Shown: piece after piece, positions 1 through 64,000 of the stretch
How positions within the stretch are numbered: the first letter of the stretch is position 1
Layout of the letters: each line of letters starts with the position of its first letter
Assembly: GCF_009761675.1 (NCBI RefSeq)
Contig: NZ_QUZH01000028.1
Location: 1-64,000, forward strand
DNA length: 64,000 nt
Reading direction: 5' to 3'
From: Bhargavaea sp. CC-171006
GTDB lineage: Bacteria; Bacillota; Bacilli; Bacillales_A; Planococcaceae
Program-made: the position numbers and the translations under genes
The notes under the pieces: generated by a model
Told to the model about the DNA's origin: nothing
What the model saw: only the letters and a program-made list of their open reading frames with translations
Database searches by the model: none

Positions 1-422
1 TCCACTACGATTCCGAAAGGAATGCCTATATCTGTCCGAACGGACAGGAACTCCGGTATTCGACCACCAATAAGCAGGGCTACCGGGAGTACAAATCGAA
101 CGGGGCCAAATGTGCAGGTTGTCCGCTGCTTGCTCAATGCACTCAAAGCAAGAATCATGTAAAAGTCATCACCCGGCATATCTGGCAGGACTACCTCGAT
201 CAGGCAGAGGCCATTCGGCTCACCCCAGAAAACAAAGAAATCTATGCAAGGCGGAAAGAGACCGTAGAACGCGGTTTCGGAGATGCCAAGGAGAAGTGTG
301 GCATGCGTTGGACAACCCTTCGTGGAAGGGCAAAAATGTCCATGCAGGCGATGCTTACTTTTGCTGCCCTGAATCTGAAGAGGTTGGCCTGCTGGACCTG
401 GGAGTCACCCGAACCGGCCTGA
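1..422 (+). mobile_element. IS1182-family transposase, 3' part (5' end outside window)
   Basis: The frame beginning at base 3 is open up to a TGA at 420-422 and gives about 139 residues of transposase C-terminus. It contains a Cys cluster (CAGCPLLAQC) followed by ETVERGFGDAKEK and a hydrophobic tail (AMLTFAALNLKRL). This order (zinc-like cysteines, then the final DDE glutamate region) is typical of IS1182-type transposases. The N-terminal DDE residues lie outside the window, so activity cannot be judged. The element probably ends shortly downstream, near 520-535, where a strong hairpin and a GTCTACAGTCTGAAA stretch sit; that end is an inference because the left end is not visible. Confidence 0.8.
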
Positions 423-483
423 CGGCCGGTCATTCCAAGGGGATTTAAGGAGAAAACCACGATAAATTTCCAATAAAATTACT

Positions 484-518
484 AAACGGACCTAGAGAGA
501 TTTCCTCTAGGTCCGTTT
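484..518 (+). terminator. 14-bp perfect hairpin at the end of the insertion sequence
   Basis: AAACGGACCTAGAG (484-497) pairs perfectly with 505-518 and is followed by TTTTG. It lies 62 bases after the transposase stop and can terminate transposase transcription and/or protect the next gene from readthrough. Confidence 0.65.
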
Positions 519-532
519 TGTCTACAGTCTGA

Positions 533-557
533 AACGGCGCCCAGGCGCCGTTTTTTT
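533..557 (+). terminator. Second GC-rich hairpin with T run
   Basis: AACGGCGCC (533-541) pairs with GGCGCCGTT (544-552), followed by a run of seven T (551-557). The loop is very short, but the stem is almost all G-C. It insulates the downstream gene. The rest of 558-691 shows no gene. Confidence 0.55.
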
Positions 558-691
558 ATTTGGAGGAAAGAGCATACGTGAGCTTTCCCGTTTCATCAGC
601 AAAGCTTGGGGACGAGAGGACTTTCGTATGCAAACTCCATGGATTCGCACGCGTCCCCGGTCCGTGACACTTTTTGTCTGTTTCCATGCTA

Positions 692-720
692 TTGCCCTTC
701 TTCAGAATGGGGTCTATAAT
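692..720 (+). promoter_or_regulatory. SigA-type promoter for the M20 amidohydrolase gene
   Basis: TTGCCC at 692-697, 17-base spacer, perfect TATAAT at 715-720; start codon 40 bases further on. Confidence 0.7.
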
Positions 721-760
721 AAATAACATTCAAATTATTTCGCCTACCGGAGGGATTTCA

Positions 761-1954
761 ATGACCGAACAGACAGTAAGCGCCGAAAGTTTGCAGGAAC
801 GCCTCTTCTCCAAACTGGAAGCTTCCAATGATGACATGATCAACATCCGCCGCTATCTTCATCAGCATCCGGAGCTTTCGTTCAAGGAATATAAAACAGC
901 CCAATACATCCAGGACTTTTATACTGAGCTCGGTGTCGAGTTCCGCGCGAATGTCGGCGGCAACGGTGTCGTCGCACGCATCAAGGGCGGCAAGCCCGGC
1001 AAGACGGTTGCGCTCCGCGCCGACTTCGATGCCCTGCCGATCCAGGACCAGAAAGACGTCGAATATAAGTCGACCGTTGACGGCGTCATGCATGCATGCG
1101 GACACGACGGCCACACGGCGACACTCCTGACGCTCGCCAAAGCGCTCCACGAGCTCCGCGATGAGCTGGCCGGCGAATATGTGATGATCCACCAGCATGC
1201 CGAGGAATTTGCCCCGGGCGGCGCCATTTCGATGATCGAGGACGGCTGCCTGGACGGTGTCGATGCCATCTTCGGCACGCACCTCTGGTCGCAGACGCCT
1301 TACGGCACGGTGGAATACCGTACAGGCCCGATCATGGCGGCAGCCGACCGGTTCGAGATCAAGGTTCAGGGCCGCGGAGGACACGGCGCGAACCCGCACC
1401 AGACAAAAGACGCCGTCGTCATCGGCTCCCAACTGGTCCAGAACCTCCAGCAGCTCGTTTCCCGCCGTGTTGACCCGATCGAATCGGCCGTCCTTTCCGT
1501 GGGCTCGTTCGTCGCAGAAAACGCGTTCAACGTTATCGCCGACTCTGCTGAACTCAAAGGCACGGTCCGCACGTTCCAGCCGGAAATCCGTGATCTCATG
1601 GAAAGCGAAATCGCCCGTGTCGTCAAAGGAACCGCAATCTCTACAGACAGCGAGATCGATTACAAATACTTCCGCGGTTATCCGGCTGTCGTCAACCATG
1701 CGGCAGAGACAGATTTCCTCGTGAAGACAATCGAGGGTCTCGAAGGCCTGGAAGCTGTGGAAGGCGCACCTCAGATGGGCGGCGAAGACTTCGCCTACTA
1801 TCTCGAGAACGTGCCGGGCACGTTCTTCTTCACCGGCGCCGCTCCGGAAGAGCCGTATCCGCACCACCACCCACGCTTCGACTTTGACGAGCGTGCAATG
1901 CTGCAGGCGGCGAAAATTCTTGGGGCTGCCGCGACAGGCTACCAAGGCGAATAA
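761..1954 (+). CDS. yhaA: M20 family amidohydrolase (YhaA-like)
   Basis: Zinc-dependent hydrolase of the M20D type, predicted to release acyl groups from N-acyl amino acids in the cytoplasm. The 397-residue product contains HACGHDGH (residues 111-118; Cys113 and His115 are metal-ligand positions) and MGGEDFAYY near the C-terminus. The ATG at 761 is chosen over an earlier in-frame ATG at 674 because CCGGAGGG lies seven bases upstream and the promoter at 692-720 would lie inside the longer frame. In B. subtilis yhaA follows the ecs genes, and here it is next to ecsBA with one gene between them. The substrate is not known from sequence. Confidence 0.85.
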   Translation: MTEQTVSAESLQERLFSKLEASNDDMINIRRYLHQHPELSFKEYKTAQYIQDFYTELGVEFRANVGGNGVVARIKGGKPGKTVALRADFDALPIQDQKDVEYKSTVDGVMHACGHDGHTATLLTLAKALHELRDELAGEYVMIHQHAEEFAPGGAISMIEDGCLDGVDAIFGTHLWSQTPYGTVEYRTGPIMAAADRFEIKVQGRGGHGANPHQTKDAVVIGSQLVQNLQQLVSRRVDPIESAVLSVGSFVAENAFNVIADSAELKGTVRTFQPEIRDLMESEIARVVKGTAISTDSEIDYKYFRGYPAVVNHAAETDFLVKTIEGLEGLEAVEGAPQMGGEDFAYYLENVPGTFFFTGAAPEEPYPHHHPRFDFDERAMLQAAKILGAAATGYQGE

Positions 1955-1998
1955 GATTTTTCAGTGGGGCTGACCAATAAGTAATTCTTGTATCTATG

Positions 1999-2125
1999 GC
2001 AAACAGCAGTGGCGTCGGGAGACTCCTGCGGGAATAGCGTTAGCCGAAGACCCCGCAGGACGGAGTCCGAGGAGGCTAAGGCAACGCCCGCGGAAAGCGA
2101 CGAGAGCCACTGCTGTTTGCTTTTT
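1999..2125 (+). repeat. Structured intergenic repeat, copy 1
   Basis: Bounded by a perfect 15-bp inverted repeat, GCAAACAGCAGTGGC (1999-2013) and its complement (2106-2120), followed by TTTTT. Inside are CGGGAGACTCCT (2016-2027), an inner 9-bp stem TCCTGCGGG (2024-2032) with CCCGCAGGA (2052-2060), and the core GCCCGCGGAAAGCGAC (2086-2101). The same core occurs at 11519-11534 and, reversed, at 51638-51652. It starts 45 bases after the amidohydrolase stop and may act as a large terminator or as an RNA element. Confidence 0.8.
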
Positions 2126-2237
2126 ATGCTGGAAATACACTTTTCAGACAAACTCTTTTTACATGGAGCAATTCTTGACCGTCGTCCGGCGCTGTTCCAA
2201 GATGGACAAAGACAACTGTTGTAAAGGATGAATCCTA

Positions 2238-3290
2238 ATGAGAGAGATCTATACAGACGTGGTCCAGTTCCGCGGATCGCACTATGATTTCGGTTATTTG
2301 CAAGGCGAACGGCTGCGCGACTCCTTGACGCTCCATAATCGCAGGACCAAGTGGCGGACGATGAAGCCCCGTTTCCACATCAATGTCCGCGAAGCGGAAG
2401 TCATCTTCGGCCGGTTCGCACCGCAGTTGTGGGAGGAGTTGAACGGCATGCGGGACGCGCTCGGCCTGCCGATGGAAGAGATTCTCCGGGACTTCGGCGG
2501 CTACCGGACAGAACCCGTCCGCGCGGGATGTTCGGTGCTGACAGGCAGTAACTTCATCGTGCGGAACTACGACTTCCATCCAAACACTTACGAAGGGCTC
2601 TATACCGTATTCCAACCCGATGACGGAGGCTACGCCATCATCGGGCCCGCCCAGCGGATCACCGGACGGATGGACGGCCTGAATGAAAAGGGCCTGGCGA
2701 TGGGCTACAACTTCACGAACCGGAAGCGGCCGGGTGACGGATTCGTCTGCTGGATGGTCGGCCGGCTGATCCTGGAGACATGCGCAGATGTGGAGGAGGC
2801 CGTCCGATTTCTGCAGGACCTCCCCCACCGCGGCTCATTCAGCTACAACCTGCTCGACAAAACCGGCAATCGTGCCCTTGTCGAAGCCGGTCCTCGCGGC
2901 GTCATCGTCAGGGAATCCGCTTACTGCACGAACCACTTTGAGCAGCAGACTGACGAAAACCGCCGCTACCTGAAAGATTCCATCGAGCGGATGGACGCCA
3001 TGAAGGAAAGGCCGGAAGCGTTGTCCGATGCCTTGCAGGCCTGGCGTCTCCTGAACGACACCGGCAAAGGCGTCTTCGCCGACAATTACAAAAGCTGGGC
3101 CGGCACGATTCATACTTCCGCCTACTTCCCGGAGACGCTCACCGCCTGGTTCGCACTTGGAGGGGACACAGATCCGGTCGAATTCGACTTCGCGGCCTGG
3201 CTCCGTGGTGACGACATCGAGCGGTCGACGATCACGGGACATGTCGGTACGGACATCGGATTTGCGAACATGGACAAGCTTCGGAACTGA
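2238..3290 (+). CDS. C45 family autoproteolytic acyltransferase/hydrolase
   Basis: Predicted N-terminal-nucleophile enzyme related to acyl-CoA:6-aminopenicillanate acyltransferase. The family cleaves itself before a cysteine, which becomes the nucleophile; here the candidate is Cys98 in RAGCSVL, followed by NFIVRNYDFHP, the usual surrounding motif. The 350-residue length fits the family. AAAGGA lies nine bases before the ATG. There is no signal peptide, so a cytoplasmic enzyme is likely. Its substrate cannot be read from the sequence. It lies between yhaA and ecsB, where B. subtilis has ecsC. Confidence 0.75.
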   Translation: MREIYTDVVQFRGSHYDFGYLQGERLRDSLTLHNRRTKWRTMKPRFHINVREAEVIFGRFAPQLWEELNGMRDALGLPMEEILRDFGGYRTEPVRAGCSVLTGSNFIVRNYDFHPNTYEGLYTVFQPDDGGYAIIGPAQRITGRMDGLNEKGLAMGYNFTNRKRPGDGFVCWMVGRLILETCADVEEAVRFLQDLPHRGSFSYNLLDKTGNRALVEAGPRGVIVRESAYCTNHFEQQTDENRRYLKDSIERMDAMKERPEALSDALQAWRLLNDTGKGVFADNYKSWAGTIHTSAYFPETLTAWFALGGDTDPVEFDFAAWLRGDDIERSTITGHVGTDIGFANMDKLRN

Positions 3291-3310
3291 CTGGAGTCTA
3301 CGACCTTTAG

Positions 3311-3394
3311 TGAGACGTTGCTATATTATATTGAGACGTTGACATATTACATTGAAACGTTGCTATATTTCATTGAGACGTTGACATATTGGCG
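3311..3394. repeat. 21-bp tandem array A, four units
   Basis: Four successive 21-base units start at 3311, 3332, 3353 and 3374, with consensus TGAGACGTTGnnATATTnnAT; alternate units carry GCTAT or GACAT. The array is AT-rich, unlike its surroundings, and lies between the convergent ends of the C45 gene and ecsB. Confidence 0.9.
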
Positions 3395-3411
3395 CAACGC
3401 GTAATATCCAC

Positions 3412-3447
3412 AAAAAAACTGGCTTCGCGCACTGCGAAGCCAGTTTT
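3412..3447. terminator. Bidirectional terminator between the C45 gene and ecsB
   Basis: AAAACTGGCTTCGC pairs with GCGAAGCCAGTTTT (3434-3447). An A run on the left and T run on the right allow termination in both directions. Confidence 0.85.
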
Positions 3448-3452
3448 CTTAT

Positions 3453-4652
3453 TTATTTCTTCCCCGACATGCGGAGCGTGATTTCCGAGATGACCAGCAC
3501 CGCTATGGCGAGCAGCAGCATCCCTGCCCCCATCCCGTACTGGAACCACGCTGCAACGAGAACCAGCACAGCCTGGATCACCTGCGCGCTGCGTACCGTG
3601 CGGCGCACCGCGGAAGCACGCACCGCCTCAGATACAGGATAAAGCCGGTCCATCCGGAACTCATGCTGGCTGGCGAGCGCGTCCCGCAGCTGATAGGCCG
3701 TCGCGAAAGCGAGCGCGCCGCTGAATACGGCCGCGACCGCCGGCATCGGGATAAAGAGCGCGCCGATCATCGAAATCGCGGTCAGCCGGACCCACAGGAG
3801 GAACAGGTCGTCCGACCGGATGAACGTCCTCATCGCGAGGTAGCGCGGCGAGGCTTTCGTTTCAAACGTTGCGTTTCCGTACACCCAGTCGAGCCAAGCC
3901 CTCCTGTGGACCGCTCCGCGCAGATGCGGAACGTCCGTGAACTGGTTGGCGAAGCGGTAGAACCGGCTCATCCGGCCGCGCTCCAGCTCGATAAAATGAA
4001 GGAACGGGAACGGCTTGCCTTCGCTCGTCCGCTGCTTCAGGGCACCATACACCACGATCGGGATCAGCAGTGCTGCGCCGAGCCACCATTTGCCGTACAT
4101 GGCAGCAACGAGCGGAATGGCCGTCAGGACAAACCGGATGGCACGGTCGCCCCAAGCGCCCTCTCCCTGCTCGGCCCACCGGTGGGCGAATTCGGTGCGC
4201 ACATTCCAGATATGGAGCGCGGCAATGCCGAGCACAAGGGCGAGCAGCCCGATCCCTCTGAGTCCGTAGACCGCATTAAGAAGCGGAATCGAGACAATAA
4301 AGGCCATGACCGGCAGCAGGATCCCCGAAACTGACGTCCACTTGAGCGCGCTCTGCATGTAGCCGCCGAGCTTTTCTTCCATCGGCAGGAAAAAGACGGC
4401 GTCCGCTTCTTTCAGAAGCGTCACAGGCGGCGCATAGGCAAGGATCGCAGCCAGGATGATGCCTGCCAGCGGAGCTGCCGGGAAATCCTCCGGCACGGTC
4501 TTTAGCCAGCCGCTGTACGCATAGCCCCCCGCTCCGATCAGAAAGACGAGGACGATGGCGAGGTGTCCGGTAAAGATGAACTTCGTGTAGCGCTGCAGCT
4601 CCTCCGTATAATGAGTGAAGCGGCTGCGCCACACATCACGCAGGCTGCCCAT
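3453..4652 (-). CDS. ecsB: ABC transporter permease EcsB
   Basis: Membrane subunit of the Ecs ABC exporter, which in B. subtilis affects protein secretion, regulated proteolysis and competence. The product is 399 residues (B. subtilis EcsB is about 408) with many hydrophobic segments, e.g. LAIVLVFLIGAGGYAY near residue 30 and a final MLLLAIAVLVISEITL. The ATG at 4652 is preferred because AGGGGAG lies seven bases upstream; the open frame extends further up inside ecsA without a matching signal. It overlaps the end of ecsA by 17 bases, implying translational coupling. No ecsC follows. Confidence 0.9.
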   Translation of the reverse strand: MGSLRDVWRSRFTHYTEELQRYTKFIFTGHLAIVLVFLIGAGGYAYSGWLKTVPEDFPAAPLAGIILAAILAYAPPVTLLKEADAVFFLPMEEKLGGYMQSALKWTSVSGILLPVMAFIVSIPLLNAVYGLRGIGLLALVLGIAALHIWNVRTEFAHRWAEQGEGAWGDRAIRFVLTAIPLVAAMYGKWWLGAALLIPIVVYGALKQRTSEGKPFPFLHFIELERGRMSRFYRFANQFTDVPHLRGAVHRRAWLDWVYGNATFETKASPRYLAMRTFIRSDDLFLLWVRLTAISMIGALFIPMPAVAAVFSGALAFATAYQLRDALASQHEFRMDRLYPVSEAVRASAVRRTVRSAQVIQAVLVLVAAWFQYGMGAGMLLLAIAVLVISEITLRMSGKK

Positions 4653-5385
4653 CGTCCGGCTCCCCTGCCATCTCGATATACAGATCATCGAGCGTCGCGC
4701 CCGGCATGCCAAACTGTTCGCGGAGCTCGTCCATCGTTCCGGCCGCGCGCATCCGGCCCTCATGCAAAAGCAGGATCCTGTCACAATATTTCTCGGCGGT
4801 CGCGAGAATATGCGTCGACATGAGGACCGAAGCCCCGTCCGCCTTTTTCTCGCTCATCTGCTCTAGCAAGGAGCGGATGCCGAGCGGGTCCAATCCGACA
4901 AACGGTTCGTCGATGATGTAGAGCGACGGATTCACGAGGAACGCGCACATGATCATCACCTTCTGCCGCATCCCCTTCGAGAAATGCGACGGGAACCAGC
5001 GCAGCCTCTTTTCCATCCGGAACTCCCGCAGGAGCGCCGATGACCTTGCCTCGAACACGTCCTTCGGAATGCCGTACGCCATCGCTGTCAGCTCCAGGTG
5101 CTCGCGGAGCGTCAGTTCATCATAAAGGACCGGCGTCTCGGGGATATAGGAAAATGAGCTTCTGTATTTCTCGGGATCATCCCGGAAAGCCGTTCCGCCG
5201 ATCCGGATTTCGCCTTCCGACGGCTCCATGAGACCGATGATATGCTTGATCGTCGTACTTTTCCCGGCGCCGTTCAGCCCGATGAGCCCGACCAGTTCAC
5301 CGGGGCCGACTTCAAATGACAAATCGTGAAGCACCGGCTTCCGTGTATATCCGCCTGTGATCTTTTCCACTTCCAATACGTTCAT
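4636..5385 (-). CDS. ecsA: ABC transporter ATP-binding protein EcsA
   Basis: ATPase partner of EcsB. The 249-residue product has Walker A GLNGAGKST (from residue 36), signature FSKGMRQKV, Walker B LYIIDEPF and a switch His in STHIL. The ATG at 5385 is used because it gives the canonical N-terminus MNVLEVEKI and has GGGGTGG upstream. It is divergent from hit with a gap of 123 bases, as in B. subtilis, and forms an operon with the overlapping ecsB. Confidence 0.93.
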   Translation of the reverse strand: MNVLEVEKITGGYTRKPVLHDLSFEVGPGELVGLIGLNGAGKSTTIKHIIGLMEPSEGEIRIGGTAFRDDPEKYRSSFSYIPETPVLYDELTLREHLELTAMAYGIPKDVFEARSSALLREFRMEKRLRWFPSHFSKGMRQKVMIMCAFLVNPSLYIIDEPFVGLDPLGIRSLLEQMSEKKADGASVLMSTHILATAEKYCDRILLLHEGRMRAAGTMDELREQFGMPGATLDDLYIEMAGEPDDGQPA

Positions 5386-5469
5386 GTTTCCACCCCATTC
5401 ATGCCTCCATTTTAGCAAATCCGGACCGGTTATGCCTCGAATCGCCGTCCTCTATTTTCTGAATATATG

Positions 5470-5489
5470 ATATCCTGTTGTCAGGATAT
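5470..5489. promoter_or_regulatory. 8-bp inverted repeat before hit
   Basis: ATATCCTG (5470-5477) and CAGGATAT (5482-5489) flank TTGT just upstream of the hit ribosome binding site and within the ecsA-hit divergent region. It could be an operator or a leader hairpin; no regulator is recognised. Confidence 0.35.
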
Positions 5490-5508
5490 GAAAAGGAGAT
5501 GTTGACCG

Positions 5509-5937
5509 ATGACCGAATGCATTTTCTGCAAAATGGTGGAAGGAGAAATTCCTGCAGCCAAAGTATATGAGGACGAGCATGTCCTCGCCTTCATGGACAT
5601 CATGCCGACGACAAAGGGCCATGTTCTGCTGATTCCAAAAGTGCACCGCGAAAACATCTATGAATTCAGCGAAGACGAGGCGGCACAGCTGTTCTCCGCT
5701 GCGCCAAAAATAGCGCGGGCGCTAAAAGCCGAGTTCGAGCCGGCCGGCATGAACCTCCTGAACAACACCGGAGCGGCCGCCAGCCAGAGTGTTTACCATT
5801 TCCACCTCCACTTCATCCCGCGCTATGATCGCCAGACGGACGGCTTCGGGCTGCATTGGGAAACGAAAGAAGACGAGTTCCCGAAAGAAAAGCTCCAGGA
5901 AATCGCCGAGGCGATCGGCGCACAAATTAAAAACTGA
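5509..5937 (+). CDS. hit: HIT family nucleotide-binding protein Hit
   Basis: Histidine-triad protein of the Hint type, which hydrolyses nucleoside phosphoramidates or related adenylates. The product has 142 residues, with CIFCKM at the N-terminus (zinc-type cysteines) and the triad HFHLHF (His97, His99, His101). AAAAGGAG lies upstream of the ATG with good spacing. It is divergent from ecsA, the conserved Bacillales arrangement. The physiological substrate is unknown. Confidence 0.93.
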   Translation: MTECIFCKMVEGEIPAAKVYEDEHVLAFMDIMPTTKGHVLLIPKVHRENIYEFSEDEAAQLFSAAPKIARALKAEFEPAGMNLLNNTGAAASQSVYHFHLHFIPRYDRQTDGFGLHWETKEDEFPKEKLQEIAEAIGAQIKN

Positions 5938-5941
5938 TAGA

Positions 5942-5970
5942 TTGAATATTTCATCCAAAAACGGTACAAT
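5942..5970 (+). promoter_or_regulatory. SigA-type promoter for trpP
   Basis: TTGAAT (5942-5947), 17-base spacer, TACAAT (5965-5970), starting directly after the hit stop codon. Confidence 0.65.
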
Positions 5971-6013
5971 CGGACTACAGCAACCCGCCGTCGGCCATAG
6001 GGCACGCCGGGGG

Positions 6014-6046
6014 TAGCAAAATTTAGCTTAGCTGAGGAGAGATGAG
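6014..6046 (+). promoter_or_regulatory. Predicted TRAP-binding site covering the trpP ribosome binding site
   Basis: Five NAG triplets at an exact five-base period, TAG 6024, TAG 6029, GAG 6034, GAG 6039 and GAG 6044, plus an isolated TAG at 6014, run through the Shine-Dalgarno region up to the ATG at 6049. TRAP (MtrB) binds (G/U)AG repeats with two- to three-base spacers, and trpP of B. subtilis is translationally repressed this way. No mtrB is visible in the window. Confidence 0.75.
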
Positions 6047-6048
6047 CA

Positions 6049-6573
6049 ATGAAAACGAAAAATCTGGTTTTGATGGCTTTACTGATTGGGATCGGGACTG
6101 CGCTGTATCTGGTGATTCCGGGGATCAACGGGGGCATGAAGCCCGACTTCATGCTGACGATGATGTTCATCGGCATCCTGCTGTTCCGCGACATCAAGAG
6201 CGTACTCGTCATGTCCGTATCCACCGGCATCCTGTCCGGCCTGTTTACGACATTCCCGGGCGGATTTATCCCGAACGTCATCGATAAGACGGTGACGGGG
6301 ATCGTCTTCTTCGGTGTGGTGCTCCTTCTCGGTAAGCTCGCCGACAAGCTTGCCGCGGCAACTGTTCTTGCCGCGCTTGGAACCGTTCTGTCGGGTTCGA
6401 TTTTCCTGTCCGTCGCGATTTTCGTGCTTGGCGGGGACTTCCCGTTCATGGCTCTATTCCTGACAGTCGTCGTTCCGGCCATCGCCATGAATGCCATCGC
6501 CTTCTTTATCATCTATCCGATCGTTCTCAGGCTCGCGCAGCGCTCGAACTATTCGACGGCGCCGTCCCTCTGA
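6049..6573 (+). CDS. trpP: Tryptophan transporter TrpP (YhaG)
   Basis: Small membrane protein for tryptophan uptake. The product has 174 residues with about five hydrophobic segments and family sequences such as GMKPDFMLTMMFIGI and FTTFPGGFIPNVIDK. GAGGAG precedes the ATG and is embedded in the TRAP-type triplets, so tryptophan-loaded TRAP would block initiation. In B. subtilis serC lies between this gene and hit on this chromosomal segment; it is absent here. Confidence 0.9.
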   Translation: MKTKNLVLMALLIGIGTALYLVIPGINGGMKPDFMLTMMFIGILLFRDIKSVLVMSVSTGILSGLFTTFPGGFIPNVIDKTVTGIVFFGVVLLLGKLADKLAAATVLAALGTVLSGSIFLSVAIFVLGGDFPFMALFLTVVVPAIAMNAIAFFIIYPIVLRLAQRSNYSTAPSL

Positions 6574-6587
6574 TCGGAACACCGACA

Positions 6588-6619
6588 AACACCCTGGCCG
6601 GAAACACGGCCGGGGTGTT
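6588..6619 (+). terminator. Terminator after trpP
   Basis: AACACCCTGGCC (6588-6599) pairs with GGCCGGGGTGTT (6608-6619), with one G-T pair. The T run is poor, so termination may be incomplete. Confidence 0.6.
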
Positions 6620-6705
6620 CGTCTGTTGTCGCTCCCTCTCCCCTCATGTTTTAATAAAGAGGCGGAAAGGAATATTGAACTATAGAGAGAAGGGAGAGTG
6701 CCCTC

Positions 6706-7068
6706 ATGAAAGCATCATCATTTTTCCTCGGACTCGCCGTCGGTGCTGCGGGCAGCGCTGCAGCAGTCCTGCTGAGCGCCCCGCAATCCGGCAAAGAGCT
6801 CCGTTATTCAGTGAAGAGCTCGTCCGATAACATGAAGCCGAAGATCGAAGATGTTAAAGCGAAAACCAATGACCTGAAAGCTTCGGTCATTCATCTGGTC
6901 AATGAAGCGAAGACCCGCTTCCCTGAAGTTGCGGATGAGCTGAAAACATCGGTCGACGTCTGGAACCGAGATACGGAACTGAACCGTGAGAGAATTCAAA
7001 AGCGTGTCCAGCAGATCCAGACTTCCATCGCCGAACTCGAACAGGCGGTCAGCTCCATCAAGAAATAA
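6706..7068 (+). CDS. yhaH: YtxH-domain protein YhaH
   Basis: 120-residue protein with an N-terminal hydrophobic glycine/alanine segment (FFLGLAVGAAGSAAAVLL), then LSAPQSGKELR, the hallmark of YtxH-type general stress proteins, and a long charged helical region likely to form a coiled coil. GAAGGGAGAG precedes the ATG. Predicted to be anchored in the membrane with the coil in the cytoplasm; molecular role unknown. Its position between trpP and hpr matches B. subtilis yhaH. Confidence 0.85.
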   Translation: MKASSFFLGLAVGAAGSAAAVLLSAPQSGKELRYSVKSSSDNMKPKIEDVKAKTNDLKASVIHLVNEAKTRFPEVADELKTSVDVWNRDTELNRERIQKRVQQIQTSIAELEQAVSSIKK

Positions 7069-7170
7069 GGTTCATCGGGAATTCACTCCCGACATACACA
7101 GGCGGCATCCGGACTGGTCGGATTGCCCCTGTAAATCGCCATTTTATCCGGCCGACAAGCGCCGGAGACG

Positions 7171-7206
7171 GACTCCGTATGCCGTAAGACGGCCGGAGTC
7201 TTTTTT
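7171..7206 (+). terminator. Terminator after yhaH
   Basis: GACTCCG (7171-7177) pairs with CGGAGTC (7194-7200), with an inner GCCGT/ACGGC stem and TTTTTT at 7201-7206. Confidence 0.85.
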
Positions 7207-7300
7207 CGTTTATTCTTTAACGGAATTGGCATCATCCTATGCAGATGAAGCCGCAATTTCCTGGCACACTTGCGAAATATTACGATTGTGACAAAAAGCC

Positions 7301-7334
7301 TTCATTGTCATCTATTTTATTGATATACTATTCT
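7301..7334 (+). promoter_or_regulatory. Promoter region of hpr
   Basis: Two overlapping readings are possible: TTCATT (7301) with 17 bases to TATACT (7324-7329), or TTGTCA (7305) with 18 bases to TATTCT (7329-7334). Either would start transcription about 30 bases before the TTG start. Confidence 0.5.
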
Positions 7335-7369
7335 TAAACTATCCGAACATTGAGAAAGAAGGTGAGAAA

Positions 7370-7972
7370 TTGGCGGAACAAACCTATAGCCTGCCTGAAG
7401 CCATGCTGTACAGCCAACGTATGGCCCAGCTTTCGAAAGCGCTGTGGAAAGCGGTTGAAAAAGACTGGCAGCAGTGGATTAAGCCGTTCGGCCTGAATAT
7501 CAATGAACACCATATCCTCTGGATTGCGGCGCATTTGAAAGGAGCGACAATTTCAGAGGTGGCGAAGTTCGGTGTCATGCACGTTTCAACAGCATTCAAC
7601 TTCTCCAAAAAATTGGAGGAACGCGGATATCTCTCTTTCTCCAAGCGCGAAGATGACAAGCGCAGTACATATGTCGAAGTGACCGAGCAGGGACACGGGC
7701 TTTTGCTAGAGATCAATAATCATTACTTCGACACGGAACATTCTGTTTTGGAGGGTTCACTTCCCGTCCGCCAGCTCTATGGCCGATTCCCTGAGTTCAT
7801 CGAACTGATGGCAGTGATTCGCAACATATACGGTGAAGATTTCATGAATATCTTTGAAGAGGGCTTCAGAAACATGGAGCAGCTGTACGGGAAAGAAGCA
7901 CAGGCCGAACGAGCCGCTGACGCCGGAGAAGCGGAAGTGCAATCCATAGAGGAAAAAGACGAAGTATCCTAA
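7370..7972 (+). CDS. hpr: MarR-type transition-state regulator Hpr (ScoC)
   Basis: 200-residue winged-helix DNA-binding protein. In B. subtilis Hpr/ScoC represses extracellular protease and sporulation genes. The segments [34 protein letters not shown] and [19 protein letters not shown] are nearly diagnostic. Translation starts at TTG (7370), with GAAGGTGAG upstream; no ATG fits this conserved N-terminus. The C-terminal 40 residues are acidic and variable, as in the family. Confidence 0.93.
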
Positions 7973-8069
7973 ACTTGGATTTTTTCATTTAAAACGGTTG
8001 ATTTTTTTCGCGAATCGCAGTACGGTATGTATCGTCCAATTTGGGAATTCACTAAAGGAGATGCAACTG

Positions 8070-8612
8070 ATGCGATGCTGGAAGACCATCAATGTGAAAA
8101 AGCATTACGGGCTCAGCCGTCTGTTCCTGCTTTCTTCCATCCTGATGATTGCCGTCTTCATTTTTTCATATATCGGTTTTGAACTCACCCGGGAAACCGG
8201 CAGGTCCGATGCGTTTTTCGCTGTATTCCTCGTCTCGGTGGTTCTGCTGTACCCGATCCACAAAGTGATCCACTTCGCGGCCCTATGGAGATACCGTAAG
8301 CGGATCACGCTTGTCATCAACCGGGACTGGGCCTTTTTCCCGCTCTTCCTGCTTCGCATTTGCGAGCCGATTCCGAAAAACCGATTCGCCGTCTCTCTAG
8401 TGGCACCGTTTTTTATCCTTAACCCGCTATTTGTTGCAGGTGGAATCCTCCTGCCGGCGTTTTCGCATTATTTTACGGCACTGCTCGCCTACCACTGTGG
8501 CATCTGCCTGATCGATTTCGTCTATTTCAAGAACCTTTCGCGTTCTCCGAAGGCGTGCTATATCGAAGAAAACGACAACGGCTACGAAATTCTGGTACCA
8601 CTGCCAGATTGA
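8070..8612 (+). CDS. DUF3267-type membrane protein
   Basis: 180-residue polytopic membrane protein. It shows four to five hydrophobic segments and, in the second, HKVIHF, which resembles the degenerate zinc-protease motif of DUF3267 proteins (remote relatives of site-2 proteases). The ATG at 8070 is chosen because AGGAG lies nine bases upstream; an in-frame ATG at 8061 abuts the Shine-Dalgarno and a longer frame has no signal. The catalytic Glu is replaced (HKVIH), so protease activity is doubtful. Confidence 0.6.
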   Translation: MRCWKTINVKKHYGLSRLFLLSSILMIAVFIFSYIGFELTRETGRSDAFFAVFLVSVVLLYPIHKVIHFAALWRYRKRITLVINRDWAFFPLFLLRICEPIPKNRFAVSLVAPFFILNPLFVAGGILLPAFSHYFTALLAYHCGICLIDFVYFKNLSRSPKACYIEENDNGYEILVPLPD

Positions 8613-8678
8613 GCGGTTTTCTTTTAACCGGTATTCTGATATGCTAAGTCAATAGTTGTGTAGAAAGGGGGAAATGGA

Positions 8679-8867
8679 ATGATCATTCTTGTCACTGTAC
8701 TGTTTTCGATCTTCTATCTGTTCCAGATCAACAAGATGACCTATGCCCTCTGCGAAGTCAGGGAAATCCCCGAGGAAAAGCAGCCGAAGATTTATCAGAC
8801 GGTCAACATCCTCATCACGATCTTAATCATCTCGTTTTTTGTCGAGATCATGACTGCCATCTCCTGA
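8679..8867 (+). CDS. Small two-helix membrane protein
   Basis: 62 residues: a hydrophobic start (IILVTVLFSIFYLF), a short polar loop with EVREIPEEKQPK, and a second hydrophobic helix (ILITILIISFFVEIM). AAAGGGGG lies at good distance before the ATG. It stands between the DUF3267 gene and a strong terminator. I do not recognise the family; both termini are probably on the same side of the membrane. Confidence 0.6.
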   Translation: MIILVTVLFSIFYLFQINKMTYALCEVREIPEEKQPKIYQTVNILITILIISFFVEIMTAIS

Positions 8868-8878
8868 ATGAAAATAAT

Positions 8879-8918
8879 AAACGTCCATCCGCCCGGTTTC
8901 CGGGGGATGGACGTTTTT
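8879..8918 (+). terminator. Terminator after the 62-residue membrane protein gene
   Basis: AAACGTCCATCC (8879-8890) pairs with GGATGGACGTTT (8905-8916), followed by a T run; an extra inner CCCGG/CCGGG stem is possible. The 143 bases up to 9061 hold no other feature I can see. Confidence 0.88.
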
Positions 8919-9061
8919 GATTCGACGGTAGGACGGTATTCTGGTGCCGGCATTTCCTTTAGTTCACCGGACAATCCGCCGGCCATACCGGTCCTTTCCC
9001 TTCGCTGCTGTCATTCAGGCGGCGCGGCCGAAGGGGGATCATGCCGGCCCCCCTTTATTCA

Positions 9062-9154
9062 TCAGTAGACGTACGCTGCCCCGACGATGATCAGCAGGAT
9101 GAAAAGGACGACGATCAAGGCGAAGCCGCCGCCGTAGTTGAAACCTCCGCTCAT
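9062..9154 (-). CDS. YjcZ-family sporulation peptide
   Basis: 30-residue peptide starting MSGGFNYGGGFALIVV, then one transmembrane helix ending in VGAAYVY. This glycine/tyrosine start plus single helix is characteristic of the YjcZ family, which is widespread in spore formers. GGGAGGTGATC precedes the ATG with ideal spacing. It is transcribed opposite to prsA. Function is unknown; family members are expressed during sporulation. Confidence 0.85.
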   Translation of the reverse strand: MSGGFNYGGGFALIVVLFILLIIVGAAYVY

Positions 9155-9227
9155 GTGATCACCTCCCTTCTCTCCCGTATCGTATGCGCGGGTGAAAAGG
9201 GTCTGTGGGCATTTGCCGGGAACCTTT

Positions 9228-9256
9228 TTGTAGCCAGGTCGTTTTTATGATATATT
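9228..9256 (+). promoter_or_regulatory. SigA-type promoter for prsA
   Basis: TTGTAG (9228-9233), 17-base spacer, TATATT (9251-9256), 36 bases before the start codon. Confidence 0.6.
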
Positions 9257-9291
9257 TACTTTTGTTTACACAATCAGAAGGGGAGTTTAGA

Positions 9292-10194
9292 ATGAAGAAA
9301 TCTGTAATCGCAGCAACTGTCGCCGCGTCGGTGCTTGCCCTCTCCGCCTGCAGCAACAACGCAGGAGAAGATGTCATCGTGTCGTCCAAAGTGGGTGACA
9401 TCACGCAACAGGATCTGTATGAAGAAATGAAGACAACAGTTGGCGAGCAGGCGCTCCAGCTGATGGTCATCGAAAAAGTTCTTGACGATAAATACGATGT
9501 CGACCAGAAAGAAGTCGATAAGCAATATAACGACATGAAAGAACAGGCCGGCGAAGGTTTTGATTCCTTCCTCGCCCAGCAAGGCTATACAGAAGAAAGC
9601 TACAAAGACATGATCAAGCTCAACCTTCTCCAGGAAAAGGCCCTGACTGAAGGTGTTGAAGTGACGGACGAAGAAGTTGACCAGTACATCGACCGCATGG
9701 GTACCGAGCTGAACGCCCGCCATATCCTCGTGGAGGATGAAAAAACGGCAAAAGAAGTAAAGACGAAGCTTGACGAAGGCGGAGACTTCGCAGAGCTTGC
9801 CAAGGAATACTCCACTGAACCGGCTGCTCAGGAATCCGGCGGAGATCTTGGCTGGTTCGGTCCCGACAAGATGGTCGCCGACTTCACGGACGCAGCTTAT
9901 GGCCTCAAAGTGGACCAGATCAGTGAACCGGTCAAGACGGACTTCGGCTACCACATCATCCAGGTGACCGATACCCGTGAAGCGGAAGGTGCAGAGAAGA
10001 AGGAAGACATCACCGATGAGCGCCGCGCGGAAATCAAGGACGAACTAGTCCAGAAAAAGGCTGATCCGAACGCCCTGATGGACAAGCTGTCCAAGATGCT
10101 TGATGATGCGGATATTAAAATCAAGGATGAAGACCTGAAAGACGCGCTTGACCAGTTCAAAGGTCCGGCTGCAGATTCCGAAGAGAAAAAATAA
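9292..10194 (+). CDS. prsA: Foldase lipoprotein PrsA (parvulin-type prolyl isomerase)
   Basis: Membrane-anchored foldase acting on secreted proteins outside the cell. The 300-residue product has a lipoprotein signal peptide with lipobox LSAC (Cys20), an N-terminal SurA-like region, and a parvulin domain at about residues 140-230 ([28 protein letters not shown]), then a charged tail. The ATG at 9292 follows GAAGGGGAG and directly begins the signal peptide. Order hpr-prsA matches B. subtilis, where Hpr also controls extracellular proteases whose folding needs PrsA. Confidence 0.95.
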
Positions 10195-10202
10195 TTGATG
10201 AA

Positions 10203-10237
10203 GAACCGGCATCCAATATGGGTGCCGGTTCGTTTTT
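10203..10237 (+). terminator. Terminator after prsA
   Basis: GAACCGGCATCC (10203-10214) pairs with GGGTGCCGGTTC (10220-10231) with one G-T pair, followed by GTTTTT. Confidence 0.85.
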
Positions 10238-10277
10238 GTTATATAATGGATGAAATTCACCGCTGGGAGGGACTGTC

Positions 10278-10751
10278 ATGATCCGCAAGATGCAAGAAAA
10301 GGATATTCCTGCGGTCCGGCAGGTTGCCGCTGAAAGCTGGCACGATACATATGGAGAAATCATTCCGCGGGAGATCCGGGAGCGGTTCCTCGCGACTGCC
10401 TATAGTCCCGCATCACTGCAGAAACGTCTCGAGAAGTCCACCCTATACGTGGCAGAACACCAGGGTACCATCGTCGGGTTCGCCAACTTCTTCCGCCTTC
10501 CGGAGACCGGGGATGCCGAACTCTCGGCCATCTACCTTCTTCCTGCCTGTCAGGGCCAGGGACTCGGAACCGCCCTTCTGGAGAGCGGGATCGGCGAACT
10601 GGACGCTGAACGCCTCTACCTCACAGTCGAGCGTGACAATGAGAACGGAAAACGGTTCTACGAGGCCCGCGGCTTCAGTGCCGTTGATGAATTCGAAGAG
10701 GACTTCGGCGGACACACCCTTTACAGTGTACGGATGATGCGCCCGCTCTGA
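10278..10751 (+). CDS. GNAT family N-acetyltransferase
   Basis: 157-residue acetyl-CoA-dependent acyltransferase. Motif A (AIYLLPACQGQGLGTALL) contains the QGQGLG acetyl-CoA loop, and NGKRFYEARGF is motif B. GGGAGGG precedes the ATG. It is a single-gene unit between two terminators. The acceptor cannot be predicted; polyamine or protein N-terminal acetylation are both possible for this subgroup. Confidence 0.8.
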   Translation: MIRKMQEKDIPAVRQVAAESWHDTYGEIIPREIRERFLATAYSPASLQKRLEKSTLYVAEHQGTIVGFANFFRLPETGDAELSAIYLLPACQGQGLGTALLESGIGELDAERLYLTVERDNENGKRFYEARGFSAVDEFEEDFGGHTLYSVRMMRPL

Positions 10752-10764
10752 TGATTACTCTCCG

Positions 10765-10793
10765 TCCCGGACAAATAGGTCCGGGGCTTTTTT
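10765..10793 (+). terminator. Terminator after the acetyltransferase gene
   Basis: CCCGGAC (10766-10772) pairs with GTCCGGG (10779-10785), followed by GCTTTTTT. Confidence 0.8.
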
Positions 10794-10870
10794 GATTTTG
10801 ATGGATTGGCGCAGTGCTCAGTATGGGCACAATGATGAATGGGGATATTGAATGAATAAGGAGGTGCGAG

Positions 10871-11059
10871 ATGAACCACGATTTAACTGAACTCGAAGTC
10901 GAACATTTGCGGAGTCTGATTGGCGGTCATGGCAACGTCTCCAAGAAGTTGGATGATTATGCTCAGCGTTGCACAGACCCAGAGCTGAAAACCCTTTTCG
11001 AACGGGACGCACAAGCCGCAAAGCAGGCGCAACAGGATCTCTTGTCCTATTTGAATTAA
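10871..11059 (+). CDS. Small helical protein, probably spore-coat associated
   Basis: 62 residues, predicted all-helical and soluble, rich in charged residues and Gln (AQAAKQAQQDLLSYL at the end). AAGGAGGTG precedes the ATG. It ends 11 bases before a CotF-like gene and shares its helical character (LDDYAQRCTDPELKTLFERD resembles half of a CotF domain), so the two probably form a pair. The spore coat assignment rests on this neighbour. Confidence 0.6.
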   Translation: MNHDLTELEVEHLRSLIGGHGNVSKKLDDYAQRCTDPELKTLFERDAQAAKQAQQDLLSYLN

Positions 11060-11070
11060 GGAGGATGTTT

Positions 11071-11334
11071 ATGTTCCAGGATAAAGAAATGGTGAATGAC
11101 TATCTGGCCGGTTTAAATGCAAGCTTGACCGGCTATGCCAACATCATTGCACAAACGAATAACGCAGAACTCAGACAGACATTGATTCAGTTGAGAAATC
11201 AGGATGAGTCGCGCCAGCGGACACTCTACAGTTACGCCCTTCAGAAAGGGCACTACAAACCCGCAGCACCCGCCTCAAAAGAAGTGATTCAGCAACTGCG
11301 AACCCAACTGCTGGCTGAACAGCAGCAAAATTAA
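11071..11334 (+). CDS. CotF-like spore coat protein
   Basis: 87-residue helical protein resembling the CotF coat domain (DKEMVNDYLAGLNASLTGYANII and LRNQDESRQRTLYSYALQKGHY). The ATG at 11071 has AAGGAGG six bases upstream; the ATG at 11065 touches the Shine-Dalgarno. It shares an operon with the 62-residue gene before it. A Tyr- and Pro-containing C-terminal tail follows the domain. CotF relatives are structural coat components made during sporulation. Confidence 0.65.
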   Translation: MFQDKEMVNDYLAGLNASLTGYANIIAQTNNAELRQTLIQLRNQDESRQRTLYSYALQKGHYKPAAPASKEVIQQLRTQLLAEQQQN

Positions 11335-11384
11335 CTTCGCCCGGAGGGGCTGTGCAAAAATCTGAATTCAGCCCGCCATATAGA

Positions 11385-11556
11385 AAACGGCACGGACGCC
11401 GGGAGACTCCTCGAAAATGCTTCGCATTTCCTTCGTGCGAGGTTTATTCGAGGAGGCTTTTCTGTCCTGCGGGAAAAGCCGGGCTGTCGAGACCCGCTTC
11501 ACGCGGGGCTAGGCGCCGGCCCGCGGTAAGCGACCAGAGTCCGTGCCGTTTGCTTT
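11385..11556 (+). repeat. Structured intergenic repeat, copy 2
   Basis: Bounded by AAACGGCACGGAC (11385-11397) and its exact complement at 11539-11551, then GCTTTTT. Shared blocks: CGGGAGACTCCT (11400-11411), CGGGAAAAGCCGGG (11470-11483) and GCCCGCGGTAAGCGAC (11519-11534). Compared with copy 1 it carries an extra segment with nested hairpins at 11411-11465. It starts 51 bases after the CotF-like stop. No gene is seen in 11335-11658. Confidence 0.8.
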
Positions 11557-11774
11557 TTCACACTGATACTTATTTTCCGGACATCCCCTTTTCGCATTCA
11601 GGCACAATTTCCATTCCTGGGCATATGATGATACCCAAGTCTGTTTGAAAGGATTGAAATGGGTACCATCCTCCCCCTTACCCGGGTCATTACGCTGGAA
11701 CGCCGTACTATTGGGCCTACCCCGCAGGAACTTCTTACGCCTACCCGACGGCGCCAGATCCCGTAAATCAGGGG

Positions 11775-12452
11775 ATGTCCGCACAAATGTTGAGAGATTA
11801 CGGACCCAACCCGTTCACCATCAATATCAACCGGGCAGCCAGACTTAACCAAAATTACCGGACGGCATTATGGACCGGCCCTCATTTACAGGTTACATTA
11901 ATGTCCATCAATCCCGGTGACGACATCGGACTGGAAATCCATCCCGTTGTCGACCAGTTTTTGCGTATTGAACAGGGCCAGGGATATGTCCAGATGGGCA
12001 AGAGGAAAGACCGACTGGATTATGTCAGGAACGTCCAGGATGATTCCGCCATCATGGTTCCTGCCGGCACGTGGCATAATGTGACCAATACCGGCAGCAC
12101 CCCGATGAAGCTGTACTCAATCTATGCCCCGCCCAACCATCCGCCTAATACGGTGGACCCTACGAAAGCGGATTCCAAGGAAAGAATGCAGCGCATCCGG
12201 CACGAGACAGGAAATAACGTGTTGATTGACGGCAAGACCCCTGATGATTGGGTCCGGCACATAGAGTACTTGGTGAATGAAGGATTGGATGATGTCAAAC
12301 GGGGCATCAATTCGACGCATATCCTCCAGGAATTCATTCTGATGGGGGTCCTTGTCGGCAAGGGTTATTCCCCTGAACAGGCATACGAGACCGTGGAAGA
12401 ATGGGAACGGACGGGTGTTTCCAAACTGCTTCAGCAAAGCAAAAACATGTAG
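11775..12452 (+). CDS. Cupin-domain protein, probably spore associated; N-terminus frameshifted
   Basis: 225 residues from the first usable ATG. The cupin barrel spans about residues 30-125 (EIHPVVDQFLRIEQGQG, VPAGTWHNVTNTG), followed by a helical C-terminal part (VRHIEYLVNEGLDDVKRG). The same frame is open upstream from 11658 and encodes a Tyr/Pro/Gly-rich stretch (HPPPYPGHYAG, PYYWAYPAG), but its only good start, ATG at 11659 behind AAAGGA, is one base out of frame: adding one G to ATGGG restores MGYHPPPYP. The paralogue at 58522 begins MGHPPYP, supporting this. Metal-binding His are present; activity unknown. Confidence 0.75.
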   Translation: MSAQMLRDYGPNPFTININRAARLNQNYRTALWTGPHLQVTLMSINPGDDIGLEIHPVVDQFLRIEQGQGYVQMGKRKDRLDYVRNVQDDSAIMVPAGTWHNVTNTGSTPMKLYSIYAPPNHPPNTVDPTKADSKERMQRIRHETGNNVLIDGKTPDDWVRHIEYLVNEGLDDVKRGINSTHILQEFILMGVLVGKGYSPEQAYETVEEWERTGVSKLLQQSKNM

Positions 12453-12460
12453 AGTCATTG

Positions 12461-12493
12461 AAAAGAGCCCGACTCGTGGAGTCAGGCTCTTTT
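12461..12493. terminator. Bidirectional terminator between cupin gene and yhaM
   Basis: AAAAGAGCC (12461-12469) pairs with GGCTCTTTT (12485-12493), with an inner GACTC/GAGTC stem. Confidence 0.88.
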
Positions 12494-12505
12494 GATATGA
12501 ATGAC

Positions 12506-13465
12506 TTACTCGAAGGTCGGCTTGTAGAACTGGCGATTATCAAGCGGGAAGAGACGCTCTGTGAACTCTCCCGGCTCCGCCTTTGACAGTGCGCGGTTGA
12601 GCATGTTCATCTTCGCATCGATGTTGTCGATGTAGTGGAGGATCTCCGCCTCTTTCAGCATCGGGCGCTTCGGGCTGCCCCACTCTTCCTTGCCATGGTG
12701 GCTCAGGACCATATGCTGCAGGAGAACGACTTCCTCCCCTTCTATCCCGAGCTCTTTTGCGGCCATTGCAATCTCGTTGACCATAATCGTAATGTGGCCG
12801 AGAAGATTGCCTGCAGGCGTGTAGACAGTGCCGACAGGGCCGGACAGCTCCACCACCTTACCGACATCGTGGAGGATGATCCCTGCATACAGAAGGTCTT
12901 TATTTAGTGTTGGATACAGCTCGGCAATCGCCTTGCCGAGGCGCAGCATCGAGACGACATGGTCGAGCAGGCCCGACACGTAGTCGTGGTGGTTCTTGGT
13001 TGCGGCCGGATAAACGAGGAACGCCTCCCGGTGCTGCTTCAGCAAGTATCTCGTGATGCGCTGAATGTTCGGATTGGTGATCTCGAAGATATAGGGTGAC
13101 AGCTCTTCATATAGTTCCTCTTTTGATTTCTCGGCGCTTGGAACGAGGTCGGAAATCTGGATGGGCTCATCCGGCTTGGCAGGACGGATACTTTTGATGC
13201 GGAGCTGGTTTCTGCCCCGATATTCATGGACATCACCGCCGACCCGGACGATCGAGGCCGGCTGGAACATCTTCTCATGCTCCTCTTTCGCATCCCAGAG
13301 CTTCGCTTCGATATCGCCCGTCTTATCCTGCAGGATCAGCGTCATGAACGGGCTTCCTGTTGTCGTCATGCCTTTGGTTGCCTGCTTGATGAGCATGAAC
13401 AGATCGACCCGCTCGCCTGTTTTATAGGTTCCGATCCCTTTCATCTCGGTACCGACTCCTTTCAT
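12506..13465 (-). CDS. yhaM: 3'-5' exoribonuclease YhaM
   Basis: 319-residue nuclease with an N-terminal OB-fold (about residues 10-95; [19 protein letters not shown]) and an HD metal-binding domain ([34 protein letters not shown]). In B. subtilis YhaM removes short 3' extensions from RNA. The ATG at 13465 overlaps the yhaN stop in ATGA and has AAGGGGAG seven bases upstream; the ATG seven codons later has a poorer spacing. Last gene of the yhaO-yhaN-yhaM operon. Confidence 0.92.
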
Positions 13466-16335
13466 CTCAGCACTCCCCTTTCGCTCCCGGCTCCGGCCAC
13501 GCTGATGACGGCTGCCTCACTGAAGGCGCCGGCCATCTCCTTGTGGCAGGTGAAATACAGGAACTGGTGATGAATCTTCAATTCTTCCAATAAGTTTATC
13601 ATATTGCCGAGCCGTGCCCGGTCGAAGTGGACGAACGGATCATCCATGATGATCGGAAACGGGGCCGAATCCAGAAGAGAGGCTGCAAGAGACAGCCGCA
13701 TGGAGATATAAGCCTGCTCCTTTGTCGCCTGGCTCAGCTCATTCAGGCCAAATCGCATGCCGCTGGCTCCTTCCGACTCGATCAGGCCGTCGACATTCAG
13801 TACAAGCGCCGCATGGACACCGCCCGTGAGTTCCCGGAACCATCCTGAAGCCCGATCGATCACGTCCGGCAGCTTCTGTTCCTTGAGTCTCCCGGTGGCT
13901 CCGCTGATCGCGGAGACGGCCGCTTTGCGGGCGGCCCATTTCACGGAAAGCTCCCGGAACGCCGCCTTTTTCTCTTCGAATTCCTGCAACAGGGCATCAT
14001 ATGCGGTATCTGCTACAAGATGACCCATCTGTGCTTTTAGTTCTGCCTGTCTTTTAATCAGGCCGGTCCGCTCTTCCGCGATCGCTTGCAGGGATTCACG
14101 GTTCTCCTTGATCCGCAGGCTAATCTGCTCAATATCCGGAGCGGCTGCCTTTCCCGGAGCTCCGATACGCGTTAACTGCTCACCAATGCGGCCGATCATC
14201 TCCACTAGCTCCGTTTTCCTCGAAGCTTTTCCTGCGGCTTCGTAATACGCCTGTTCTCCTTCTGCTGCCGCAGTCGCAAACAGCGTATTGATTTCGGATT
14301 CAAGAGTTGTCTTGAGACTCTCAGCTTCCGCCAGTTCATCTGACAGCCTGTTCTGTTCTTCAAGCAGCCGGTCCCTTTTTTCGCCGGTCCTCAGCAAGTA
14401 CATTTCCGCTTCTTTAAGCCCCGGAAACAGGAGATGATCCGGCACGGGATGACCGATCAGTTCATGTGCGCCGTTCCTTATGGCACCGGCCGTCCGGATC
14501 GCCCGGTCCCGCTTTTCTTCTTCTGAGCGGATACGGCGCAACGTTTCCTGCAGTTCCCGTACCAGCCGGAACAGTTCCGGCATGATTGCCGCAGGCAGCC
14601 TTCCCGTGATTCCGTAGCCTTCCAGGAATGTGCCAAGCCTTTCTTCGGTATCATCAAGAACCGCCGCGGCGGATTTCCATGATGTGTTGAGTTCCCCGAC
14701 CTCACTCCGGATACGTTCTTCCGCTTCGATGAGCCGGTCGAGTTCAATGAAGTGCCGTCGCACCCGCTCTGCCCTGCGGTCCAGCTCTTCTTCCCTGCCG
14801 CCGTATTGGCTGAGAATCAGTCGCTCCTCTTCCGTCAGTCCGTCATTGCCGTCCCCCTGCCTTAAGAGGAGGTACACAGAGGCGGCACCCGCCGCCACTC
14901 CGGCAGCGGCAAACAGCCAGTTCTCAGAAAAGATGGCCATGGCGATGATCAATGCGGCAAGGCCTGCAAGAATCAGGATCGGCTGCCGGCTATCGCTATG
15001 CCCTGTGTTTTGTTTGGCTGCAGCAGCCACGAGGCGCTTTTTGAGCGTGGGCCATTTCGATGCCCACTCGATCTCCCCGTCATCCGGCCCGGATGCTTCA
15101 AGTTTGTTTTGCTCATCGGCAATCCGCCCGGCCTCGGCCGTTTTTTCTGCAATCCGCTCATCAAGACGTTCGAGACTTCTTGTTGCGCGGTCATGTTCCT
15201 CTGTCAGGCTGTGAAGTTCTTCCTCTTTCCGGATTGATGTGTCCGCCAGGGCGGCTGTTTCTTCGTCAGCCAGACCGAGACGGGCAAGGAGGCCGTCTTT
15301 CATTGCGGTAAGCTCCCGCAGCGCATGCTCTGCAGCAGTCTCCAGTGACCGCGCTTCATGCCAGGCGGCTTCGTCGGAGAGAGCAGACCGGAGTTTTGAA
15401 AGCCGCTCCGCATCCGGTTTTTCCGGCATCTCTTTTCCGACAGCGGCAATCCGTTCCTGAAGGTTCCTGATCGCTGCATCTGCAGCAATCTTCCGGTCCT
15501 TCAGTGCTTCATACCGCCGGATCCCTTCGGCAGGAAACGGGGCATCACCGATTGCCTGCAGCTCTTCCTCCGTCTTTCGGCGTTCGATTTCGAGCGGAGC
15601 CGCCTGCCTGAGGATGGACAGCCGTTCCTGATCAGCGGTAAGTGCGGATTCTTCTTCCGCAATCTCATTTAACCGCAAAGCGATTTCCGCCATGCGCTCT
15701 TTCATGGGGGCATAAGCATCCGAATTTTTCCGATGTTCCCCGATTTCAGCCTCGATTTCCTTCATCTCATTCAGCAGGACATTCATCTCGGGAACCCGGC
15801 CGGACTTCTTGAACAGCCCGTCCATCTCTTTTTCCAATCGTGCTTTGTAACCCGCAAGATCCTCGGCCCCGGTTGTTCCGGAAGCGATCAGCGCCTGTCC
15901 CAGTTCTTCTTCGTTCATCCTGCCGATTTCCTGAAGCTGCAGGAGAGAGAATGAGAAAACGGACTCAAACGACTGACGGTCGTAACCCCGCAGCAGCCGC
16001 CCGAGCGTTTCCTCCCCTTCTTCCCTGCCGTCCGGAAAGCGGACAGTCACTTCACCGGCGGAGCGGCCCGCAATCCGTTCAATCACACAAGGGCCGAATT
16101 CGCTGTCCGTCACATGCACCTGCCCGCCGTACGCGCCGCCTGTTTTCGGTTCGTACCGGAGAAGCGAACTTCCCCGCTGCGGAAAGCCGAAAAGCGTGTG
16201 GAGGATGAACTGCCGGATCGTCGTCTTGCCCGCTTCGTTCGGCCCGTACAGGACGTTGATGCCCCGTTCAAGGTCGATTGTCACGTTCTCGTGCTTGCCG
16301 AATCCGTAGATGACGAGCTTCGTGATGGTCATCAT
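13462..16335 (-). CDS. yhaN: SbcC/Rad50-like ATPase YhaN
   Basis: 957-residue SMC/Rad50-type ATPase. Walker [10 protein letters not shown] lies at residues 31-39; a long coiled-coil region fills the middle and contains a hydrophobic hairpin-like segment ([17 protein letters not shown], then a second hydrophobic stretch) that suggests membrane association. Signature-like [13 protein letters not shown] and Walker [14 protein letters not shown] lie near the C-terminus. It overlaps both neighbours by four bases. By family it should pair with the YhaO nuclease in DNA end processing. Confidence 0.9.
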
Positions 16336-17552
16336 TCTGCCCGCCCCCCTTTCATCAGCCCGTCGGTGAGCAGCCTTTCCGCTTCTTTTCTGATTTCCCT
16401 GATGCTTTCCTCGTCCAGCCGGCCGGTGAACTTGTACGCCTGGCGGTGGCCGTACAGGTCGGAAAGGCGGCTTTTCCAGCCGTCCATATCCCAGCTTCCG
16501 ATTTCATCCAGCACATCGCGCATCAGTCCGCCCGGCACCGACGGAGCGGCCTCCCGCTCCCATGTCATCCGGTGGACTCCGATATCCGGAAAGTCGTTTG
16601 AGGCTGCTTCCCGGATGAATTCCAGCCATTCGGATTCCGGAGCATCACTGAACATCGCTTCCGACTGCTCGTCGATCCCGAAAAGCAGGAGGTCGATCAG
16701 TCCCGGGCCGTTCGCTTCCCTGAACGCACGGATCTGATCCATGCACCGGTCCAGCCACTCGTCCGCATGACGGATACCGCTGCAGTCCACTTCGGCTTCG
16801 CCGAAGACAAGCGCACCTGCGGGGATGAATTCCAGTGACGGAGTTCCCTGCCGGATCGTCACGTCATAGAACCCCTTCACACCGCTTTCCTTCCGGTGAA
16901 GGCCCTGGAGGCTGCCCGGATAAACAATCGGCGGCTGCTTGTGGAGCACCTGGCGCTTATGGATATGGCCGAGCGCCCAATAGTCATACCCCTTGCCGAG
17001 GAGCTCGTCCTTTGTGAACGGGGCGTACACGTCATGCGCCTCGTCTCCCCGGATGCTCCCATGAAGCATCCCGATTTCAACAGCATCGCTATCCGCCTGC
17101 GGATAGTGTCCGATGACCGGCTCTGTAACATGCCGCTCCGGATAACTGAAGCCATGGATTCTCACGTTGGTCCCGCGGACAGTCAATTCAGCCGTCTCCA
17201 CTTCAGGCCCGAACACATGGACATTTTCCGGCAGGGAAAACCGTACCCAGGAACCCGACAGGTGGTCATGGTTGCCGTGGCTGACAAAGACGGGAACCCC
17301 CACCTCGCTGAGCGTTTCCATACCCTGGCGGAACTGCTCCTGCGCCCGCAGGCTCCGGTCCTCGCCATCATAGATGTCTCCTGCAATCAGAAGAAAATCC
17401 GGCCGCGCGCCAGCCGCATAATCAATCAGATTGCGGAACGCCGTGAACGTGCTTTCTCGGACAGTTTCCGATATCTTGCCCGGCAGACCGGCAAAGCCTT
17501 TGAACGGGCTCCCCAAGTGCAGGTCGGCCGCATGGATGAATCGGATCGTCAT
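16332..17552 (-). CDS. yhaO: SbcD/Mre11-like metallophosphoesterase YhaO
   Basis: 406-residue calcineurin-like phosphoesterase, predicted exonuclease partner of YhaN. Metal-binding motifs appear in order: HAADLHLG (near residue 10), AGDIYDG, SHGNHDH, and GHIHKRQ. GAGGAGGTG lies five bases before the ATG. First gene of the yhaO-yhaN-yhaM operon, with ATGA overlaps at each junction pointing to coupled translation and fixed stoichiometry. Confidence 0.92.
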   Translation of the reverse strand: MTIRFIHAADLHLGSPFKGFAGLPGKISETVRESTFTAFRNLIDYAAGARPDFLLIAGDIYDGEDRSLRAQEQFRQGMETLSEVGVPVFVSHGNHDHLSGSWVRFSLPENVHVFGPEVETAELTVRGTNVRIHGFSYPERHVTEPVIGHYPQADSDAVEIGMLHGSIRGDEAHDVYAPFTKDELLGKGYDYWALGHIHKRQVLHKQPPIVYPGSLQGLHRKESGVKGFYDVTIRQGTPSLEFIPAGALVFGEAEVDCSGIRHADEWLDRCMDQIRAFREANGPGLIDLLLFGIDEQSEAMFSDAPESEWLEFIREAASNDFPDIGVHRMTWEREAAPSVPGGLMRDVLDEIGSWDMDGWKSRLSDLYGHRQAYKFTGRLDEESIREIRKEAERLLTDGLMKGGRAE

Positions 17553-17667
17553 CCGGACACCTCCTCAATAGCGAATGTTTGTTCCTATTCTATCATATCA
17601 GGGTAGGGCTTGGAAATGAGATTTGCCATGTTCCTCCTATGAACCTCACGCTCTGGTGAATCGACGG

Positions 17668-17772
17668 TCTTTCGTCACTTTCGAATGCCCTTTCGTCACT
17701 TTCGCGCACCCTTTCATCACTTTCGTACGCCCTTTCATCACTTTCACGCCCCCTTTCATCACTTTCGCACTC
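17668..17772. repeat. 21-bp tandem array B, five units
   Basis: Five 21-base units start at 17668, 17689, 17710, 17731 and 17752; consensus CCTTTCrTCACTTTCrnnnnC. The last five bases vary most. It lies between the yhaO start and the yhaP end, upstream of the yhaO promoter region and next to the yhaP terminator. Confidence 0.92.
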
Positions 17773-17779
17773 CCCCATT

Positions 17780-17802
17780 AAAAAAACCCCGCAAAAGCGG
17801 GG
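17780..17802 (-). terminator. Terminator after yhaP
   Basis: On the minus strand CCCCGC (17802-17797) pairs with GCGGGG (17792-17787) and is followed by TTTTTTT. Confidence 0.85.
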
Positions 17803-17812
17803 GACAAATCTC

Positions 17813-19072
17813 TTATTCCTTCCCGAGCTGCATCGCCTTTTTCAGGTCTTTCAGTGAGCGGGACGGGCCGTACATGAGGACACCGCCTTTGTAGACGCGT
17901 GCGCCGAACCAGCCGAGCACTGCAATCGTCAGCACCATGAGCCCGATGGCAAGGGCCGGCTCCCACCAGGGGAGGTCGAGCAGCCCGACACGGAGGAACA
18001 TGACAAGTGGAGCGAAGAACGGCACAAAAGAAGAATACGTCACGAATGCCGCGTCCGGGGTCGATAGGCCCGTAGCCGCAATGATGAACGCCACGACGAT
18101 GATTAATGTCAGCGGCGTGATCAGCGAGGCAACATCCTCTGTCCGGCTGACAAGCGACCCGAGGAGCGCCGCAAGCACCGCATAGAGGAAATAACCGAGG
18201 ACAAAGAACACAATTGCATAGATGATGGTCGTGGCCGGGATGTCTCCGAGGCCCATCTCCGAGAAGAAACTCTCAGACAGGTCGGATACTGAAGAAGACG
18301 ACCTGATTGCCAGATAACCCGTGATTCCGAACAGCAGCATCTGCACGAGTCCTAGTGTTCCGATGCCGAGCACCTTCGCAAACATATGCTTCACCGGCGA
18401 TACGCTGGAGATCAGGATCTCCATGACCCGGGAGGACTTCTCAGTCGCCACTTCGGTTGCAATCATGTTGGAGTACATGATGACCGCGAAATAGATGAGG
18501 AACATGAGCACATAGACGAGTATTCGCGCCTGGTTCATTTCCTCTTCTGTCTTGCCGGATGCGGAAACCGTCGTCTGCTCAAAGCCGACCGGCTCGAACA
18601 GCGCGCCCGCCTGTTCCGGTGCGAGTTCCATCTCTTCTGCACGCATCTCGGTCTGCATCGACTGCAGGGCCTCCTGCAACATCATCGGGAAGCCGAACAT
18701 TTCCGAGCTCTCCGAAACATATTCGGCTTCGATTGAATGGCCATCCGGGACTTGGAGAATGAGGAACGATTCGATTTCGCCTTCCTTCAGCTGATCTTCG
18801 AGTGCACCGCGCAAATCTCCGGTCACTTTAAACTCAGCTTCCTCCCCCATAGCCGCTAGCTGCTGAGCGAGCCGGTCCACGACCGCTTCATTGTCCGTCA
18901 CGACCGGAATGGCCTTGCTTTTCTCCTCCCCGTCGTCAAACGCCTCGATGATCGTCGTGATGTTCGCCAGGAGGAAGATGCCGGCAATGACCACAGCAGT
19001 GGTGATAAGGAAGGTCTTCGACTTTGCCTTGCTCATGAAGGCCTGTTTAAAGATAATCCAGAAATCACGCAT
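17813..19072 (-). CDS. yhaP: ABC-2 type transporter permease YhaP (NatB-like)
   Basis: 419-residue membrane subunit. One N-terminal transmembrane helix (FLITTAVVIAGIFLLANITT), a large extracytoplasmic domain (about residues 45-180), then five to six helices including VLMFLIYFAVIMYSN. This is the ABC-2 layout of NatB/YhaP. It overlaps yhaQ by eight bases. In B. subtilis the NatAB relatives export sodium; the substrate of YhaPQ is not established. Confidence 0.88.
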   Translation of the reverse strand: MRDFWIIFKQAFMSKAKSKTFLITTAVVIAGIFLLANITTIIEAFDDGEEKSKAIPVVTDNEAVVDRLAQQLAAMGEEAEFKVTGDLRGALEDQLKEGEIESFLILQVPDGHSIEAEYVSESSEMFGFPMMLQEALQSMQTEMRAEEMELAPEQAGALFEPVGFEQTTVSASGKTEEEMNQARILVYVLMFLIYFAVIMYSNMIATEVATEKSSRVMEILISSVSPVKHMFAKVLGIGTLGLVQMLLFGITGYLAIRSSSSVSDLSESFFSEMGLGDIPATTIIYAIVFFVLGYFLYAVLAALLGSLVSRTEDVASLITPLTLIIVVAFIIAATGLSTPDAAFVTYSSFVPFFAPLVMFLRVGLLDLPWWEPALAIGLMVLTIAVLGWFGARVYKGGVLMYGPSRSLKDLKKAMQLGKE

Positions 19073-19964
19073 GCTCGTTCCCCACTTTCGCGATGAAGAT
19101 ATCCTGCAGCGACGGCTCCTCGATGCTGAAGTGGCGGACCGGTCCGGCCTTCAGCGCTTCCTGCAGCAACTTGTGCGCCGTCTCGTCATCCGTTACCTGG
19201 AAGACCGCTCCATTTAGCGCATAGGATGCATTGCGGACGCCTGGTACGGACTGCAGCCTTGTCAGATCATGGTCGGACCGGATGCTTACATTCTGCCTGC
19301 CGAACGACCGCTTGACATCGCGCAGGGATCCTTCCACGATCTGCTGTCCCTTGTGGACGATGCTCAGCTGTTCACATAATTCCTCGACATGGTCCATCCG
19401 GTGGCTGGAAAACACAATTGTCGCGCCCTGATCCCGGACATTTTTCACCGCGCTTTTCAGTATTTCCACATTAACCGGATCGAGGCCGGAAAACGGTTCA
19501 TCGAGGATGACCAGCTCCGGCTTGTGCATCAGAGCCGCAATCACCTGGATTTTCTGCTGGTTCCCTTTGGAAAGCTCTTCGACTTTTTTGTTGAGATAGT
19601 GGGGAACTTCAAAGCGGTCCAGCCATTCGCGAATTGCCGCTTTGGCATCAAGCCGGTGCATGCCGCGGAGTTTTCCGAGGAAGATCAGCTGTTCTTCCAC
19701 TTTCATTTTTGGGTAAAGGCCGCGTTCTTCCGGCAGGTAGCCGATCTTGTGGCTTGTTCCGTAGTCGATCGGCTTCCCCTTCCAGGTGATGCGTCCTTCA
19801 GTCGGGTTGAGGAGCCCGAGAATCATCCGGAACGTCGTCGTCTTGCCCGCGCCGTTCGCCCCGAGAAAGCCGTACATCGTTCCCTCCCCGATCGCGAGCG
19901 ACAGGTTGTCGACCGCCGTGAACTCCCCGAACTTCTTCGTTACGTGATTTAATTCGAGCGCCAT
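19065..19964 (-). CDS. yhaQ: ABC transporter ATP-binding protein YhaQ (NatA-like)
   Basis: 299-residue ATPase: Walker A GANGAGKTT near residue 39, signature LSKGNQQKI, Walker B LVILDEPFSGLD, then a C-terminal regulatory extension of about 80 residues. The ATG at 19964 follows AAGGGGAGAG with correct spacing and gives the standard start MALELNHVTKKFG. Operon with yhaP. Confidence 0.9.
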   Translation of the reverse strand: MALELNHVTKKFGEFTAVDNLSLAIGEGTMYGFLGANGAGKTTTFRMILGLLNPTEGRITWKGKPIDYGTSHKIGYLPEERGLYPKMKVEEQLIFLGKLRGMHRLDAKAAIREWLDRFEVPHYLNKKVEELSKGNQQKIQVIAALMHKPELVILDEPFSGLDPVNVEILKSAVKNVRDQGATIVFSSHRMDHVEELCEQLSIVHKGQQIVEGSLRDVKRSFGRQNVSIRSDHDLTRLQSVPGVRNASYALNGAVFQVTDDETAHKLLQEALKAGPVRHFSIEEPSLQDIFIAKVGNEHA

Positions 19965-20016
19965 GATCTCTCCCCTTTCATTTCCTATACGGTTCCAGAT
20001 GGCTGCAAGTTTCAGA

Positions 20017-20328
20017 TTAATACTTACTTGAGGCGATGGCTGCGCCGACAATATATGAAATCATGTGCAGCATATAGACCGTCATCAGGACAAAGAATGC
20101 CGTCCCGACCGGCTCGATGATCATCACGACCGTCCAGGCAATCAGGATGACGATGGTTGTGACCACCCAGGAAAACGACCTGGCCCAATTATGGATTGCA
20201 TAAAACCGTTCGTCGTACCGCCGCTCCTTCTTTCCTTTCCTCCAGCTAAAGAACATGACAATCCCCGCGACAGCGAGACCAAACGGCAGGCCTGCAAGAA
20301 ACGAACCAAGTTCAAACCCTTCGTACAT
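20017..20328 (-). CDS. Small membrane protein in Xre-regulator operon
   Basis: 103 residues with three hydrophobic segments (LPFGLAVAGIVMFF, FSWVVTTIVILIAWTVVMII, AFFVLMTVYMLHMISYIVG) and a basic loop (WRKGKKERRYDERFYAIH). The ATG at 20328 has GGAGGAG five bases upstream, within the glutamate-rich 3' end of the regulator gene; a GTG at 20334 overlaps that gene's stop. Last gene of a four-gene unit. Family not certain. Confidence 0.65.
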   Translation of the reverse strand: MYEGFELGSFLAGLPFGLAVAGIVMFFSWRKGKKERRYDERFYAIHNWARSFSWVVTTIVILIAWTVVMIIEPVGTAFFVLMTVYMLHMISYIVGAAIASSKY

Positions 20329-20330
20329 GG

Positions 20331-20528
20331 TCACTCCTCCTCCGGATCAAATAAGTCTTCGATGCGGCAGCCGAAAACGGCAGCCAGTTTGAACGCCAAC
20401 TCAAGCGACGGATTATATCGCCCTTTTTCAAGGGAGATGATCGTCTGCCTGGAAACGCCGAGCGCCTCGGCCAGATCGTCCTGTGTCATTCCCCGCTCTG
20501 AACGATTGTCCCTGATATAGTTTTTCAT
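20331..20528 (-). CDS. Xre-family (Cro/CI-type) transcriptional regulator
   Basis: 65-residue single-domain helix-turn-helix protein: RGMTQDDLAEALGVSRQTII followed by SLEKGRYNPSLELAFKLA, typical of small YozG-like regulators encoded beside membrane proteins. AGGAGG lies five bases before the ATG. It probably autoregulates the operon through the palindrome at 21356-21383. Confidence 0.85.
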   Translation of the reverse strand: MKNYIRDNRSERGMTQDDLAEALGVSRQTIISLEKGRYNPSLELAFKLAAVFGCRIEDLFDPEEE

Positions 20529-20537
20529 GGCTTCCTC

Positions 20538-20927
20538 CTACATCCTTCTCGTCAGGACCATCGTGATCACTGTTTGGCTCAATCCGTAAAACACAAAAAT
20601 GACAAATACGGTCTGAAGTGCTGTCAAATGGGTCGGATACGATGCCAACACTAGGATCAGTCCGGCGAGAGCCAAGATGAGAACTTGGGAACTGTAAAAA
20701 GATGAACGCTCGATAATTCGGCGCCACCGTTCATCCTTCATGTCCCAATGCGGGAAAACGATCAGATTATAGAAAAGAGGAATTAACAGCATAAAAGGAA
20801 CCAGTGCTGAAAACCATCCGATATTTCCTTGTTGAATCTGGCTGATCACTCGGGATACGCCCCAAAATACGACGATGATTATCAAGGTGATCAAGAACCA
20901 CTTGGTAAACTTTTCACTTGGCTTCAT
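20538..20927 (-). CDS. Four-helix membrane protein, paralogue of the next gene upstream (DUF2178-like)
   Basis: 129 residues with four hydrophobic helices and, between helices 2 and 3, HWDMKDERWRRIIERSSFYS. The same motif (DERWRRIRERGMFYN) is in the preceding gene product, so the two arose by duplication. The ATG at 20927 has GGGAG eight bases upstream; a GTG at 20936 is in frame but lies inside that signal. The DUF2178 label is tentative. Confidence 0.65.
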   Translation of the reverse strand: MKPSEKFTKWFLITLIIIVVFWGVSRVISQIQQGNIGWFSALVPFMLLIPLFYNLIVFPHWDMKDERWRRIIERSSFYSSQVLILALAGLILVLASYPTHLTALQTVFVIFVFYGLSQTVITMVLTRRM

Positions 20928-20939
20928 ATATTCCACTCC

Positions 20940-21344
20940 CTACATCCTCTTGGACAAAATGACGAATGTGATAAATACCGATGAAACGAGGAACGAGGCA
21001 ATGACGGAAACGGTCTGATAGCCGCTCATTTCCAGAGGTGTCAGAGCGAAAACATTCACGAGAAACGCCAGGAATATCAACAAAACAATGTAGTTGTAGA
21101 ACATCCCGCGTTCCCGGATTCTCCTCCAGCGCTCATCATCCGCGGCAAAATGCGGGTGCAGCGCAGACAGGCACCACAGCATGATTGCCATGGAGGTCAG
21201 CATAAGCTCATGCCCAAGCGGAAACTCTCCCGAAAGAACCGATGAAAGGACGAACAGTCCCGCTACGGCAGTATGAAAAATCGCAAGCCCTGTGAAGACA
21301 CCTTTCCCCGGTGCCTTCAGGGAGGCAAAATTCTGCACGGCCAA
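20940..21344 (-). CDS. Four-helix membrane protein, first gene of Xre operon (DUF2178-like)
   Basis: 134 residues, four hydrophobic helices and the cytoplasmic-loop motif DDERWRRIRERGMFY. Translation starts at TTG (21344), with AAAGGAGG seven bases upstream. The operon continues with its paralogue, the Xre regulator and a three-helix protein. Such sets are common in Firmicutes; the role is unknown. Confidence 0.65.
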   Translation of the reverse strand: MAVQNFASLKAPGKGVFTGLAIFHTAVAGLFVLSSVLSGEFPLGHELMLTSMAIMLWCLSALHPHFAADDERWRRIRERGMFYNYIVLLIFLAFLVNVFALTPLEMSGYQTVSVIASFLVSSVFITFVILSKRM

Positions 21345-21355
21345 AGTAAAGCCTC

Positions 21356-21415
21356 CTTTACGTAACTAAAACTTTACGTAAAGCTTACTTTACTTTATTC
21401 ATAGCGTCAAGCGAC
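21356..21415 (-). promoter_or_regulatory. Palindromic operator and promoter of the Xre operon
   Basis: Perfect 12-bp palindrome CTTTACGTAAAG (21372-21383) and a second copy of its core, CTTTACGTAA, at 21356-21365, 16 bases apart. On the minus strand TTGACG lies about 17 bases upstream of TAAGCT, which overlaps the palindrome. This is the geometry of an autoregulated Xre operator. Confidence 0.55.
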
Positions 21416-21486
21416 CTTTACAATAATTCTTCATTTTTTCAGAATATCTTTTATAATGGGGATAGTAGTGAAAGGGGGATGCTGAA

Positions 21487-21672
21487 ATGAAGACGTATAA
21501 ACTGACGGCATACAAGCAGGACGGGGAACTGATCACGGAGGAGTCGTTCCAGGCGGAGCATGACGACGCGGCGAAGGAAAAGGGGCGCGCTCTCCTCGAA
21601 GAAAAGGAATTGTCCGAACAGACTCACCGCCTCGCCTCTCCGGAAGGCAAACTGCTGCTGTTCCATTCCTGA
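21487..21672 (+). CDS. yhzD: YhzD-like protein
   Basis: 61-residue soluble protein (KTYKLTAYKQDGELITEE, EKGRALLEEKELSEQTHR) of the length and type of B. subtilis YhzD, with the same chromosomal position beside yhaR. AAAGGGGG precedes the ATG, and a perfect TATAAT at 21452-21457 with TTCATT 16 bases upstream is the probable promoter. Function unknown. Confidence 0.75.
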   Translation: MKTYKLTAYKQDGELITEESFQAEHDDAAKEKGRALLEEKELSEQTHRLASPEGKLLLFHS

Positions 21673-21680
21673 TACGAAAA

Positions 21681-21718
21681 AACCCCGCAGCATCCGTTTT
21701 CTCGGATACTGCGGGGTT
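21681..21718. terminator. Bidirectional terminator between yhzD and yhaR
   Basis: AACCCCGCAG-CATCCG (21681-21696) pairs with CGGATACTGCGGGGTT (21703-21718), with an A run before and T-rich sequence after. Confidence 0.9.
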
Positions 21719-21723
21719 CCTCT

Positions 21724-22506
21724 TTATTTCCCTGTGAAAGCCGGCTTTCTTTTCTCGACGAATGCCTTGATCCCTTCTTTATGGTCCGCGGTTTCCTTCA
21801 TCGCCTGCTGGGCGTCTGTTTCGAGCTCGAGGACGCTGCGTAGTTCTTCCAGACGTGACGTGTGGAGGATGCCTTTCGAAGCGATCATCGCACTGATCGG
21901 TGTGGACAGGAGCTTCTGCGCCATCCCTTCCGATTCTTTATGAGCCGTGCCGTCCTGTGCGACTTCATCGATAAGTCCCCAGCCTGCTGCCTGTTCGGCT
22001 TGCATGACATCGCCCGCCCAGATCATCTGCTTCGCTTTCGGGACGCCGATCCGCTCCTTCAGGAAGAAGTGTCCGCCGCCATCCGGCACAAGGCCGATGC
22101 CGATAAAGTTCATTGCAAGCTTTGCCGATTTCTCCGCGATAATGACGTCGCACGCGAGTACCATGCTGAATCCCAGGCCAGCTGCGGCGCCATGCACCGA
22201 AGCGATGGTGATCTGAGGCAGTGTATAAAGCGCAATCGCCAGGCGACTGACGTCTTTCATGACGATGCTCAGGTCCATCGGGCTTTCCGGGTCGATCATC
22301 TCCTTGATGTCACCCCCCGCGGAAAACGCGCGGCCTTCGCCTTTCAGGATGACCACCTGGGTGGAGCGGTCTTCTTTGAGTTCTTCCAAGGCATCGGCGA
22401 GTTCCTTCATCATCGTGCTGTTCATCGCATTCATCGCATCAGGCCGGTTCAGCACCAGACGCGCAATTTTCCCTTCCCGTTCAAGCCGGATTGTTTCGTA
22501 AGCCAA
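21724..22506 (-). CDS. yhaR: Enoyl-CoA hydratase/isomerase family protein YhaR
   Basis: 260-residue crotonase-fold protein. It has LNRPDAMNAMN, the oxyanion-hole region AFSAGGDIKEM, and GAAAGLGFSMVLACDVIIA with active-site-type residues further on (IGIGLVPDGGGHFFL). The TTG at 22506 has AAGAGGTG six bases upstream; a GTG three codons earlier is an alternative. The acyl-CoA substrate cannot be assigned. Position between yhaQ-side genes and hemZ is as in B. subtilis. Confidence 0.85.
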   Translation of the reverse strand: MAYETIRLEREGKIARLVLNRPDAMNAMNSTMMKELADALEELKEDRSTQVVILKGEGRAFSAGGDIKEMIDPESPMDLSIVMKDVSRLAIALYTLPQITIASVHGAAAGLGFSMVLACDVIIAEKSAKLAMNFIGIGLVPDGGGHFFLKERIGVPKAKQMIWAGDVMQAEQAAGWGLIDEVAQDGTAHKESEGMAQKLLSTPISAMIASKGILHTSRLEELRSVLELETDAQQAMKETADHKEGIKAFVEKRKPAFTGK

Positions 22507-22701
22507 AAACGACACCTCTTCCTATCAATTATATGAATAGTCGTTCACCACTATAGGCTTTCGGTACCGTTCAGGCGTTTCCCTTTTTTGTTCTGAAATT
22601 AAAAATCACTTCAGATACCGGATAGGAGCACTCATCCCAACAATAGAGCTGCCGTATTCGTTATAATAGAGCGGAAAGCATGTCTCAGGGAGGTACTGAC
22701 C

Positions 22702-23112
22702 ATGAAAATCGGAAGCATCTTTGTCCCGGTATCGGACTTGAACCACTCTGCCGATTGGTATGAATCCCGTCTGGATCTCAAGCGGATCGGCGAGTGGGAA
22801 GGAGGAATCGGCTATGCGCTGCCGGACGGCTCCGCACAGCTTGCGCTTGTGCGCACGAAAACGCAGCAGGGTACGGAATTCTTCGTGGACGAAAAAGAGC
22901 GTCATGTGTTTTTCAACCTGCTTGTCACGGACGCCCGCGACCTGCACCTGAAACTCAGCACCCGCGCTGTCGTCACCACGCCGATTAAGGAAGCAAACGG
23001 CATGAAATACTTTGACTTCTTTGACCTGGACGGCAATACGTTCAGCGTCGTTGAAGAAGACCCGGATTCGCCTTTCTACCAGGATCACCTGGAAGAGAAC
23101 CCGAACAAATGA
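22702..23112 (+). CDS. VOC family (glyoxalase-fold) protein
   Basis: 136-residue protein with two beta-alpha-beta-beta-beta modules (IFVPVSDLNHSADWYE and, in the second half, EANGMKYFDFFDLDGNTF). A terminal Glu (VVEEDP) matches a metal-ligand position. AGGGAGG precedes the ATG. Single-gene unit divergent from yhaR, convergent with hemZ. Could be a lyase, dioxygenase or drug-binding protein. Confidence 0.75.
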   Translation: MKIGSIFVPVSDLNHSADWYESRLDLKRIGEWEGGIGYALPDGSAQLALVRTKTQQGTEFFVDEKERHVFFNLLVTDARDLHLKLSTRAVVTTPIKEANGMKYFDFFDLDGNTFSVVEEDPDSPFYQDHLEENPNK

Positions 23113-23118
23113 AAAAAG

Positions 23119-23146
23119 GAGACCAAACCGAAATGGGTTTGGTCTC
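23119..23146. terminator. Terminator between VOC gene and hemZ
   Basis: GAGACCAAACC (23119-23129) pairs with GGTTTGGTCTC (23136-23146); A run before and TTGTATTTTT after. Confidence 0.85.
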
Positions 23147-23166
23147 TTGTATTTTTGATCTCGTTT

Positions 23167-24678
23167 TTACTTTGCCGGCACGGCTCCCCCAAACAGTTCG
23201 TCCAGCATTTCGAGCTTCTTGTCGATCGATTCCGAATAGCTCAGGATGTAGGCGGACGGGTCTTTCGGGTTGTGGAACTGGGTGATGCGGCCGGTTCCAG
23301 GATGGACGAACTTGCTGGATGCGCCGCAACCGAGCCCGATGATCGTCTGGACCTCTTCCATGATGACGATGTTATAGATGCTTTCCTCGCCCGGCTTGGA
23401 ATAGCCGACGTTCTCGAGGTTGCCGAGGATGTTTTTCTGGCGGTACAGGTAGTACGGGACGTAACCATTCCGCGCGGTCCAATTTTGCGCCATGTGCATC
23501 ATGTCGACGACGGTGTCGCGGTCCGCCACTGTGTACTTGGAGCGGTTGCGCGTCATCTCGGACGCCCGCTTGAACGACAGCGTATGGACGGTGAGCGATT
23601 CCGGCTGGAGCTTTTCCGTCTCGGCGAGCGAGTGCGCAAACTCCTCCGTCCCCTCGTTCGGCAGGCCGATGATCAGGTCCATGTTGATATTGTTCATGCC
23701 CATCTCGCGGGACAGGTGGAACTTGTCGATCGTCTCCTGCACGGTGTGGAACCGCCCGATCGCCTTGAGGGTCTCGTCGGTGTACGACTGGGGATTGACG
23801 CTGATCCGGTCGATGTTCCACTTTTTCAGCACATCGATCTTCTCCGGCGTGATCGTGTCGGGACGTCCCGCCTCGACCGTGATTTCCCGGACGTTTTCAA
23901 TGTCCGGGAAGGACTTGTAAAGCGTCTCGTAGAGCGCATCCATCTCATGCGCTTCGATCGAGGTCGGCGTGCCGCCGCCGAAATAGACGGACGTCACTTT
24001 GATTCCGCGCTCTTTCAGCCAGGCACCGATTTCCTCGATCTCCACGTGCAGTCCGTCCAGGAACGACTGGACGCGCGTGCCGCGGCGCGGGAGCGCGTAA
24101 GCCGGGAATGTGCAGTAGGCACACTTCGTCGGACAAAACGGGATGCCGATGTAGACGCTGACTTCCTCGCCGATCCGGTCGAGATCCGGGATCATCTTCA
24201 GTTGCCGGGCGACGATGTCTTTCATGAGTTCGATCTTTTCCGGCGTGATGCGGTATTCGCTGATGAGCCGCTCCGAGATTTCCTCATGAGTGAGTCCCTG
24301 CCGGCGCATCTTGTGGTACAGCTTCGTCGGACGCATGCCGGTCAGGATGCCCCACGGCTGGATCAGCCCTGTCGATTGCTCGAGGACATCGAGGAAGACA
24401 TGGGAAAGCACCCGCTTCAGCTGGCGTTTTTCGGCTTTCGGATCGCCGCCGTGTGCGGATTCCTCTTCGTAGGCAGCGGTGAATTCCCGATTGCCTTCCA
24501 GGAGCACCGCCCGGCCGCTGATGGTTCCACGTTCTTCGGACCAGTCCATCGAGACGCTGATGCCGTCCTCCGGCTTCTCACCGGTCATTTCAGTCTCCTC
24601 GAAAAACAGATTGGCGATATGTTGGAACATGCGGATCCAGTCGTGATCGAATTGTTGCTGTATATGAATGGGTTTCAT
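23167..24678 (-). CDS. hemZ: Radical SAM protein HemZ (coproporphyrinogen III dehydrogenase-like)
   Basis: 503-residue radical SAM enzyme of the oxygen-independent heme pathway. The cluster motif CPTKCAYC supplies Cys182, Cys186 and Cys189, followed by VYFGGGTPTSIEA and SVNPQSYTDETLKAIGR. A 170-residue N-terminal extension, as in B. subtilis HemZ, precedes the SAM barrel. AAGGAG lies six bases upstream of the ATG. It sits between yhaR and yheA as in B. subtilis, apart from the inserted sugar gene pair. Confidence 0.9.
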   Translation of the reverse strand: MKPIHIQQQFDHDWIRMFQHIANLFFEETEMTGEKPEDGISVSMDWSEERGTISGRAVLLEGNREFTAAYEEESAHGGDPKAEKRQLKRVLSHVFLDVLEQSTGLIQPWGILTGMRPTKLYHKMRRQGLTHEEISERLISEYRITPEKIELMKDIVARQLKMIPDLDRIGEEVSVYIGIPFCPTKCAYCTFPAYALPRRGTRVQSFLDGLHVEIEEIGAWLKERGIKVTSVYFGGGTPTSIEAHEMDALYETLYKSFPDIENVREITVEAGRPDTITPEKIDVLKKWNIDRISVNPQSYTDETLKAIGRFHTVQETIDKFHLSREMGMNNINMDLIIGLPNEGTEEFAHSLAETEKLQPESLTVHTLSFKRASEMTRNRSKYTVADRDTVVDMMHMAQNWTARNGYVPYYLYRQKNILGNLENVGYSKPGEESIYNIVIMEEVQTIIGLGCGASSKFVHPGTGRITQFHNPKDPSAYILSYSESIDKKLEMLDELFGGAVPAK

Positions 24679-24776
24679 GTTGTGCTCCTTGTTTCAGTGG
24701 AATGAAAAATCTCCGTTTATTATAGCAGACAGGTCCGCCGAATTCATTTTCTTCTGCCGAATGTGCTTTTTCTATC

Positions 24777-25658
24777 TCACGGCGGATGCCGGTACTGGTT
24801 GATGAACCGGATCGCTTCCGAGATATCCCGTACCGGATCTGCCCTCACTTCCCGCTCCACGGTCAGGTACCCGTCATAACCGATGTCTTGAAGTGCCCGG
24901 AAGTAGGCATCAAAATCGACCGCCCCCTCTCCCGGCGGGACCTCCCGGAAAAAGTCCCCCCGCTCCACCATCTCCGCAATCTCTTCGTGTGAGCCGCCCG
25001 GACAGTATCCGTGCATCCCGTACACATCGCGAGGATCAGCCGCACGCAGCCGGACGCCGTCTTTTACATGGGTATGGACGATATATTCCTTCAGCACATG
25101 CACCCCCTGCACAGGATCATCTCCGGTGACCATGACGAGATTCGCGGGATCGAAGTTCACCGAAACGCCGTCCCCCGGAAGGCTGTCCAGAAACTTCTTC
25201 AGCCGGATGCTTGTCTCCGGTCCCGTCTCGATCGCGAAATACCCGTCCATCCCTTTTGCAAAGGACGCGAGGCCCCTGCAGGCTTCCTGCATGGCCGCAT
25301 AGATTCTGCCCGATTCATCCTCCGGCACAATCCCGATATGCGTCGTCACAATATCCGTTCCAAGGTCCTTGGCGAGGTCAATGATTCGCTTTGACTTCTC
25401 GATCTTCGCAGGGTTCGCCTCCGGGTCCTGAAATCCGTGTCCGCCCAGATCCCCGCAAAGTGCCGAGACCTCAAGACCGAGGTCATCGATGAACGCCTTC
25501 AGCTCCCGCCTTTTTGTGGGACTCATTTCCGCAGGATCCAGTTCACCCGATACCGCATACATCTGGACACCGTCAGCCCCCATTTCCTTCGCCTTCTTCA
25601 ATGCCTCCCGCACCGGCAGCCTCAAGTTATCCGTTATGATCCCGACTTTATTGGTCAT
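24777..25658 (-). CDS. Sugar phosphate isomerase/epimerase family protein
   Basis: 293-residue TIM-barrel protein of the AP-endonuclease-2/xylose isomerase-like type. Metal-ligand residues are visible in FAIETGPE, SVNFDPANLV, HTHVKD and a C-terminal LTVERE. The ATG at 25658 begins the canonical strand NKVGIITDNL; it overlaps the preceding dehydrogenase gene by 11 bases, so the two are co-translated. Likely epimerises or dehydrates a sugar or inositol derivative. Confidence 0.78.
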   Translation of the reverse strand: MTNKVGIITDNLRLPVREALKKAKEMGADGVQMYAVSGELDPAEMSPTKRRELKAFIDDLGLEVSALCGDLGGHGFQDPEANPAKIEKSKRIIDLAKDLGTDIVTTHIGIVPEDESGRIYAAMQEACRGLASFAKGMDGYFAIETGPETSIRLKKFLDSLPGDGVSVNFDPANLVMVTGDDPVQGVHVLKEYIVHTHVKDGVRLRAADPRDVYGMHGYCPGGSHEEIAEMVERGDFFREVPPGEGAVDFDAYFRALQDIGYDGYLTVEREVRADPVRDISEAIRFINQYRHPP

Positions 25659-26721
25659 CCTGATCGTAAACGACCTCCCGTCCGGTTTTGGATGATTCGT
25701 AGACACCGTCCAGCATCTTCATCACTTCAATCCCGTCCTCAAGCGGCGCTTCCGACTTTTTACCGTCCAGGCAACACTCGACAAAATGGTCGATTTCCGC
25801 ACCGAACGCCTCATCAAAATCAATCGTCAAATGGTCGATCTGCGGATGGATGTTTAAAATCGTATCGTTCTGTTCGGTCATCAGCACGAGTTCCGGCTCG
25901 AGCTCCGCCCCTCCATTTTTTCCGTAGAGCCGGATTGCGGTCTCATCCTGTTTGGCGTGAAGGCTGAAGGAGACATCAATCATTAACGTTGCCCCGTTTT
26001 TGAATGTGACCATTGCCGCCGCCAGATCTTCCACGTCATTCTTGCCGGCGCAGTAATCCGCCGCCTTGTAAAACGATAGGCCCTCCACATTTCCGCGGTT
26101 TCCGAGCTCGCTGAACGTCACTCCCCTGATGCGGGCGACCTCAGGCTTCCCCATCAAATACCAGCAGACATCAAGGAGATGCACCCCAAGATCAATGAGC
26201 GGCCCACCGCCCGACCGCGAACGGTCCGCAAACCAACCCCCGGGGTTGCCGATTCTGCGGAGATGGGTGCCTTTCGCATAATAGATCTCGCCAAGCAATC
26301 CGTCGTCAATGAACGTTTTCAGCACACGTGTCCCTGCCGCGAAACGGCGCACAAACCCGACCTGGAACACGATGTCCGGTTCCACGGCGGCATCCCTGAT
26401 CCGAAGCGCTTCAGGAAAAGTCATCGCGAGCGGTTTTTCCATCAGCACGTGCTTGCCGTGCTCCAGTGCCTTCACGCCGAGTTCCGCGTGCGTGTGATTC
26501 CATGTACAGATGCTGACCGCATCCACTTCCGGATCCGCAAACACCTCTTCCGCTGTGCGGAACACCTTCTGCACCCCGAAGCGGACCGCCTTCTCCGCCG
26601 CCCGTTCCATCGACAGGTCATACACCCCGTACAACTTCACCCGCCTGTTTTGCCTGTACGACTGCAAATGAAAATCCGAAATCATCCCGGCGCCGATCAC
26701 ACAGACCTTCAGCTCATTCAT
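25648..26721 (-). CDS. Gfo/Idh/MocA family oxidoreductase
   Basis: 357-residue NAD(P)-dependent dehydrogenase: Rossmann motif GAGMISDFH, VSICTWNHTHAELG, and EKPLAMT with the conserved Lys. The ATG at 26721 has GAGAGGAG six bases upstream. Together with the isomerase it forms a two-gene sugar or cyclitol module inserted between hemZ and yheA. No transporter or regulator accompanies it. Confidence 0.82.
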   Translation of the reverse strand: MNELKVCVIGAGMISDFHLQSYRQNRRVKLYGVYDLSMERAAEKAVRFGVQKVFRTAEEVFADPEVDAVSICTWNHTHAELGVKALEHGKHVLMEKPLAMTFPEALRIRDAAVEPDIVFQVGFVRRFAAGTRVLKTFIDDGLLGEIYYAKGTHLRRIGNPGGWFADRSRSGGGPLIDLGVHLLDVCWYLMGKPEVARIRGVTFSELGNRGNVEGLSFYKAADYCAGKNDVEDLAAAMVTFKNGATLMIDVSFSLHAKQDETAIRLYGKNGGAELEPELVLMTEQNDTILNIHPQIDHLTIDFDEAFGAEIDHFVECCLDGKKSEAPLEDGIEVMKMLDGVYESSKTGREVVYDQDDQ

Positions 26722-26817
26722 TTGCCGCTCCTCTCTCATTTGCCTGTACCCGTCACTAGTCATTCACTTTCCTACATTGTATGGACAGGCGGAGTCGTTC
26801 ACGACTGAAATCAACAC

Positions 26818-26858
26818 ACAAAAAAGCCGCCCGGAAGGCAATATGCCCCGGACGGCTT
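26818..26858 (-). terminator. Terminator after yheA
   Basis: AAGCCGCCCGG (26824-26834) pairs with CCGGACGGCTT (26848-26858) with one mismatch; the minus-strand T run follows. Confidence 0.8.
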
Positions 26859-26866
26859 GAGCTTCA

Positions 26867-27214
26867 TTAAATTTTCTCGTAAAGGGACTGCACCGGCTTC
26901 ATGAGAATCCGGTTGACGTCTTCGATGATGCGGCTCAGCTGCATTTCAGCCTGCAGCATCCCGGCGATCTTCGGGTTGTTCTGGGCAAGCTGCGCCGTTT
27001 TCTGCGCGTATTCCAGAACATCGCCGTCAATCTCTTCGCCCGCCATCTGCTTTTGCTGGAGGTCCATCTGGATCTTCCGGAAGTTCCGGAAGATGTTCAG
27101 CGCCTCTTCGTCATTCTTGACGTTTTCGATCGCTCCGACAAGCGCTGCGTATTCATCCGTCTTGCGGAATGTCGCTTCGAGCCGGTTGATGTCATCATAA
27201 ATATTCACTGTCAT
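26867..27214 (-). CDS. yheA: YheA (YlbF/YmcA family) protein
   Basis: 115-residue all-helical protein of the YlbF/DUF964 family (LVGAIENVKNDEEALNIFRNFRKIQMDLQQKQ). Relatives YlbF and YmcA form the Y-complex that guides RNase Y, but YheA itself has no firmly known role. It starts 15 bases after the yheB stop and forms an operon with it. Confidence 0.88.
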   Translation of the reverse strand: MTVNIYDDINRLEATFRKTDEYAALVGAIENVKNDEEALNIFRNFRKIQMDLQQKQMAGEEIDGDVLEYAQKTAQLAQNNPKIAGMLQAEMQLSRIIEDVNRILMKPVQSLYEKI

Positions 27215-27229
27215 TTTCCATCACTCCAA

Positions 27230-28372
27230 TCAATTAATGAGCAACGACAAGATCCCCTGGAAGATCCCGATCAGGCCTCCAAGGACCGCCCCCAGGACCG
27301 TGATCATCTTGAACTCCCGTTTGGAAATTCCGAGCACCAGGTCTTCCAGTCTGGATACCGGAAACGTGTCGACTTGCTCTTTGACCATCTGGTCGATTTT
27401 CAGGCGGCTGAGCGCCTCTTCCATCTTCGCCTCCGCCTGGCTGAAGGCAAAGTCGGTGAGGGCGGGCGTCACATTGTTCGCCACCCATGCCTCCCCTTCC
27501 GGCCAGTAGTCTTTCAGCGTGCGGTCCAGCCGGTCGCCTGCAGCCAGCTCTTTCCTGACATAGGCGAGGACCGATGCCTTCAGGCCGTCCCAGTCAAATC
27601 CACCGATCAGTTCCTCGACCGGGCGGTTTTTCAGTTTCTCATATTCCCCTTCAATCAGTCCATCCAAAAGACGTGCGGTTCCCGGAGCAGACAGGAACTT
27701 CAGGCCTTCTCTCTGAATCTTGTCGACGAGGGTTTCCGAACTCCCGAATAGCGACTGGAGCATGCCGCCGAATGTCCCCCGGGATTCCAGGAAGTCATCC
27801 AGCATGTTGCGGATCGTCTTCCGGCCATCCGCCGAGTTCACATAGTCCATGGCGCGTGACAGGATATAGCGGCGGATTTCCGGAAGCTTCTCCTCCGCCT
27901 CTTCCATCCAGTGTTCAGGCACCCGCTCCGAGACTGTGCCGGTAAGGAGCCGCGCTTTTGCTTCCTCAAACTTAACATCCACGAGACCGAGCGCGACTGT
28001 CTCGATCTTCTCGTCTGCGCCCCGCATACCCGCCATGTCCAGCCAGTCTGATAATGTCTTATCCCCGCCGAATACATGCTTGCCGATCAGCCGGCCGATC
28101 ACTGCCTCCGCCTTTTCCCGGACAGCGGGCGTGAAGAGCTTGTTCCGGAACGTATCCGGCGTCAGAAGGTAGTCCACAACGATTCTGCCGAACTGCCTGG
28201 CCAGCTCGTCCCGGCGCTTCGGAATGAGTCCCGGCGTGAACGGCACACGCCAGTTGCCGATATATTTAGCCTCATGGGGGCGGAACAGCATCTTGATCGC
28301 CAGATGGTTCGTAATGCCCCCGATGATGGCGCCGATCACAGCCATCATCGCGATGGTCAGAAATGCATTCAA
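27230..28372 (-). CDS. yheB: DUF445 membrane protein YheB
   Basis: 380 residues: an N-terminal transmembrane segment with GGITNHLAIKMLFRPHEAKYIG, the signature of DUF445, a long helical middle part, and a C-terminal hydrophobic segment (MITVLGAVLGGLIGIFQGILSLL). Starts at TTG (28372), with AAGGTG six bases upstream. The family is linked to the forespore/envelope in some Bacillales; function unresolved. Confidence 0.88.
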   Translation of the reverse strand: MNAFLTIAMMAVIGAIIGGITNHLAIKMLFRPHEAKYIGNWRVPFTPGLIPKRRDELARQFGRIVVDYLLTPDTFRNKLFTPAVREKAEAVIGRLIGKHVFGGDKTLSDWLDMAGMRGADEKIETVALGLVDVKFEEAKARLLTGTVSERVPEHWMEEAEEKLPEIRRYILSRAMDYVNSADGRKTIRNMLDDFLESRGTFGGMLQSLFGSSETLVDKIQREGLKFLSAPGTARLLDGLIEGEYEKLKNRPVEELIGGFDWDGLKASVLAYVRKELAAGDRLDRTLKDYWPEGEAWVANNVTPALTDFAFSQAEAKMEEALSRLKIDQMVKEQVDTFPVSRLEDLVLGISKREFKMITVLGAVLGGLIGIFQGILSLLIN

Positions 28373-28447
28373 TCACTTCACCTTTTTCTGTTGGTGTCCG
28401 TCCCATTATAACAGACAGAGACTTATACAGAAAAAGGAACGCCACCC

Positions 28448-28858
28448 TCAGATGGCGTTGTACATCATTGAGAACCGGATGGCATGTTCCATGTCGTCGT
28501 GCATCGCAATGAAAAACGGGTTGATGCCCTCCTGGAGAGGCGATTCAAGCATCATGACTTTGTATTTATCGGTCCCTTCCAGCTCGTCGCGGACCGCCTG
28601 CTTGAGCGCACCCTTCATATTGTCGACCGGCCCCGGCTTCCTGAGGCTTTGAACGTAGTCGCCCGTCATCATATAATAGAGCTGCTGGAACATTTCATAA
28701 TGGCTCTTCTCATCATCCAATGCATGCTGGATGAAGTCGAGCCAGTACCGGTCATTCGTGAGCGAAGCCATCGACTTGTAGAAATAGAACGTCTTGTACT
28801 TGTCCTCTATCGCTTCGCGGAGCTGATCGGTAAACACGCGGTCGCATCCTTTCGTCAT
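28448..28858 (-). CDS. Ferritin-like helical protein
   Basis: About 136 residues from ATG 28858; in-frame ATGs at 28891, 28894 and 28912 are also possible, none with a convincing Shine-Dalgarno (GGTG five bases before 28858 is the best). EAIEDKYKTFYFYKSMA, HALDDEKSHYEMF and HDDMEHAIRFSMMY give the Glu and ExxH pattern of a ferritin-like four-helix bundle. It diverges from yheE, whose start lies close to or within the longer readings. Iron binding is plausible. Confidence 0.65.
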   Translation of the reverse strand: MTKGCDRVFTDQLREAIEDKYKTFYFYKSMASLTNDRYWLDFIQHALDDEKSHYEMFQQLYYMMTGDYVQSLRKPGPVDNMKGALKQAVRDELEGTDKYKVMMLESPLQEGINPFFIAMHDDMEHAIRFSMMYNAI

Positions 28859-28910
28859 CTTTACACCAAGGTATGCGTTTGGAGCGGCCATCATGAAAGG
28901 GATGAGGGAC

Positions 28911-29114
28911 ATGCTGCAGCATTTCACGTACAAACCGATGTTCGAAGGAGGCCGGCTCCCGGGCTGGACGTTCTCTTTCCATTATAAAAACAAGCGCTAC
29001 GGCGGCGACTACCGCCAGGACGGCTCGATCGTCTGGTCAGGCGAAACACCGCCGGATGAAGATCAGGTCAAGAAGATGATTCACGAACTGATGACGTTCC
29101 ACGTCTACGAGTGA
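28911..29114 (+). CDS. yheE: YheE-like protein (DUF5342)
   Basis: 67 residues starting MLQHFTYKPMFEGG, with GWTFSFHYKNKRYGGDYRQD and a final HELMTFHVYE. This matches B. subtilis YheE in length and in the aromatic pattern, including the HVYE end. The ATG at 28911 is taken from this match; AAAGGG lies nine bases upstream. Function unknown. Confidence 0.8.
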   Translation: MLQHFTYKPMFEGGRLPGWTFSFHYKNKRYGGDYRQDGSIVWSGETPPDEDQVKKMIHELMTFHVYE

Positions 29115-29140
29115 GGCTTGTTTCGGCTTGGGAGGCCATA

Positions 29141-29298
29141 TTGCAAGTCGGGTTTCCTTATTGCAAGTCGGGCGGCCTTATTTCAATTCGAGCGGTGTTA
29201 TTGCAACTTCAACCTCCTTATTTCAAGTCGGGCAGCCTTATTGCAACTTCAGCCCCCTTATTTCAATTCGAGCGGCCTTATTGCAACTCCCTTCCTTA
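29141..29298. repeat. 20-bp tandem array C, about eight units
   Basis: Units of exactly 20 bases start at 29141, 29161, 29181, 29201, 29221, 29241, 29261 and 29281, each ending CTTA or GTTA and beginning TTGCAA or TTTCAA. Typical unit: TTGCAAGTCGGGCGGCCTTA. Diverged flanking units are visible on both sides. It fills the space between yheE and a small gene. Confidence 0.92.
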
Positions 29299-29382
29299 TT
29301 TCAGATCGGACACTCAACATGACCGTTTGATTTGAGCGTCTGCCGGGAATACTCCAAGTAATACCGGAAGGAGGAATTCCCG

Positions 29383-29532
29383 ATGGGAGACAGCAAATCG
29401 CAGAACAACTTCGAAGAGAAAGATAAGCTGAACGAACAGCAGCGACGCGAACAGGAAGCGATGAAGGACAAGGCCCGCGAGCCGAATGAGCAGAACCGGA
29501 TGATCAATACTGCCGACAACCAAAGAAAATAA
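29383..29532 (+). CDS. Small highly charged hydrophilic protein
   Basis: 49 residues, composed mainly of Glu, Gln, Asn, Lys, Arg and Asp (KLNEQQRREQEAMKDKAREP), with no hydrophobic segment; probably disordered or one helix. GGAAGGAGG sits eight bases upstream of the ATG and a strong terminator follows, so it is very likely expressed. Composition resembles some small spore proteins, but I do not recognise it. Confidence 0.65.
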   Translation: MGDSKSQNNFEEKDKLNEQQRREQEAMKDKAREPNEQNRMINTADNQRK

Positions 29533-29539
29533 TTGCAAG

Positions 29540-29578
29540 AAGCCTCCACAGCCGAATAACCGGATGTGGAGGCTTTTT
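29540..29578. terminator. Bidirectional terminator after the small hydrophilic gene
   Basis: AAGCCTCCACA (29540-29550) pairs with TGTGGAGGCTT (29565-29575), followed by TTT; convergent with the serine hydrolase gene. Confidence 0.88.
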
Positions 29579-29584
29579 AATCAT

Positions 29585-31393
29585 TTAAAAATAAAATTCC
29601 CAATATAGGATGTTACCGGTCAGTACGACTGCAGTCATCACTGTGAGAATTCCGATGAAAGCTTCCCGTTTGTCCTTCCGTCCGGTTCTCATCCGGGCAA
29701 TCAGGATGCCGCTGACGACCCATGAAGCGGCCACGTAGAACAAATTCGCAGTCAGGAAAGGATGAATGGATGTGTAGGTCGTTATCGATGCGGTGCGATA
29801 GGCGATCCAGACGGCGTTGAGGACCGCCAGCAGGTTCAATACATGCTGCATCAATAGGATTGTATGGATCCTTATTTTTCTCAGCAGGGAGAAGAGCATG
29901 AAAACAATGGATAACAGTGCAGCAAGAGCCCCCAGGGCGATTGATCCCCACTCAAGTAGATGTTGATAAATTGGGATACGCAACATGTCCGTTTGAGCGG
30001 AAGACAACATGTTTCCGTTTACCGGATGCTCTGAATAAACATCGATCGCATAGGCGCTGAAGTCGTCCCCTGTCAGATACATTCCCGGTCCCGTCTGCGA
30101 ATAGCGGAGGCCGTTCATCGTGAGATCATGTGCTTCCGCCTGTTCAGATTTGCTTCTCAAAAGAAGGCCATACACCTTGCTGAATCCGTGCCGGGGCACG
30201 CGGGCCGGCTCATAAATTCCTGCCCACTTTGATGAGTCTTCCAAGGTAGACGGGTTTTCCTTATGGGGCTTTCCGAAGACGATTTCAGGAATACCAAGTG
30301 TGAAGGTGCGCTCATTCGCCATATTGGTCATCACCAACACACCGGTCCCCGCTTGTCTGTCTACATAAAATGAAGAACTGAAGGCAACGGTATTCCCACC
30401 GTGTCCAAAAACCTGTCCGCTTTCGGACGGCAAGGAAACCAGCCCATTGGCCATCCTCGGCACATTCGTTCCCGGGTAATATAAAGTGGGCAGGAGCAGG
30501 GCGTCGAGCGTTTGGCGGTGCCGGAACAAAGGAGCTCCGTCTTCACTCAACAGCGCCTTCAGCAGTTTTTGAAGATCAGAAGCAACTCCCGTCACACTTC
30601 CGGCAGGATACAGGGGAATCACATAATGATTCGGCTGGATCAGCTGCAGATCTTCCGAGTAGCCCTGGACGTTTTTCCTTTGCTCTTTCACCCATGGGAG
30701 ATCATTTTGTTCCGCGTCTATTGATGTTTTCGTCATTTGAAGAGGTTCGAAAATGTGTTTCTGTACATATAATCTGAAGTCCATGCCACTCACTTCTTCA
30801 ACCACATAGGCGGCCAGCCCGGCCCCGTAGTTCGAGTACGCAACAACCTCTCCCGGAGGAAATACCTGCCGGACATCCGCAGCTTCCAGTACCTCTTTTA
30901 ATGAAGCTATTTCGGCCGGTTTCAGAACCATCAAATCCGTGTAGCTGTCATCGTAGCCAGCCGTATGATTCATTAAGTGTGTCAATGTAACAGGACTGTC
31001 AAATGAAAGTTTTGAGTGAAAGTCCCGGGGCAGATACGTTGCGATATCTTTATCCAACTCAAGGTGACCGGCCTCTTCCAGCTGCAGAATGCTGATCCAG
31101 ATGAGGACTTTGGAAACAGATCCCCATTCAAAGATTGTTTCTTCATCGACCGGGACCTGCCGCTTGATATCAGCATACCCATCCATCAAATACGTGATTT
31201 CATCTTCATTGACGACGATCACAGCTACGCCTGCCGCCTTTTCTCCATGTTCGTTCAGGTAATCAGATAATGCCTCTTCCAATTCTTGCTGTTCTGATGC
31301 CGCCAAGACAGGTTTGATATTGATTGTAAAGAACATCAGAATCAGAGAGACATATACGAATAGACGAACCTGTTGAGGACCTTGATTGTTCAC
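29585..31393 (-). CDS. Membrane-anchored serine hydrolase (class C beta-lactamase/PBP4* family)
   Basis: 602 residues. A signal peptide or anchor (LFVYVSLILMFFTINI) precedes a beta-lactamase-like domain with SxxK at Ser92-Lys95 (WGSVSKV), YSNYGAG, and GHGGNTVAF as the third motif. After about residue 480 come four hydrophobic helices (GSIALGALAALLSIVFMLFS onward). Starts at GTG with a weak Shine-Dalgarno. Probably acts on peptidoglycan-related peptides or lipids outside the cell rather than on antibiotics. Confidence 0.8.
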   Translation of the reverse strand: MNNQGPQQVRLFVYVSLILMFFTINIKPVLAASEQQELEEALSDYLNEHGEKAAGVAVIVVNEDEITYLMDGYADIKRQVPVDEETIFEWGSVSKVLIWISILQLEEAGHLELDKDIATYLPRDFHSKLSFDSPVTLTHLMNHTAGYDDSYTDLMVLKPAEIASLKEVLEAADVRQVFPPGEVVAYSNYGAGLAAYVVEEVSGMDFRLYVQKHIFEPLQMTKTSIDAEQNDLPWVKEQRKNVQGYSEDLQLIQPNHYVIPLYPAGSVTGVASDLQKLLKALLSEDGAPLFRHRQTLDALLLPTLYYPGTNVPRMANGLVSLPSESGQVFGHGGNTVAFSSSFYVDRQAGTGVLVMTNMANERTFTLGIPEIVFGKPHKENPSTLEDSSKWAGIYEPARVPRHGFSKVYGLLLRSKSEQAEAHDLTMNGLRYSQTGPGMYLTGDDFSAYAIDVYSEHPVNGNMLSSAQTDMLRIPIYQHLLEWGSIALGALAALLSIVFMLFSLLRKIRIHTILLMQHVLNLLAVLNAVWIAYRTASITTYTSIHPFLTANLFYVAASWVVSGILIARMRTGRKDKREAFIGILTVMTAVVLTGNILYWEFYF

Positions 31394-31656
31394 AACTTAT
31401 CAAACCACACTCTCTGATTTCTGTTATCAACTCAAACAAACCTGAGCCCTGTGACACCTTACATAAGAACTCATTATTTTCAGTCTATTCTAGCACATAT
31501 TTACTAATGCTCCCCCGTCAAATAAGGGATCTCCGCCGGCAAAGACAAATAACAGCCCCGACAGCCAATGGCAGCCGGGGCTATAACATGTCATTTCACA
31601 TCTTTACATATAAATAAATATGTCAAATTACCTTTTAAATAAATTGGGGGATTCTA

Positions 31657-31761
31657 ATGGAATTATTCATTACTGTATCGCCACTCATTATAATGTACCT
31701 ATTCTTTCTCGGAACCATCTGGTTGGTTGTTACGATCATAAAAAAAGCTTGGAAGGATTAA
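31657..31761 (+). CDS. Small single-helix membrane peptide
   Basis: 34 residues: MELFITVSPLIIMYLFFLG and a further hydrophobic stretch ending KKAWKD, i.e. one transmembrane helix with a basic C-terminus inside. GGGGG lies six bases before the ATG. It occupies the otherwise empty 374-base gap between two minus-strand genes. No family recognised. The rest of the gap (31394-31656) shows only a weak CCCCG/CGGGG hairpin at 31552-31580. Confidence 0.5.
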   Translation: MELFITVSPLIIMYLFFLGTIWLVVTIIKKAWKD

Positions 31762-31767
31762 TCATTC

Positions 31768-33042
31768 CTATTCCCCCGCCAGCTTCCTCCTCCCGAACAC
31801 CATGTAATAGTAGATGGACGAAATCATATACAGGACGCCCGTGATCGTAAACGCCCACGCGTATCCCCAGTACGATCCGTAGGCAACGACCAGACCCGCG
31901 GACACCGGGCCCATCGCCGCCCAGCCCATCTGGAAGACGGTCTGGTTGACGGAGTTGGCGAGGCCTTTGTATTTGTCGTGGACGATTTCCATCGAGATGG
32001 CGCTCTGGATCGGGTTGCCGGCGTTCATGAGCGCCTGGCGCATGAGGAATCCGAGAGAAGCGAGGCCAAGCGACATCGTATAAGCCGTCAGGAACAGGAA
32101 CGGGATCGATGCGAGCTGGAAGAAGATGAGCGCCTTCACCTTGCCGACCCGCTTGACCAGCGCCGGACCGATCATCATCGCGACGGCCGTCATAGCGGAC
32201 CCGAGTGATAAAATCAGGCCGATGTAGGCATTTGATGCATCGAACCTGTTGGCGAAGTACAGGTTCAGGTACGGGATGACAAGCCCTGACCCGAAACCGA
32301 TCAGCAGATTCGCAAGTCCGAGATGGAAAATGAGTTTCACGTTTCTGCCCAGTGCCGCCTCATCCGGCTCACCTGCTTCAGGCGGTTCGGGGATCCGGTC
32401 CGGAGTCACATGCGGCTGGTCCGCCCGCTTTCCACCAGAAAGGAAGAAGAGCGGAAGAATCCCAGCCGCAAAGATTGCCGCTCCTGCAAGAAGTGACCAC
32501 CGGACCGCCTCCACTTCGAACAGGCCGAACGACTTTTCCAGTATGTCCGCAATCACTCCGCCCCCGAGACTGCCGAACACTCCTGCCACGGTGACGAGCG
32601 AGAAATAAAGGCTGAACAGATGGACCCGTTCCGAAGCAGTCGAGTTTTCCGCAAGGAACGGGACACCGGACACCTGTACAAATGCCATCGTCAGACCAGT
32701 CACGAATGCGGCCGCCACAAGTGTGCTTTCCGCCGTTTCAACAGCTCGGTAGAACAACGTCATCATCGTAAGCGCAGACCCGCCGATGAGCAGCCACTTC
32801 CGTCCGAACCGGTCACTGAGCAGCCCAGCCGGTATGAGGATGATCGCCGTCGCGAGTGCCGTCATCGAGATTATACTGCCGTTCACGGTTTCCGGCATTC
32901 CGAGCGCCTTGATATACAGATTGTACATCACGGCAAATACCCCCATCCCGACCTGGATGAGGATATTGGCCAGTATGAACAGCCGGACGTTGCGGCTAAA
33001 TCCAGAGACCTTCTTTTTCCATTCGTTCAACCAGTTAATCAT
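31768..33042 (-). CDS. MFS family transporter
   Basis: 424 residues with about 12 hydrophobic segments; MFS loop motif GLLSDRFGRKWLL lies between helices 2 and 3. The ATG at 33042 has GAAGGG seven bases upstream; an earlier GTG lies inside this signal. Export of a drug or metabolite is likely, substrate unknown. It ends next to the 34-residue peptide gene on the other strand. Confidence 0.82.
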   Translation of the reverse strand: MINWLNEWKKKVSGFSRNVRLFILANILIQVGMGVFAVMYNLYIKALGMPETVNGSIISMTALATAIILIPAGLLSDRFGRKWLLIGGSALTMMTLFYRAVETAESTLVAAAFVTGLTMAFVQVSGVPFLAENSTASERVHLFSLYFSLVTVAGVFGSLGGGVIADILEKSFGLFEVEAVRWSLLAGAAIFAAGILPLFFLSGGKRADQPHVTPDRIPEPPEAGEPDEAALGRNVKLIFHLGLANLLIGFGSGLVIPYLNLYFANRFDASNAYIGLILSLGSAMTAVAMMIGPALVKRVGKVKALIFFQLASIPFLFLTAYTMSLGLASLGFLMRQALMNAGNPIQSAISMEIVHDKYKGLANSVNQTVFQMGWAAMGPVSAGLVVAYGSYWGYAWAFTITGVLYMISSIYYYMVFGRRKLAGE

Positions 33043-33144
33043 GGACAGGCCCTTCACTTTCCGTTTATTTCGATATACGAATTATACGAAAACGGAAAGG
33101 AAAAGGCAATAGAAGGAATGGTCTTGAAGGTATCAGATGGGGAA

Positions 33145-34845
33145 TCATGAATGGGCTTCCCGCACCTCCATGACAGGCGCAGTTTGAGTTTCATCTGCGC
33201 CGATCAGCCGTTCTATGACGCTCCGGGTCAATGCGGGAACCACTTCAAATGAATAAGCCATTTCCGCCCGTTCCATTTTGCTGTGCGCATCCATCCCATA
33301 GGGCCCGATGTTGATCACCGGAATCTGAAGTTCCCGCACTGCTTCGTAATCGACGAAGTGCTTGGTGCCCCAGGCAGGGTTGTTGTCCCTGACCGCCCCG
33401 ATCCCCTCTTCATCGTCACTGATGGATACAAAGCTCATGTCGGAAATATGGGGAAAGAAATTTCTGACCTTGATCGGGTGGGGATACATCGGCTGCACGT
33501 CCTCGATCGCCCGATCCAGTGCCCGGTTCAGCGCTGCTTCATCCGAGGTTTCCCCGGTGATCCGCACCCTTGGCGAGTAAAGAGAGGAATAGAACAGGAC
33601 AACCGCGGGCGACCGGTCGGCCATCCACTTCCAGGCTTCTTCGACCACCCTCACTGAAAACATCCTCACGTCCAAACTCGTGTCTTCGAGGAGATTCTTT
33701 TTGAATCGATCCATATGATCAGTGAACCGTACACCATGTTCATGGACCAGCTGTTCTTCCATCTCTTGATAAGTGAACACTCTCGGCGCCCAGGGAATTT
33801 GGCGAACCGGCTCGCCGGTCATCTCGCAGTATTGGCGATATCTGGCTCCGTAAATGGATAGGGCATGTTCAAATGCAACCAGAGCCTGCCCTTTCAACTT
33901 ATTCAATACGTCTTCCGGTGACCATGAATGAACGAAGAAATTGTAATAAACAAAAGCGGACAAGGCCGTCTGAACCGTGTAGCCCGGCTTGAGATCGGTC
34001 TGTTTCAATGAGACCGGAGGAACGGTCACCTCCCCGTCCGCTTCATCACAAAGCTCCGGATTGTAGCTGATCTGCCTCGTCAGTTCCGCGGCGATCAGGT
34101 TCGGGTCCATCCCTTCAAAACAGGATCCCACATGTGCTTCGGCTCCTGTAATGAAGAAGGAAGGAAGCAGTTTTCCGACGGTTCCCCGATAGACGTAGCG
34201 GTTCCTGTCTTCTGTATGGCGTGGAGACACGAAGTCCGCATTGATGGCCCCTACATAGGTGAAGCCGAGTTGCTCTTTCCATTGCCTGAGCATGTCCAGC
34301 GCGGACAGGATTCCGTGGGAGCTGTCCTCTTCATCGCACTCCGCCAGGTACACAATGTTCCCGTCCAGCTTTTCGGGATGCTCCGCATAATACTTCAGGA
34401 GGTACGTATTGCTAGCCAGCCCGCTTTTCATATCCAGCACACCCCGTCCGAAAAGCCAATCACCGGAATCCAGCTGTTCCCTTACAGAATCGGGGAGCTC
34501 TTCTTTCCGCAGCTTTTCCATCAGACGGTCGGGATGGCAGGCATCCTCCTGCAGATGGACAAAATCATCCGTGCCCACCGTATCCAGATGACCCATCAGG
34601 AGCACCGTGCGCCCGCTGTTCCCTTTCGTCCCTTTCACATACGCCAACACATTGTGCCGCTCCCGCTCATCCTCACTTGTCGGGGCGAGAATCACCTGAT
34701 CCGGGTGATCCATGAAATACGGCAATCCGGAAATCAGTGCGTGCAGGGTCTGTGCAAGCAACTTCTCCCCCTCCGTATTCACGATGCTCTCCTGCTGAAC
34801 CAGCTTTTTTGTTATGGACATTACTTCTTCCCGGCTTGACCTCAT
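33145..34845 (-). CDS. rocB: M20 family peptidase, RocB-like
   Basis: 566 residues, the same length as B. subtilis RocB of the arginine catabolic operon. Metal-site motifs: LLMGHLDTVGTDDF, VYLAECDEEDSSHG, and GPYGMDAHSKMERAEMAYSF near the C-terminus. GGGGAG lies upstream of the ATG. No other roc genes are nearby, so a role in arginine or peptide breakdown is inferred from the family only. Confidence 0.8.
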   Translation of the reverse strand: MRSSREEVMSITKKLVQQESIVNTEGEKLLAQTLHALISGLPYFMDHPDQVILAPTSEDERERHNVLAYVKGTKGNSGRTVLLMGHLDTVGTDDFVHLQEDACHPDRLMEKLRKEELPDSVREQLDSGDWLFGRGVLDMKSGLASNTYLLKYYAEHPEKLDGNIVYLAECDEEDSSHGILSALDMLRQWKEQLGFTYVGAINADFVSPRHTEDRNRYVYRGTVGKLLPSFFITGAEAHVGSCFEGMDPNLIAAELTRQISYNPELCDEADGEVTVPPVSLKQTDLKPGYTVQTALSAFVYYNFFVHSWSPEDVLNKLKGQALVAFEHALSIYGARYRQYCEMTGEPVRQIPWAPRVFTYQEMEEQLVHEHGVRFTDHMDRFKKNLLEDTSLDVRMFSVRVVEEAWKWMADRSPAVVLFYSSLYSPRVRITGETSDEAALNRALDRAIEDVQPMYPHPIKVRNFFPHISDMSFVSISDDEEGIGAVRDNNPAWGTKHFVDYEAVRELQIPVINIGPYGMDAHSKMERAEMAYSFEVVPALTRSVIERLIGADETQTAPVMEVREAHS

Positions 34846-34979
34846 TGGCCTTTTCTCCCCTTTTAGCGTCTCTATATTTATTCAGATTATTATTGAATTC
34901 ATTGCAGGAGTCAATCTCACTCTTTATAAAACAAGATGCTCCCGGCGAAGAATCACCGGGACCGCTCTCGCTGCGATCC

Positions 34980-35148
34980 AATTTCGCCATTCGGAGGTCC
35001 GATTTCAGCATTCACCGCTCCGATTTCGTCATTCACGGCAAAAATCTCGTCATTCGCAACCGGCCGGCTGTGAATGACGAGATTAAACGTGCGTATGACG
35101 AGACTGAACTGACGAATGACGAGATTAAGCGGGCGAATGACGAGACTG
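34980..35148. repeat. 21-bp array D: four units facing four inverted units
   Basis: Left units begin at 34980, 35001, 35022 and 35043 (typical GATTTCGTCATTCACGGC). Right units begin at 35065, 35086, 35107 and 35128 (typical GAATGACGAGATTA) and are reverse complements of the left ones. The axis is near 35064. The transcript could fold into a long imperfect hairpin. It lies between the bmrD-like stop and the upstream region of the rocB-like gene. Confidence 0.9.
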
Positions 35149-35181
35149 ATCAATGCCGGGACTGTAGCCCCGGCCTTTCTG

Positions 35182-36939
35182 TTATCCGGTCTTCCCCGCA
35201 GCCTGTGAGCCCGCCTGCAGCTTATACATCTGCGCATACTGGCCGTCGTAGGCGAGCAGCTGGTCATGGGTGCCGAGCTCGACAATCTCTCCGCGGTCCA
35301 GCACGATGATGCGGTCCGCGTTTTTGATCGTAGACAGCCGGTGGGCGATGACGAATGTCGTCCGCCCCTTTTTCAGGACATCCATCGCATGCTGGATGAT
35401 TTCTTCCGTCTCGGTATCGATGTTCGACGTCGCCTCATCGAGGATGAGGATCGCCGGATCAAAGGCGAGCGCCCGGGCGAATGAGATCAGCTGGCGTTGC
35501 CCGGCGGACAGGGTGCTGCCCTTTTCCACGACCGGCTCGTCGATCCCGCCCGGAAGGTTCTTCAGCACCCGGTCGCCGCCGACGGCCTCTAGTGCGCTTT
35601 CCACAACTTCCCGGGATATCCTCGGGTCGTCCAGGCTGATGTTCGACCCGATCGTTCCGGTGAACAGATACGGATCCTGGAGGACGATGCCCATATGGTC
35701 CCTTACTGTCTGTCGGGACAGTTTGGTGATATCGGTGCCGTCGATGACGATCCTTCCCTTTGTCGGGTCGTAGAACCGGAACAGCAGGTTCATGATCGAA
35801 CTCTTGCCGGAACCGGTATGGCCGACAAGTGCCACCGTCTCACCCTGTTTCGCCTCAAAGTCGATTCCTTTCAGGACATACTCTTCATCTTTGTAGGCGA
35901 ACCAGACTTCCTCGAACCGGACGTTCCCCCGGTAGCGGGCGATCTTCTCGTCGCTCACGTCCTCCCCTTCCTGATCGAGCAGTTCGAAGACCCGCTCAGC
36001 CGCGACAAGCGAATGCTCGAGGCGGGAGAACTGGTTGACGATGCCCGTGATCGGGTTGAAGAGTCGCGTGATGTAGTCGACGAACGCGTAAAGTGCACCG
36101 ACGGAGATCGCCGCAGGAGCGGAGATCGCCACATTGCCGAAGTACAGGATGAACGCGATGAACGTCATCGACCTGAGGACGTCGACCAGGTTGAACGACG
36201 TCGCCGAGTCGAGGAACAGCAGCTTATTGTTGTACTTAAAGTGCTCGTCGTTCAGCTCATCAAATTCCTGTTCCATCTGCTTTTCCCGGCGGAAAGCCTG
36301 GATGATCGTCATGCCCTGGATGGCCTCGTTGATCATCGCGTTCAGGTCACTTACCTTGCCGCGGATGATCCGGTTATATTTGGAGGCGTACTTCCTGTAG
36401 GAAATCATCCAGATGTAAAGCACTGGAATGAGCAGAAGCGTGATCGCTCCCATTGCCGGCTCAAGATAGATCAGCGCGGCGAGGATCCCGATCATGTACA
36501 TGCCGCTTGTCGCAAACTGGGACAGCACCGTGACGTACATGTCCCGGATCGCTTCCGTGTCGTTTGTGATACGTGCAACGACTTTGCCCGCCGGCAGGTT
36601 GTCAAAGTAGCGGACCGGAAGTGTCTGGATCTTGCCGTACACTTCGTTCCGCATCTTCTGGATGATGCGGTTCGCTCCTCTCTGGAGGAGCAGGTATTCC
36701 ATGTAGCGGAATACCGCCGTGACCACTGCCAAGCCCATGAAGACCGCAAGCAGCATCAGGATCGGGGCGAATTCCATCCCGCCTCCTTCACTGCCGGCGA
36801 TGTGGTCATCGATGATCTTTTTTGCAATCAGCGGTCCGGCAAGGTCAGCCGCGACAGCGAGTGCCAGGCAGATCACGCCGGGAATGACATACCGTTTCTG
36901 GTCCGTCGCATAGCGCACCAGACGTTTTCCCTTACTCAT
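35182..36939 (-). CDS. bmrD: Heterodimeric multidrug ABC exporter subunit, BmrD/YheH-like
   Basis: 585 residues: six-helix exporter domain, then an ATPase domain with GHTGSGKSS (Walker A), LSAGQRQL (signature, altered from LSGGQ) and ILILDEATSNID with the catalytic Glu. The ATG at 36939 follows GGGGAGGTGG; the open frame extends further but within bmrC. It overlaps bmrC by eight bases. The canonical Glu here and Asp in the partner match the asymmetric BmrC/BmrD pair. Confidence 0.85.
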   Translation of the reverse strand: MSKGKRLVRYATDQKRYVIPGVICLALAVAADLAGPLIAKKIIDDHIAGSEGGGMEFAPILMLLAVFMGLAVVTAVFRYMEYLLLQRGANRIIQKMRNEVYGKIQTLPVRYFDNLPAGKVVARITNDTEAIRDMYVTVLSQFATSGMYMIGILAALIYLEPAMGAITLLLIPVLYIWMISYRKYASKYNRIIRGKVSDLNAMINEAIQGMTIIQAFRREKQMEQEFDELNDEHFKYNNKLLFLDSATSFNLVDVLRSMTFIAFILYFGNVAISAPAAISVGALYAFVDYITRLFNPITGIVNQFSRLEHSLVAAERVFELLDQEGEDVSDEKIARYRGNVRFEEVWFAYKDEEYVLKGIDFEAKQGETVALVGHTGSGKSSIMNLLFRFYDPTKGRIVIDGTDITKLSRQTVRDHMGIVLQDPYLFTGTIGSNISLDDPRISREVVESALEAVGGDRVLKNLPGGIDEPVVEKGSTLSAGQRQLISFARALAFDPAILILDEATSNIDTETEEIIQHAMDVLKKGRTTFVIAHRLSTIKNADRIIVLDRGEIVELGTHDQLLAYDGQYAQMYKLQAGSQAAGKTG

Positions 36940-38680
36940 GGTGATCCACCTCCCCGATCTGCTGCCGGTCGAATTGTTCACGGTACCAGCCGCCCGCTTC
37001 CAGCAAGGAATCGTGCGTTCCTTCCTCGGTGACTTTGCCGTCTTCAAGTACGATGATCCAATCGGCATGCTCGATCGCCGACAGCCTATGTGTCGTGATG
37101 ATTGTCGTCTTATCTTGCCGGCCCTGCCGGATGTTTTCGATGATTGCCGTCTCGGTCTTGGCATCGACCGCCGACAGCGAGTCATCAAGGATCAGGATGT
37201 CCGGATCCTTGATCAGTGCCCGGGCAATGGAGATCCGCTGTTTCTGGCCTCCTGAGAGTGCAACGCCCTTTTCACCGACAAGCGTTTCCAGGCCCTGCGG
37301 CAACATTGAGAGATCCTTTCGGAAATGCGACAGGCGGATGGCTTCATCGATATCCGCATCGGTCGCGTCCGGCTTGCCGAACAGGATATTGTCCCGGATG
37401 GACCGTGAAAACAGCACATGATCCTGCGGCACATAGCCGATCCAGTCCCGCACTTCGTCTTTCGTCAGGTCACTGACAGAGACACCGGAAAAACTGAGTT
37501 CACCGTCTCCTGCCGGATATTCCCGGAGAAGCTGGCGGACGAACGTCGTCTTTCCGCTGCCGGTTTTCCCTACGATTCCGAGCGTCCCGCCGCGTTCGAG
37601 TCGGACTTTCACCCGGTCCAGGTTGACCGATGAGGACTGCGGATAACGGAATGTCACATCATTGAAAGTCACGTCATCCGGCTGACCAGCCCGTTTCGGC
37701 CGATCCGGGTCCCTCACGTCTTCCAGATAGGATAAGGTTTCGTGTACCCGGTCAAGGGAGGCATTCCCCCGCTGCATGACGTTGATCAGTTCGCCGATTG
37801 CGATCATCGGCCAAACGGCCATTCCGAGATAGACGTTGAACGTGACGAGGTTGCCGAGCGTCATCTCGCCGGTCGAGACGAGAAAAGCACCGTAGCCGAG
37901 GCCGATTGCGTAGCTGGCCGCGGTGAGCACTTTCGATGTCGGCGCAAACAGCGCATCGATCCGTTCGACCGCCATGTTCTTCTCGTACACTTCTTCCGTT
38001 TTCTTCCTGAACTTTTCTTCAGTCGCGCGTTCCTGGACGTATGCCCTGACGACCCGGACTCCCGCAACCGCCTCGAGCACGTCATCGTTCAGGTCGCCGA
38101 AAGCGTCCTGTGCGACGACGTACCGCTCGTGGATTTTCTTGCCGAGCACCTGCATGATGATCGCCAGGATCGGAAGCGGCAGGATGGCCGCCAGTGTCAG
38201 CTTCCACGAGACGAGGAAGCCGGCCGTCAGCAAGATCGTCGCCAAATAAAGCGTCGAGTCGATCAGCGTCATGATGCCGAACCCGGCCGTTTCAGAAATT
38301 GCACGCAGGTCGTTTGTCGAGCGGGCCATCAGATCGCCGGTCCGGTTCTTTTCGTAGAAAGTCGGAGTCATTTTCAGGAAGTGCTTCATAAGCCGGCTCC
38401 TGAGAACACGTTCGATCACATTCGCCCCGCCGAACAACTGGTATTGCCAGATAAAGTTCGAGGCGTAATTGACGGCCATGACGAGGACCATCACGCCGGC
38501 AAAGGTCATGAGCAGCCCTTCTGTCATATCGCCGCGGTACATCGTGTCGATCGCCCGGCCGATCAGCCATGGCGGTACGACGACGAGGATGTTGGTGAAG
38601 GTGAGCAAAATCAGTGCCACCGTGTACCGCTTCCAGTTCTCCTTGAAGAACCAGTTCAGTTTAAATAAGACTGAGAACAT
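36932..38680 (-). CDS. bmrC: Heterodimeric multidrug ABC exporter subunit, BmrC/YheI-like
   Basis: 582 residues (YheI of B. subtilis is 585). Exporter domain with SWKLTLAAILPLPILAII, Walker A GKTGSGKTT, signature LSGGQKQRI, and LILDDSLSAVD, where the catalytic Glu is replaced by Asp. This degenerate site is the known feature of BmrC. AGAAGGG lies seven bases before the ATG. In B. subtilis the operon is induced by translation inhibitors through a leader (bmrB); the leader here is annotated separately. Confidence 0.87.
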   Translation of the reverse strand: MFSVLFKLNWFFKENWKRYTVALILLTFTNILVVVPPWLIGRAIDTMYRGDMTEGLLMTFAGVMVLVMAVNYASNFIWQYQLFGGANVIERVLRSRLMKHFLKMTPTFYEKNRTGDLMARSTNDLRAISETAGFGIMTLIDSTLYLATILLTAGFLVSWKLTLAAILPLPILAIIMQVLGKKIHERYVVAQDAFGDLNDDVLEAVAGVRVVRAYVQERATEEKFRKKTEEVYEKNMAVERIDALFAPTSKVLTAASYAIGLGYGAFLVSTGEMTLGNLVTFNVYLGMAVWPMIAIGELINVMQRGNASLDRVHETLSYLEDVRDPDRPKRAGQPDDVTFNDVTFRYPQSSSVNLDRVKVRLERGGTLGIVGKTGSGKTTFVRQLLREYPAGDGELSFSGVSVSDLTKDEVRDWIGYVPQDHVLFSRSIRDNILFGKPDATDADIDEAIRLSHFRKDLSMLPQGLETLVGEKGVALSGGQKQRISIARALIKDPDILILDDSLSAVDAKTETAIIENIRQGRQDKTTIITTHRLSAIEHADWIIVLEDGKVTEEGTHDSLLEAGGWYREQFDRQQIGEVDHHE

Positions 38681-38699
38681 TGGTTATCCCTTCTCTCCA

Positions 38700-38718
38700 T
38701 GGCGGGGACTACCCGCCT
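38700..38718 (-). promoter_or_regulatory. Hairpin containing the stop codon of the second leader frame
   Basis: On the minus strand GGCGGG and CCCGCC form a six-base stem with the leader TAG in the loop, about 20 bases before the bmrC start. A ribosome finishing the leader would open it. Confidence 0.55.
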
Positions 38719-38771
38719 TCTTTAGATTCCTTGACGAGAATTTTCCGTTCTTTTGTGATGCACATCACCAT
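38709..38771 (-). CDS. Putative leader peptide 2 of the bmrC operon
   Basis: 20 codons, starting MVMCITKERK and ending KESKEGG, preceded by GGAGAGGAG. It ends 29 bases before bmrC. Very basic, no membrane segment, no family. Its short length, good initiation site and a stop inside a hairpin suggest a regulatory leader rather than a functional protein. Confidence 0.45.
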   Translation of the reverse strand: MVMCITKERKILVKESKEGG

Positions 38772-38836
38772 TTCTCCTCTCCGGTTTTTGTTTTGTATTC
38801 AGCACGCATTTGCGCGGTGATACCTGAAAAAGGCAT

Positions 38837-38866
38837 AAAAACGCGCCCCCGAATCATGGAGGCGCG
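38837..38866 (-). terminator. Leader terminator 2 upstream of bmrC
   Basis: Minus-strand CGCGCCTCC (38866-38858) pairs with GGGGGCGCG (38850-38842) with one mismatch, followed by TTTTT. It lies inside the bmr leader, so it is a candidate attenuator. Confidence 0.8.
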
Positions 38867-38873
38867 CTCAATG

Positions 38874-38902
38874 AAAAAGGGTCCGGCAGGCATGCCGGAC
38901 CC
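38874..38902 (-). terminator. Leader terminator 1 upstream of bmrC
   Basis: Perfect 10-bp stem GGGTCCGGCA/TGCCGGACCC (38902-38879) and TTTTT on the minus strand, 26 bases after leader frame 1. The ten bases CATGCCTGCC within it are repeated inside leader frame 1 (plus strand 38944-38953 and 38885-38894). Confidence 0.85.
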
Positions 38903-38927
38903 TTGTATCGACACTGGTGCCGCGAAA

Positions 38928-39002
38928 TTACGGCCGCAGTGCGGGCAGGCATGGCGATATGCAATTGTTGTCGAGTCCGAGTTGAATGATCATGTTGTAC
39001 AT
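38928..39002 (-). CDS. Putative leader peptide 1 of the bmrC operon
   Basis: 24 codons: starts MYNMIIQLGL, contains NNCISPC and ends ALRP. AAGGGAGG lies eight bases upstream of the ATG, the strongest initiation signal in the leader. It is followed after 26 bases by a strong terminator and begins 40 bases after the likely transcript start. Analogous in position to bmrB of B. subtilis, but no sequence similarity is claimed. Confidence 0.55.
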   Translation of the reverse strand: MYNMIIQLGLDNNCISPCLPALRP

Positions 39003-39041
39003 CGTCCATACCTCCCTTCCGTTGGTTTTGTTTTCCTTAAC

Positions 39042-39071
39042 AGACTACCCTTGCGGATCAGTCCGTGTCAA
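39042..39071 (-). promoter_or_regulatory. Probable promoter of the bmr leader
   Basis: Perfect TTGACA (39071-39066), 18-base spacer, TAGTCT (39047-39042), reading on the minus strand toward bmrC. The -10 is weak, the -35 perfect. Confidence 0.55.
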
Positions 39072-39167
39072 CCGTTTTCAGAGAAATTTCTAAATTGGCA
39101 CTTGACTTATTCATCATCTCCGAGAATGGCCGCAGATATACCTGATTCATTATTTGTGGATACGGCC

Positions 39168-40361
39168 TTACAGGAATACATGGAGCAGTGCACCGAGCAC
39201 GCCTGCCACCGCCACAACGACCCACGGGGGTGACTTCCTGAACTGGAGCAGCCAGAAACAGAGCGCAGCCACTGCTACATCCCATACCGAAAAGATCGAA
39301 CTCGGGATGACCGGGTTGATCAATGCAGCCGCGAGAATCCCGACGACCGCGGCATTGACGCCGACCAGCGCGGCCCTAAGCCAGGTTTTCCGGCGGAGTA
39401 CCGACCAGAACGGCAATGTTCCGACGACGAGGAGGAACGACGGCAGGAACATCGCGACAACCGCGATGAGCGCGCCCGGCACGCTGTCCATGATCATCCC
39501 TATGTATGCCGCCAGGGTGAAGAGCGGTCCCGGCACGGCCTGAGCGGCACCGTAGCCCGCAATGAATGTCTCCGCGTCCATGTATCCTTGCGGCACCACT
39601 TCCCGCTCAAGCATCGGAAGGACAACGTGGCCGCCTCCGAAGACGATCGAGCCGACACGGTAGAAGATATCGGTGATCGATACGAGAATATGATCAGTGG
39701 TCTGCCGTAGCAGAGGCAATAGCGCAAGCAGGGCGAAGAACAGCCCCCATGCCACCGCACCGGCCTTTTTCCCGATCGGCATCGGGATGGCCGCTTCTTC
39801 ACCGCCGTTCCCTTCATTGCGGTTCCGATATAGGATATAACCGATGAGACCGGCCAGGACGATGATGCCGATCTGGCCCCAGGCAGTCGGCACGAGAAGG
39901 ACGCCGGCCGCAGCAAGCGCGGCAAGCGCCATTCTCGGAATGTCCGGTGTCAGATTTTTGCCCATTCCGATCAGTGCGTGGAGAATAATCGCGACCGCGA
40001 CAATCTTCAGGCCGCGGATCCATCCGGTGTCGAACGGCACATCACCAGCAACAAGATATGCAAACAGCATGAGAATGATGACAGACGGCATCGTGAAACC
40101 GAACCACGACAGCATCGCCCCTCCGATGCCGCCGCGGATCAGGCCGACTCCGATGCCGACCTGTGAACTGGCAGGTCCCGGAAGAAACTGGCATAGCGCC
40201 ACCAGATCAGCGTAGGCCCGGTCATCAAGCCATTGCCGTTTTTTGACGTATTCATCCCTGAAATAACCGAGATGGGCGGCAGGCCCCCCGAACGACGTCA
40301 GGCCGAGCTTAAGCGACGCCGACAGGATTTCGCCATACCACCCTCTTTCCTTCTTTTCCAT
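39168..40361 (-). CDS. chrA: Chromate transporter ChrA (two-domain)
   Basis: 397-residue CHR-family exporter made of two homologous halves. The first contains GLTSFGGPAAHLGYFRDEYV and QFLPGPASSQVG; the second contains GGGHVVLPMLEREVV and AQAVPGPLFTLAAYIG. About ten hydrophobic segments. AAGGAG lies seven bases before the ATG. The long-chain form typically exports chromate in exchange for another anion; physiological substrate may differ. It is upstream of, but separated from, the bmr leader. Confidence 0.9.
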   Translation of the reverse strand: MEKKERGWYGEILSASLKLGLTSFGGPAAHLGYFRDEYVKKRQWLDDRAYADLVALCQFLPGPASSQVGIGVGLIRGGIGGAMLSWFGFTMPSVIILMLFAYLVAGDVPFDTGWIRGLKIVAVAIILHALIGMGKNLTPDIPRMALAALAAAGVLLVPTAWGQIGIIVLAGLIGYILYRNRNEGNGGEEAAIPMPIGKKAGAVAWGLFFALLALLPLLRQTTDHILVSITDIFYRVGSIVFGGGHVVLPMLEREVVPQGYMDAETFIAGYGAAQAVPGPLFTLAAYIGMIMDSVPGALIAVVAMFLPSFLLVVGTLPFWSVLRRKTWLRAALVGVNAAVVGILAAALINPVIPSSIFSVWDVAVAALCFWLLQFRKSPPWVVVAVAGVLGALLHVFL

Positions 40362-40456
40362 GAAAAAACTCCTTCCAAAAAAATCTCCATCCCCATTCTA
40401 AAGGAGTCAGCCCGGAAGATGGAGCACTTTACAAAGTTTTAATAAACAATTGCCGT

Positions 40457-41653
40457 TCAGCTGTCCGCTTTGATCACAGCGACCTTCAGATAATCGGATT
40501 CCGGTGAATTCCGCGGTGTGCGGAAATCTTCCGGCAGACGGTACTCCTTAAGGATCCGGTACTTTCTCCCGGATGACCTGAACGCCTTGTCAATGAAGGT
40601 CTTGAATTTCTTCATTCCGAAGCCCGCATGATTTGTCGAGGCGACCACGATGCCTCCTTTGGCCGTTACCGCCAATACGTCTTCCAGAAGCCGTGCATAG
40701 TCTTTTGCCGCGCTGAACGTGCGTTTTTTGGATCTGGCAAAGCTCGGCGGATCCAGGACGACCAGGTCGAACTCAAGCCCTTTCCGTCCGGCATACCGGA
40801 AATAATCGAAAACATCCATCACAACGATGTCCTGTGCTTCGTAATCGATGCCGTTGACGGCGAATTGCTCAATTGTCTTCGGAAGGCTCCGCTTTGCTAG
40901 GTCGACACTCACCGTTCCTGCGGCGCCTCCCAAGGCGGCAGCGACCGAGAATGCCCCAGTATAGGAAAATGTATTGAGAACCCGCCGGCCATCCGCATAT
41001 TCATCACGAATCGCCTTCCGGACATCCCGCTGGTCCAGGAAAATCCCTGTCATCGCGCCGTCATTCAGATCAACAGCAAAGTTCATGCCGTTTTCCTTTA
41101 CGATCAGAGGGAAATCCGGCTGATCTCCCGATACAAAATCGTCCTGTTCCATATATTTGCCTTTCAGGTCAAATCGTTTTTTCTCGTAGACGGAGAGGAC
41201 TTCCGGCATCTCTTTCAGGGAGTCGTAGACAAATTGCCGCATCGAATAGATGCCCTCGCTGTACCAGCTGATCATCCAATGACCGTCATAATGGTCGATT
41301 GTCATCCCGCCGATGCCGTCACCCTCCCCGTTGAACACACGGAATGCCGTAGTGTCCGGGTCTTCGAAAAACGGTTTCCGGCGGTCCGCAGCCTCCCGGA
41401 TCTTCCGTGAGAAAAATGCCTTGTCGATGGTTTCCCGCTCATCCCGCGAAAGCACCCAGCCCGCGCCTTTGTTCTGCAGGCCATGGTAGCCTGTCGCCAA
41501 ATAATTTCCGGAAGGATCCGCCAAACGCAATAATGTTCCTTCAGCTCCGAATAAAGAAGGGTTCCGTACAGCATCCTTTGGAATAACCGGCTGACCCGCC
41601 CGGATGGCCTCCGCTGTTTTTGAATCAACTTTTACACTGTTCGTTTTCATCAT
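40457..41653 (-). CDS. Class I SAM-dependent rRNA methyltransferase (RlmI-like)
   Basis: 398 residues. A PUA-like N-terminal part is followed by a Rossmann methyltransferase: LNTFSYTGAFSVAAALGGA (SAM binding), VMDVFDYF, and VLDPPSFARSKK (catalytic loop of the RlmI/YccW group, which methylates 23S rRNA cytosine). Short GGAG five bases before the ATG at 41653; a second ATG follows directly. Target base inferred from family only. Confidence 0.85.
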   Translation of the reverse strand: MMKTNSVKVDSKTAEAIRAGQPVIPKDAVRNPSLFGAEGTLLRLADPSGNYLATGYHGLQNKGAGWVLSRDERETIDKAFFSRKIREAADRRKPFFEDPDTTAFRVFNGEGDGIGGMTIDHYDGHWMISWYSEGIYSMRQFVYDSLKEMPEVLSVYEKKRFDLKGKYMEQDDFVSGDQPDFPLIVKENGMNFAVDLNDGAMTGIFLDQRDVRKAIRDEYADGRRVLNTFSYTGAFSVAAALGGAAGTVSVDLAKRSLPKTIEQFAVNGIDYEAQDIVVMDVFDYFRYAGRKGLEFDLVVLDPPSFARSKKRTFSAAKDYARLLEDVLAVTAKGGIVVASTNHAGFGMKKFKTFIDKAFRSSGRKYRILKEYRLPEDFRTPRNSPESDYLKVAVIKADS

Positions 41654-41849
41654 TCCAACTCCAACTTTTGATTTCCCCCATTATCTCACGCCTGCACAAA
41701 ATAGACGAATTTACGGCGGCTTACAGGATTTTTTTATTGTCTTTTTGGCAATGCAGATTTATCATTGAAAGTAACTCACTATTTTTTACATTCACAGGAG
41801 GTGTACACTTTGTCCTCCCCCTCATTCGGGTCATGGACAAAGGAATTGT

Positions 41850-43196
41850 TTGGACATTGCCATACGATTGGCAGCATTTGCTGCCTTAATCGCATTCACC
41901 GCGTTTTTTGTCGCGAGTGAATTCGCAATCGTGAAAGTCAGGACGACCCGGATCGACCAGCTGATCGCCGAAGGGAACCGGAAAGCCATCCGGGCGAAGA
42001 AAGTCATTTCCAATCTGGATGAATACCTTTCCGCGTGCCAGCTCGGTATTACGATCACTGCCCTCGGTCTGGGTTGGCTCGGGGAACCGACCGTCGAACG
42101 TCTGCTCCATCCCCTTTTCGAGCGCTTCAACATCGAGGGCAACGTCTCCTCGCTGCTTTCGTTTATCATCGCATTTTCGGTGGTGACGTTCCTTCATGTA
42201 GTTGTCGGGGAACTTGCACCGAAGTCGATTGCCATCCAGAAGGCGGAAGCGATCACCCTGAACTTTTCCGGCCCTCTCGTTGCTTTCTACCGGCTCATGT
42301 ATCCGTTTATCCATACGATGAACGGCACGGCGCAGTGGCTGATCCGCCTGTTCGGGTTCAAGCCGATGTCGGAGTCCGAGGAAGCACACTCCGAGGAAGA
42401 ATTGCGGATGATTCTCTCAGACAGTCTGAAAAGCGGAGAAATCAACCAGTCCGAATATAAATATGTAAACAAGATCTTCGAGTTTGATGACCGGATTGCC
42501 CGTGAAATCATGGCTCCGCGGACCGAGATGATGACTGTCGAACAGGACATGACGCTCCGTGAAGTGCTGGACGTCATGGGCGTCGAGCAATATACACGCT
42601 ACCCGGTGACAGACGGTGACAAGGACCATATCATCGGGCTGATCAACATGAAGAATCTCCTGACCGCCTACATCAAAGACCCGGCAGCCGGCGACCGTCC
42701 TGTAACGGACTTCCTCCAGCCGATCATCCGAGTGATCGAATCGATTCCGATCAGCGAGCTGCTCCTGAAAATCCAGCGCGAGCGGATCCATATGGCCGTG
42801 CTTATGGATGAATACGGCGGAACGAGCGGTCTCGTCACCATCGAAGATATTCTTGAAGAGATTGTCGGAGACATCCAGGATGAGTTTGATGTCAATGAAG
42901 TGCCGGATGTCCAGGCGATCGGCGAAGGCCATTATATCTTCGACGCGAAGATGCTCATCGAGGACGTGAACGACATTCTGGGCATCCATATAGATGAAGA
43001 GGATATCGATACGATCGGCGGCTGGTTCATGGCCAAGCGATTCGATATCGTCAAAGGTGAAAAAATCCACGAGCAGGGCTATGAGTTCCTTGTCAAAGAC
43101 ATGGAAGGACACCATATCCTGTACATCGAAGTACAAAAAGTTAAAAGCGAACCTGAACCGCTGGCGGCCGAAGATGCCGCTGCTGCGGAGTCCTGA
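41850..43196 (+). CDS. CNNM/CorC-type membrane protein (hemolysin C family)
   Basis: 448 residues: DUF21 membrane domain with about four helices (ALIAFTAFFVASEFAIVKVR), two CBS domains (APRTEMMTVEQDMTLREV; LMDEYGGTSGLVTIEDIL) and a C-terminal CorC/HlyC domain (IGGWFMAKRFDIVKG). Family members are linked to magnesium efflux and salt tolerance. Starts at TTG (41850), with AGGA five bases upstream. A much stronger initiation site at 41796-41812 leads into a different, short frame that overlaps this start. Confidence 0.85.
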   Translation: MDIAIRLAAFAALIAFTAFFVASEFAIVKVRTTRIDQLIAEGNRKAIRAKKVISNLDEYLSACQLGITITALGLGWLGEPTVERLLHPLFERFNIEGNVSSLLSFIIAFSVVTFLHVVVGELAPKSIAIQKAEAITLNFSGPLVAFYRLMYPFIHTMNGTAQWLIRLFGFKPMSESEEAHSEEELRMILSDSLKSGEINQSEYKYVNKIFEFDDRIAREIMAPRTEMMTVEQDMTLREVLDVMGVEQYTRYPVTDGDKDHIIGLINMKNLLTAYIKDPAAGDRPVTDFLQPIIRVIESIPISELLLKIQRERIHMAVLMDEYGGTSGLVTIEDILEEIVGDIQDEFDVNEVPDVQAIGEGHYIFDAKMLIEDVNDILGIHIDEEDIDTIGGWFMAKRFDIVKGEKIHEQGYEFLVKDMEGHHILYIEVQKVKSEPEPLAAEDAAAAES

Positions 43197-43200
43197 TCCG

Positions 43201-43232
43201 CTCCCGGAAGCTCGGCTTCCGGGGGTTTTTAT
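43201..43232 (+). terminator. Terminator after the CorC-type gene
   Basis: CTCCCGGAAGC (43201-43211) pairs with GCTTCCGGGGG (43215-43225), followed by TTTTTATTT. Confidence 0.88.
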
Positions 43233-43321
43233 TTGTCCCCGAGTGAATGCCATTTGAAGTTTCCGGCGGGAAAACATCCGACGAAAAATTGGGGTATACT
43301 GAACAATCCGGAGGTGGGGAC

Positions 43322-44200
43322 ATGGACCTTTATTCAAATCTTAAACAGGGAGAACGAGGGGCCTGGGTGAGCATCATCAGTTACCTTGTGCTGAGCACCG
43401 TCAAGTTTATCGCCGGTGTCGCCGGAACGTCCGAGGCGCTAAAAGCGGATGCACTGAACAATACGACCGATGTGATTGCCTCTGTAGCAGTACTGATCGG
43501 ACTTCGTATCTCCCAGAAGCCGCCGGATGACAATCACCGCTACGGCCATCTCCGTGCCGAGACGATCGCTTCACTTATTGCCTCCTTTATCATGGCGGCC
43601 GTCGGGCTGGAGGTGCTGACGGATGCCATCGGCTCCATCTATAGCGAGGAAGCACAGACACCTTCCGCATTTACCGGATTCATCGCGCTGGCAAGCGGGC
43701 TCATCATGTATGCCGTCTATCGGTACAATCTCCGGCTGGCCAAAAGGATCGGAAGTTCCGCACTCCGGGCGGCCGCACTCGATAACCGCTCCGATGCCCT
43801 CGTCAGCCTGGGTGCAGCCGCAGGTATCGCCGGCGCCATATTCGGCTTACCGGTGATCGATACGATCACCGCCCTCATTATTGCGCTTCTTATTTTGCTT
43901 GCCGCAGCCTCGATCTTCAAGGAAGCCGTCTACACGCTCACGGATGGATTCGACGAAGAAGAAGGAGAAGCGCTCGCCCATCTGGCCGCTTCCGTCCCCG
44001 GGGTTATCCGGTTAAAAGACTTTAAGGGGCGGATGCACGGCAATATGATCTTCATCGATCTGACAGTCACTGTCGATCCTTCACTGAACGTCATTGAGAG
44101 CCACCGCATCACCGAACAGATCGAGCGGCGGATGCAGAAAGTGAAGCCGCTCTCCACCGTGCTCGTCCATATCGAGCCGGAATTTCCAAATAAGCCATGA
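43322..44200 (+). CDS. Cation diffusion facilitator transporter
   Basis: 292-residue CDF protein with six hydrophobic helices and a C-terminal cytoplasmic domain. Metal-site residues: ADALNNTTD in helix 2, DDNHRYGHLRAE after it, and AALDNRSDALVS in helix 5. The Asn in NNTTD is seen in manganese-type CDFs (MneP/MneS of B. subtilis), so manganese export is the best guess. The ATG at 43322 has GGAGGTGG upstream. Confidence 0.87.
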   Translation: MDLYSNLKQGERGAWVSIISYLVLSTVKFIAGVAGTSEALKADALNNTTDVIASVAVLIGLRISQKPPDDNHRYGHLRAETIASLIASFIMAAVGLEVLTDAIGSIYSEEAQTPSAFTGFIALASGLIMYAVYRYNLRLAKRIGSSALRAAALDNRSDALVSLGAAAGIAGAIFGLPVIDTITALIIALLILLAAASIFKEAVYTLTDGFDEEEGEALAHLAASVPGVIRLKDFKGRMHGNMIFIDLTVTVDPSLNVIESHRITEQIERRMQKVKPLSTVLVHIEPEFPNKP

Positions 44201-44220
44201 GCCCCAAGGGTTCATGGCTT
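44192..44220 (+). terminator. Hairpin overlapping the CDF stop codon
   Basis: AAGCCATGA (44192-44200, includes the stop) pairs perfectly with TCATGGCTT (44212-44220); only a weak T run follows. Confidence 0.6.
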
Positions 44221-44318
44221 TGATTATGCTATAGATAAGTTGAAGACAATAGCAATGGCATGACGACCAATAGCAGACCTGCTGTTCACAAGTTCATAGG
44301 TATTGGCCAGTCTCCAGC

Positions 44319-44387
44319 TTACGAAGACATGAGAAACGTCACGGCAATCCCAATCAGCAATCCGGCCAAAACCACCACGCCATACAG
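44319..44387 (-). CDS. Possible 22-residue membrane peptide with CTG start
   Basis: AGGAGG lies exactly six bases before a CTG (44387), which opens a frame encoding YGVVVLAGLLIGIAVTFLM and two Ser. A GTG four codons in is an alternative start but lies 15 bases from the signal. One clean transmembrane helix. The surrounding 420 bases (44201-44620) hold no other gene, so this is the only candidate; it could be chance. Confidence 0.3.
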   Translation of the reverse strand: MYGVVVLAGLLIGIAVTFLMSS

Positions 44388-44620
44388 ACAAAACCTCCTA
44401 ATTGACAAGACGACCGCCCCCTTTTCGTCTTCTATACTATGTATGTCCATCGCCAATTAATGTTTATGAACTGAACACATATGGCTTTTCTGCAAGGTAT
44501 TTGAAACCTTTTCTGAGCATAGTCGTATTAAGGTTGGAAACATTCGGAATTGCTCATCCCATGAAAGCGCATGTTGGGTGAGCATCTGGCATGACTACAG
44601 AAACAGAAGGGGGATTTATT

Positions 44621-45181
44621 TTGTATGACGTCGTAGATCAGCGCAGGGTCATTTCCTTTACCATCGCGATCATACTATTCATCATGGCCTTTCTGGGCCC
44701 CGCTGCCATTCTTCTCCCGCTGAAGACCGGCTTCATCACCCGGGAAGCGGAGGTGATCGGCACGAGCGGCTGGTCGCTGATCACGGGAGGCATCGGATTT
44801 CTCGCCCTCGCCGCTGTTTTCGTCCTTTTTGCCGCAATGGAAGACAAAAAGAAAAAATGGACGATTTCACTTGCCCTATTTGCAGTCGGCGTTGCAGGCA
44901 TTTTGCTGACCGTAAAGGACTACTACTATTACACGCCTGATCACTTTGTGATCAACGGACCGTTCACTTTGACGAGCGAGACGTATGAATGGACAGATTT
45001 CGAGAGTGTCACGGAGAATCTGACCAAGGAAGGCGGCACCCTGTTCGTCGAATCGCTGGAATTCAAGATGAAAGACGGGAAGACCTATCATTTTGAACGA
45101 GGCAGGATGCTTCAGGGGTATCAGCCGATCATCGGTGCCGTTACGGCAAACGGCGGGAAACATATCCGCAATGGGGGTTGA
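44621..45181 (+). CDS. Membrane protein of unknown function
   Basis: 186 residues: three hydrophobic helices in the first 100 residues (FTIAIILFIMAFLGPAAILL; LITGGIGFLALAAVFVLFAA; ISLALFAVGVAGILLTV), then a soluble domain of about 80 residues (GPFTLTSETYEWTDFESVTE) that resembles a bacterial PH-like fold. The TTG at 44621 has AAGGGGG seven bases upstream; an in-frame ATG at 44591 has none. I do not recognise the family. Confidence 0.6.
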   Translation: MYDVVDQRRVISFTIAIILFIMAFLGPAAILLPLKTGFITREAEVIGTSGWSLITGGIGFLALAAVFVLFAAMEDKKKKWTISLALFAVGVAGILLTVKDYYYYTPDHFVINGPFTLTSETYEWTDFESVTENLTKEGGTLFVESLEFKMKDGKTYHFERGRMLQGYQPIIGAVTANGGKHIRNGG

Positions 45182-45194
45182 TATCCGCAAATAA

Positions 45195-45232
45195 AAAAGG
45201 TGATTGGAAGGAGATGCTTCCAATCACCTTTT
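45195..45232. terminator. Bidirectional terminator between membrane protein and lipoprotein genes
   Basis: AAAAGGTGATTGGAAG (45195-45210) pairs perfectly with CTTCCAATCACCTTTT (45217-45232). Confidence 0.92.
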
Positions 45233-45241
45233 GCTATTTCA

Positions 45242-45559
45242 TCAGGAGTTGTTGTTTTCCTCATCGGTCTCGTCCAGCATATCTTCATCGTCCGTCGTGT
45301 CATCGGTATCGGCGTCATTGGTCGAATCATCTTCTTCAGTGTCTGTATCCGTTTCGGTATCGGTTTCGGTATCGTCATTCATATCGGTACCTTCGCCGTC
45401 ATCAGTTCCGCCATCACCGGCCGGTGCTTGTTCCTCTACCGGTTCCTCTTCGTTTACGTCCATGTCGTCATCTTCGTTATCCCCGCCGCCGCATGCTGCG
45501 AGCATGCCTGCAGACAGGAATGCTGCCGCGCTGAGTTTTAGCCATTTGCTGGTTGCCAT
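45242..45559 (-). CDS. Highly acidic lipoprotein
   Basis: 105 residues. A lipoprotein signal peptide ends in LAAC (Cys23), and the mature part is almost entirely Asp, Glu and Thr (DTETDTETDTDTEEDD), with no hydrophobic core. GAGGAGGAG lies seven bases before the ATG. Probably a disordered, negatively charged surface chain; calcium or cell-wall polycation binding is possible but not shown. Confidence 0.75.
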   Translation of the reverse strand: MATSKWLKLSAAAFLSAGMLAACGGGDNEDDDMDVNEEEPVEEQAPAGDGGTDDGEGTDMNDDTETDTETDTDTEEDDSTNDADTDDTTDDEDMLDETDEENNNS

Positions 45560-45663
45560 AGATGTACTCCTCCTCTTGGACTGTGCGTTGACTGTTCATT
45601 CCATCATTACCCGCTTGAATACAGAATAACCATTTTTCAGAAGGTCAATCGCCTCGATCAAAA

Positions 45664-45688
45664 AAGAGCCCCTGGACGGGACTCTTTG
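45664..45688 (-). terminator. Terminator after the YhcX-like gene
   Basis: AAAGAGCCCC pairs with GGGACTCTTT (one mismatch); an A run to the left gives the minus-strand T run. Confidence 0.75.
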
Positions 45689-45693
45689 GTTCA

Positions 45694-47238
45694 TCAGTTT
45701 TTCCGGTACTCGACACGGTAAACGTCGTGTCGGCGGTCTTTCAGCTGTTTGACCGTGCCGTCCTGGCGCTGGCGCCGGAGGATTTCAAGGTCGACATCGC
45801 CGATCAGCGCCATCTCGACATTGGCATTCGTCTCGCCGACGATGCCGTCGCGGGCAAACTCAAAGTCGGAGGGTGCAAAAATCGCCGACTGGGCGTACTG
45901 GATATCCATGTTCTCGGTCTGCGGCAGGTTGCCGACCGTTCCAGAGATGACCGTATATACCTGGTTTTCGACGGCCCGTGCCTGCGCACAATATCTGACG
46001 CGCAGATACCCTTGGCGGTCTTCCGTGTTGAACGGTGTGAAGATGATGTTCGCGCCCATGTCTGTCGCGATGCGTGCCAGTTCGGGAAATTCGATATCGT
46101 AGCAGATCTGGATGGCGATCTTTCCGCAGTCGGTGTCAAATACCCGTACTGCATCGCCTGCCGAAATTCCCCACCATTTCCGCTCGTTTGGCGTGATGTG
46201 GATCTTGTATTGCTTCTCAATCGAGCCGTCACGGCGGAACAGATAAGCAATGTTATAGATCTCATCGTCTTCTTCCTTCACGAAGTGCGATCCGCCGATG
46301 ATGTTGACGTTGTAGCGAACGGCAAGATCGCTGAAAAGTTCAATGTACTGCTCAGTGTAGTCGGTCATCTTCCGGACGGCGATGCTCGGGATCGGCTCGT
46401 CCAGGAACGACATCAGCTGGGTCGTGAAGATCTCCGGGAATACGACAAAGTCAGAATAGGCATCCGATGCGACATCCACGAAATATTCCACCTGGCCTGC
46501 CAGGTCTTCGAAGCTGGAAATCTGGCGCATCTGGTACTGGACCACACAGATTCGGACCGGATAACTGGTCTTGAAGTGACGCTTGGACTGGGGTTTGTAG
46601 TCGATATTGTTCCATTCCATAAGCGTCGCGTACTTGCGCGATGCTGTGTCATCCGGCAGGTAGTCGGGATTGACCCGCATGAGCATGAAGTCATTCAGCA
46701 GTTGGAAAGACAGCACCGGATCGTAGATTTTATGGCGTGAAACGGCATCGACATACTCGCGCGGCGTCATTTCATGCTCGTATTTATAGTAATTCGGGAT
46801 TCTCCCGCCGATGACGATCGATTTCAGGTTCAGCGTGCGTGCCAGGTCCTTGCGCGCTTCATACAGCCGCTGCCCGACGCGCATCCTCCGGTAGTCCGGA
46901 TGGACCATCACTTCGATTCCGTACAGGTTATAGCCGTCCGGATTGTGATTGGTGATGTAACCCTCGTCGGTCACGTCATCCCATGTATGCCGGTCGTCGT
47001 ATTCATCGAAGTTGATGATGAGGCTCGAGCAGGAGCCGATGATTTCTCCGTCGAGCTCTGCCACAAACTGGCCTTCCGGGAAAATGTTCAAATGGCTTTC
47101 AAGATGTTCCCGGTCCCACGGATCCATACCCGGGAAGCATGCATCCTGCATCCTCAGGATCGAATCGATATCGTCATGGGTCATCTCCCGGATGACCATG
47201 CTTTTTTCAAATGAAGACAGATCAAATTGCTCCGACAT
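45694..47238 (-). CDS. yhcX: GNAT acetyltransferase fused to carbon-nitrogen hydrolase (YhcX-like)
   Basis: 514 residues; B. subtilis YhcX is about the same length. An N-terminal GNAT domain (about 14-200; YGIEVMVHPDYRRMRVGQRLY) is joined to a nitrilase-fold domain (about 225-490) with the catalytic triad Glu in VVFPEIF, Lys in YKIHITPNERKWWG and Cys in IQICYDIEFPEL. Likely hydrolyses an amide and acetylates a product or substrate; the real reaction is unknown. Confidence 0.85.
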   Translation of the reverse strand: MSEQFDLSSFEKSMVIREMTHDDIDSILRMQDACFPGMDPWDREHLESHLNIFPEGQFVAELDGEIIGSCSSLIINFDEYDDRHTWDDVTDEGYITNHNPDGYNLYGIEVMVHPDYRRMRVGQRLYEARKDLARTLNLKSIVIGGRIPNYYKYEHEMTPREYVDAVSRHKIYDPVLSFQLLNDFMLMRVNPDYLPDDTASRKYATLMEWNNIDYKPQSKRHFKTSYPVRICVVQYQMRQISSFEDLAGQVEYFVDVASDAYSDFVVFPEIFTTQLMSFLDEPIPSIAVRKMTDYTEQYIELFSDLAVRYNVNIIGGSHFVKEEDDEIYNIAYLFRRDGSIEKQYKIHITPNERKWWGISAGDAVRVFDTDCGKIAIQICYDIEFPELARIATDMGANIIFTPFNTEDRQGYLRVRYCAQARAVENQVYTVISGTVGNLPQTENMDIQYAQSAIFAPSDFEFARDGIVGETNANVEMALIGDVDLEILRRQRQDGTVKQLKDRRHDVYRVEYRKN

Positions 47239-47399
47239 GACAGAGCCCCCTTTTCATTGCATTGAGCCCATTATACGCTGTCAGGGCCAATCAGGAAAAC
47301 TCTATTTCTTTTCCCATGAGCACAAGAAAATAAACGTTTCCGGCACACCGGATGCGCCACCGGATTGTCACTGTTCCGGAGAGCTGCGGGACAAAATCA

Positions 47400-47429
47400 T
47401 TGTCAAGCCCGGAGCACTCGCCCTATAAT
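47400..47429 (+). promoter_or_regulatory. SigA-type promoter for bdbC
   Basis: TTGTCA (47400-47405), 18-base spacer, TATAAT (47424-47429), 33 bases before the start. The upstream stretch 47239-47399 shows nothing else. Confidence 0.7.
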
Positions 47430-47461
47430 CAGAATGAAATCAAAAGTCAGGAGCGCCTTCT

Positions 47462-47887
47462 ATGGAAAAACGCCTTGAAAATATGCTGCTGGCCGTCTGG
47501 ACGGTATCGCTTGTCGCGACGGCCGGATCTCTTTATTTCTCGGAGGTCCGAGGATACATTCCTTGTGAGATGTGCTGGTACCAGAGGATACTGATGTATC
47601 CGATCGTCGTGATTGGTGCCGTCGCCTACTTCAGGAAGGACTTCCGGGCAGCCGCCTATACCCTGGCACTGTCGGTCATCGGCGGTATGATCTCGCTTTA
47701 CCACTACGGGATCCAGAAGCTGCCGGCCCTCCAGGACTCCGCACCGGCCTGCGGCCAGGTCAGCTGCACGGGAGCCTATATCAACTGGTTCGGGTTTGTG
47801 ACAATCCCGTTCCTGGCCCTGATCGCATTCATCATCATCGCCGTCATCAGCTTTCTCATGCTGAAACGGCAAAAGGAGACGAACTAA
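47462..47887 (+). CDS. bdbC: Thiol-disulfide oxidoreductase BdbC (DsbB family)
   Basis: 141-residue membrane protein with four helices. It reoxidises an extracytoplasmic thiol-disulfide partner and passes electrons to quinone. The two redox pairs are Cys35/Cys38 (PCEMCWYQR) and Cys97/Cys102 (ACGQVSC). AGGAG precedes the ATG. The next gene, seven bases on, is a membrane-anchored thioredoxin-like protein and is the likely partner, replacing the usual BdbD. Confidence 0.9.
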   Translation: MEKRLENMLLAVWTVSLVATAGSLYFSEVRGYIPCEMCWYQRILMYPIVVIGAVAYFRKDFRAAAYTLALSVIGGMISLYHYGIQKLPALQDSAPACGQVSCTGAYINWFGFVTIPFLALIAFIIIAVISFLMLKRQKETN

Positions 47888-47893
47888 TTTCTC

Positions 47894-48361
47894 ATGAAAA
47901 AACTGCTTATCATCGGAGGCGCGGTCATCGTCGTTTTCGCAATGATCATCTTCCTCACGAACCAATCCAACAAGTCCAAGCTGGAAAACAGTCCATATGG
48001 GGACAAGAAGCTGGATCAGGCGACAATCGACCAGCTGGATGATGAGAACTACCAGAACATCATCCTCCCTGACGAACTGGAGAAGAAGATTGAGTCCGGC
48101 GAAGCGGTCACTGCTTATTTCTTCAGCCCGACCTGCCAGTACTGCCAGGAGATGACGCCGCGCCTGATGCCCGTCGCCGAGGACATGGACGTCCAGATTG
48201 ACCAGTTTAACCTGCTCGAATACGAGGATGGATTTGTACAATATCAAATCGAAGCCACTCCGACACTGATCCACTTCGAGGACGGAGTGGAAGTCGGCCG
48301 TATGGTCGGTGCCCAGCCGAATGAGAACATCGAATCATTCCTGAACGAATACGCCAAATAA
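47894..48361 (+). CDS. Membrane-anchored thioredoxin-like protein, BdbC partner
   Basis: 155 residues: N-terminal anchor (LLIIGGAVIVVFAMIIFL), then a thioredoxin fold with active site SPTCQYCQ (Cys81, Cys84) and cis-proline region EATPTLIHF. It is shorter than BdbD and lacks its alpha-helical insertion. The Shine-Dalgarno GGAGACG is 14 bases from the ATG, so translation probably depends on ribosomes arriving from bdbC. Confidence 0.82.
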   Translation: MKKLLIIGGAVIVVFAMIIFLTNQSNKSKLENSPYGDKKLDQATIDQLDDENYQNIILPDELEKKIESGEAVTAYFFSPTCQYCQEMTPRLMPVAEDMDVQIDQFNLLEYEDGFVQYQIEATPTLIHFEDGVEVGRMVGAQPNENIESFLNEYAK

Positions 48362-48365
48362 TCCA

Positions 48366-48392
48366 AAGCCGCGCGGCAAGCGCGGCTTTTTT
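48366..48392 (+). terminator. Terminator after the bdbC operon
   Basis: AAGCCGCGC (48366-48374) pairs with GCGCGGCTT (48380-48388), followed by TTTT. Confidence 0.85.
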
Positions 48393-48406
48393 CAAGAGGT
48401 GAACAC

Positions 48407-49255
48407 ATGGAATTCACTTATATGACCGAAGAAGAAGGGCTGCCTGTAGAAAAGCTTCTCAGGGACCGGTGGCGCCTCGGCCGCAAGACGGTGCATGAAC
48501 TGCGGATGGCGGATTCCGTGAAGCTGGCGGACGGCAGTCAGATCCGCTGGAACGAACCGCTCCAAGCCGGAACGGCCCTCTCCATTCGCCTGCCCGAATC
48601 AAAGTCGGACTATATTCCTGAAATCGGTGAGCTGGACGTAGTCCACGAAGACCCTCACTGCCTCATTGTCCATAAGCCGGCATCCCTCGCCGTTCATCCG
48701 AATGAACCGGGCGGCACCGGAACCCTCATGAACCGGGTCATTTCCCGTTTCGGACCTTATGCGGAGCATGTGCACCGTCTTGATAAGGGGACATCCGGAC
48801 TGGTTCTGGTCGCGCGGCACCCGGTGGCTAAGGCCGTGTTCGACCGGATGCTTGAGGAAAAGGCGATCCGGCGCACTTATGTTGCGGAGACGGCGGGACC
48901 ATTCAAGAAACAGAGCGGGACGGTCTCCGCTCCAATCGGACGGGACCGTCATCATGCCACCCGCAGGAGGGTCTCCCCTTCCGGCCAGCACGCGGTCACC
49001 CATTATAAAGTGATCGGCGGGAGTGGCAGCCGTGCCATCATAGAGCTTGAATTGGATACCGGCCGTACCCATCAGATCCGCGTCCATCTGGCCCATCTCG
49101 GCCATCCGATCATCGGAGATGTGCTGTACGGGGGACGTCCTTCACCGGATGGTTCCTACAGGCTGCACGCAGCAAAGCTTTCTTTCCTTCATCCGTTTAC
49201 CGGCGAACTACTGGACGCCGAGGATCCGTTGCGGCCGGAATGGCTTCTATCTTAA
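48407..49255 (+). CDS. RluA-family pseudouridine synthase
   Basis: 282 residues with a catalytic-Asp motif HRLDKGTSGLVL, ARHPVAKAVFDRML and DTGRTHQIRVHLAHLGHPI, all typical of RluA-type enzymes that isomerise uridines in rRNA or tRNA. The N-terminal 75 residues look like a reduced S4-like domain. AAGAGGTG precedes the ATG. B. subtilis YhcT is a possible orthologue given the nearby YhcX-like gene, but target and orthology are not certain. Confidence 0.85.
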   Translation: MEFTYMTEEEGLPVEKLLRDRWRLGRKTVHELRMADSVKLADGSQIRWNEPLQAGTALSIRLPESKSDYIPEIGELDVVHEDPHCLIVHKPASLAVHPNEPGGTGTLMNRVISRFGPYAEHVHRLDKGTSGLVLVARHPVAKAVFDRMLEEKAIRRTYVAETAGPFKKQSGTVSAPIGRDRHHATRRRVSPSGQHAVTHYKVIGGSGSRAIIELELDTGRTHQIRVHLAHLGHPIIGDVLYGGRPSPDGSYRLHAAKLSFLHPFTGELLDAEDPLRPEWLLS

Positions 49256-49258
49256 AAG

Positions 49259-49297
49259 AAAGACAGGGCCGGACATTGCGTCCGTACCCTGTCTTTT
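49259..49297. terminator. Bidirectional terminator between pseudouridine synthase and aldo/keto reductase genes
   Basis: AAAGACAGGG (49259-49268) pairs with CCCTGTCTTT (49287-49296), with an inner CGGAC/GTCCG stem. Confidence 0.9.
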
Positions 49298-49302
49298 CGT
49301 GT

Positions 49303-50133
49303 TCAGAAATCCATTTTATCCGGATCTTTGCCTGTACGCTCGTTTCGGTTAAGCGCATCGAGCTGCTGCATCTCTTCATCCGAAAGAGAGAAGTCGAACA
49401 CATCCGCATTTGAGCGGACCCGCTCCGGACGGACAGATTTCGGGATGACGATGATGTCGTGCTGAAGGTGCCAGCGGATCACTGTCTGGGCAGGCGTCTT
49501 GCCGTGGGCTTCTGCAATACGCCTCACGACCGGCTCTTCGATCAGCTTTCCGCGTGCAAGCGGCGACCATGCCGTCACTGCAATGTCTTCTTCCTGGCAA
49601 AATTCGCGGAGCGGCTCTTGGCTCAGGTACGGATGAAGCTCGATCTGGTTGACCATCGGCTTTACATTGGCAATCGCGAAGACGGCTTCAAGATGATGGC
49701 GATGGTGGTTCGAAACCCCCGGAACACGGATCAGTTTTTCTTCATAGAGGCGTTCGATCGCCCGGTATGTATCCGTGAACTTCCCTTCGACCGGCCAGTG
49801 TGTCAGGTACAGGTCCAGATAGTCCATCTTCAGGTTTTCCAGCGACTTTTCGAACGCACGCAGCGTCTCATCATAACCCTGATCGGTGTTCCAAACCTTT
49901 GATGTGATAAAGATGTCTTCCCGTTTCACCCCGGATGCGCGGATCGCCTCGCCGACCTGAGCTTCGTTGCCGTATAGGGAAGCTGTGTCGATGGCAAGAT
50001 AGCCTGCCTCAAGTGCCGCCGCCATGGCTTCGACCGCCTCGGACGGCTCGGTCATCTTGTACACGCCAAGGCCGAGGCGCGGCATTTCCACACCGTTGGC
50101 AAGCGTCTTCTTCGATTGCAGATTCAGTTCCAT
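49303..50133 (-). CDS. Aldo/keto reductase
   Basis: 276-residue NADPH-dependent carbonyl reductase. The catalytic tetrad is visible: Asp49 and Tyr54 (AIDTASLYGN), Lys79 (ITSKVWN) and His112 (YLTHWPVEG); VIPKSVRPERVRSNADVFDF is the cofactor phosphate loop. It resembles YvgN/YtbE-type enzymes that remove methylglyoxal and other aldehydes. GAAGGAGGG precedes the ATG. Confidence 0.88.
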   Translation of the reverse strand: MELNLQSKKTLANGVEMPRLGLGVYKMTEPSEAVEAMAAALEAGYLAIDTASLYGNEAQVGEAIRASGVKREDIFITSKVWNTDQGYDETLRAFEKSLENLKMDYLDLYLTHWPVEGKFTDTYRAIERLYEEKLIRVPGVSNHHRHHLEAVFAIANVKPMVNQIELHPYLSQEPLREFCQEEDIAVTAWSPLARGKLIEEPVVRRIAEAHGKTPAQTVIRWHLQHDIIVIPKSVRPERVRSNADVFDFSLSDEEMQQLDALNRNERTGKDPDKMDF

Positions 50134-50213
50134 CTCATTCCCTCCTTCTCATTCTCTTTCATTTTATAGGAGCACGAGAATGAAATCGACCCATCTGTTT
50201 TTAAAAGTTTTAG

Positions 50214-50272
50214 TTGAAATCTGTCGATAAAACGAATAATATGGTGGATGGTCCTTTTAATTGTTCGTGTTT
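50214..50272 (+). promoter_or_regulatory. Promoter with two inverted PurBox-like sequences for the purine permease
   Basis: TTGAAA (50214-50219), 17-base spacer, TAATAT (50237-50242). A forward AAACGAATAAT overlaps the -10 (50230-50240) and its inverted partner ATTGTTCGTGTTT (50260-50272; complement ACGAACAAT) lies downstream, 19 bases apart. PurR of Bacillales binds paired inverted boxes of this type. No purine riboswitch fold is visible in the short leader. Confidence 0.6.
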
Positions 50273-50289
50273 TCAAAGGAGGAAAATCA

Positions 50290-51591
50290 ATGTTTCAACT
50301 GAAACAGCATGATACATCCGTCAAAACTGAAGTTCTGGCCGGCATGACAACATTCCTGACAATGGCCTATATCATCATCGTCAACCCGATCATCCTTGCA
50401 GATGCCGGTGTGCCGTTTGACCAGGTGTTCATGGCGACCATCATCGCTTCTGTCATCGGGACACTCTGGATGGCGCTATTCGCCAACTACCCGATCGCCA
50501 TCGCACCCGGCATGGGGCTGAATGCGTACTTTACCTCTGTCATCATCGCCTCAGACGGCGCACTGGACTATACGGCAGCCTTTTCTGCCGTCTTCGTCGC
50601 CGGTATCATCTTCGTTATCTTATCGCTTACGCCGATCCGGGAGAAACTGATCGATGCGATTCCGGAAAACCTGAAGCACGGCATTACTGCCGGAATCGGG
50701 CTCTTCATCGCCTTTATCGGCCTGCGGCTGTCCGGGATTGTCGCCCATCATGAAACCAATCTGGTGAAACTTGGCGACCTGACTTCCCCGCCTGTCCTGC
50801 TTTCACTTTTCGGCCTGATCATCACAGTCATCCTGATGGCGCGCAATGTCTACGGAGCGATCTTCATCGGCATGGCGGTCACAGGTGCCGTCGCTTATCT
50901 GACCGGCCAGCTGCGTTTCATGGACGGTTTCGTAAAAATGCCGCATCTGCCGGAGGGCCTCATTGTCTGGAATCCGATTGATGCATTTGGAGACGTGATC
51001 TCCCATGGCCTTTATGGTGTCGTATTTGCATTCCTCATGGTAACCCTCTTTGATACGACCGGCACGATGCTCGGGGTCGCCCGCCAGGCCGGACTGATCA
51101 AAGACGGCAAGATGCCGAGAATCCGCCCTGCCCTGCTCGCCGATTCGGTCGCAGCTACTTTCGGCGCGATGTTCGGGACGAGCCCGACATCGGCTTATGT
51201 GGAATCCTCTTCTGGCGTCGCCGTGGGCGGACGGACCGGGCTTACAACCTTGACGGTCGGAGTGCTCTTCATCATCGCTTCGTTTTTCGGCCCGCTTGTA
51301 GGTTCGCTGTCCGGGGTTGCGGCGATCACCGCCCCTGCTCTGATCATCGTCGGCAGCCTGATGATCGGCATCGTCAAGGAGATTGAATGGGAATCGTTCG
51401 ACGAGGCCTTCCCTGCATTTCTGATCATCCTCACAATGCCGCTCACTTCAAGCATTGCGACAGGAATCGCTCTCGGGTTCATCTCCTATCCGATCATCAA
51501 GATCGTCAAGGGCAGATGGCGCGATGTCCACCCGCTGCTTTATCTGTTTGCGGTGATGTTCGCTTATCAGCTGCTGTTCCTGCCACATTGA
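50290..51591 (+). CDS. pbuG: NCS2 family purine permease (PbuG/PbuO-like)
   Basis: 433 residues with about 12 to 14 hydrophobic segments. Family motifs: TEVLAGMTTFLTMAYIIIVNP, APGMGLNAYFT, TLFDTTGTMLG and GTSPTSAYVESSSGVAVGGRTGLT. This is the AzgA-type subgroup importing hypoxanthine/guanine (PbuG) or adenine-type bases (PbuO); the sequence does not separate the two. The ATG at 50290 has AAAGGAGG eight bases upstream. Confidence 0.85.
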   Translation: MFQLKQHDTSVKTEVLAGMTTFLTMAYIIIVNPIILADAGVPFDQVFMATIIASVIGTLWMALFANYPIAIAPGMGLNAYFTSVIIASDGALDYTAAFSAVFVAGIIFVILSLTPIREKLIDAIPENLKHGITAGIGLFIAFIGLRLSGIVAHHETNLVKLGDLTSPPVLLSLFGLIITVILMARNVYGAIFIGMAVTGAVAYLTGQLRFMDGFVKMPHLPEGLIVWNPIDAFGDVISHGLYGVVFAFLMVTLFDTTGTMLGVARQAGLIKDGKMPRIRPALLADSVAATFGAMFGTSPTSAYVESSSGVAVGGRTGLTTLTVGVLFIIASFFGPLVGSLSGVAAITAPALIIVGSLMIGIVKEIEWESFDEAFPAFLIILTMPLTSSIATGIALGFISYPIIKIVKGRWRDVHPLLYLFAVMFAYQLLFLPH

Positions 51592-51614
51592 ATTAGGTCT
51601 TTCACTCAGAATCC

Positions 51615-51736
51615 CTCGAATTTCCGCTACGGGCCCTTCGCTTACCGCGGGCCGGCGCCGAGCCCCGCGACTGCGTCTGCGGGTCTCGCCTGCCCGGCTT
51701 TTCCCGTAGGTGTCTCGGGCCCTTCGCTGAAATCCA
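51615..51736 (-). repeat. Structured intergenic repeat, copy 3 (reverse orientation)
   Basis: Read on the minus strand it contains CGGGAAAAGCCGGGC (51706-51692), ACCCGC/GCGGGG local stem, and GGCGCCGGCCCGCGGTAAGC followed by GA (51658-51638), all shared with copy 2. The outer arms, ATTTCAGCGAAGGGCCC (51733-51717) and GGGCCCGTAGCGGAAAT (51634-51618), pair imperfectly (14 of 17). It starts 24 bases after the permease stop. Confidence 0.78.
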
Positions 51737-51811
51737 ATCATAATCATTCATCCGGCGGAGGTACAAGGTGAAATCAATTAAACTGGAGATATTCTTCCGG
51801 AAGAAAAAACA

Positions 51812-51842
51812 AAACGGCAACGGTGCCTGACCGTTGCCGTTT
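51812..51842. terminator. Terminator after the small membrane protein genes
   Basis: AAACGGCAACGGT (51812-51824) pairs perfectly with ACCGTTGCCGTTT (51830-51842); A run to the left. Confidence 0.88.
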
Positions 51843-51848
51843 GTTGCT

Positions 51849-52121
51849 TTATTTTCTATATGCCGCTCCCTGTTGCTTTTTCTTTAGTGTCCGTGCCACA
51901 AATGCCGCAATGACTGCGTAGATGACGAAGACGGCTGCGGTCAGCCATGGGGACAGGGTAAAGAGCAGGTAGAGCTGGACGAGCGCGGCGAGCAATGCGG
52001 TGACGAGCATGGCCAGACCGGCTTTCCTGTTTTTCTGGTAGAGCGATATGAAGATGGCTCCGAAGATGCCGCCCGAGATGAGCGCCAAGCCGAGGAGCAT
52101 CAGTATGAGCAAAGAATCCAT
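51849..52121 (-). CDS. Small membrane protein
   Basis: 90 residues with three hydrophobic helices (LILMLLGLALISGGIFGAIF; AGLAMLVTALLAALVQLYLL; TAAVFVIYAVIAAFVA) and a basic tail. It follows another small membrane protein gene on the same strand (gap 34 bases). Shine-Dalgarno GGGAG is present before the ATG. No family recognised. Confidence 0.65.
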   Translation of the reverse strand: MDSLLILMLLGLALISGGIFGAIFISLYQKNRKAGLAMLVTALLAALVQLYLLFTLSPWLTAAVFVIYAVIAAFVARTLKKKQQGAAYRK

Positions 52122-52155
52122 GCGTGAAATGGTCTCCCTTTTTTATGATCAGCCA

Positions 52156-52458
52156 TTAGTAGTGCTGTTTCGGACGCGATGTGACGGCCTGGATGATGAG
52201 CAGCACTGCGGAGACCGCATGCATGAACCAGCCGAGGAACGGGATCCAGGCGATGGCGCTTGTCACCAGGCCGGCAATGGAGCCGGACTTGGCGGAAAAG
52301 TCCCTGATGGCGAGGATGAGCGTGATGGCATGAAGGACGAACATGACACCGAGTAACGTATATCCTGAACCCATGACATAAAGTCCGCCCAAGAATGGAA
52401 TGGCAAGAAAAGCCTCTCCCAGTCCCGTAACCCAGCGCATGATGGTGGATGCTCTCAT
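52156..52458 (-). CDS. Small membrane protein
   Basis: 100 residues, four hydrophobic segments (GLGEAFLAIPFLGGLYVMG; LLGVMFVLHAITLILAI; IAGLVTSAIAWIPFLGWFMH; SAVLLIIQAV). The ATG at 52458 has CAGGGAT five bases upstream; the open frame continues upstream without a signal. Probably in an operon with the 90-residue membrane protein gene. Function unknown. Confidence 0.65.
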   Translation of the reverse strand: MRASTIMRWVTGLGEAFLAIPFLGGLYVMGSGYTLLGVMFVLHAITLILAIRDFSAKSGSIAGLVTSAIAWIPFLGWFMHAVSAVLLIIQAVTSRPKQHY

Positions 52459-52657
52459 GAGTGATCCCTGCTTTCGTTTAGTCTTATCTGTTATACGGCC
52501 GTACAGGCCGAAAGTTTCATTTTTACATAGAGATTCCGTGACGAATTTTTGGCGATTCCGCCGAACTGTGCTGTTGCTTGTCCGCAGCACCATTTTCTTT
52601 TTAACGGGGATGCGTTATACTGATGGGAGATCGAACTTCGAACCAGGAGGTAACGAC

Positions 52658-52771
52658 ATGAACACTCTCTTGATCCTAGGTGTGTGCTTCGCTTTCCTTT
52701 CCGCAATCTTCACGGGCGGCTATGAAGACAAGCCGGGCACAGCAAAAGATAACAAATCAAGCCGAAGCTGA
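52658..52771 (+). CDS. Small single-helix membrane peptide
   Basis: 37 residues: MNTLLILGVCFAFLSAIFTG, one helix, then a charged tail (GGYEDKPGTAKDNKSSRS). CCAGGAGGT precedes the ATG with ideal spacing, TATACT lies at 52616-52621, and a strong terminator follows, so it is almost certainly expressed. No family recognised. Confidence 0.7.
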   Translation: MNTLLILGVCFAFLSAIFTGGYEDKPGTAKDNKSSRS

Positions 52772-52772
52772 T

Positions 52773-52805
52773 AAAAAGGGGCTGCCGTTCAGGCAGTCCC
52801 TTTTT
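52773..52805. terminator. Bidirectional terminator between the 37-residue peptide gene and trmL
   Basis: AAAAAGGGGCTGCC (52773-52786) pairs with GGCAGTCCCTTTTT (52792-52805), one G-T pair. Confidence 0.9.
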
Positions 52806-52820
52806 GTATGCGCGCTTTCC

Positions 52821-53291
52821 TTAATGGAGGCCCGGGAAGCCTTGCTGGCGAAGCGCCTCAAAGACGAGGACCGCCGCCGTGTTCGACAGGTTGAGCGAAC
52901 GGATATGGTCATTCATCGGGATGCGCAGGCAGCGCTCCGGATGGGCGGCAAGCAGGTCCTTCGGCAGGCCGGACGTCTCTTTTCCGAAAACGAAAAAGAT
53001 ATCCCGGTCCGGATCTGAGAAGTCCCTGTCGGCGTAGTTTCCTTCCCCGAATTTTGTCAGGTAGTAGAAATCGCCGCCCGGATAGGCGGAGAACACATCC
53101 TCGATCCGGTCATGGTACTCCAGGTCGACATGTTCCCAGTAATCAAGACCTGCTCGCTTCAGCATCCGGTCGTCGGTGGAAAAACCGAGCGGGCGGACGA
53201 GATGGAGCCGGGTCCCCGTGCCCGCGCAGGTGCGTGAGATGTTCCCGGTGTTTGCCGGGATCAGCGGTTCATGTAAAACGACGTGAATCAT
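52821..53291 (-). CDS. trmL: tRNA (cytidine/uridine-34 2'-O) methyltransferase TrmL
   Basis: 156-residue SPOUT-class enzyme, the length of the YibK/CspR group. Motifs: NTGNISRTCAGTG (N-terminus), FVFGKETSGLP, and the knot end IRSLNLSNTAAVLVFEALRQ. It methylates the ribose of the wobble base in leucine tRNAs. It overlaps queG by four bases (ATGA), and both modify the tRNA wobble position. Confidence 0.92.
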   Translation of the reverse strand: MIHVVLHEPLIPANTGNISRTCAGTGTRLHLVRPLGFSTDDRMLKRAGLDYWEHVDLEYHDRIEDVFSAYPGGDFYYLTKFGEGNYADRDFSDPDRDIFFVFGKETSGLPKDLLAAHPERCLRIPMNDHIRSLNLSNTAAVLVFEALRQQGFPGLH

Positions 53292-54442
53292 TCGTGCACT
53301 TCCTTCTTCTGGTCTGCGATACGGCGGAGCGCGGTCCGGATCTCATCCAGGACCTCCTCTTCCCGCTCGCGTGATTCGGCGTGCCGGAGTGCGGTTTCCG
53401 CCTCCTCCGTGCCGATTTTGCCAAGGGCGTAGGCAGATGCGCCTCGCATGTATGGCCGCACATCCTCGCGGAGGATGCGGGACAGTTCCGGCAGTGCGGA
53501 CTGTTCCCTGAAATGGCCGAGCGCGTAGATGGCGTTGCGCTGGATCGGGTTCTTCCCGCGCCAGGAACCTGACATATGGCCGTATGTCTCTTTGAACTCC
53601 CGGTTCGACAGACTCAGGAGCTGCTCAAGAAGCGGCTTCGCCAGTTCCGGATCGGGACGGAACGCCTCATGGATCCGGTTGTGCATGCCCTTGTTTTTCG
53701 GGCAGATCGTCTGGCAGGTGTCACAGCCGTACACCCGGTTGCCGATCTCGGTCCGGAACTCCTCCGGGAGACTGCCTTTTGTCTGGGTGAGGAATGCGAT
53801 GCAGCGCTGTGCATTGAGCCTGCCGCCTTCGATCAGGGCGCCTGTCGGGCAAATATCAAGGCAAAGCGTGCAATCGCCGCAGCCGTCTTCGATCGGTTCA
53901 TCCGGCGCGAAGGGGATGTTCGTGATCATCTCCCCGAGATAGACATACGAACCGAATTCAGGCGTGATGATCGAGCAGTTCTTCCCTGACCACCCGATGC
54001 CGGCCCGCTCCGCAACCGCGCGGTCGACAAGCTCTCCCGTGTCGACCATCGACCGGAGACGCGCGTCCGGCACCCGTTCCAGGATGAAGGCCTCGAGCAG
54101 CGCGAGCTTTTCCCGAAGGACATCGTGATAGTCCTGTCCCCAAGAGGCGCGGCAGAACATCCCCCGCCTGGCTCCCTTCGTTCCCTTGGGCGCGCCATCC
54201 AGCTTCGACGGATAGGCGACTGCAATCGCGATGATGCTCTCCGGCTCTTCCAGAAGCAGCGCAGGGTCGGTCCGTTCATCAAGGGAGCCCTTTTCGAAGC
54301 CCGACTGGAACCCCGACTCCTGCTGTCGCCTCAGCCGGTTCTTCATCTCCCTGAACGGATCGGCGGTCGTGAAGCCGATCTTGTCGATGCCCGACTCCCG
54401 CGCGAATGCCCGCAGTTCCCTTTGCAACGTGACGGTATCCAT
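53288..54442 (-). CDS. queG: Epoxyqueuosine reductase QueG
   Basis: 384-residue cobalamin- and iron-sulfur-dependent enzyme for the last step of queuosine synthesis in tRNA. Two 4Fe-4S motifs are present: CGDCTLCLDICPTGAL and CDTCQTICPKN. A HEAT-like C-terminal part (EDVRPYMRGASAYALGKIG) follows. AAGGGGC precedes the ATG. Operon with trmL. Confidence 0.93.
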   Translation of the reverse strand: MDTVTLQRELRAFARESGIDKIGFTTADPFREMKNRLRRQQESGFQSGFEKGSLDERTDPALLLEEPESIIAIAVAYPSKLDGAPKGTKGARRGMFCRASWGQDYHDVLREKLALLEAFILERVPDARLRSMVDTGELVDRAVAERAGIGWSGKNCSIITPEFGSYVYLGEMITNIPFAPDEPIEDGCGDCTLCLDICPTGALIEGGRLNAQRCIAFLTQTKGSLPEEFRTEIGNRVYGCDTCQTICPKNKGMHNRIHEAFRPDPELAKPLLEQLLSLSNREFKETYGHMSGSWRGKNPIQRNAIYALGHFREQSALPELSRILREDVRPYMRGASAYALGKIGTEEAETALRHAESREREEEVLDEIRTALRRIADQKKEVHE

Positions 54443-54504
54443 AGGGACTGCCCCTTTCTGTTATGGTACGATATATGAAAAGTCACAATATACAGGTGAT
54501 ATCC

Positions 54505-55194
54505 ATGAAGATTACAGCAGATCAGATGTTGTTTGAAACGGTGCCGGATCTGAAATTCGGCATTCTCCATTATAACAGAATCAGCACCTCTGACGCCCCC
54601 GGGATGCTGAATGGGCGGATCGGCTACTTTTACCAGGAAATGCAGATCGGCCTGGAAGACAAGAACGTGACCGACATCCCGGGTGTCGCGGAATGGCGTA
54701 AAGTCTGGAAAGCGTTCGGTAAGGATCCCGGCCGCTACCGCCCTTCCGCCGAAGCGCTGATCCGCCGCGTGAAAAAAGGCCAGATGCCGGGTGAGATCAA
54801 TCTCGGCGCGGACCTGAATAACTTCTTCTCCGTCCGCGAAGGCATTCCGTGCGGCCTGTACGACTTGGATGCGGTTACCGGTGACGTGTCCATACGCAAA
54901 GGTTCTTCTGAAGACGAATACGGAGGCCTGAACGGCAGGATCAACAATCTCGAGAACCTGCTTATAACTTCCGATGAACAGGGGCCGTTCGGCAGTCCGT
55001 TTGTAGATTCCGGCAGGACCGCAGTCACGGAAAAGACAACGGAAGCGCTCCATGTCCTCTACCTCCAGCCATCCATGACCGTCGAAGAAGCCGAAGTGCT
55101 GATGGATGAAACGGGCATCTTCTTTACATCCGTGACCGGCGGAGCTTTCACGGGGGTGATTTTGCACGCCGGGAACCGATCCGCTGAAATCTGA
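54505..55194 (+). CDS. B3/B4 tRNA-binding domain protein
   Basis: 229 residues with the B3/4 domain of phenylalanyl-tRNA synthetase beta chains, here as a stand-alone protein (VAEWRKVWKAFGKDPGRYRPS, ALIRRVKKGQMPGEINLGADLNN). Such proteins may edit mischarged tRNA or act on nucleotides; none is firmly assigned. The ATG at 54505 follows AGGTGAT. It is divergent from queG-trmL, a suggestive neighbourhood for a tRNA-related role. Confidence 0.78.
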   Translation: MKITADQMLFETVPDLKFGILHYNRISTSDAPGMLNGRIGYFYQEMQIGLEDKNVTDIPGVAEWRKVWKAFGKDPGRYRPSAEALIRRVKKGQMPGEINLGADLNNFFSVREGIPCGLYDLDAVTGDVSIRKGSSEDEYGGLNGRINNLENLLITSDEQGPFGSPFVDSGRTAVTEKTTEALHVLYLQPSMTVEEAEVLMDETGIFFTSVTGGAFTGVILHAGNRSAEI

Positions 55195-55248
55195 CGCTGC
55201 GGAAATCCCAGTTCCGGTCTCACCTATCCATTCCTCCAATACACAGAA

Positions 55249-55281
55249 AAATGCCGATGCCAAGGTTTGGCATCGGCATTT
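55249..55281. terminator. Bidirectional terminator between the B3/B4 gene and cstA-like gene
   Basis: AAATGCCGATGCCAA (55249-55263) pairs perfectly with TTGGCATCGGCATTT (55267-55281). Confidence 0.92.
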
Positions 55282-55292
55282 CACTTTTTCTA

Positions 55293-56753
55293 TTAATAAA
55301 TCGTAGCCCGATTAAATCCTGATACATCCTCGTCCAGCAGGATTCCCGTCCCCCGCTTTTTGTGGGCGGAGATGAAGAATGATGCCGTCACGAATAGGGT
55401 CGCAATGGTGCCGCCGATATAGGACACGGTCAAGTCGATCCCGAAGCCCATCGTCGGCTCGAACAGGATATAAACGAACACCATGGACGTCATAAAGATC
55501 GCCGGAACCGTTGCGATCCAATGGTTCTTATGCTGCAGGAACAGATACATCGCGCCGACCCAGAGGGCGATCATCGCAGTGACTCCATTTGCCCATGAGA
55601 AATAGCGCCATAGCAGATTGAAGTCGATTTTCGTCAGCACGAAGGAAATAATGAAAAGCGGGATCGCAATCCAGAGGCGGCTCAGAATCTTCGCCTGCCC
55701 GATTTTAAAGTAATCGGCAATGATCATGCGGGCCGCACGGAAAGCCGTGTCCCCGGAAGTGATCGGAAGAACAATGACACCAAGGACTGCAAGAGTTCCT
55801 CCGATGGCACCCAGCATCATGACAGAGACATCGCTGACCACTGCTGCCGGCCCGCCAGCAGCAAGAAGCTCATTCAGCCCGCCGTAGCCGTTGAACAGGC
55901 TCATGGCGGCTGCTGCCCAGATCATGGCGATGATGCCTTCTGCTATCATCATTCCATAGAAAATCTTACGCCCTTCATTCTCCTGTTTCGTCGTCCTGGA
56001 AATAATCGGCGTCTGCGTAGCATGGAAACCGGACAGTGCGCCGCAAGTGATCGTGAAGAACAGCAGCGGGAAGACTGGAAGGTCACCCGGATGCATGTTC
56101 GTGAATGACAGCTCCGGAATCGGTGCCCCCGTCACGACAAGGCCGATGCCAACACCCAAGGCCGAGACCACAAGCAGTGCGCCGAACCATGGATAGAGCC
56201 GCCCGATGATCTTATCGATCGGAAGCAATGTCGCCAAAACATAATACAGGAAGATGATCCCGACAAGGATTCCCAGCGCCACTTTGCCGTCAAAGATGAC
56301 ATTGAGCAACATTGCCGGTGAAGTGACGAACACTGTCCCGACAAGGATGAGCAGAAGCAGCGCAAAGATATTGACGACGTGCTTCATGATATTACCCAGG
56401 AACTTGGATGCAAGTTCCGGAAGATGAGCCCCTTTATTCCGTATTGAAATCATCCCTGTCAGATAATCATGTACTGCCCCCGCAAAAATACATCCGACGA
56501 CGATCCAGATGAACGCAACCGGGCCATAAAGAGCACCTGCTATCGGGCCGAACACCGGCCCTGTCCCGGCTATGTTCAATAGCTGGATCAGCGAGTTCTT
56601 AGGAGTCGACATCGGTACATAATCCACCCCGTCCCCATTGACATAGGCTGGTGTCGGCCGTTCATTTTTCGGTCCGAAGACTTTCTCGACATATTTTCCG
56701 TATGTAAAATAACCTACGATCAAGAGCACAATGCTAAGCAAAAAAGTGATCAT
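55293..56753 (-). CDS. cstA: CstA-family transporter (pyruvate/peptide uptake)
   Basis: 486 residues, shorter than E. coli CstA (about 700) but typical of the Gram-positive form. About 14 hydrophobic segments; family motifs GPVFGPIAGALYGPVAFIWI, GCIFAGAVHDYLTGM and SGFHATQTPIISRT. Members import peptides or pyruvate during starvation. GGGGGAAGG precedes the ATG. Its promoter region carries a perfect inverted repeat, so a dedicated repressor is likely. Confidence 0.85.
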   Translation of the reverse strand: MITFLLSIVLLIVGYFTYGKYVEKVFGPKNERPTPAYVNGDGVDYVPMSTPKNSLIQLLNIAGTGPVFGPIAGALYGPVAFIWIVVGCIFAGAVHDYLTGMISIRNKGAHLPELASKFLGNIMKHVVNIFALLLLILVGTVFVTSPAMLLNVIFDGKVALGILVGIIFLYYVLATLLPIDKIIGRLYPWFGALLVVSALGVGIGLVVTGAPIPELSFTNMHPGDLPVFPLLFFTITCGALSGFHATQTPIISRTTKQENEGRKIFYGMMIAEGIIAMIWAAAAMSLFNGYGGLNELLAAGGPAAVVSDVSVMMLGAIGGTLAVLGVIVLPITSGDTAFRAARMIIADYFKIGQAKILSRLWIAIPLFIISFVLTKIDFNLLWRYFSWANGVTAMIALWVGAMYLFLQHKNHWIATVPAIFMTSMVFVYILFEPTMGFGIDLTVSYIGGTIATLFVTASFFISAHKKRGTGILLDEDVSGFNRATIY

Positions 56754-56770
56754 TTGTCCTTCCCCCTGCT

Positions 56771-56815
56771 CTCTGTTGTATTACACAATTTTATCACTTA
56801 CAACAGAGAACGCAA
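56771..56815 (-). promoter_or_regulatory. Promoter and palindromic operator of the cstA-like gene
   Basis: Perfect 10-bp inverted repeat CTCTGTTGTA (56771-56780) and TACAACAGAG (56799-56808), 18 bases apart. The minus-strand promoter TTGCGT (56815-56810), 16-base spacer, TAAAAT (56793-56788) lies across it, so a bound dimer would cover the -10. Confidence 0.6.
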
Positions 56816-56881
56816 GATTATTTTTTTAATATAAGGACCATTTCATTTATTCGAATGATTGACTTCCCTTCCTGAAAGACG

Positions 56882-56921
56882 AAGCGACCTCAATCCGGGG
56901 AGTACCGGACTGAGGCCGCTT
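56882..56921 (-). terminator. Hairpin after the DHA2 transporter gene
   Basis: AAGCGACCTCAATCCGG (56882-56898) pairs with 56905-56921 with two mismatches. No clear T run, so efficiency is uncertain. Confidence 0.55.
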
Positions 56922-56953
56922 TCAGGTTGACCCAGGCAATTGACCTGGGCGAC

Positions 56954-58381
56954 TTATTTCAGGGGTGCGGAGGCCGCCGGGAGCTTTTTCAGCCTGAGCG
57001 CGAGAATGAAACCCGCCACTGACAGGATGCCACCGACAAAGAATGCGACACGGACACCGGTCATGAGTGCTTCCGGGGAAGGAATGGCTGATGACCCGAC
57101 GGCTGTGGCCGTACCGGTCATGACGGACACGAGAAGGGCCGTGCCGATCGATCCCCCGATCATCCGGAACGTATTATCCATGGCCGTGCCATGGGAGATC
57201 AGCCGGCCGGGAAGCGAGTTGATCCCCGCCGTGCTGAGCGGCATCATCAGCATCGAAAGGCCGAGCATCCGGAGGCCGAATACAAGTCCGAGCAGGACAA
57301 GCGGCGTATCCGGGGTCATAAAGAGGAACGGCACTGTTGTCACGACTTGCAGCGCAAATCCGGTAATGACAAGCCAGCCGGCCCCGAACCGGTCAAAGAT
57401 CCGTCCGGAAAATGGGGACATCGCCCCCATCGCAATGGCGCCGGGCAAAAGCAGCAAGCCTGATTCAAATGCTGTACCGCCGCGCACGTTTTGTACGTAC
57501 AGCGGCAACAGCGTCTCCGTTCCGATCAGAAGAGCGAATGTAATCATGCCCATCGGAATGATGAGGCGGTATACACCGGAGCGGAACACACCGAAATTGA
57601 GGATCGGTGTCTCAAGTGCCAGCTGCCGGCGTATAAACAGGTACAGCGCGACAGAACCGACGGCTGTGGAAACCAGCACGTTCGGACTCAGCCAGCCTTC
57701 CCCGCCGATACTGCTGAAGGCAAACAGCAGCCCGCCAAAGCCAAGCGTCGACAAAACGATAGATGGAAGATCTATCGTCACCGGACGCTGCTGTGTAACG
57801 TTCTTCATGAAGATGAATACAGCTATGAGGTGCAGCACAGCCAAAGGCAGGACGATCGAGAAGAGCACTCTCCAAGAACCGAAGCTGAGCACCCAGCCTG
57901 CCAGGGTCGGTCCGATGGCCGGAGCAAAACCGATGGCCAACCCGACAAGTCCCATGACGGAACCGCGCCGGTTCACCGGGAAGATGGTGAGGAGAATCGT
58001 CTGCATAAGCGGCATCATCATCCCGGCTCCCGCCGCCTGGATTACACGGGCGACCAGCAGGAAGAAAAAGCTCGGGGCCACGGCAGCGACGAGCGTGCCT
58101 GCCGCAAACAGTCCGCTTGCCACCATAAGCAGACGCCGGCTTGAAAAGCGATCGATCAGAAATGCCGTAATTGGGATCAGGATACCATTGGTCAGCAGAT
58201 AAGCCGTCGTCACCCACTGCGCTTCGTTCGCATCAATGGAGAAGTCCACCATGATAGGCGGAAGCGCCACGATCAGGAGCGTCTGATTCAGGAGAGCCAC
58301 AAATGCTCCGGTGATGAGGACAATCAGGATGACTGTCCGGTTGTATGCGGGAAGAGCCGAAGATTGCTCAGGTTGCTGCAT
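56954..58381 (-). CDS. DHA2-family MFS drug transporter (EmrB/QacA type)
   Basis: 475 residues, with about 14 hydrophobic segments. Motifs: LNQTLLIVALPPIMVDFSID (motif D1), WVTTAYLLTNGILIPITAFL and, in helix 5, GLAIGFAPAIGPTLAGWVLS (motif C of proton antiporters). The ATG at 58381 has AGAGGAA upstream. Resembles LmrB/Mde-type exporters. It diverges from the cupin gene. Confidence 0.87.
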   Translation of the reverse strand: MQQPEQSSALPAYNRTVILIVLITGAFVALLNQTLLIVALPPIMVDFSIDANEAQWVTTAYLLTNGILIPITAFLIDRFSSRRLLMVASGLFAAGTLVAAVAPSFFFLLVARVIQAAGAGMMMPLMQTILLTIFPVNRRGSVMGLVGLAIGFAPAIGPTLAGWVLSFGSWRVLFSIVLPLAVLHLIAVFIFMKNVTQQRPVTIDLPSIVLSTLGFGGLLFAFSSIGGEGWLSPNVLVSTAVGSVALYLFIRRQLALETPILNFGVFRSGVYRLIIPMGMITFALLIGTETLLPLYVQNVRGGTAFESGLLLLPGAIAMGAMSPFSGRIFDRFGAGWLVITGFALQVVTTVPFLFMTPDTPLVLLGLVFGLRMLGLSMLMMPLSTAGINSLPGRLISHGTAMDNTFRMIGGSIGTALLVSVMTGTATAVGSSAIPSPEALMTGVRVAFFVGGILSVAGFILALRLKKLPAASAPLK

Positions 58382-58521
58382 GGGTATTTCCTCTTTTCTT
58401 ATATATGAGCTATCGTTCAGTATAATTGAAAATTCTTCCGCTGCCCATTCCAAACGGACAAATCTGTATCCCCCCGCATAGGCTATCGGGACATCATAAA
58501 AAGGAAGTGAATGGTTTGTTT

Positions 58522-59058
58522 ATGGGACACCCTCCGTATCCTGCCCATTGTTCATGCGGAATGTGGGCACCGGTGCCCGCTCCGGGCCCTTGGATGACCG
58601 GAATGGATCCTGCCGCCGGGTATCGGCACCACGGTACGCCAACCCGTTTTCGGGATCACGGCAGACGCCCGTATGTTGTTGATATCCATGAAGCCGCTTT
58701 GGCCAATCCTAACTTCCGGACGACCATATGGACCGGTAACTACTTGCAGGTGACATTAATGAGCATTCCTCCTGGTGGAGACATCGGCAAGGAAATCCAC
58801 CCGAATACCGACCAGTTTCTGAGGATCGAGCAAGGCCAGGGCATTGTCCAGATGGGCCGTACTCCGGATCGACCGGAGTTCACCAGGCATGTCAAAGAAG
58901 ATGATGCAATCTTGATTCCTGCCGGCTATTATCATAACTTCACCAATACCTGTCACGTTCCGATCAAGATGTATTCGATCTACGCCCCGCCACAGCATCC
59001 GCCAGGCACTGTCCATCAGACAAAAGAGGATGCTATGGAAGCAGAAGAGAGCCATTAA
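58522..59058 (+). CDS. Cupin-domain protein, paralogue of the one at 11.8 kb
   Basis: 178 residues: an N-terminal Pro/Gly/His-rich segment (MGHPPYPAHCSCGMW), then one cupin barrel (EIHPNTDQFLRIEQGQG; IPAGYYHNFTNT). The barrel is nearly identical in pattern to residues 30-130 of the 11.8 kb cupin but lacks its C-terminal helical part. The ATG at 58522 is used; TTG two codons upstream is closer to the Shine-Dalgarno GGAAG. The low-complexity start suggests a spore surface protein. Confidence 0.75.
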   Translation: MGHPPYPAHCSCGMWAPVPAPGPWMTGMDPAAGYRHHGTPTRFRDHGRRPYVVDIHEAALANPNFRTTIWTGNYLQVTLMSIPPGGDIGKEIHPNTDQFLRIEQGQGIVQMGRTPDRPEFTRHVKEDDAILIPAGYYHNFTNTCHVPIKMYSIYAPPQHPPGTVHQTKEDAMEAEESH

Positions 59059-59060
59059 TG

Positions 59061-59096
59061 GAAAGAAGCTGCCTGCAGATGCAGGCAGCTTCTTTC
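59061..59096. terminator. Bidirectional terminator between the cupin and SDR genes
   Basis: Perfect 16-bp stem, GAAAGAAGCTGCCTGC (59061-59076) with its complement at 59081-59096. Confidence 0.92.
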
Positions 59097-59101
59097 ATGG
59101 T

Positions 59102-59836
59102 TCACATTGCGGTCAGGCCGCCATCGATGACAAACTCAGACCCCGTAGAGTAACTGGAGTCATCCGATGCGAGGAACAGCACCATGTTCGACACTTCCTC
59201 GGACCGGGCCATCCTGCGGAGCGGTATTTGCTTGGCAAACTCCCTGATTTGTTTGATGGCATCCCCCTCGGTGACCATCGGCGTCTCGATCACGCCCGGG
59301 TGGACCGAGTTGACGCGAATGCCAAGACCGGCCAGCTGAAGAGCGGCTGACTTGGTAAGTCCACGAACAGCGAACTTCGTATCTGTATAGCCCGGTGCTC
59401 CCCCAACAAGCCCGTTCATTGAGGAAATATTGACAATCGATCCTCCCCCGGCTTTCTGCATCGATGGGATGACTGCCTTGATGCCCAGGAAAACCGAGAC
59501 TTGATTAATGTCCACAATCTTGCGGTACTCATCCTCCGTCATGTCGAAGATGGTCTTCGCCATGCTGATGCCGGCGTTATTGACGAGGATTCCAACCGGT
59601 CCGAATGCCGCTTCCGCTTCTTCGACGACCGTCTTCCAATCCTCCGCCTTTGTCACATCCTGCCTGACAAAATGCACCGATTCGCCAAGTTCTTCCGCAA
59701 GAGCGCGACCGCCTTCAACATTCAGGTCCGTCAAGACCACCTTCGCACCCTCAGTCACAAATTTCCTGACATGGGATTCGCCCATACCGCGGGCACCGCC
59801 TGTGACGATTGCAACTTTCCCATCCAACTTGCCCAT
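59102..59836 (-). CDS. Short-chain dehydrogenase/reductase
   Basis: 244-residue classical SDR: cofactor motif TGGARGMG (residues 12-19), NNAG (86-89), catalytic Ser138 or Ser139 (NISSMNG), Tyr150 and Lys154 (YTDTK). Asp37 after the second strand (VLTDLN) favours NAD+. It looks like a 3-alpha/20-beta-hydroxysteroid or glucose-1-dehydrogenase relative; substrate unknown. The adjacent frameshifted symporter is on the same strand. Confidence 0.87.
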   Translation of the reverse strand: MGKLDGKVAIVTGGARGMGESHVRKFVTEGAKVVLTDLNVEGGRALAEELGESVHFVRQDVTKAEDWKTVVEEAEAAFGPVGILVNNAGISMAKTIFDMTEDEYRKIVDINQVSVFLGIKAVIPSMQKAGGGSIVNISSMNGLVGGAPGYTDTKFAVRGLTKSAALQLAGLGIRVNSVHPGVIETPMVTEGDAIKQIREFAKQIPLRRMARSEEVSNMVLFLASDDSSYSTGSEFVIDGGLTAM

Positions 59837-59926
59837 GTTTCATCCCTCCTACTCTGGTTCCTTGCATCAATATCATACTCCTTCGCCACTCTTTATTTCG
59901 AGCAGGAACTCTCTATTGGCGGATGG

Positions 59927-61520
59927 TTATGAAGCGATGCCGAGAGGTGAGAAGATGAGGTACATGCCGATCATCGTGATGATAACGAGTGCAGCCACAC
60001 CCTTTCTATGCTTCCAAGGTGTCAGGTCGACTTTGTTTTGTCTCTCCTCAAACTGGAATGATTGTTCTAAAGGCTTCACTCTTGCGATGATCCATAGCAG
60101 CAGACAGTCCAAGAAGAACAGGGCACCAAACACATAGAGGTAGTGAATGTCGAGAAACACTTTGGACAGCAGGTAAGCCACAATATGAAATGCAAATGTC
60201 GCCTTCGCCGCAAACGGCGTCACTGTTTTTGAATAGAAGCCGAACAGGAGGATGGCCAGCATCGGCATGCTATAAATCCCGTTGAACTCCTGAACAACAG
60301 CATACAGGCCGGCCGGGGCAAAGGAAATAAGCGGCGCAATCACAACCGCTACCAGACCGCCGATGACAGTCACGAGTTTTCCTGCTCTGGCCACTTGACG
60401 ATCCGTTGCATCACGCTTGAAAATCGGTTTATAAAAGTCTAGCGTGAACAGTGTCGCCGTAGCATTCAGCGATCCTACGAACGAACTGAGGATGGCGCCG
60501 AAAATGACCGCTGCGAAAATCCCGTATGCCCATTCCGGCAACACGTCCGAAACCAGCGTCGGATAGGCATTGTCCGGATTTGAGATACTGTCGCCGTACA
60601 GATTAAAGGCAACTATACCCGGGAGGACAAGGAAAAGGGCCCCGAAAACCTTGAAGAATCCAACATAAAGGGCCCCCTTCTGCCCTTCCTTCAGGCTCCT
60701 TCCGGCAAGAGTCTTCTGGACGATCATCTGGTTCGCACACCAAAAGAACAGGTTGTTGAAGAGCATCCCCGTAAACAGCGTCGGCCACGGGACAAGTTCC
60801 GAATCAGCCGCCCCAATGGCGTTCAGCATCTCCGGTGACTGTTCCTTCACAGTGGACAAACCTTCCATCGGATTTCCATGACCAAGCGCGGACAGGCCGA
60901 GGACGAGAATCGCGATGCCGCCCGCAAATAAACCGATTCCATAAAGAGTATCGCTGTACGCACTGAGTGAAAGCCCCCCCGAGCATCAGGTAAGCGAGTC
61001 CGATGATGCCGATAAACGCCGCAATCAATGCAATGGCAACAAGGGGATCCAGTCCGAATGCCGTATCGATATGGAAAATCTTATTAAAGACGAGTGCACC
61101 TGAATAAAGGACAACCGGCAGAAACGAGGTCATGTACGTTACGATGAACAACAATGAAACGATCCGCTTCGTTGTCGTGTCATACCGGATCTCCACAAAA
61201 TCCGAGACCGTATCCACCCCATACTTAAAGTACTTTGGCAGAAAGACCAGGGCCAGGACTACACACGCGAACGCTGAAGTCACTTCCCAGGCCATAACCT
61301 GCATCCCTCCGGCGAAACTTTGGCCGTTTTGACCGACGATCTGTTCCGTAGACAAATTGGTCATGATAATCGTCCCGGCAATCGTCAGCCCCGTCAGGCT
61401 ACGGCCACCTAAAAAGAAGCCTTCCCCGCTGTTGTTATCTACGGACCGGCTTCTTTTATATGCATATAGCCAAATTCCGCCGACAATGAACACAAATACC
61501 GCAACTGAAAAAGCATCCAT
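59927..61520 (-). pseudogene. Sodium/solute symporter (SSS/SLC5 family), frameshifted
   Basis: Two overlapping frames together encode a complete symporter of about 530 residues. The N-terminal part (GEGFFLGGRSLTGLTIAGT, NLSTEQIVGQNGQSF) runs to AYLMLGG, then leaves the frame at a run of seven C on the plus strand (60974-60980). Removing one base restores LGGLSLSAYSDTLYG and joins the second frame (WPTLFTGMLFNNLFFWCANQ onward). It resembles vSGLT/YidK-type sugar symporters. Start taken at ATG 61520 behind AGGTGG. Real decay, phase variation and sequencing error are all possible. Confidence 0.85.
60974..60980 (-). other. Seven-base G run at the symporter frameshift
   Basis: Seven consecutive C on the plus strand (G on the coding strand). 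Six would keep the symporter reading frame. Confidence 0.85.
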
Positions 61521-61658
61521 CATTTCCACCTGCACATTCATTTTTGGGGGCATGTTGAATTTCAGACCCCATGGTTATGTAAGACAGAATCCATGTTGTA
61601 ATCTAAACTGATTTGCCGTCCCGGATTTACTTGATAGGGATATCCATTTCCATAAAAT

Positions 61659-61685
61659 AAAAAAACCCCATCCAGTGATGGATGG
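61659..61685 (-). terminator. Terminator after the 39-residue gene
   Basis: CCATCC (61668-61673) and GGATGG (61680-61685) form a stem, followed on the minus strand by GGGTTTTTTT. Confidence 0.75.
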
Positions 61686-61696
61686 ACTGTCGTGGA

Positions 61697-61816
61697 TCAG
61701 GCTGTTTTCTTGAGTTCTTCATAAAGCCGCTTTGCTTTCTGCTCAGCCTGTTCCTCATATCGGTCAAAAACGGTAATCAATTTATTCCCGATAATAAAAT
61801 TCCATTGACGTGTCAT
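61697..61816 (-). CDS. Small helical protein of unknown function
   Basis: 39 residues: MTRQWNFIIGNKLITVFDRY then a charged helix (EEQAEQKAKRLYEELKK). AGGTGG lies five bases upstream of the ATG, and a terminator follows, so expression is likely. No membrane segment and no recognised family. Confidence 0.6.
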   Translation of the reverse strand: MTRQWNFIIGNKLITVFDRYEEQAEQKAKRLYEELKKTA

Positions 61817-62083
61817 TCATACCACCTGCCTTCACAAGTCTCTACCCCAATTCCATAAAGGTTAAACCTCGCAATCCGGCTGGCACTATTAACATGACTG
61901 ATTGATTCCATCCTTCTGACAATATAATATCAATAAAGGTCAATTTCCTTCAATGTTTCAGCTTGTTGACCGTTGTCGTAATGTTCATCTATCTTCTTTA
62001 TCATCCTATTTCCCACATCCCTGTTATACTATTCTGGCAGAGTTAATTTTCAGTCTCGAAGACAGAATAGGAGCATCGAACTC

Positions 62084-63199
62084 ATGAAAAAGGAGAATTT
62101 CGAACTGGCGGTCGGCCTTCGGCATGAGCTGCACCGGCATCCTGAGCTTTCCAATGAAGAGACATGGACTAAGTCCAGGCTGATTGAATTCCTCAAAGCG
62201 CACACTAATCTTGAAATTGCCGACAGGGGAAGCTGGTTTTACGCGGCCCACCGAGCGGGCAAAAACCGCCGGAACATCGCATTCCGCGCCGATTTTGATG
62301 CTCTGCCGATTGATGAGACCATCGATCTCCCCTGGGGCTCCAAATTCCCCGGCAAGGCACATAAATGCGGCCATGACGGCCACTCTGCAACACTCGCCGG
62401 TGTTGCACTGGAAGTGGATCAGCAAAAGCCGGACGTGAATGTTTTCTTCCTGTTCCAGCCGGCCGAAGAGACCGGGGAAGGTGCCATACAATGCGTCAGC
62501 CTCATTGAGGATGAACAAATCGACGAATTCTATGCCTACCACAATATGAGCGGGTTCCCCTTCCAGGCCGTCGGAATCCGTGATGGGACGATGTTCTGCG
62601 CCTCCAAGGGCATGACCATCCATCTCGAAGGGCTTCCTGCCCATGCCAGCCAGCCAGAAGACGGCATCAATCCTGCGTTCGCGCTTGCTTCGATCATCCG
62701 GGCCATTCCTGAGGTCACCGACCCGGCAGGCTATCAGGGCCTTGTCCTGTGCACCGTCGTCCAGATTGATGCCGGGGAGAAAGCGTTCGGCATTTCCGCA
62801 TCCAAAGGGCTTCTCCGCCTGACAATCCGTGCGCTGTACGAGGATGAACTGAACCTGCTTCAAAAGAAGCTCGAGCATTATTCGGCAGCCCAGGCGGATC
62901 AATATGGCCTTCGAATCCGTTTCGAGTATAACGATGAATTCCCCGAAACGGCCAATGACAAGGAAACGGCAGACAAGGTCCGTGCAGCTGTAAAGTCGGC
63001 AGGCCTCAAAGGCTTTGAAATGAAGGAGGCCTTCAGAGGGTCAGAAGACTTTGGCCATCTGGCGAAGCTGACCAAAGCGGCCTATTGCATCATCGGAAAT
63101 GGTGAAGAACATCCTCACATCCACACCGCCGAATACGATTTCCGCGACGAACTGATCGAAACCGGAACCGACTTGTTCCTCGCCATCCTGGAACAGTAA
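62084..63199 (+). CDS. amhX: M20 family metallopeptidase/amidohydrolase (AmhX-like)
   Basis: 371 residues. Metal ligands: KCGHDGHSAT, the catalytic Glu pair in FQPAEETGEG, and YAYHNMSG and SEDFGHLAK further on; a dimerisation domain sits at about 170-290. Closest in length to B. subtilis AmhX among M20D proteins known to me; only distantly similar to the enzyme at 761. GGAG lies ten bases before the ATG. Predicted to cleave N-acyl amino acids. Confidence 0.78.
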   Translation: MKKENFELAVGLRHELHRHPELSNEETWTKSRLIEFLKAHTNLEIADRGSWFYAAHRAGKNRRNIAFRADFDALPIDETIDLPWGSKFPGKAHKCGHDGHSATLAGVALEVDQQKPDVNVFFLFQPAEETGEGAIQCVSLIEDEQIDEFYAYHNMSGFPFQAVGIRDGTMFCASKGMTIHLEGLPAHASQPEDGINPAFALASIIRAIPEVTDPAGYQGLVLCTVVQIDAGEKAFGISASKGLLRLTIRALYEDELNLLQKKLEHYSAAQADQYGLRIRFEYNDEFPETANDKETADKVRAAVKSAGLKGFEMKEAFRGSEDFGHLAKLTKAAYCIIGNGEEHPHIHTAEYDFRDELIETGTDLFLAILEQ

Positions 63200-63209
63200 G
63201 ATTCATTAT

Positions 63210-63238
63210 TTATCACTGCGCAGTACTAATGTTATAAT
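63210..63238 (+). promoter_or_regulatory. SigA-type promoter for the diaminopimelate dehydrogenase gene
   Basis: TTATCA (63210-63215), 17-base spacer, TATAAT (63233-63238). A leader of about 80 bases follows; I see no lysine-riboswitch pattern. Confidence 0.7.
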
Positions 63239-63326
63239 GTAAAAACCCGAAATTTCGAGAAGCTTCACACAATGGATTTTTGGGCAATCGGCAAGAATAA
63301 TCAACTAGATAATGGGAGATGAGAGT

Positions 63327-64000
63327 ATGGAATCGAAAATCAGAATCGGCATCGTCGGGTACGGAAATCTCGGTAAAGGTGCAGTGGCAGCCATCCGGCA
63401 GACAACTGACCTTGAACTCGTTGCCATCTTCACGAGAAGAGAGCCGGAATCCCTGAATCTGGACGATTCGTCCATTAACGTCGCCCATATTTCAGAGGCA
63501 GCCGACTATAAGGACAAAATTGATGTCATGCTCCTGTGCGGCGGCTCCGCCCATGACCTGCCGGAACAGACTCCGCATTTTGCAAGCATGTTCAATACAG
63601 TCGACAGCTTTGATACTCACGCGAAGATCCCCGAGTTCTACAAATCCGTCCATGAGGTGGCGGCGAAGAATAACACCACTGCCATCATTTCTGTCGGCTG
63701 GGACCCGGGTCTCTTTTCCATCAACCGCGTCATGGCCGATGCCATCCTGCCTAACGGGGAAAACTACACATTCTGGGGCAAGGGCCTCAGCCAGGGCCAC
63801 TCCGATGCGGTGCGCCGTGTCAGCGGTGTCAAAAACGGCGTGCAGTACACCATCCCTGCCGATGCAGCGATGGAAAAAGTACGCAGCGGTGAAAACCCGG
63901 AACTCTCCACATCAGAAAAGCACCGCCGCGTCTGCTACATCGTGCCTGAAGAAGGGGCGGATCAGGCAGCGATCGAAAACGAGATCAAGACGATGCCAAA
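63327..64000 (+). CDS. ddh: Diaminopimelate dehydrogenase, 5' part (continues outside window)
   Basis: First 224 codons of an NADPH-dependent meso-diaminopimelate dehydrogenase, the one-step lysine and peptidoglycan-precursor route. Rossmann motif GIVGYGNLGKGAV, then MLLCGGSAHDLPEQTPHFA, DSFDTHAKIPEF, ISVGWDPGLFSINRV and WGKGLSQGHSDAVRR are characteristic of the family. GGAGATGAG lies three bases before the ATG. The frame stays open to the window edge; about 100 residues are missing. Confidence 0.9.
   Translation, partial: MESKIRIGIVGYGNLGKGAVAAIRQTTDLELVAIFTRREPESLNLDDSSINVAHISEAADYKDKIDVMLLCGGSAHDLPEQTPHFASMFNTVDSFDTHAKIPEFYKSVHEVAAKNNTTAIISVGWDPGLFSINRVMADAILPNGENYTFWGKGLSQGHSDAVRRVSGVKNGVQYTIPADAAMEKVRSGENPELSTSEKHRRVCYIVPEEGADQAAIENEIKTMP

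Follow-up and report, generated by a model that had tools for sequence, protein, structure and literature searches.

The leader of the bmrCD operon in the window, meaning the whole 64,000-nt stretch of DNA that was analysed, is very probably a trp-type transcription attenuator operated by the ribosome, in which three mutually exclusive helices (1:2, 2:3 and 3:4) decide whether the operon is read. Beyond its two terminators lies a second, separate upstream ORF (uORF2), and an explanation in two layers, the attenuator followed by uORF2, is likely as a whole. bmrCD serves as a model system for the way antibiotics induce efflux. The data suggest that a leader ORF in the wrong frame was assigned in the model organism, they define the conserved switch helices, and they bring to light a second uORF that is widely conserved, has a stop codon that hardly varies and was not found in the literature searched. 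The occurrence of an invariant UAG beside a selected C-terminal motif makes translation termination a testable regulatory step.

Organization of the locus and comparison set

The leader is encoded on the minus strand in the order TTGACA promoter, uORF1, terminators T1 and T2, uORF2, bmrC and bmrD. The bmrC orthologue (36932-38680, minus strand) encodes a 582-aa half of a heterodimeric ABC multidrug exporter and adjoins the bmrD orthologue (35182-36939, minus strand), which encodes the partner half-transporter; a domain search identified ABC_membrane plus ABC_tran in each protein. The best PDB match of BmrC is YheI/BmrC of B. subtilis (E 6e-243). The genome belongs to Bhargavaea (Planococcaceae), and its nearest named relative is Bhargavaea massiliensis, whose BmrC is 98% identical. 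Orthologues of both BmrC and BmrD of the bmrBCD system are therefore present, in agreement with the initial annotation, which had assigned the leader to a BmrCD-type exporter. A second BmrC-like half-transporter (44% identical) is encoded elsewhere in the genome (G000:C19:153554-155272), and a uORF2 profile gave no match near that gene. The leader occupies the gap between bmrC and a gene for a two-domain ChrA-type chromate transporter lying upstream of it (39168-40361, minus strand).

The promoter (39042-39071, minus strand) comprises the −35 box TTGACA (39071-39066), already recognized in the initial annotation, and the −10 box TAGTCT (39047-39042), separated by a spacer of 18. In sister Bhargavaea leaders, TTGACA and GGTAGTCTGTTAA align with this promoter; a generic promoter scan of the window did not call it, and the weakness of the −10 box counts against the model. 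The whole leader folds better than its shuffled versions (z −4.8), and no Rfam leader family scored above its gathering score at either the window locus or the B. subtilis locus.

The comparison covered the regions upstream of bmrC orthologues, with 150 loci from the family and class of the window and 30 from the genus Bacillus; among the latter, L160 was taken as B. subtilis, since its BmrC shows 100% identity with the B. subtilis protein of known structure. Within the family, uORF1 (SD plus start) was found at 102 of 110 loci and uORF2, by the motif used, at 91 of 110. Covariation was tested on 83-92 non-redundant leaders by permutation without modelling phylogeny, a qualification that applies to all the covariation scores below.

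The switch helices and the terminators

As expected of an attenuator, a short leader ORF with its own SD lies between the promoter and the first terminator. This ORF, uORF1 (39002-38928, minus strand; 24 codons, MYNMIIQLGLDNNCISPCLPALRP, stop TAA), is preceded by the SD GGAAGGGAGG at 39020-39011, exactly the 24-codon frame first described. T1 (38904-38877, minus strand; −23.5 kcal/mol, z −5.7) consists of a 12-bp stem with a 4-nt loop followed by T5 (U-run 38878-38874); the initial annotation had correctly placed a terminator with T5 here but had counted only 10 bp in the stem. The second terminator with T5 that it listed is also present: T2 (stem 38867-38841, reaching 38837, minus strand; −20.0 kcal/mol, z −4.3) has a 10-bp stem, a 7-nt loop and U5, and was missed by a simple terminator scan but is visible in the MFE fold. 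The arms of T2 covary among non-redundant leaders (z −18), and intrinsic terminators ahead of the operon, as represented by T1 and T2, are conserved.

Three segments of the minus strand make up the switch together with the 3′ arm of T1: region 1 (39002-39017), the uORF1 Shine-Dalgarno sequence up to its AUG; region 2 (38942-38958), a late uORF1 segment that can pair with region 1 or region 3; and region 3 (38893-38904), the 5′ arm of T1, which is the antiterminator partner of region 2. The sequence CATGCCTGCC occurs twice in the 64 kb, at 38953-38944 and 38894-38885 (expected 0.11; none of 100 shuffles contained two copies), and the suggestion that this repeat marks two competing regions holds, with region 2 and the 3′ arm of T1 both pairing with the 5′ arm of T1.

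Regions 1 and 2 covary strongly across 92 non-redundant leaders (z −14.8 without modelling phylogeny; 0 of 20000 permutations), with a mean pairing energy of −14.7 kcal/mol for a leader's own pairs vs. −11.0 kcal/mol for permuted ones. For this test, the uORF1 SD of each leader was paired in silico with late uORF1 of its own and of every other leader; the unbiased form, in which the whole late-uORF1 segment is left free in own and swapped pairs alike, is to be distinguished from the value for SD1 and region 2 in the all-against-all map, which is favoured by the way region 2 was cut out. The sequences of regions 1 and 2 illustrate the covariation: GGGAGGTATGGACG and CGCCATGCCTGCCC in the window, GGAGGTACG and CGTACCTGCC in L052, GGAGGTATGA and TCATACCTTCC in L018, GGAGGGTTTGC and GCAAACCTTTT in B. 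subtilis, and GGAGAGTTTGACG and CGTCAAACCTGTCC in L013. Region 2 likewise covaries with the 5′ arm of T1 (z −6.4) and with the whole stretch as far as the T1 loop (z −10.6), both by permutation with phylogeny not modelled. When 14 leader segments are mapped all against all, no pairings are conspicuous other than 1:2, 2:3 and the stems of the two terminators. Thus, the anatomy of the leader and its covarying 1:2, 2:3 and 3:4 helices are shown by comparison at the level of sequence.

When the window leader is folded as transcribed up to and including the T1 loop, a ribosome placed on the uORF1 start gives a mean 2:3 pairing of 0.47; naked RNA, or a ribosome farther along uORF1 or on its stop, gives 0.00 to 0.01. 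After the whole of T1 has been made, equilibrium folding prefers it in every ribosome state, which counts against the model, and the switch must therefore be decided during transcription. The initial annotation had named covarying stems in related genomes and folding with and without a ribosome on uORF1 as checks on a ribosome-controlled transcription attenuator; both came out in its favour, in that anti-antiterminator, antiterminator and terminator helices that exclude one another are supported by covariation and by state-dependent folding in an anatomy that is conserved.

What the ribosome appears to report is its position. The same checks had envisaged a conserved uORF1 peptide, but pN/pS is about 0.93 in Bhargavaea, which is near-neutral, and at least 0.77 in every genus where it was computable; the uORF1 sequences differ among genera, and the conserved leader peptide of a drug- or peptide-specific arrest leader is absent. 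The features that are kept are the SD, the start and the pairing segment (region 2), so that what would matter is the holding of a ribosome on the start or close to it, rather than a peptide-specific stall. Since the peptide is not conserved, uORF1 probably senses ribosome position. This reading fits the induction by several 50S inhibitors in B. subtilis (PMC4191407), and it fits the vmlR leader, in which a stall at initiation is enough and variants of the uORF sequence still work (PMC9226507).

From these elements, we infer the following order of events and drug response. Region 1, at the SD and start of uORF1, would pair with region 2, which could alternatively pair with region 3, and regions 3 and 4 would form T1. 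When the uORF1 start is cleared normally or uORF1 is not translated, helix 1:2 would form, or the ribosome would cover region 2, and T1 would then form, with T2 as a backup, so that transcription stops. A translation inhibitor would hold a ribosome at or near the uORF1 start and keep region 1 covered; helix 2:3 would then form, T1 would be prevented, T2 would be passed and the operon would be read. The peptide sequence of uORF1 would be irrelevant to this first layer. A covarying link of T2 to T1 or region 2 was considered as a route past T2 and rejected, as the leader map contains none; the all-against-all map shows no covariation of T2 with T1, region 2 or any other switch region, and this counts against the model.

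The second leader ORF

uORF2 (38765-38709, minus strand) comprises 18 codons, MCITKERKILVKESKEGG, ends in UAG (TAG at 38711-38709) and has the SD GGAGAGGAG at 38782-38774. The frame had been noticed initially as one of 20 codons; its start at 38771 was most likely set two codons early, because the start at 38765 is conserved in the genus and beyond and is better spaced from the SD. The hairpin that had been described with the uORF2 stop in its loop, GGCGGG-UAGUC-CCCGCC (38701-38717, minus strand; −12.5 kcal/mol), is real in the window and occurs in most Bhargavaea, but no covarying stem was found there across the wider set: a search for a stem around the stop shared between genera gave none, and in the leader segment map uORF2 covaries with no RNA stem.

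Selection on uORF2 is visible in its peptide. Its pN/pS is as low as 0.07 in Bhargavaea and lies between 0.07 and 0.47 in six other genera; in one genus, g14, it reaches 0.93. Conservation is concentrated C-terminally, where the peptide ends mostly in L/I/M/Y-[ED]-[GSDN]-[GD] (core form L-[ED]-[GSD]-[GD]), and the N-terminal half varies freely. In the last codons, positions 1 and 2 are strongly constrained and the third is free (1.99 bits at the third base of the last Gly codon). The stop codon is no less constrained. In 54 of 54 non-redundant leaders outside Bacillus it is TAG, followed in 50 of the 54 by T or C; as an internal control for stop-codon bias, the uORF1 stops of the same leaders are TAA in 22, TGA in 24 and TAG in 8. 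Within the family, all 91 uORF2 stops are TAG and no genus is mixed, whereas the controls vary: uORF1 stops are mixed in 11 of 17 genera, and bmrC ends in TAA in 18 cases, TGA in 10 and TAG in 2. By this comparison of sequences, selection on uORF2 is shown both for the peptide, where it is purifying, and for the stop codon.

The conservation has limits that count against the model. The Bacillus uORF2 stop is TGA, TAA or TAG depending on the species group, and since many Bacillus species use TGA or TAA, UAG is not universally needed. uORF2 is also absent from some genera, being found at none of six loci in g9 and two of seven in g10. In g9 (L024, L025 and L093-L096), uORF1 and the terminator are kept. 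Three loci (L026, L117 and L092) have divergent uORF2-like ends (YVRDD, YVRDG and SMDPD, respectively) that fall outside the motif, with TAG still next.

The distance from the end of uORF2 to bmrC is 15-43 nt in nearly all species (median 33). An exception, at 198 nt, is L022, which carries an insertion of about 165 nt relative to the usual spacing of about 33 nt; its sisters L097-L099 have short spacing. In profile searches, significant matches to uORF2 lie only before bmrC (E up to 0.006; next 0.06), and none was found ahead of other genes in 41 genomes. Two functions suggested by the position and the end of the peptide were rejected: readthrough of the stop into bmrC, as the spacing does not keep one frame (counts of 26/14/27 modulo 3), and a double-glycine export leader, as -GD, -SG and -DG ends are also common beside -GG. 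No description of uORF2, including that of B. subtilis, was found in the openly accessible literature.

Possible roles of uORF2

uORF2 would be produced only from readthrough RNA, a median of about 33 nt before bmrC. Its conserved nascent-peptide end lies at the presumed stall site, as in arrest peptides, and uORF2 quite possibly acts in cis at termination: termination may be slow or conditional, and the waiting ribosome would most likely tune bmrC translation or mRNA lifetime. It is tempting to go further, although this is more speculative, and to regard uORF2 as a new class of cis-acting termination-stage sensor, in which L-[ED]-[GSD]-[GD], UAG and a pyrimidine make RF1 release slow or drug-sensitive and so provide a second, post-attenuation checkpoint for bmrCD, the published bmrB being a mis-assigned frame.

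Alternatively, the attenuator might be the only regulatory layer and uORF2 the first gene of the operon, encoding a very small trans-acting protein with, for instance, the exporter as its target. Peptide-level selection as strong as a pN/pS of 0.07 and the strict linkage to bmrC are what would be expected of such a protein, but it leaves unexplained the invariant UAG with its following pyrimidine and the concentration of conservation at the C-terminus beside a free N-terminal half. We consider it unlikely; selection on the stop codon goes together with that on the end of the peptide, and for this reason we favour a cis role at termination. Less probable still is a translational attenuator of the ermC or cat-86 kind, in which a drug-stalled ribosome on uORF2 opens a stem hiding the bmrC RBS. 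Such leaders have a conserved stem over the RBS, yet the bmrC RBS region has no covarying partner, no conserved or covarying stem was detected that involves the end of uORF2, the start of bmrC or the spacer between them (best z −1.7), and the uORF2-bmrC spacing ranges from 15 to 198 nt. These results outweigh the position of uORF2 just before bmrC, the hairpin around the Bhargavaea stop and the slight rise in openness of the bmrC RBS, from 0.50 to 0.58, when a ribosome is parked on that stop. Almost no credence can be given to the idea that these are unremarkable tandem terminators in an intergenic region where short ORFs have arisen by chance. Such ORFs and hairpins are indeed common, and the leader does lie in the gap between the chromate-transporter gene and bmrC, but this explanation is already contradicted by the comparative data: in many genera the elements recur in the same order with their SDs, and covariation and selection at the codon level are seen as well.

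The leader ORF of B. subtilis

In B. subtilis, experiments showed that lincomycin induces the operon, that the leader has to be translated and that a terminator plays a role; the published model comprises a bmrB frame of 53 aa and a single terminator (Reilman et al., 2014, PMC4191407). The B. subtilis sequence (L160) contains a 23-codon uORF1, MPRNLRVYQTVSYWRGKPFVLFS, with a strong SD and the region 1:2 pairing, as well as a uORF2, VKTNTEARAVRAKLDEKSCKEKIEGG, that ends 17 nt before bmrC and is not mentioned in the excerpts of PMC4191407 on this leader. The annotated bmrB (GTG, 53 codons), 281 nt upstream of bmrC, overlaps uORF1 in another frame. In the window, no 53-aa frame of this kind overlaps the terminator, and uORF1 ends before T1.

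It is very unlikely that the 53-codon frame, which extends across the terminator, is the real leader ORF and uORF1 incidental. In the published work, a plasmid-borne in-frame BmrB-GFP fusion fluoresced in B. subtilis and a leader without the bmrB GTG lost lincomycin induction, but a chromosomal BmrB-GFP fusion gave no signal (PMC4191407). The start mutant, moreover, carried four further 5′-UTR changes that removed alternative starts or RBSs (PMC4191407), and it therefore cannot separate bmrB from uORF1. Among 11 species of the B. subtilis group, six have a bmrB that lacks the GTG or is truncated ahead of the terminator, whereas the SD and ATG of uORF1 are intact in all 11. Given that bmrB is out of frame with uORF1 and disrupted in about half of the sister species, uORF1 is probably the true leader ORF in B. 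subtilis and bmrB a mis-annotation. The initial annotation had regarded the tandem terminators and the second uORF as more elaborate than the described leader. This contrast does not fully hold: B. subtilis has both uORFs, and at least two terminator-like hairpins are present in 48 of 92 non-redundant leaders, so it is the published description that is incomplete.

Relation to known leaders

In trp-type attenuation, three mutually exclusive helices (1:2, 2:3 and 3:4) are read out by the position of the ribosome. The bmrCD leader has the same set of helices; it differs in that region 1 is the SD of the leader ORF itself, so that the switch also closes its own translation start, and in that it would respond to inhibition of translation, not to an amino acid. 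In stop-codon arrest leaders of the tnaC type, a conserved C-terminal peptide ends at a defined stop codon. uORF2 shares this arrangement but follows the terminators, has a different motif and UAG, and its arrest is presumed. The vmlR leader of B. subtilis resembles the bmrCD leader in having a uORF inside an anti-antiterminator stem, antibiotic-responsive in vmlR and predicted to be so in the window, an antiterminator and a terminator, and differs in its 3-codon uORF, a stem sequestering the vmlR SD, a single terminator and the lack of a second uORF (PMC9226507). With the B. subtilis bmrBCD leader (PMC4191407), the window shares an orthologous transporter pair, a leader ORF, a terminator and, probably, translation-dependent attenuation, and with the B. 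subtilis sequence it shares the order uORF1, SD pairing, terminator and uORF2; in place of the 53-aa bmrB and one terminator of the published model, it has a short uORF1 in another frame, two terminators and a separate conserved uORF2. The number of hairpins varies further within Bacillus, where several leaders with a TAA-ended uORF2 (L178-L184) have uORF1 separated from uORF2 by three or four terminator-like hairpins in a row.
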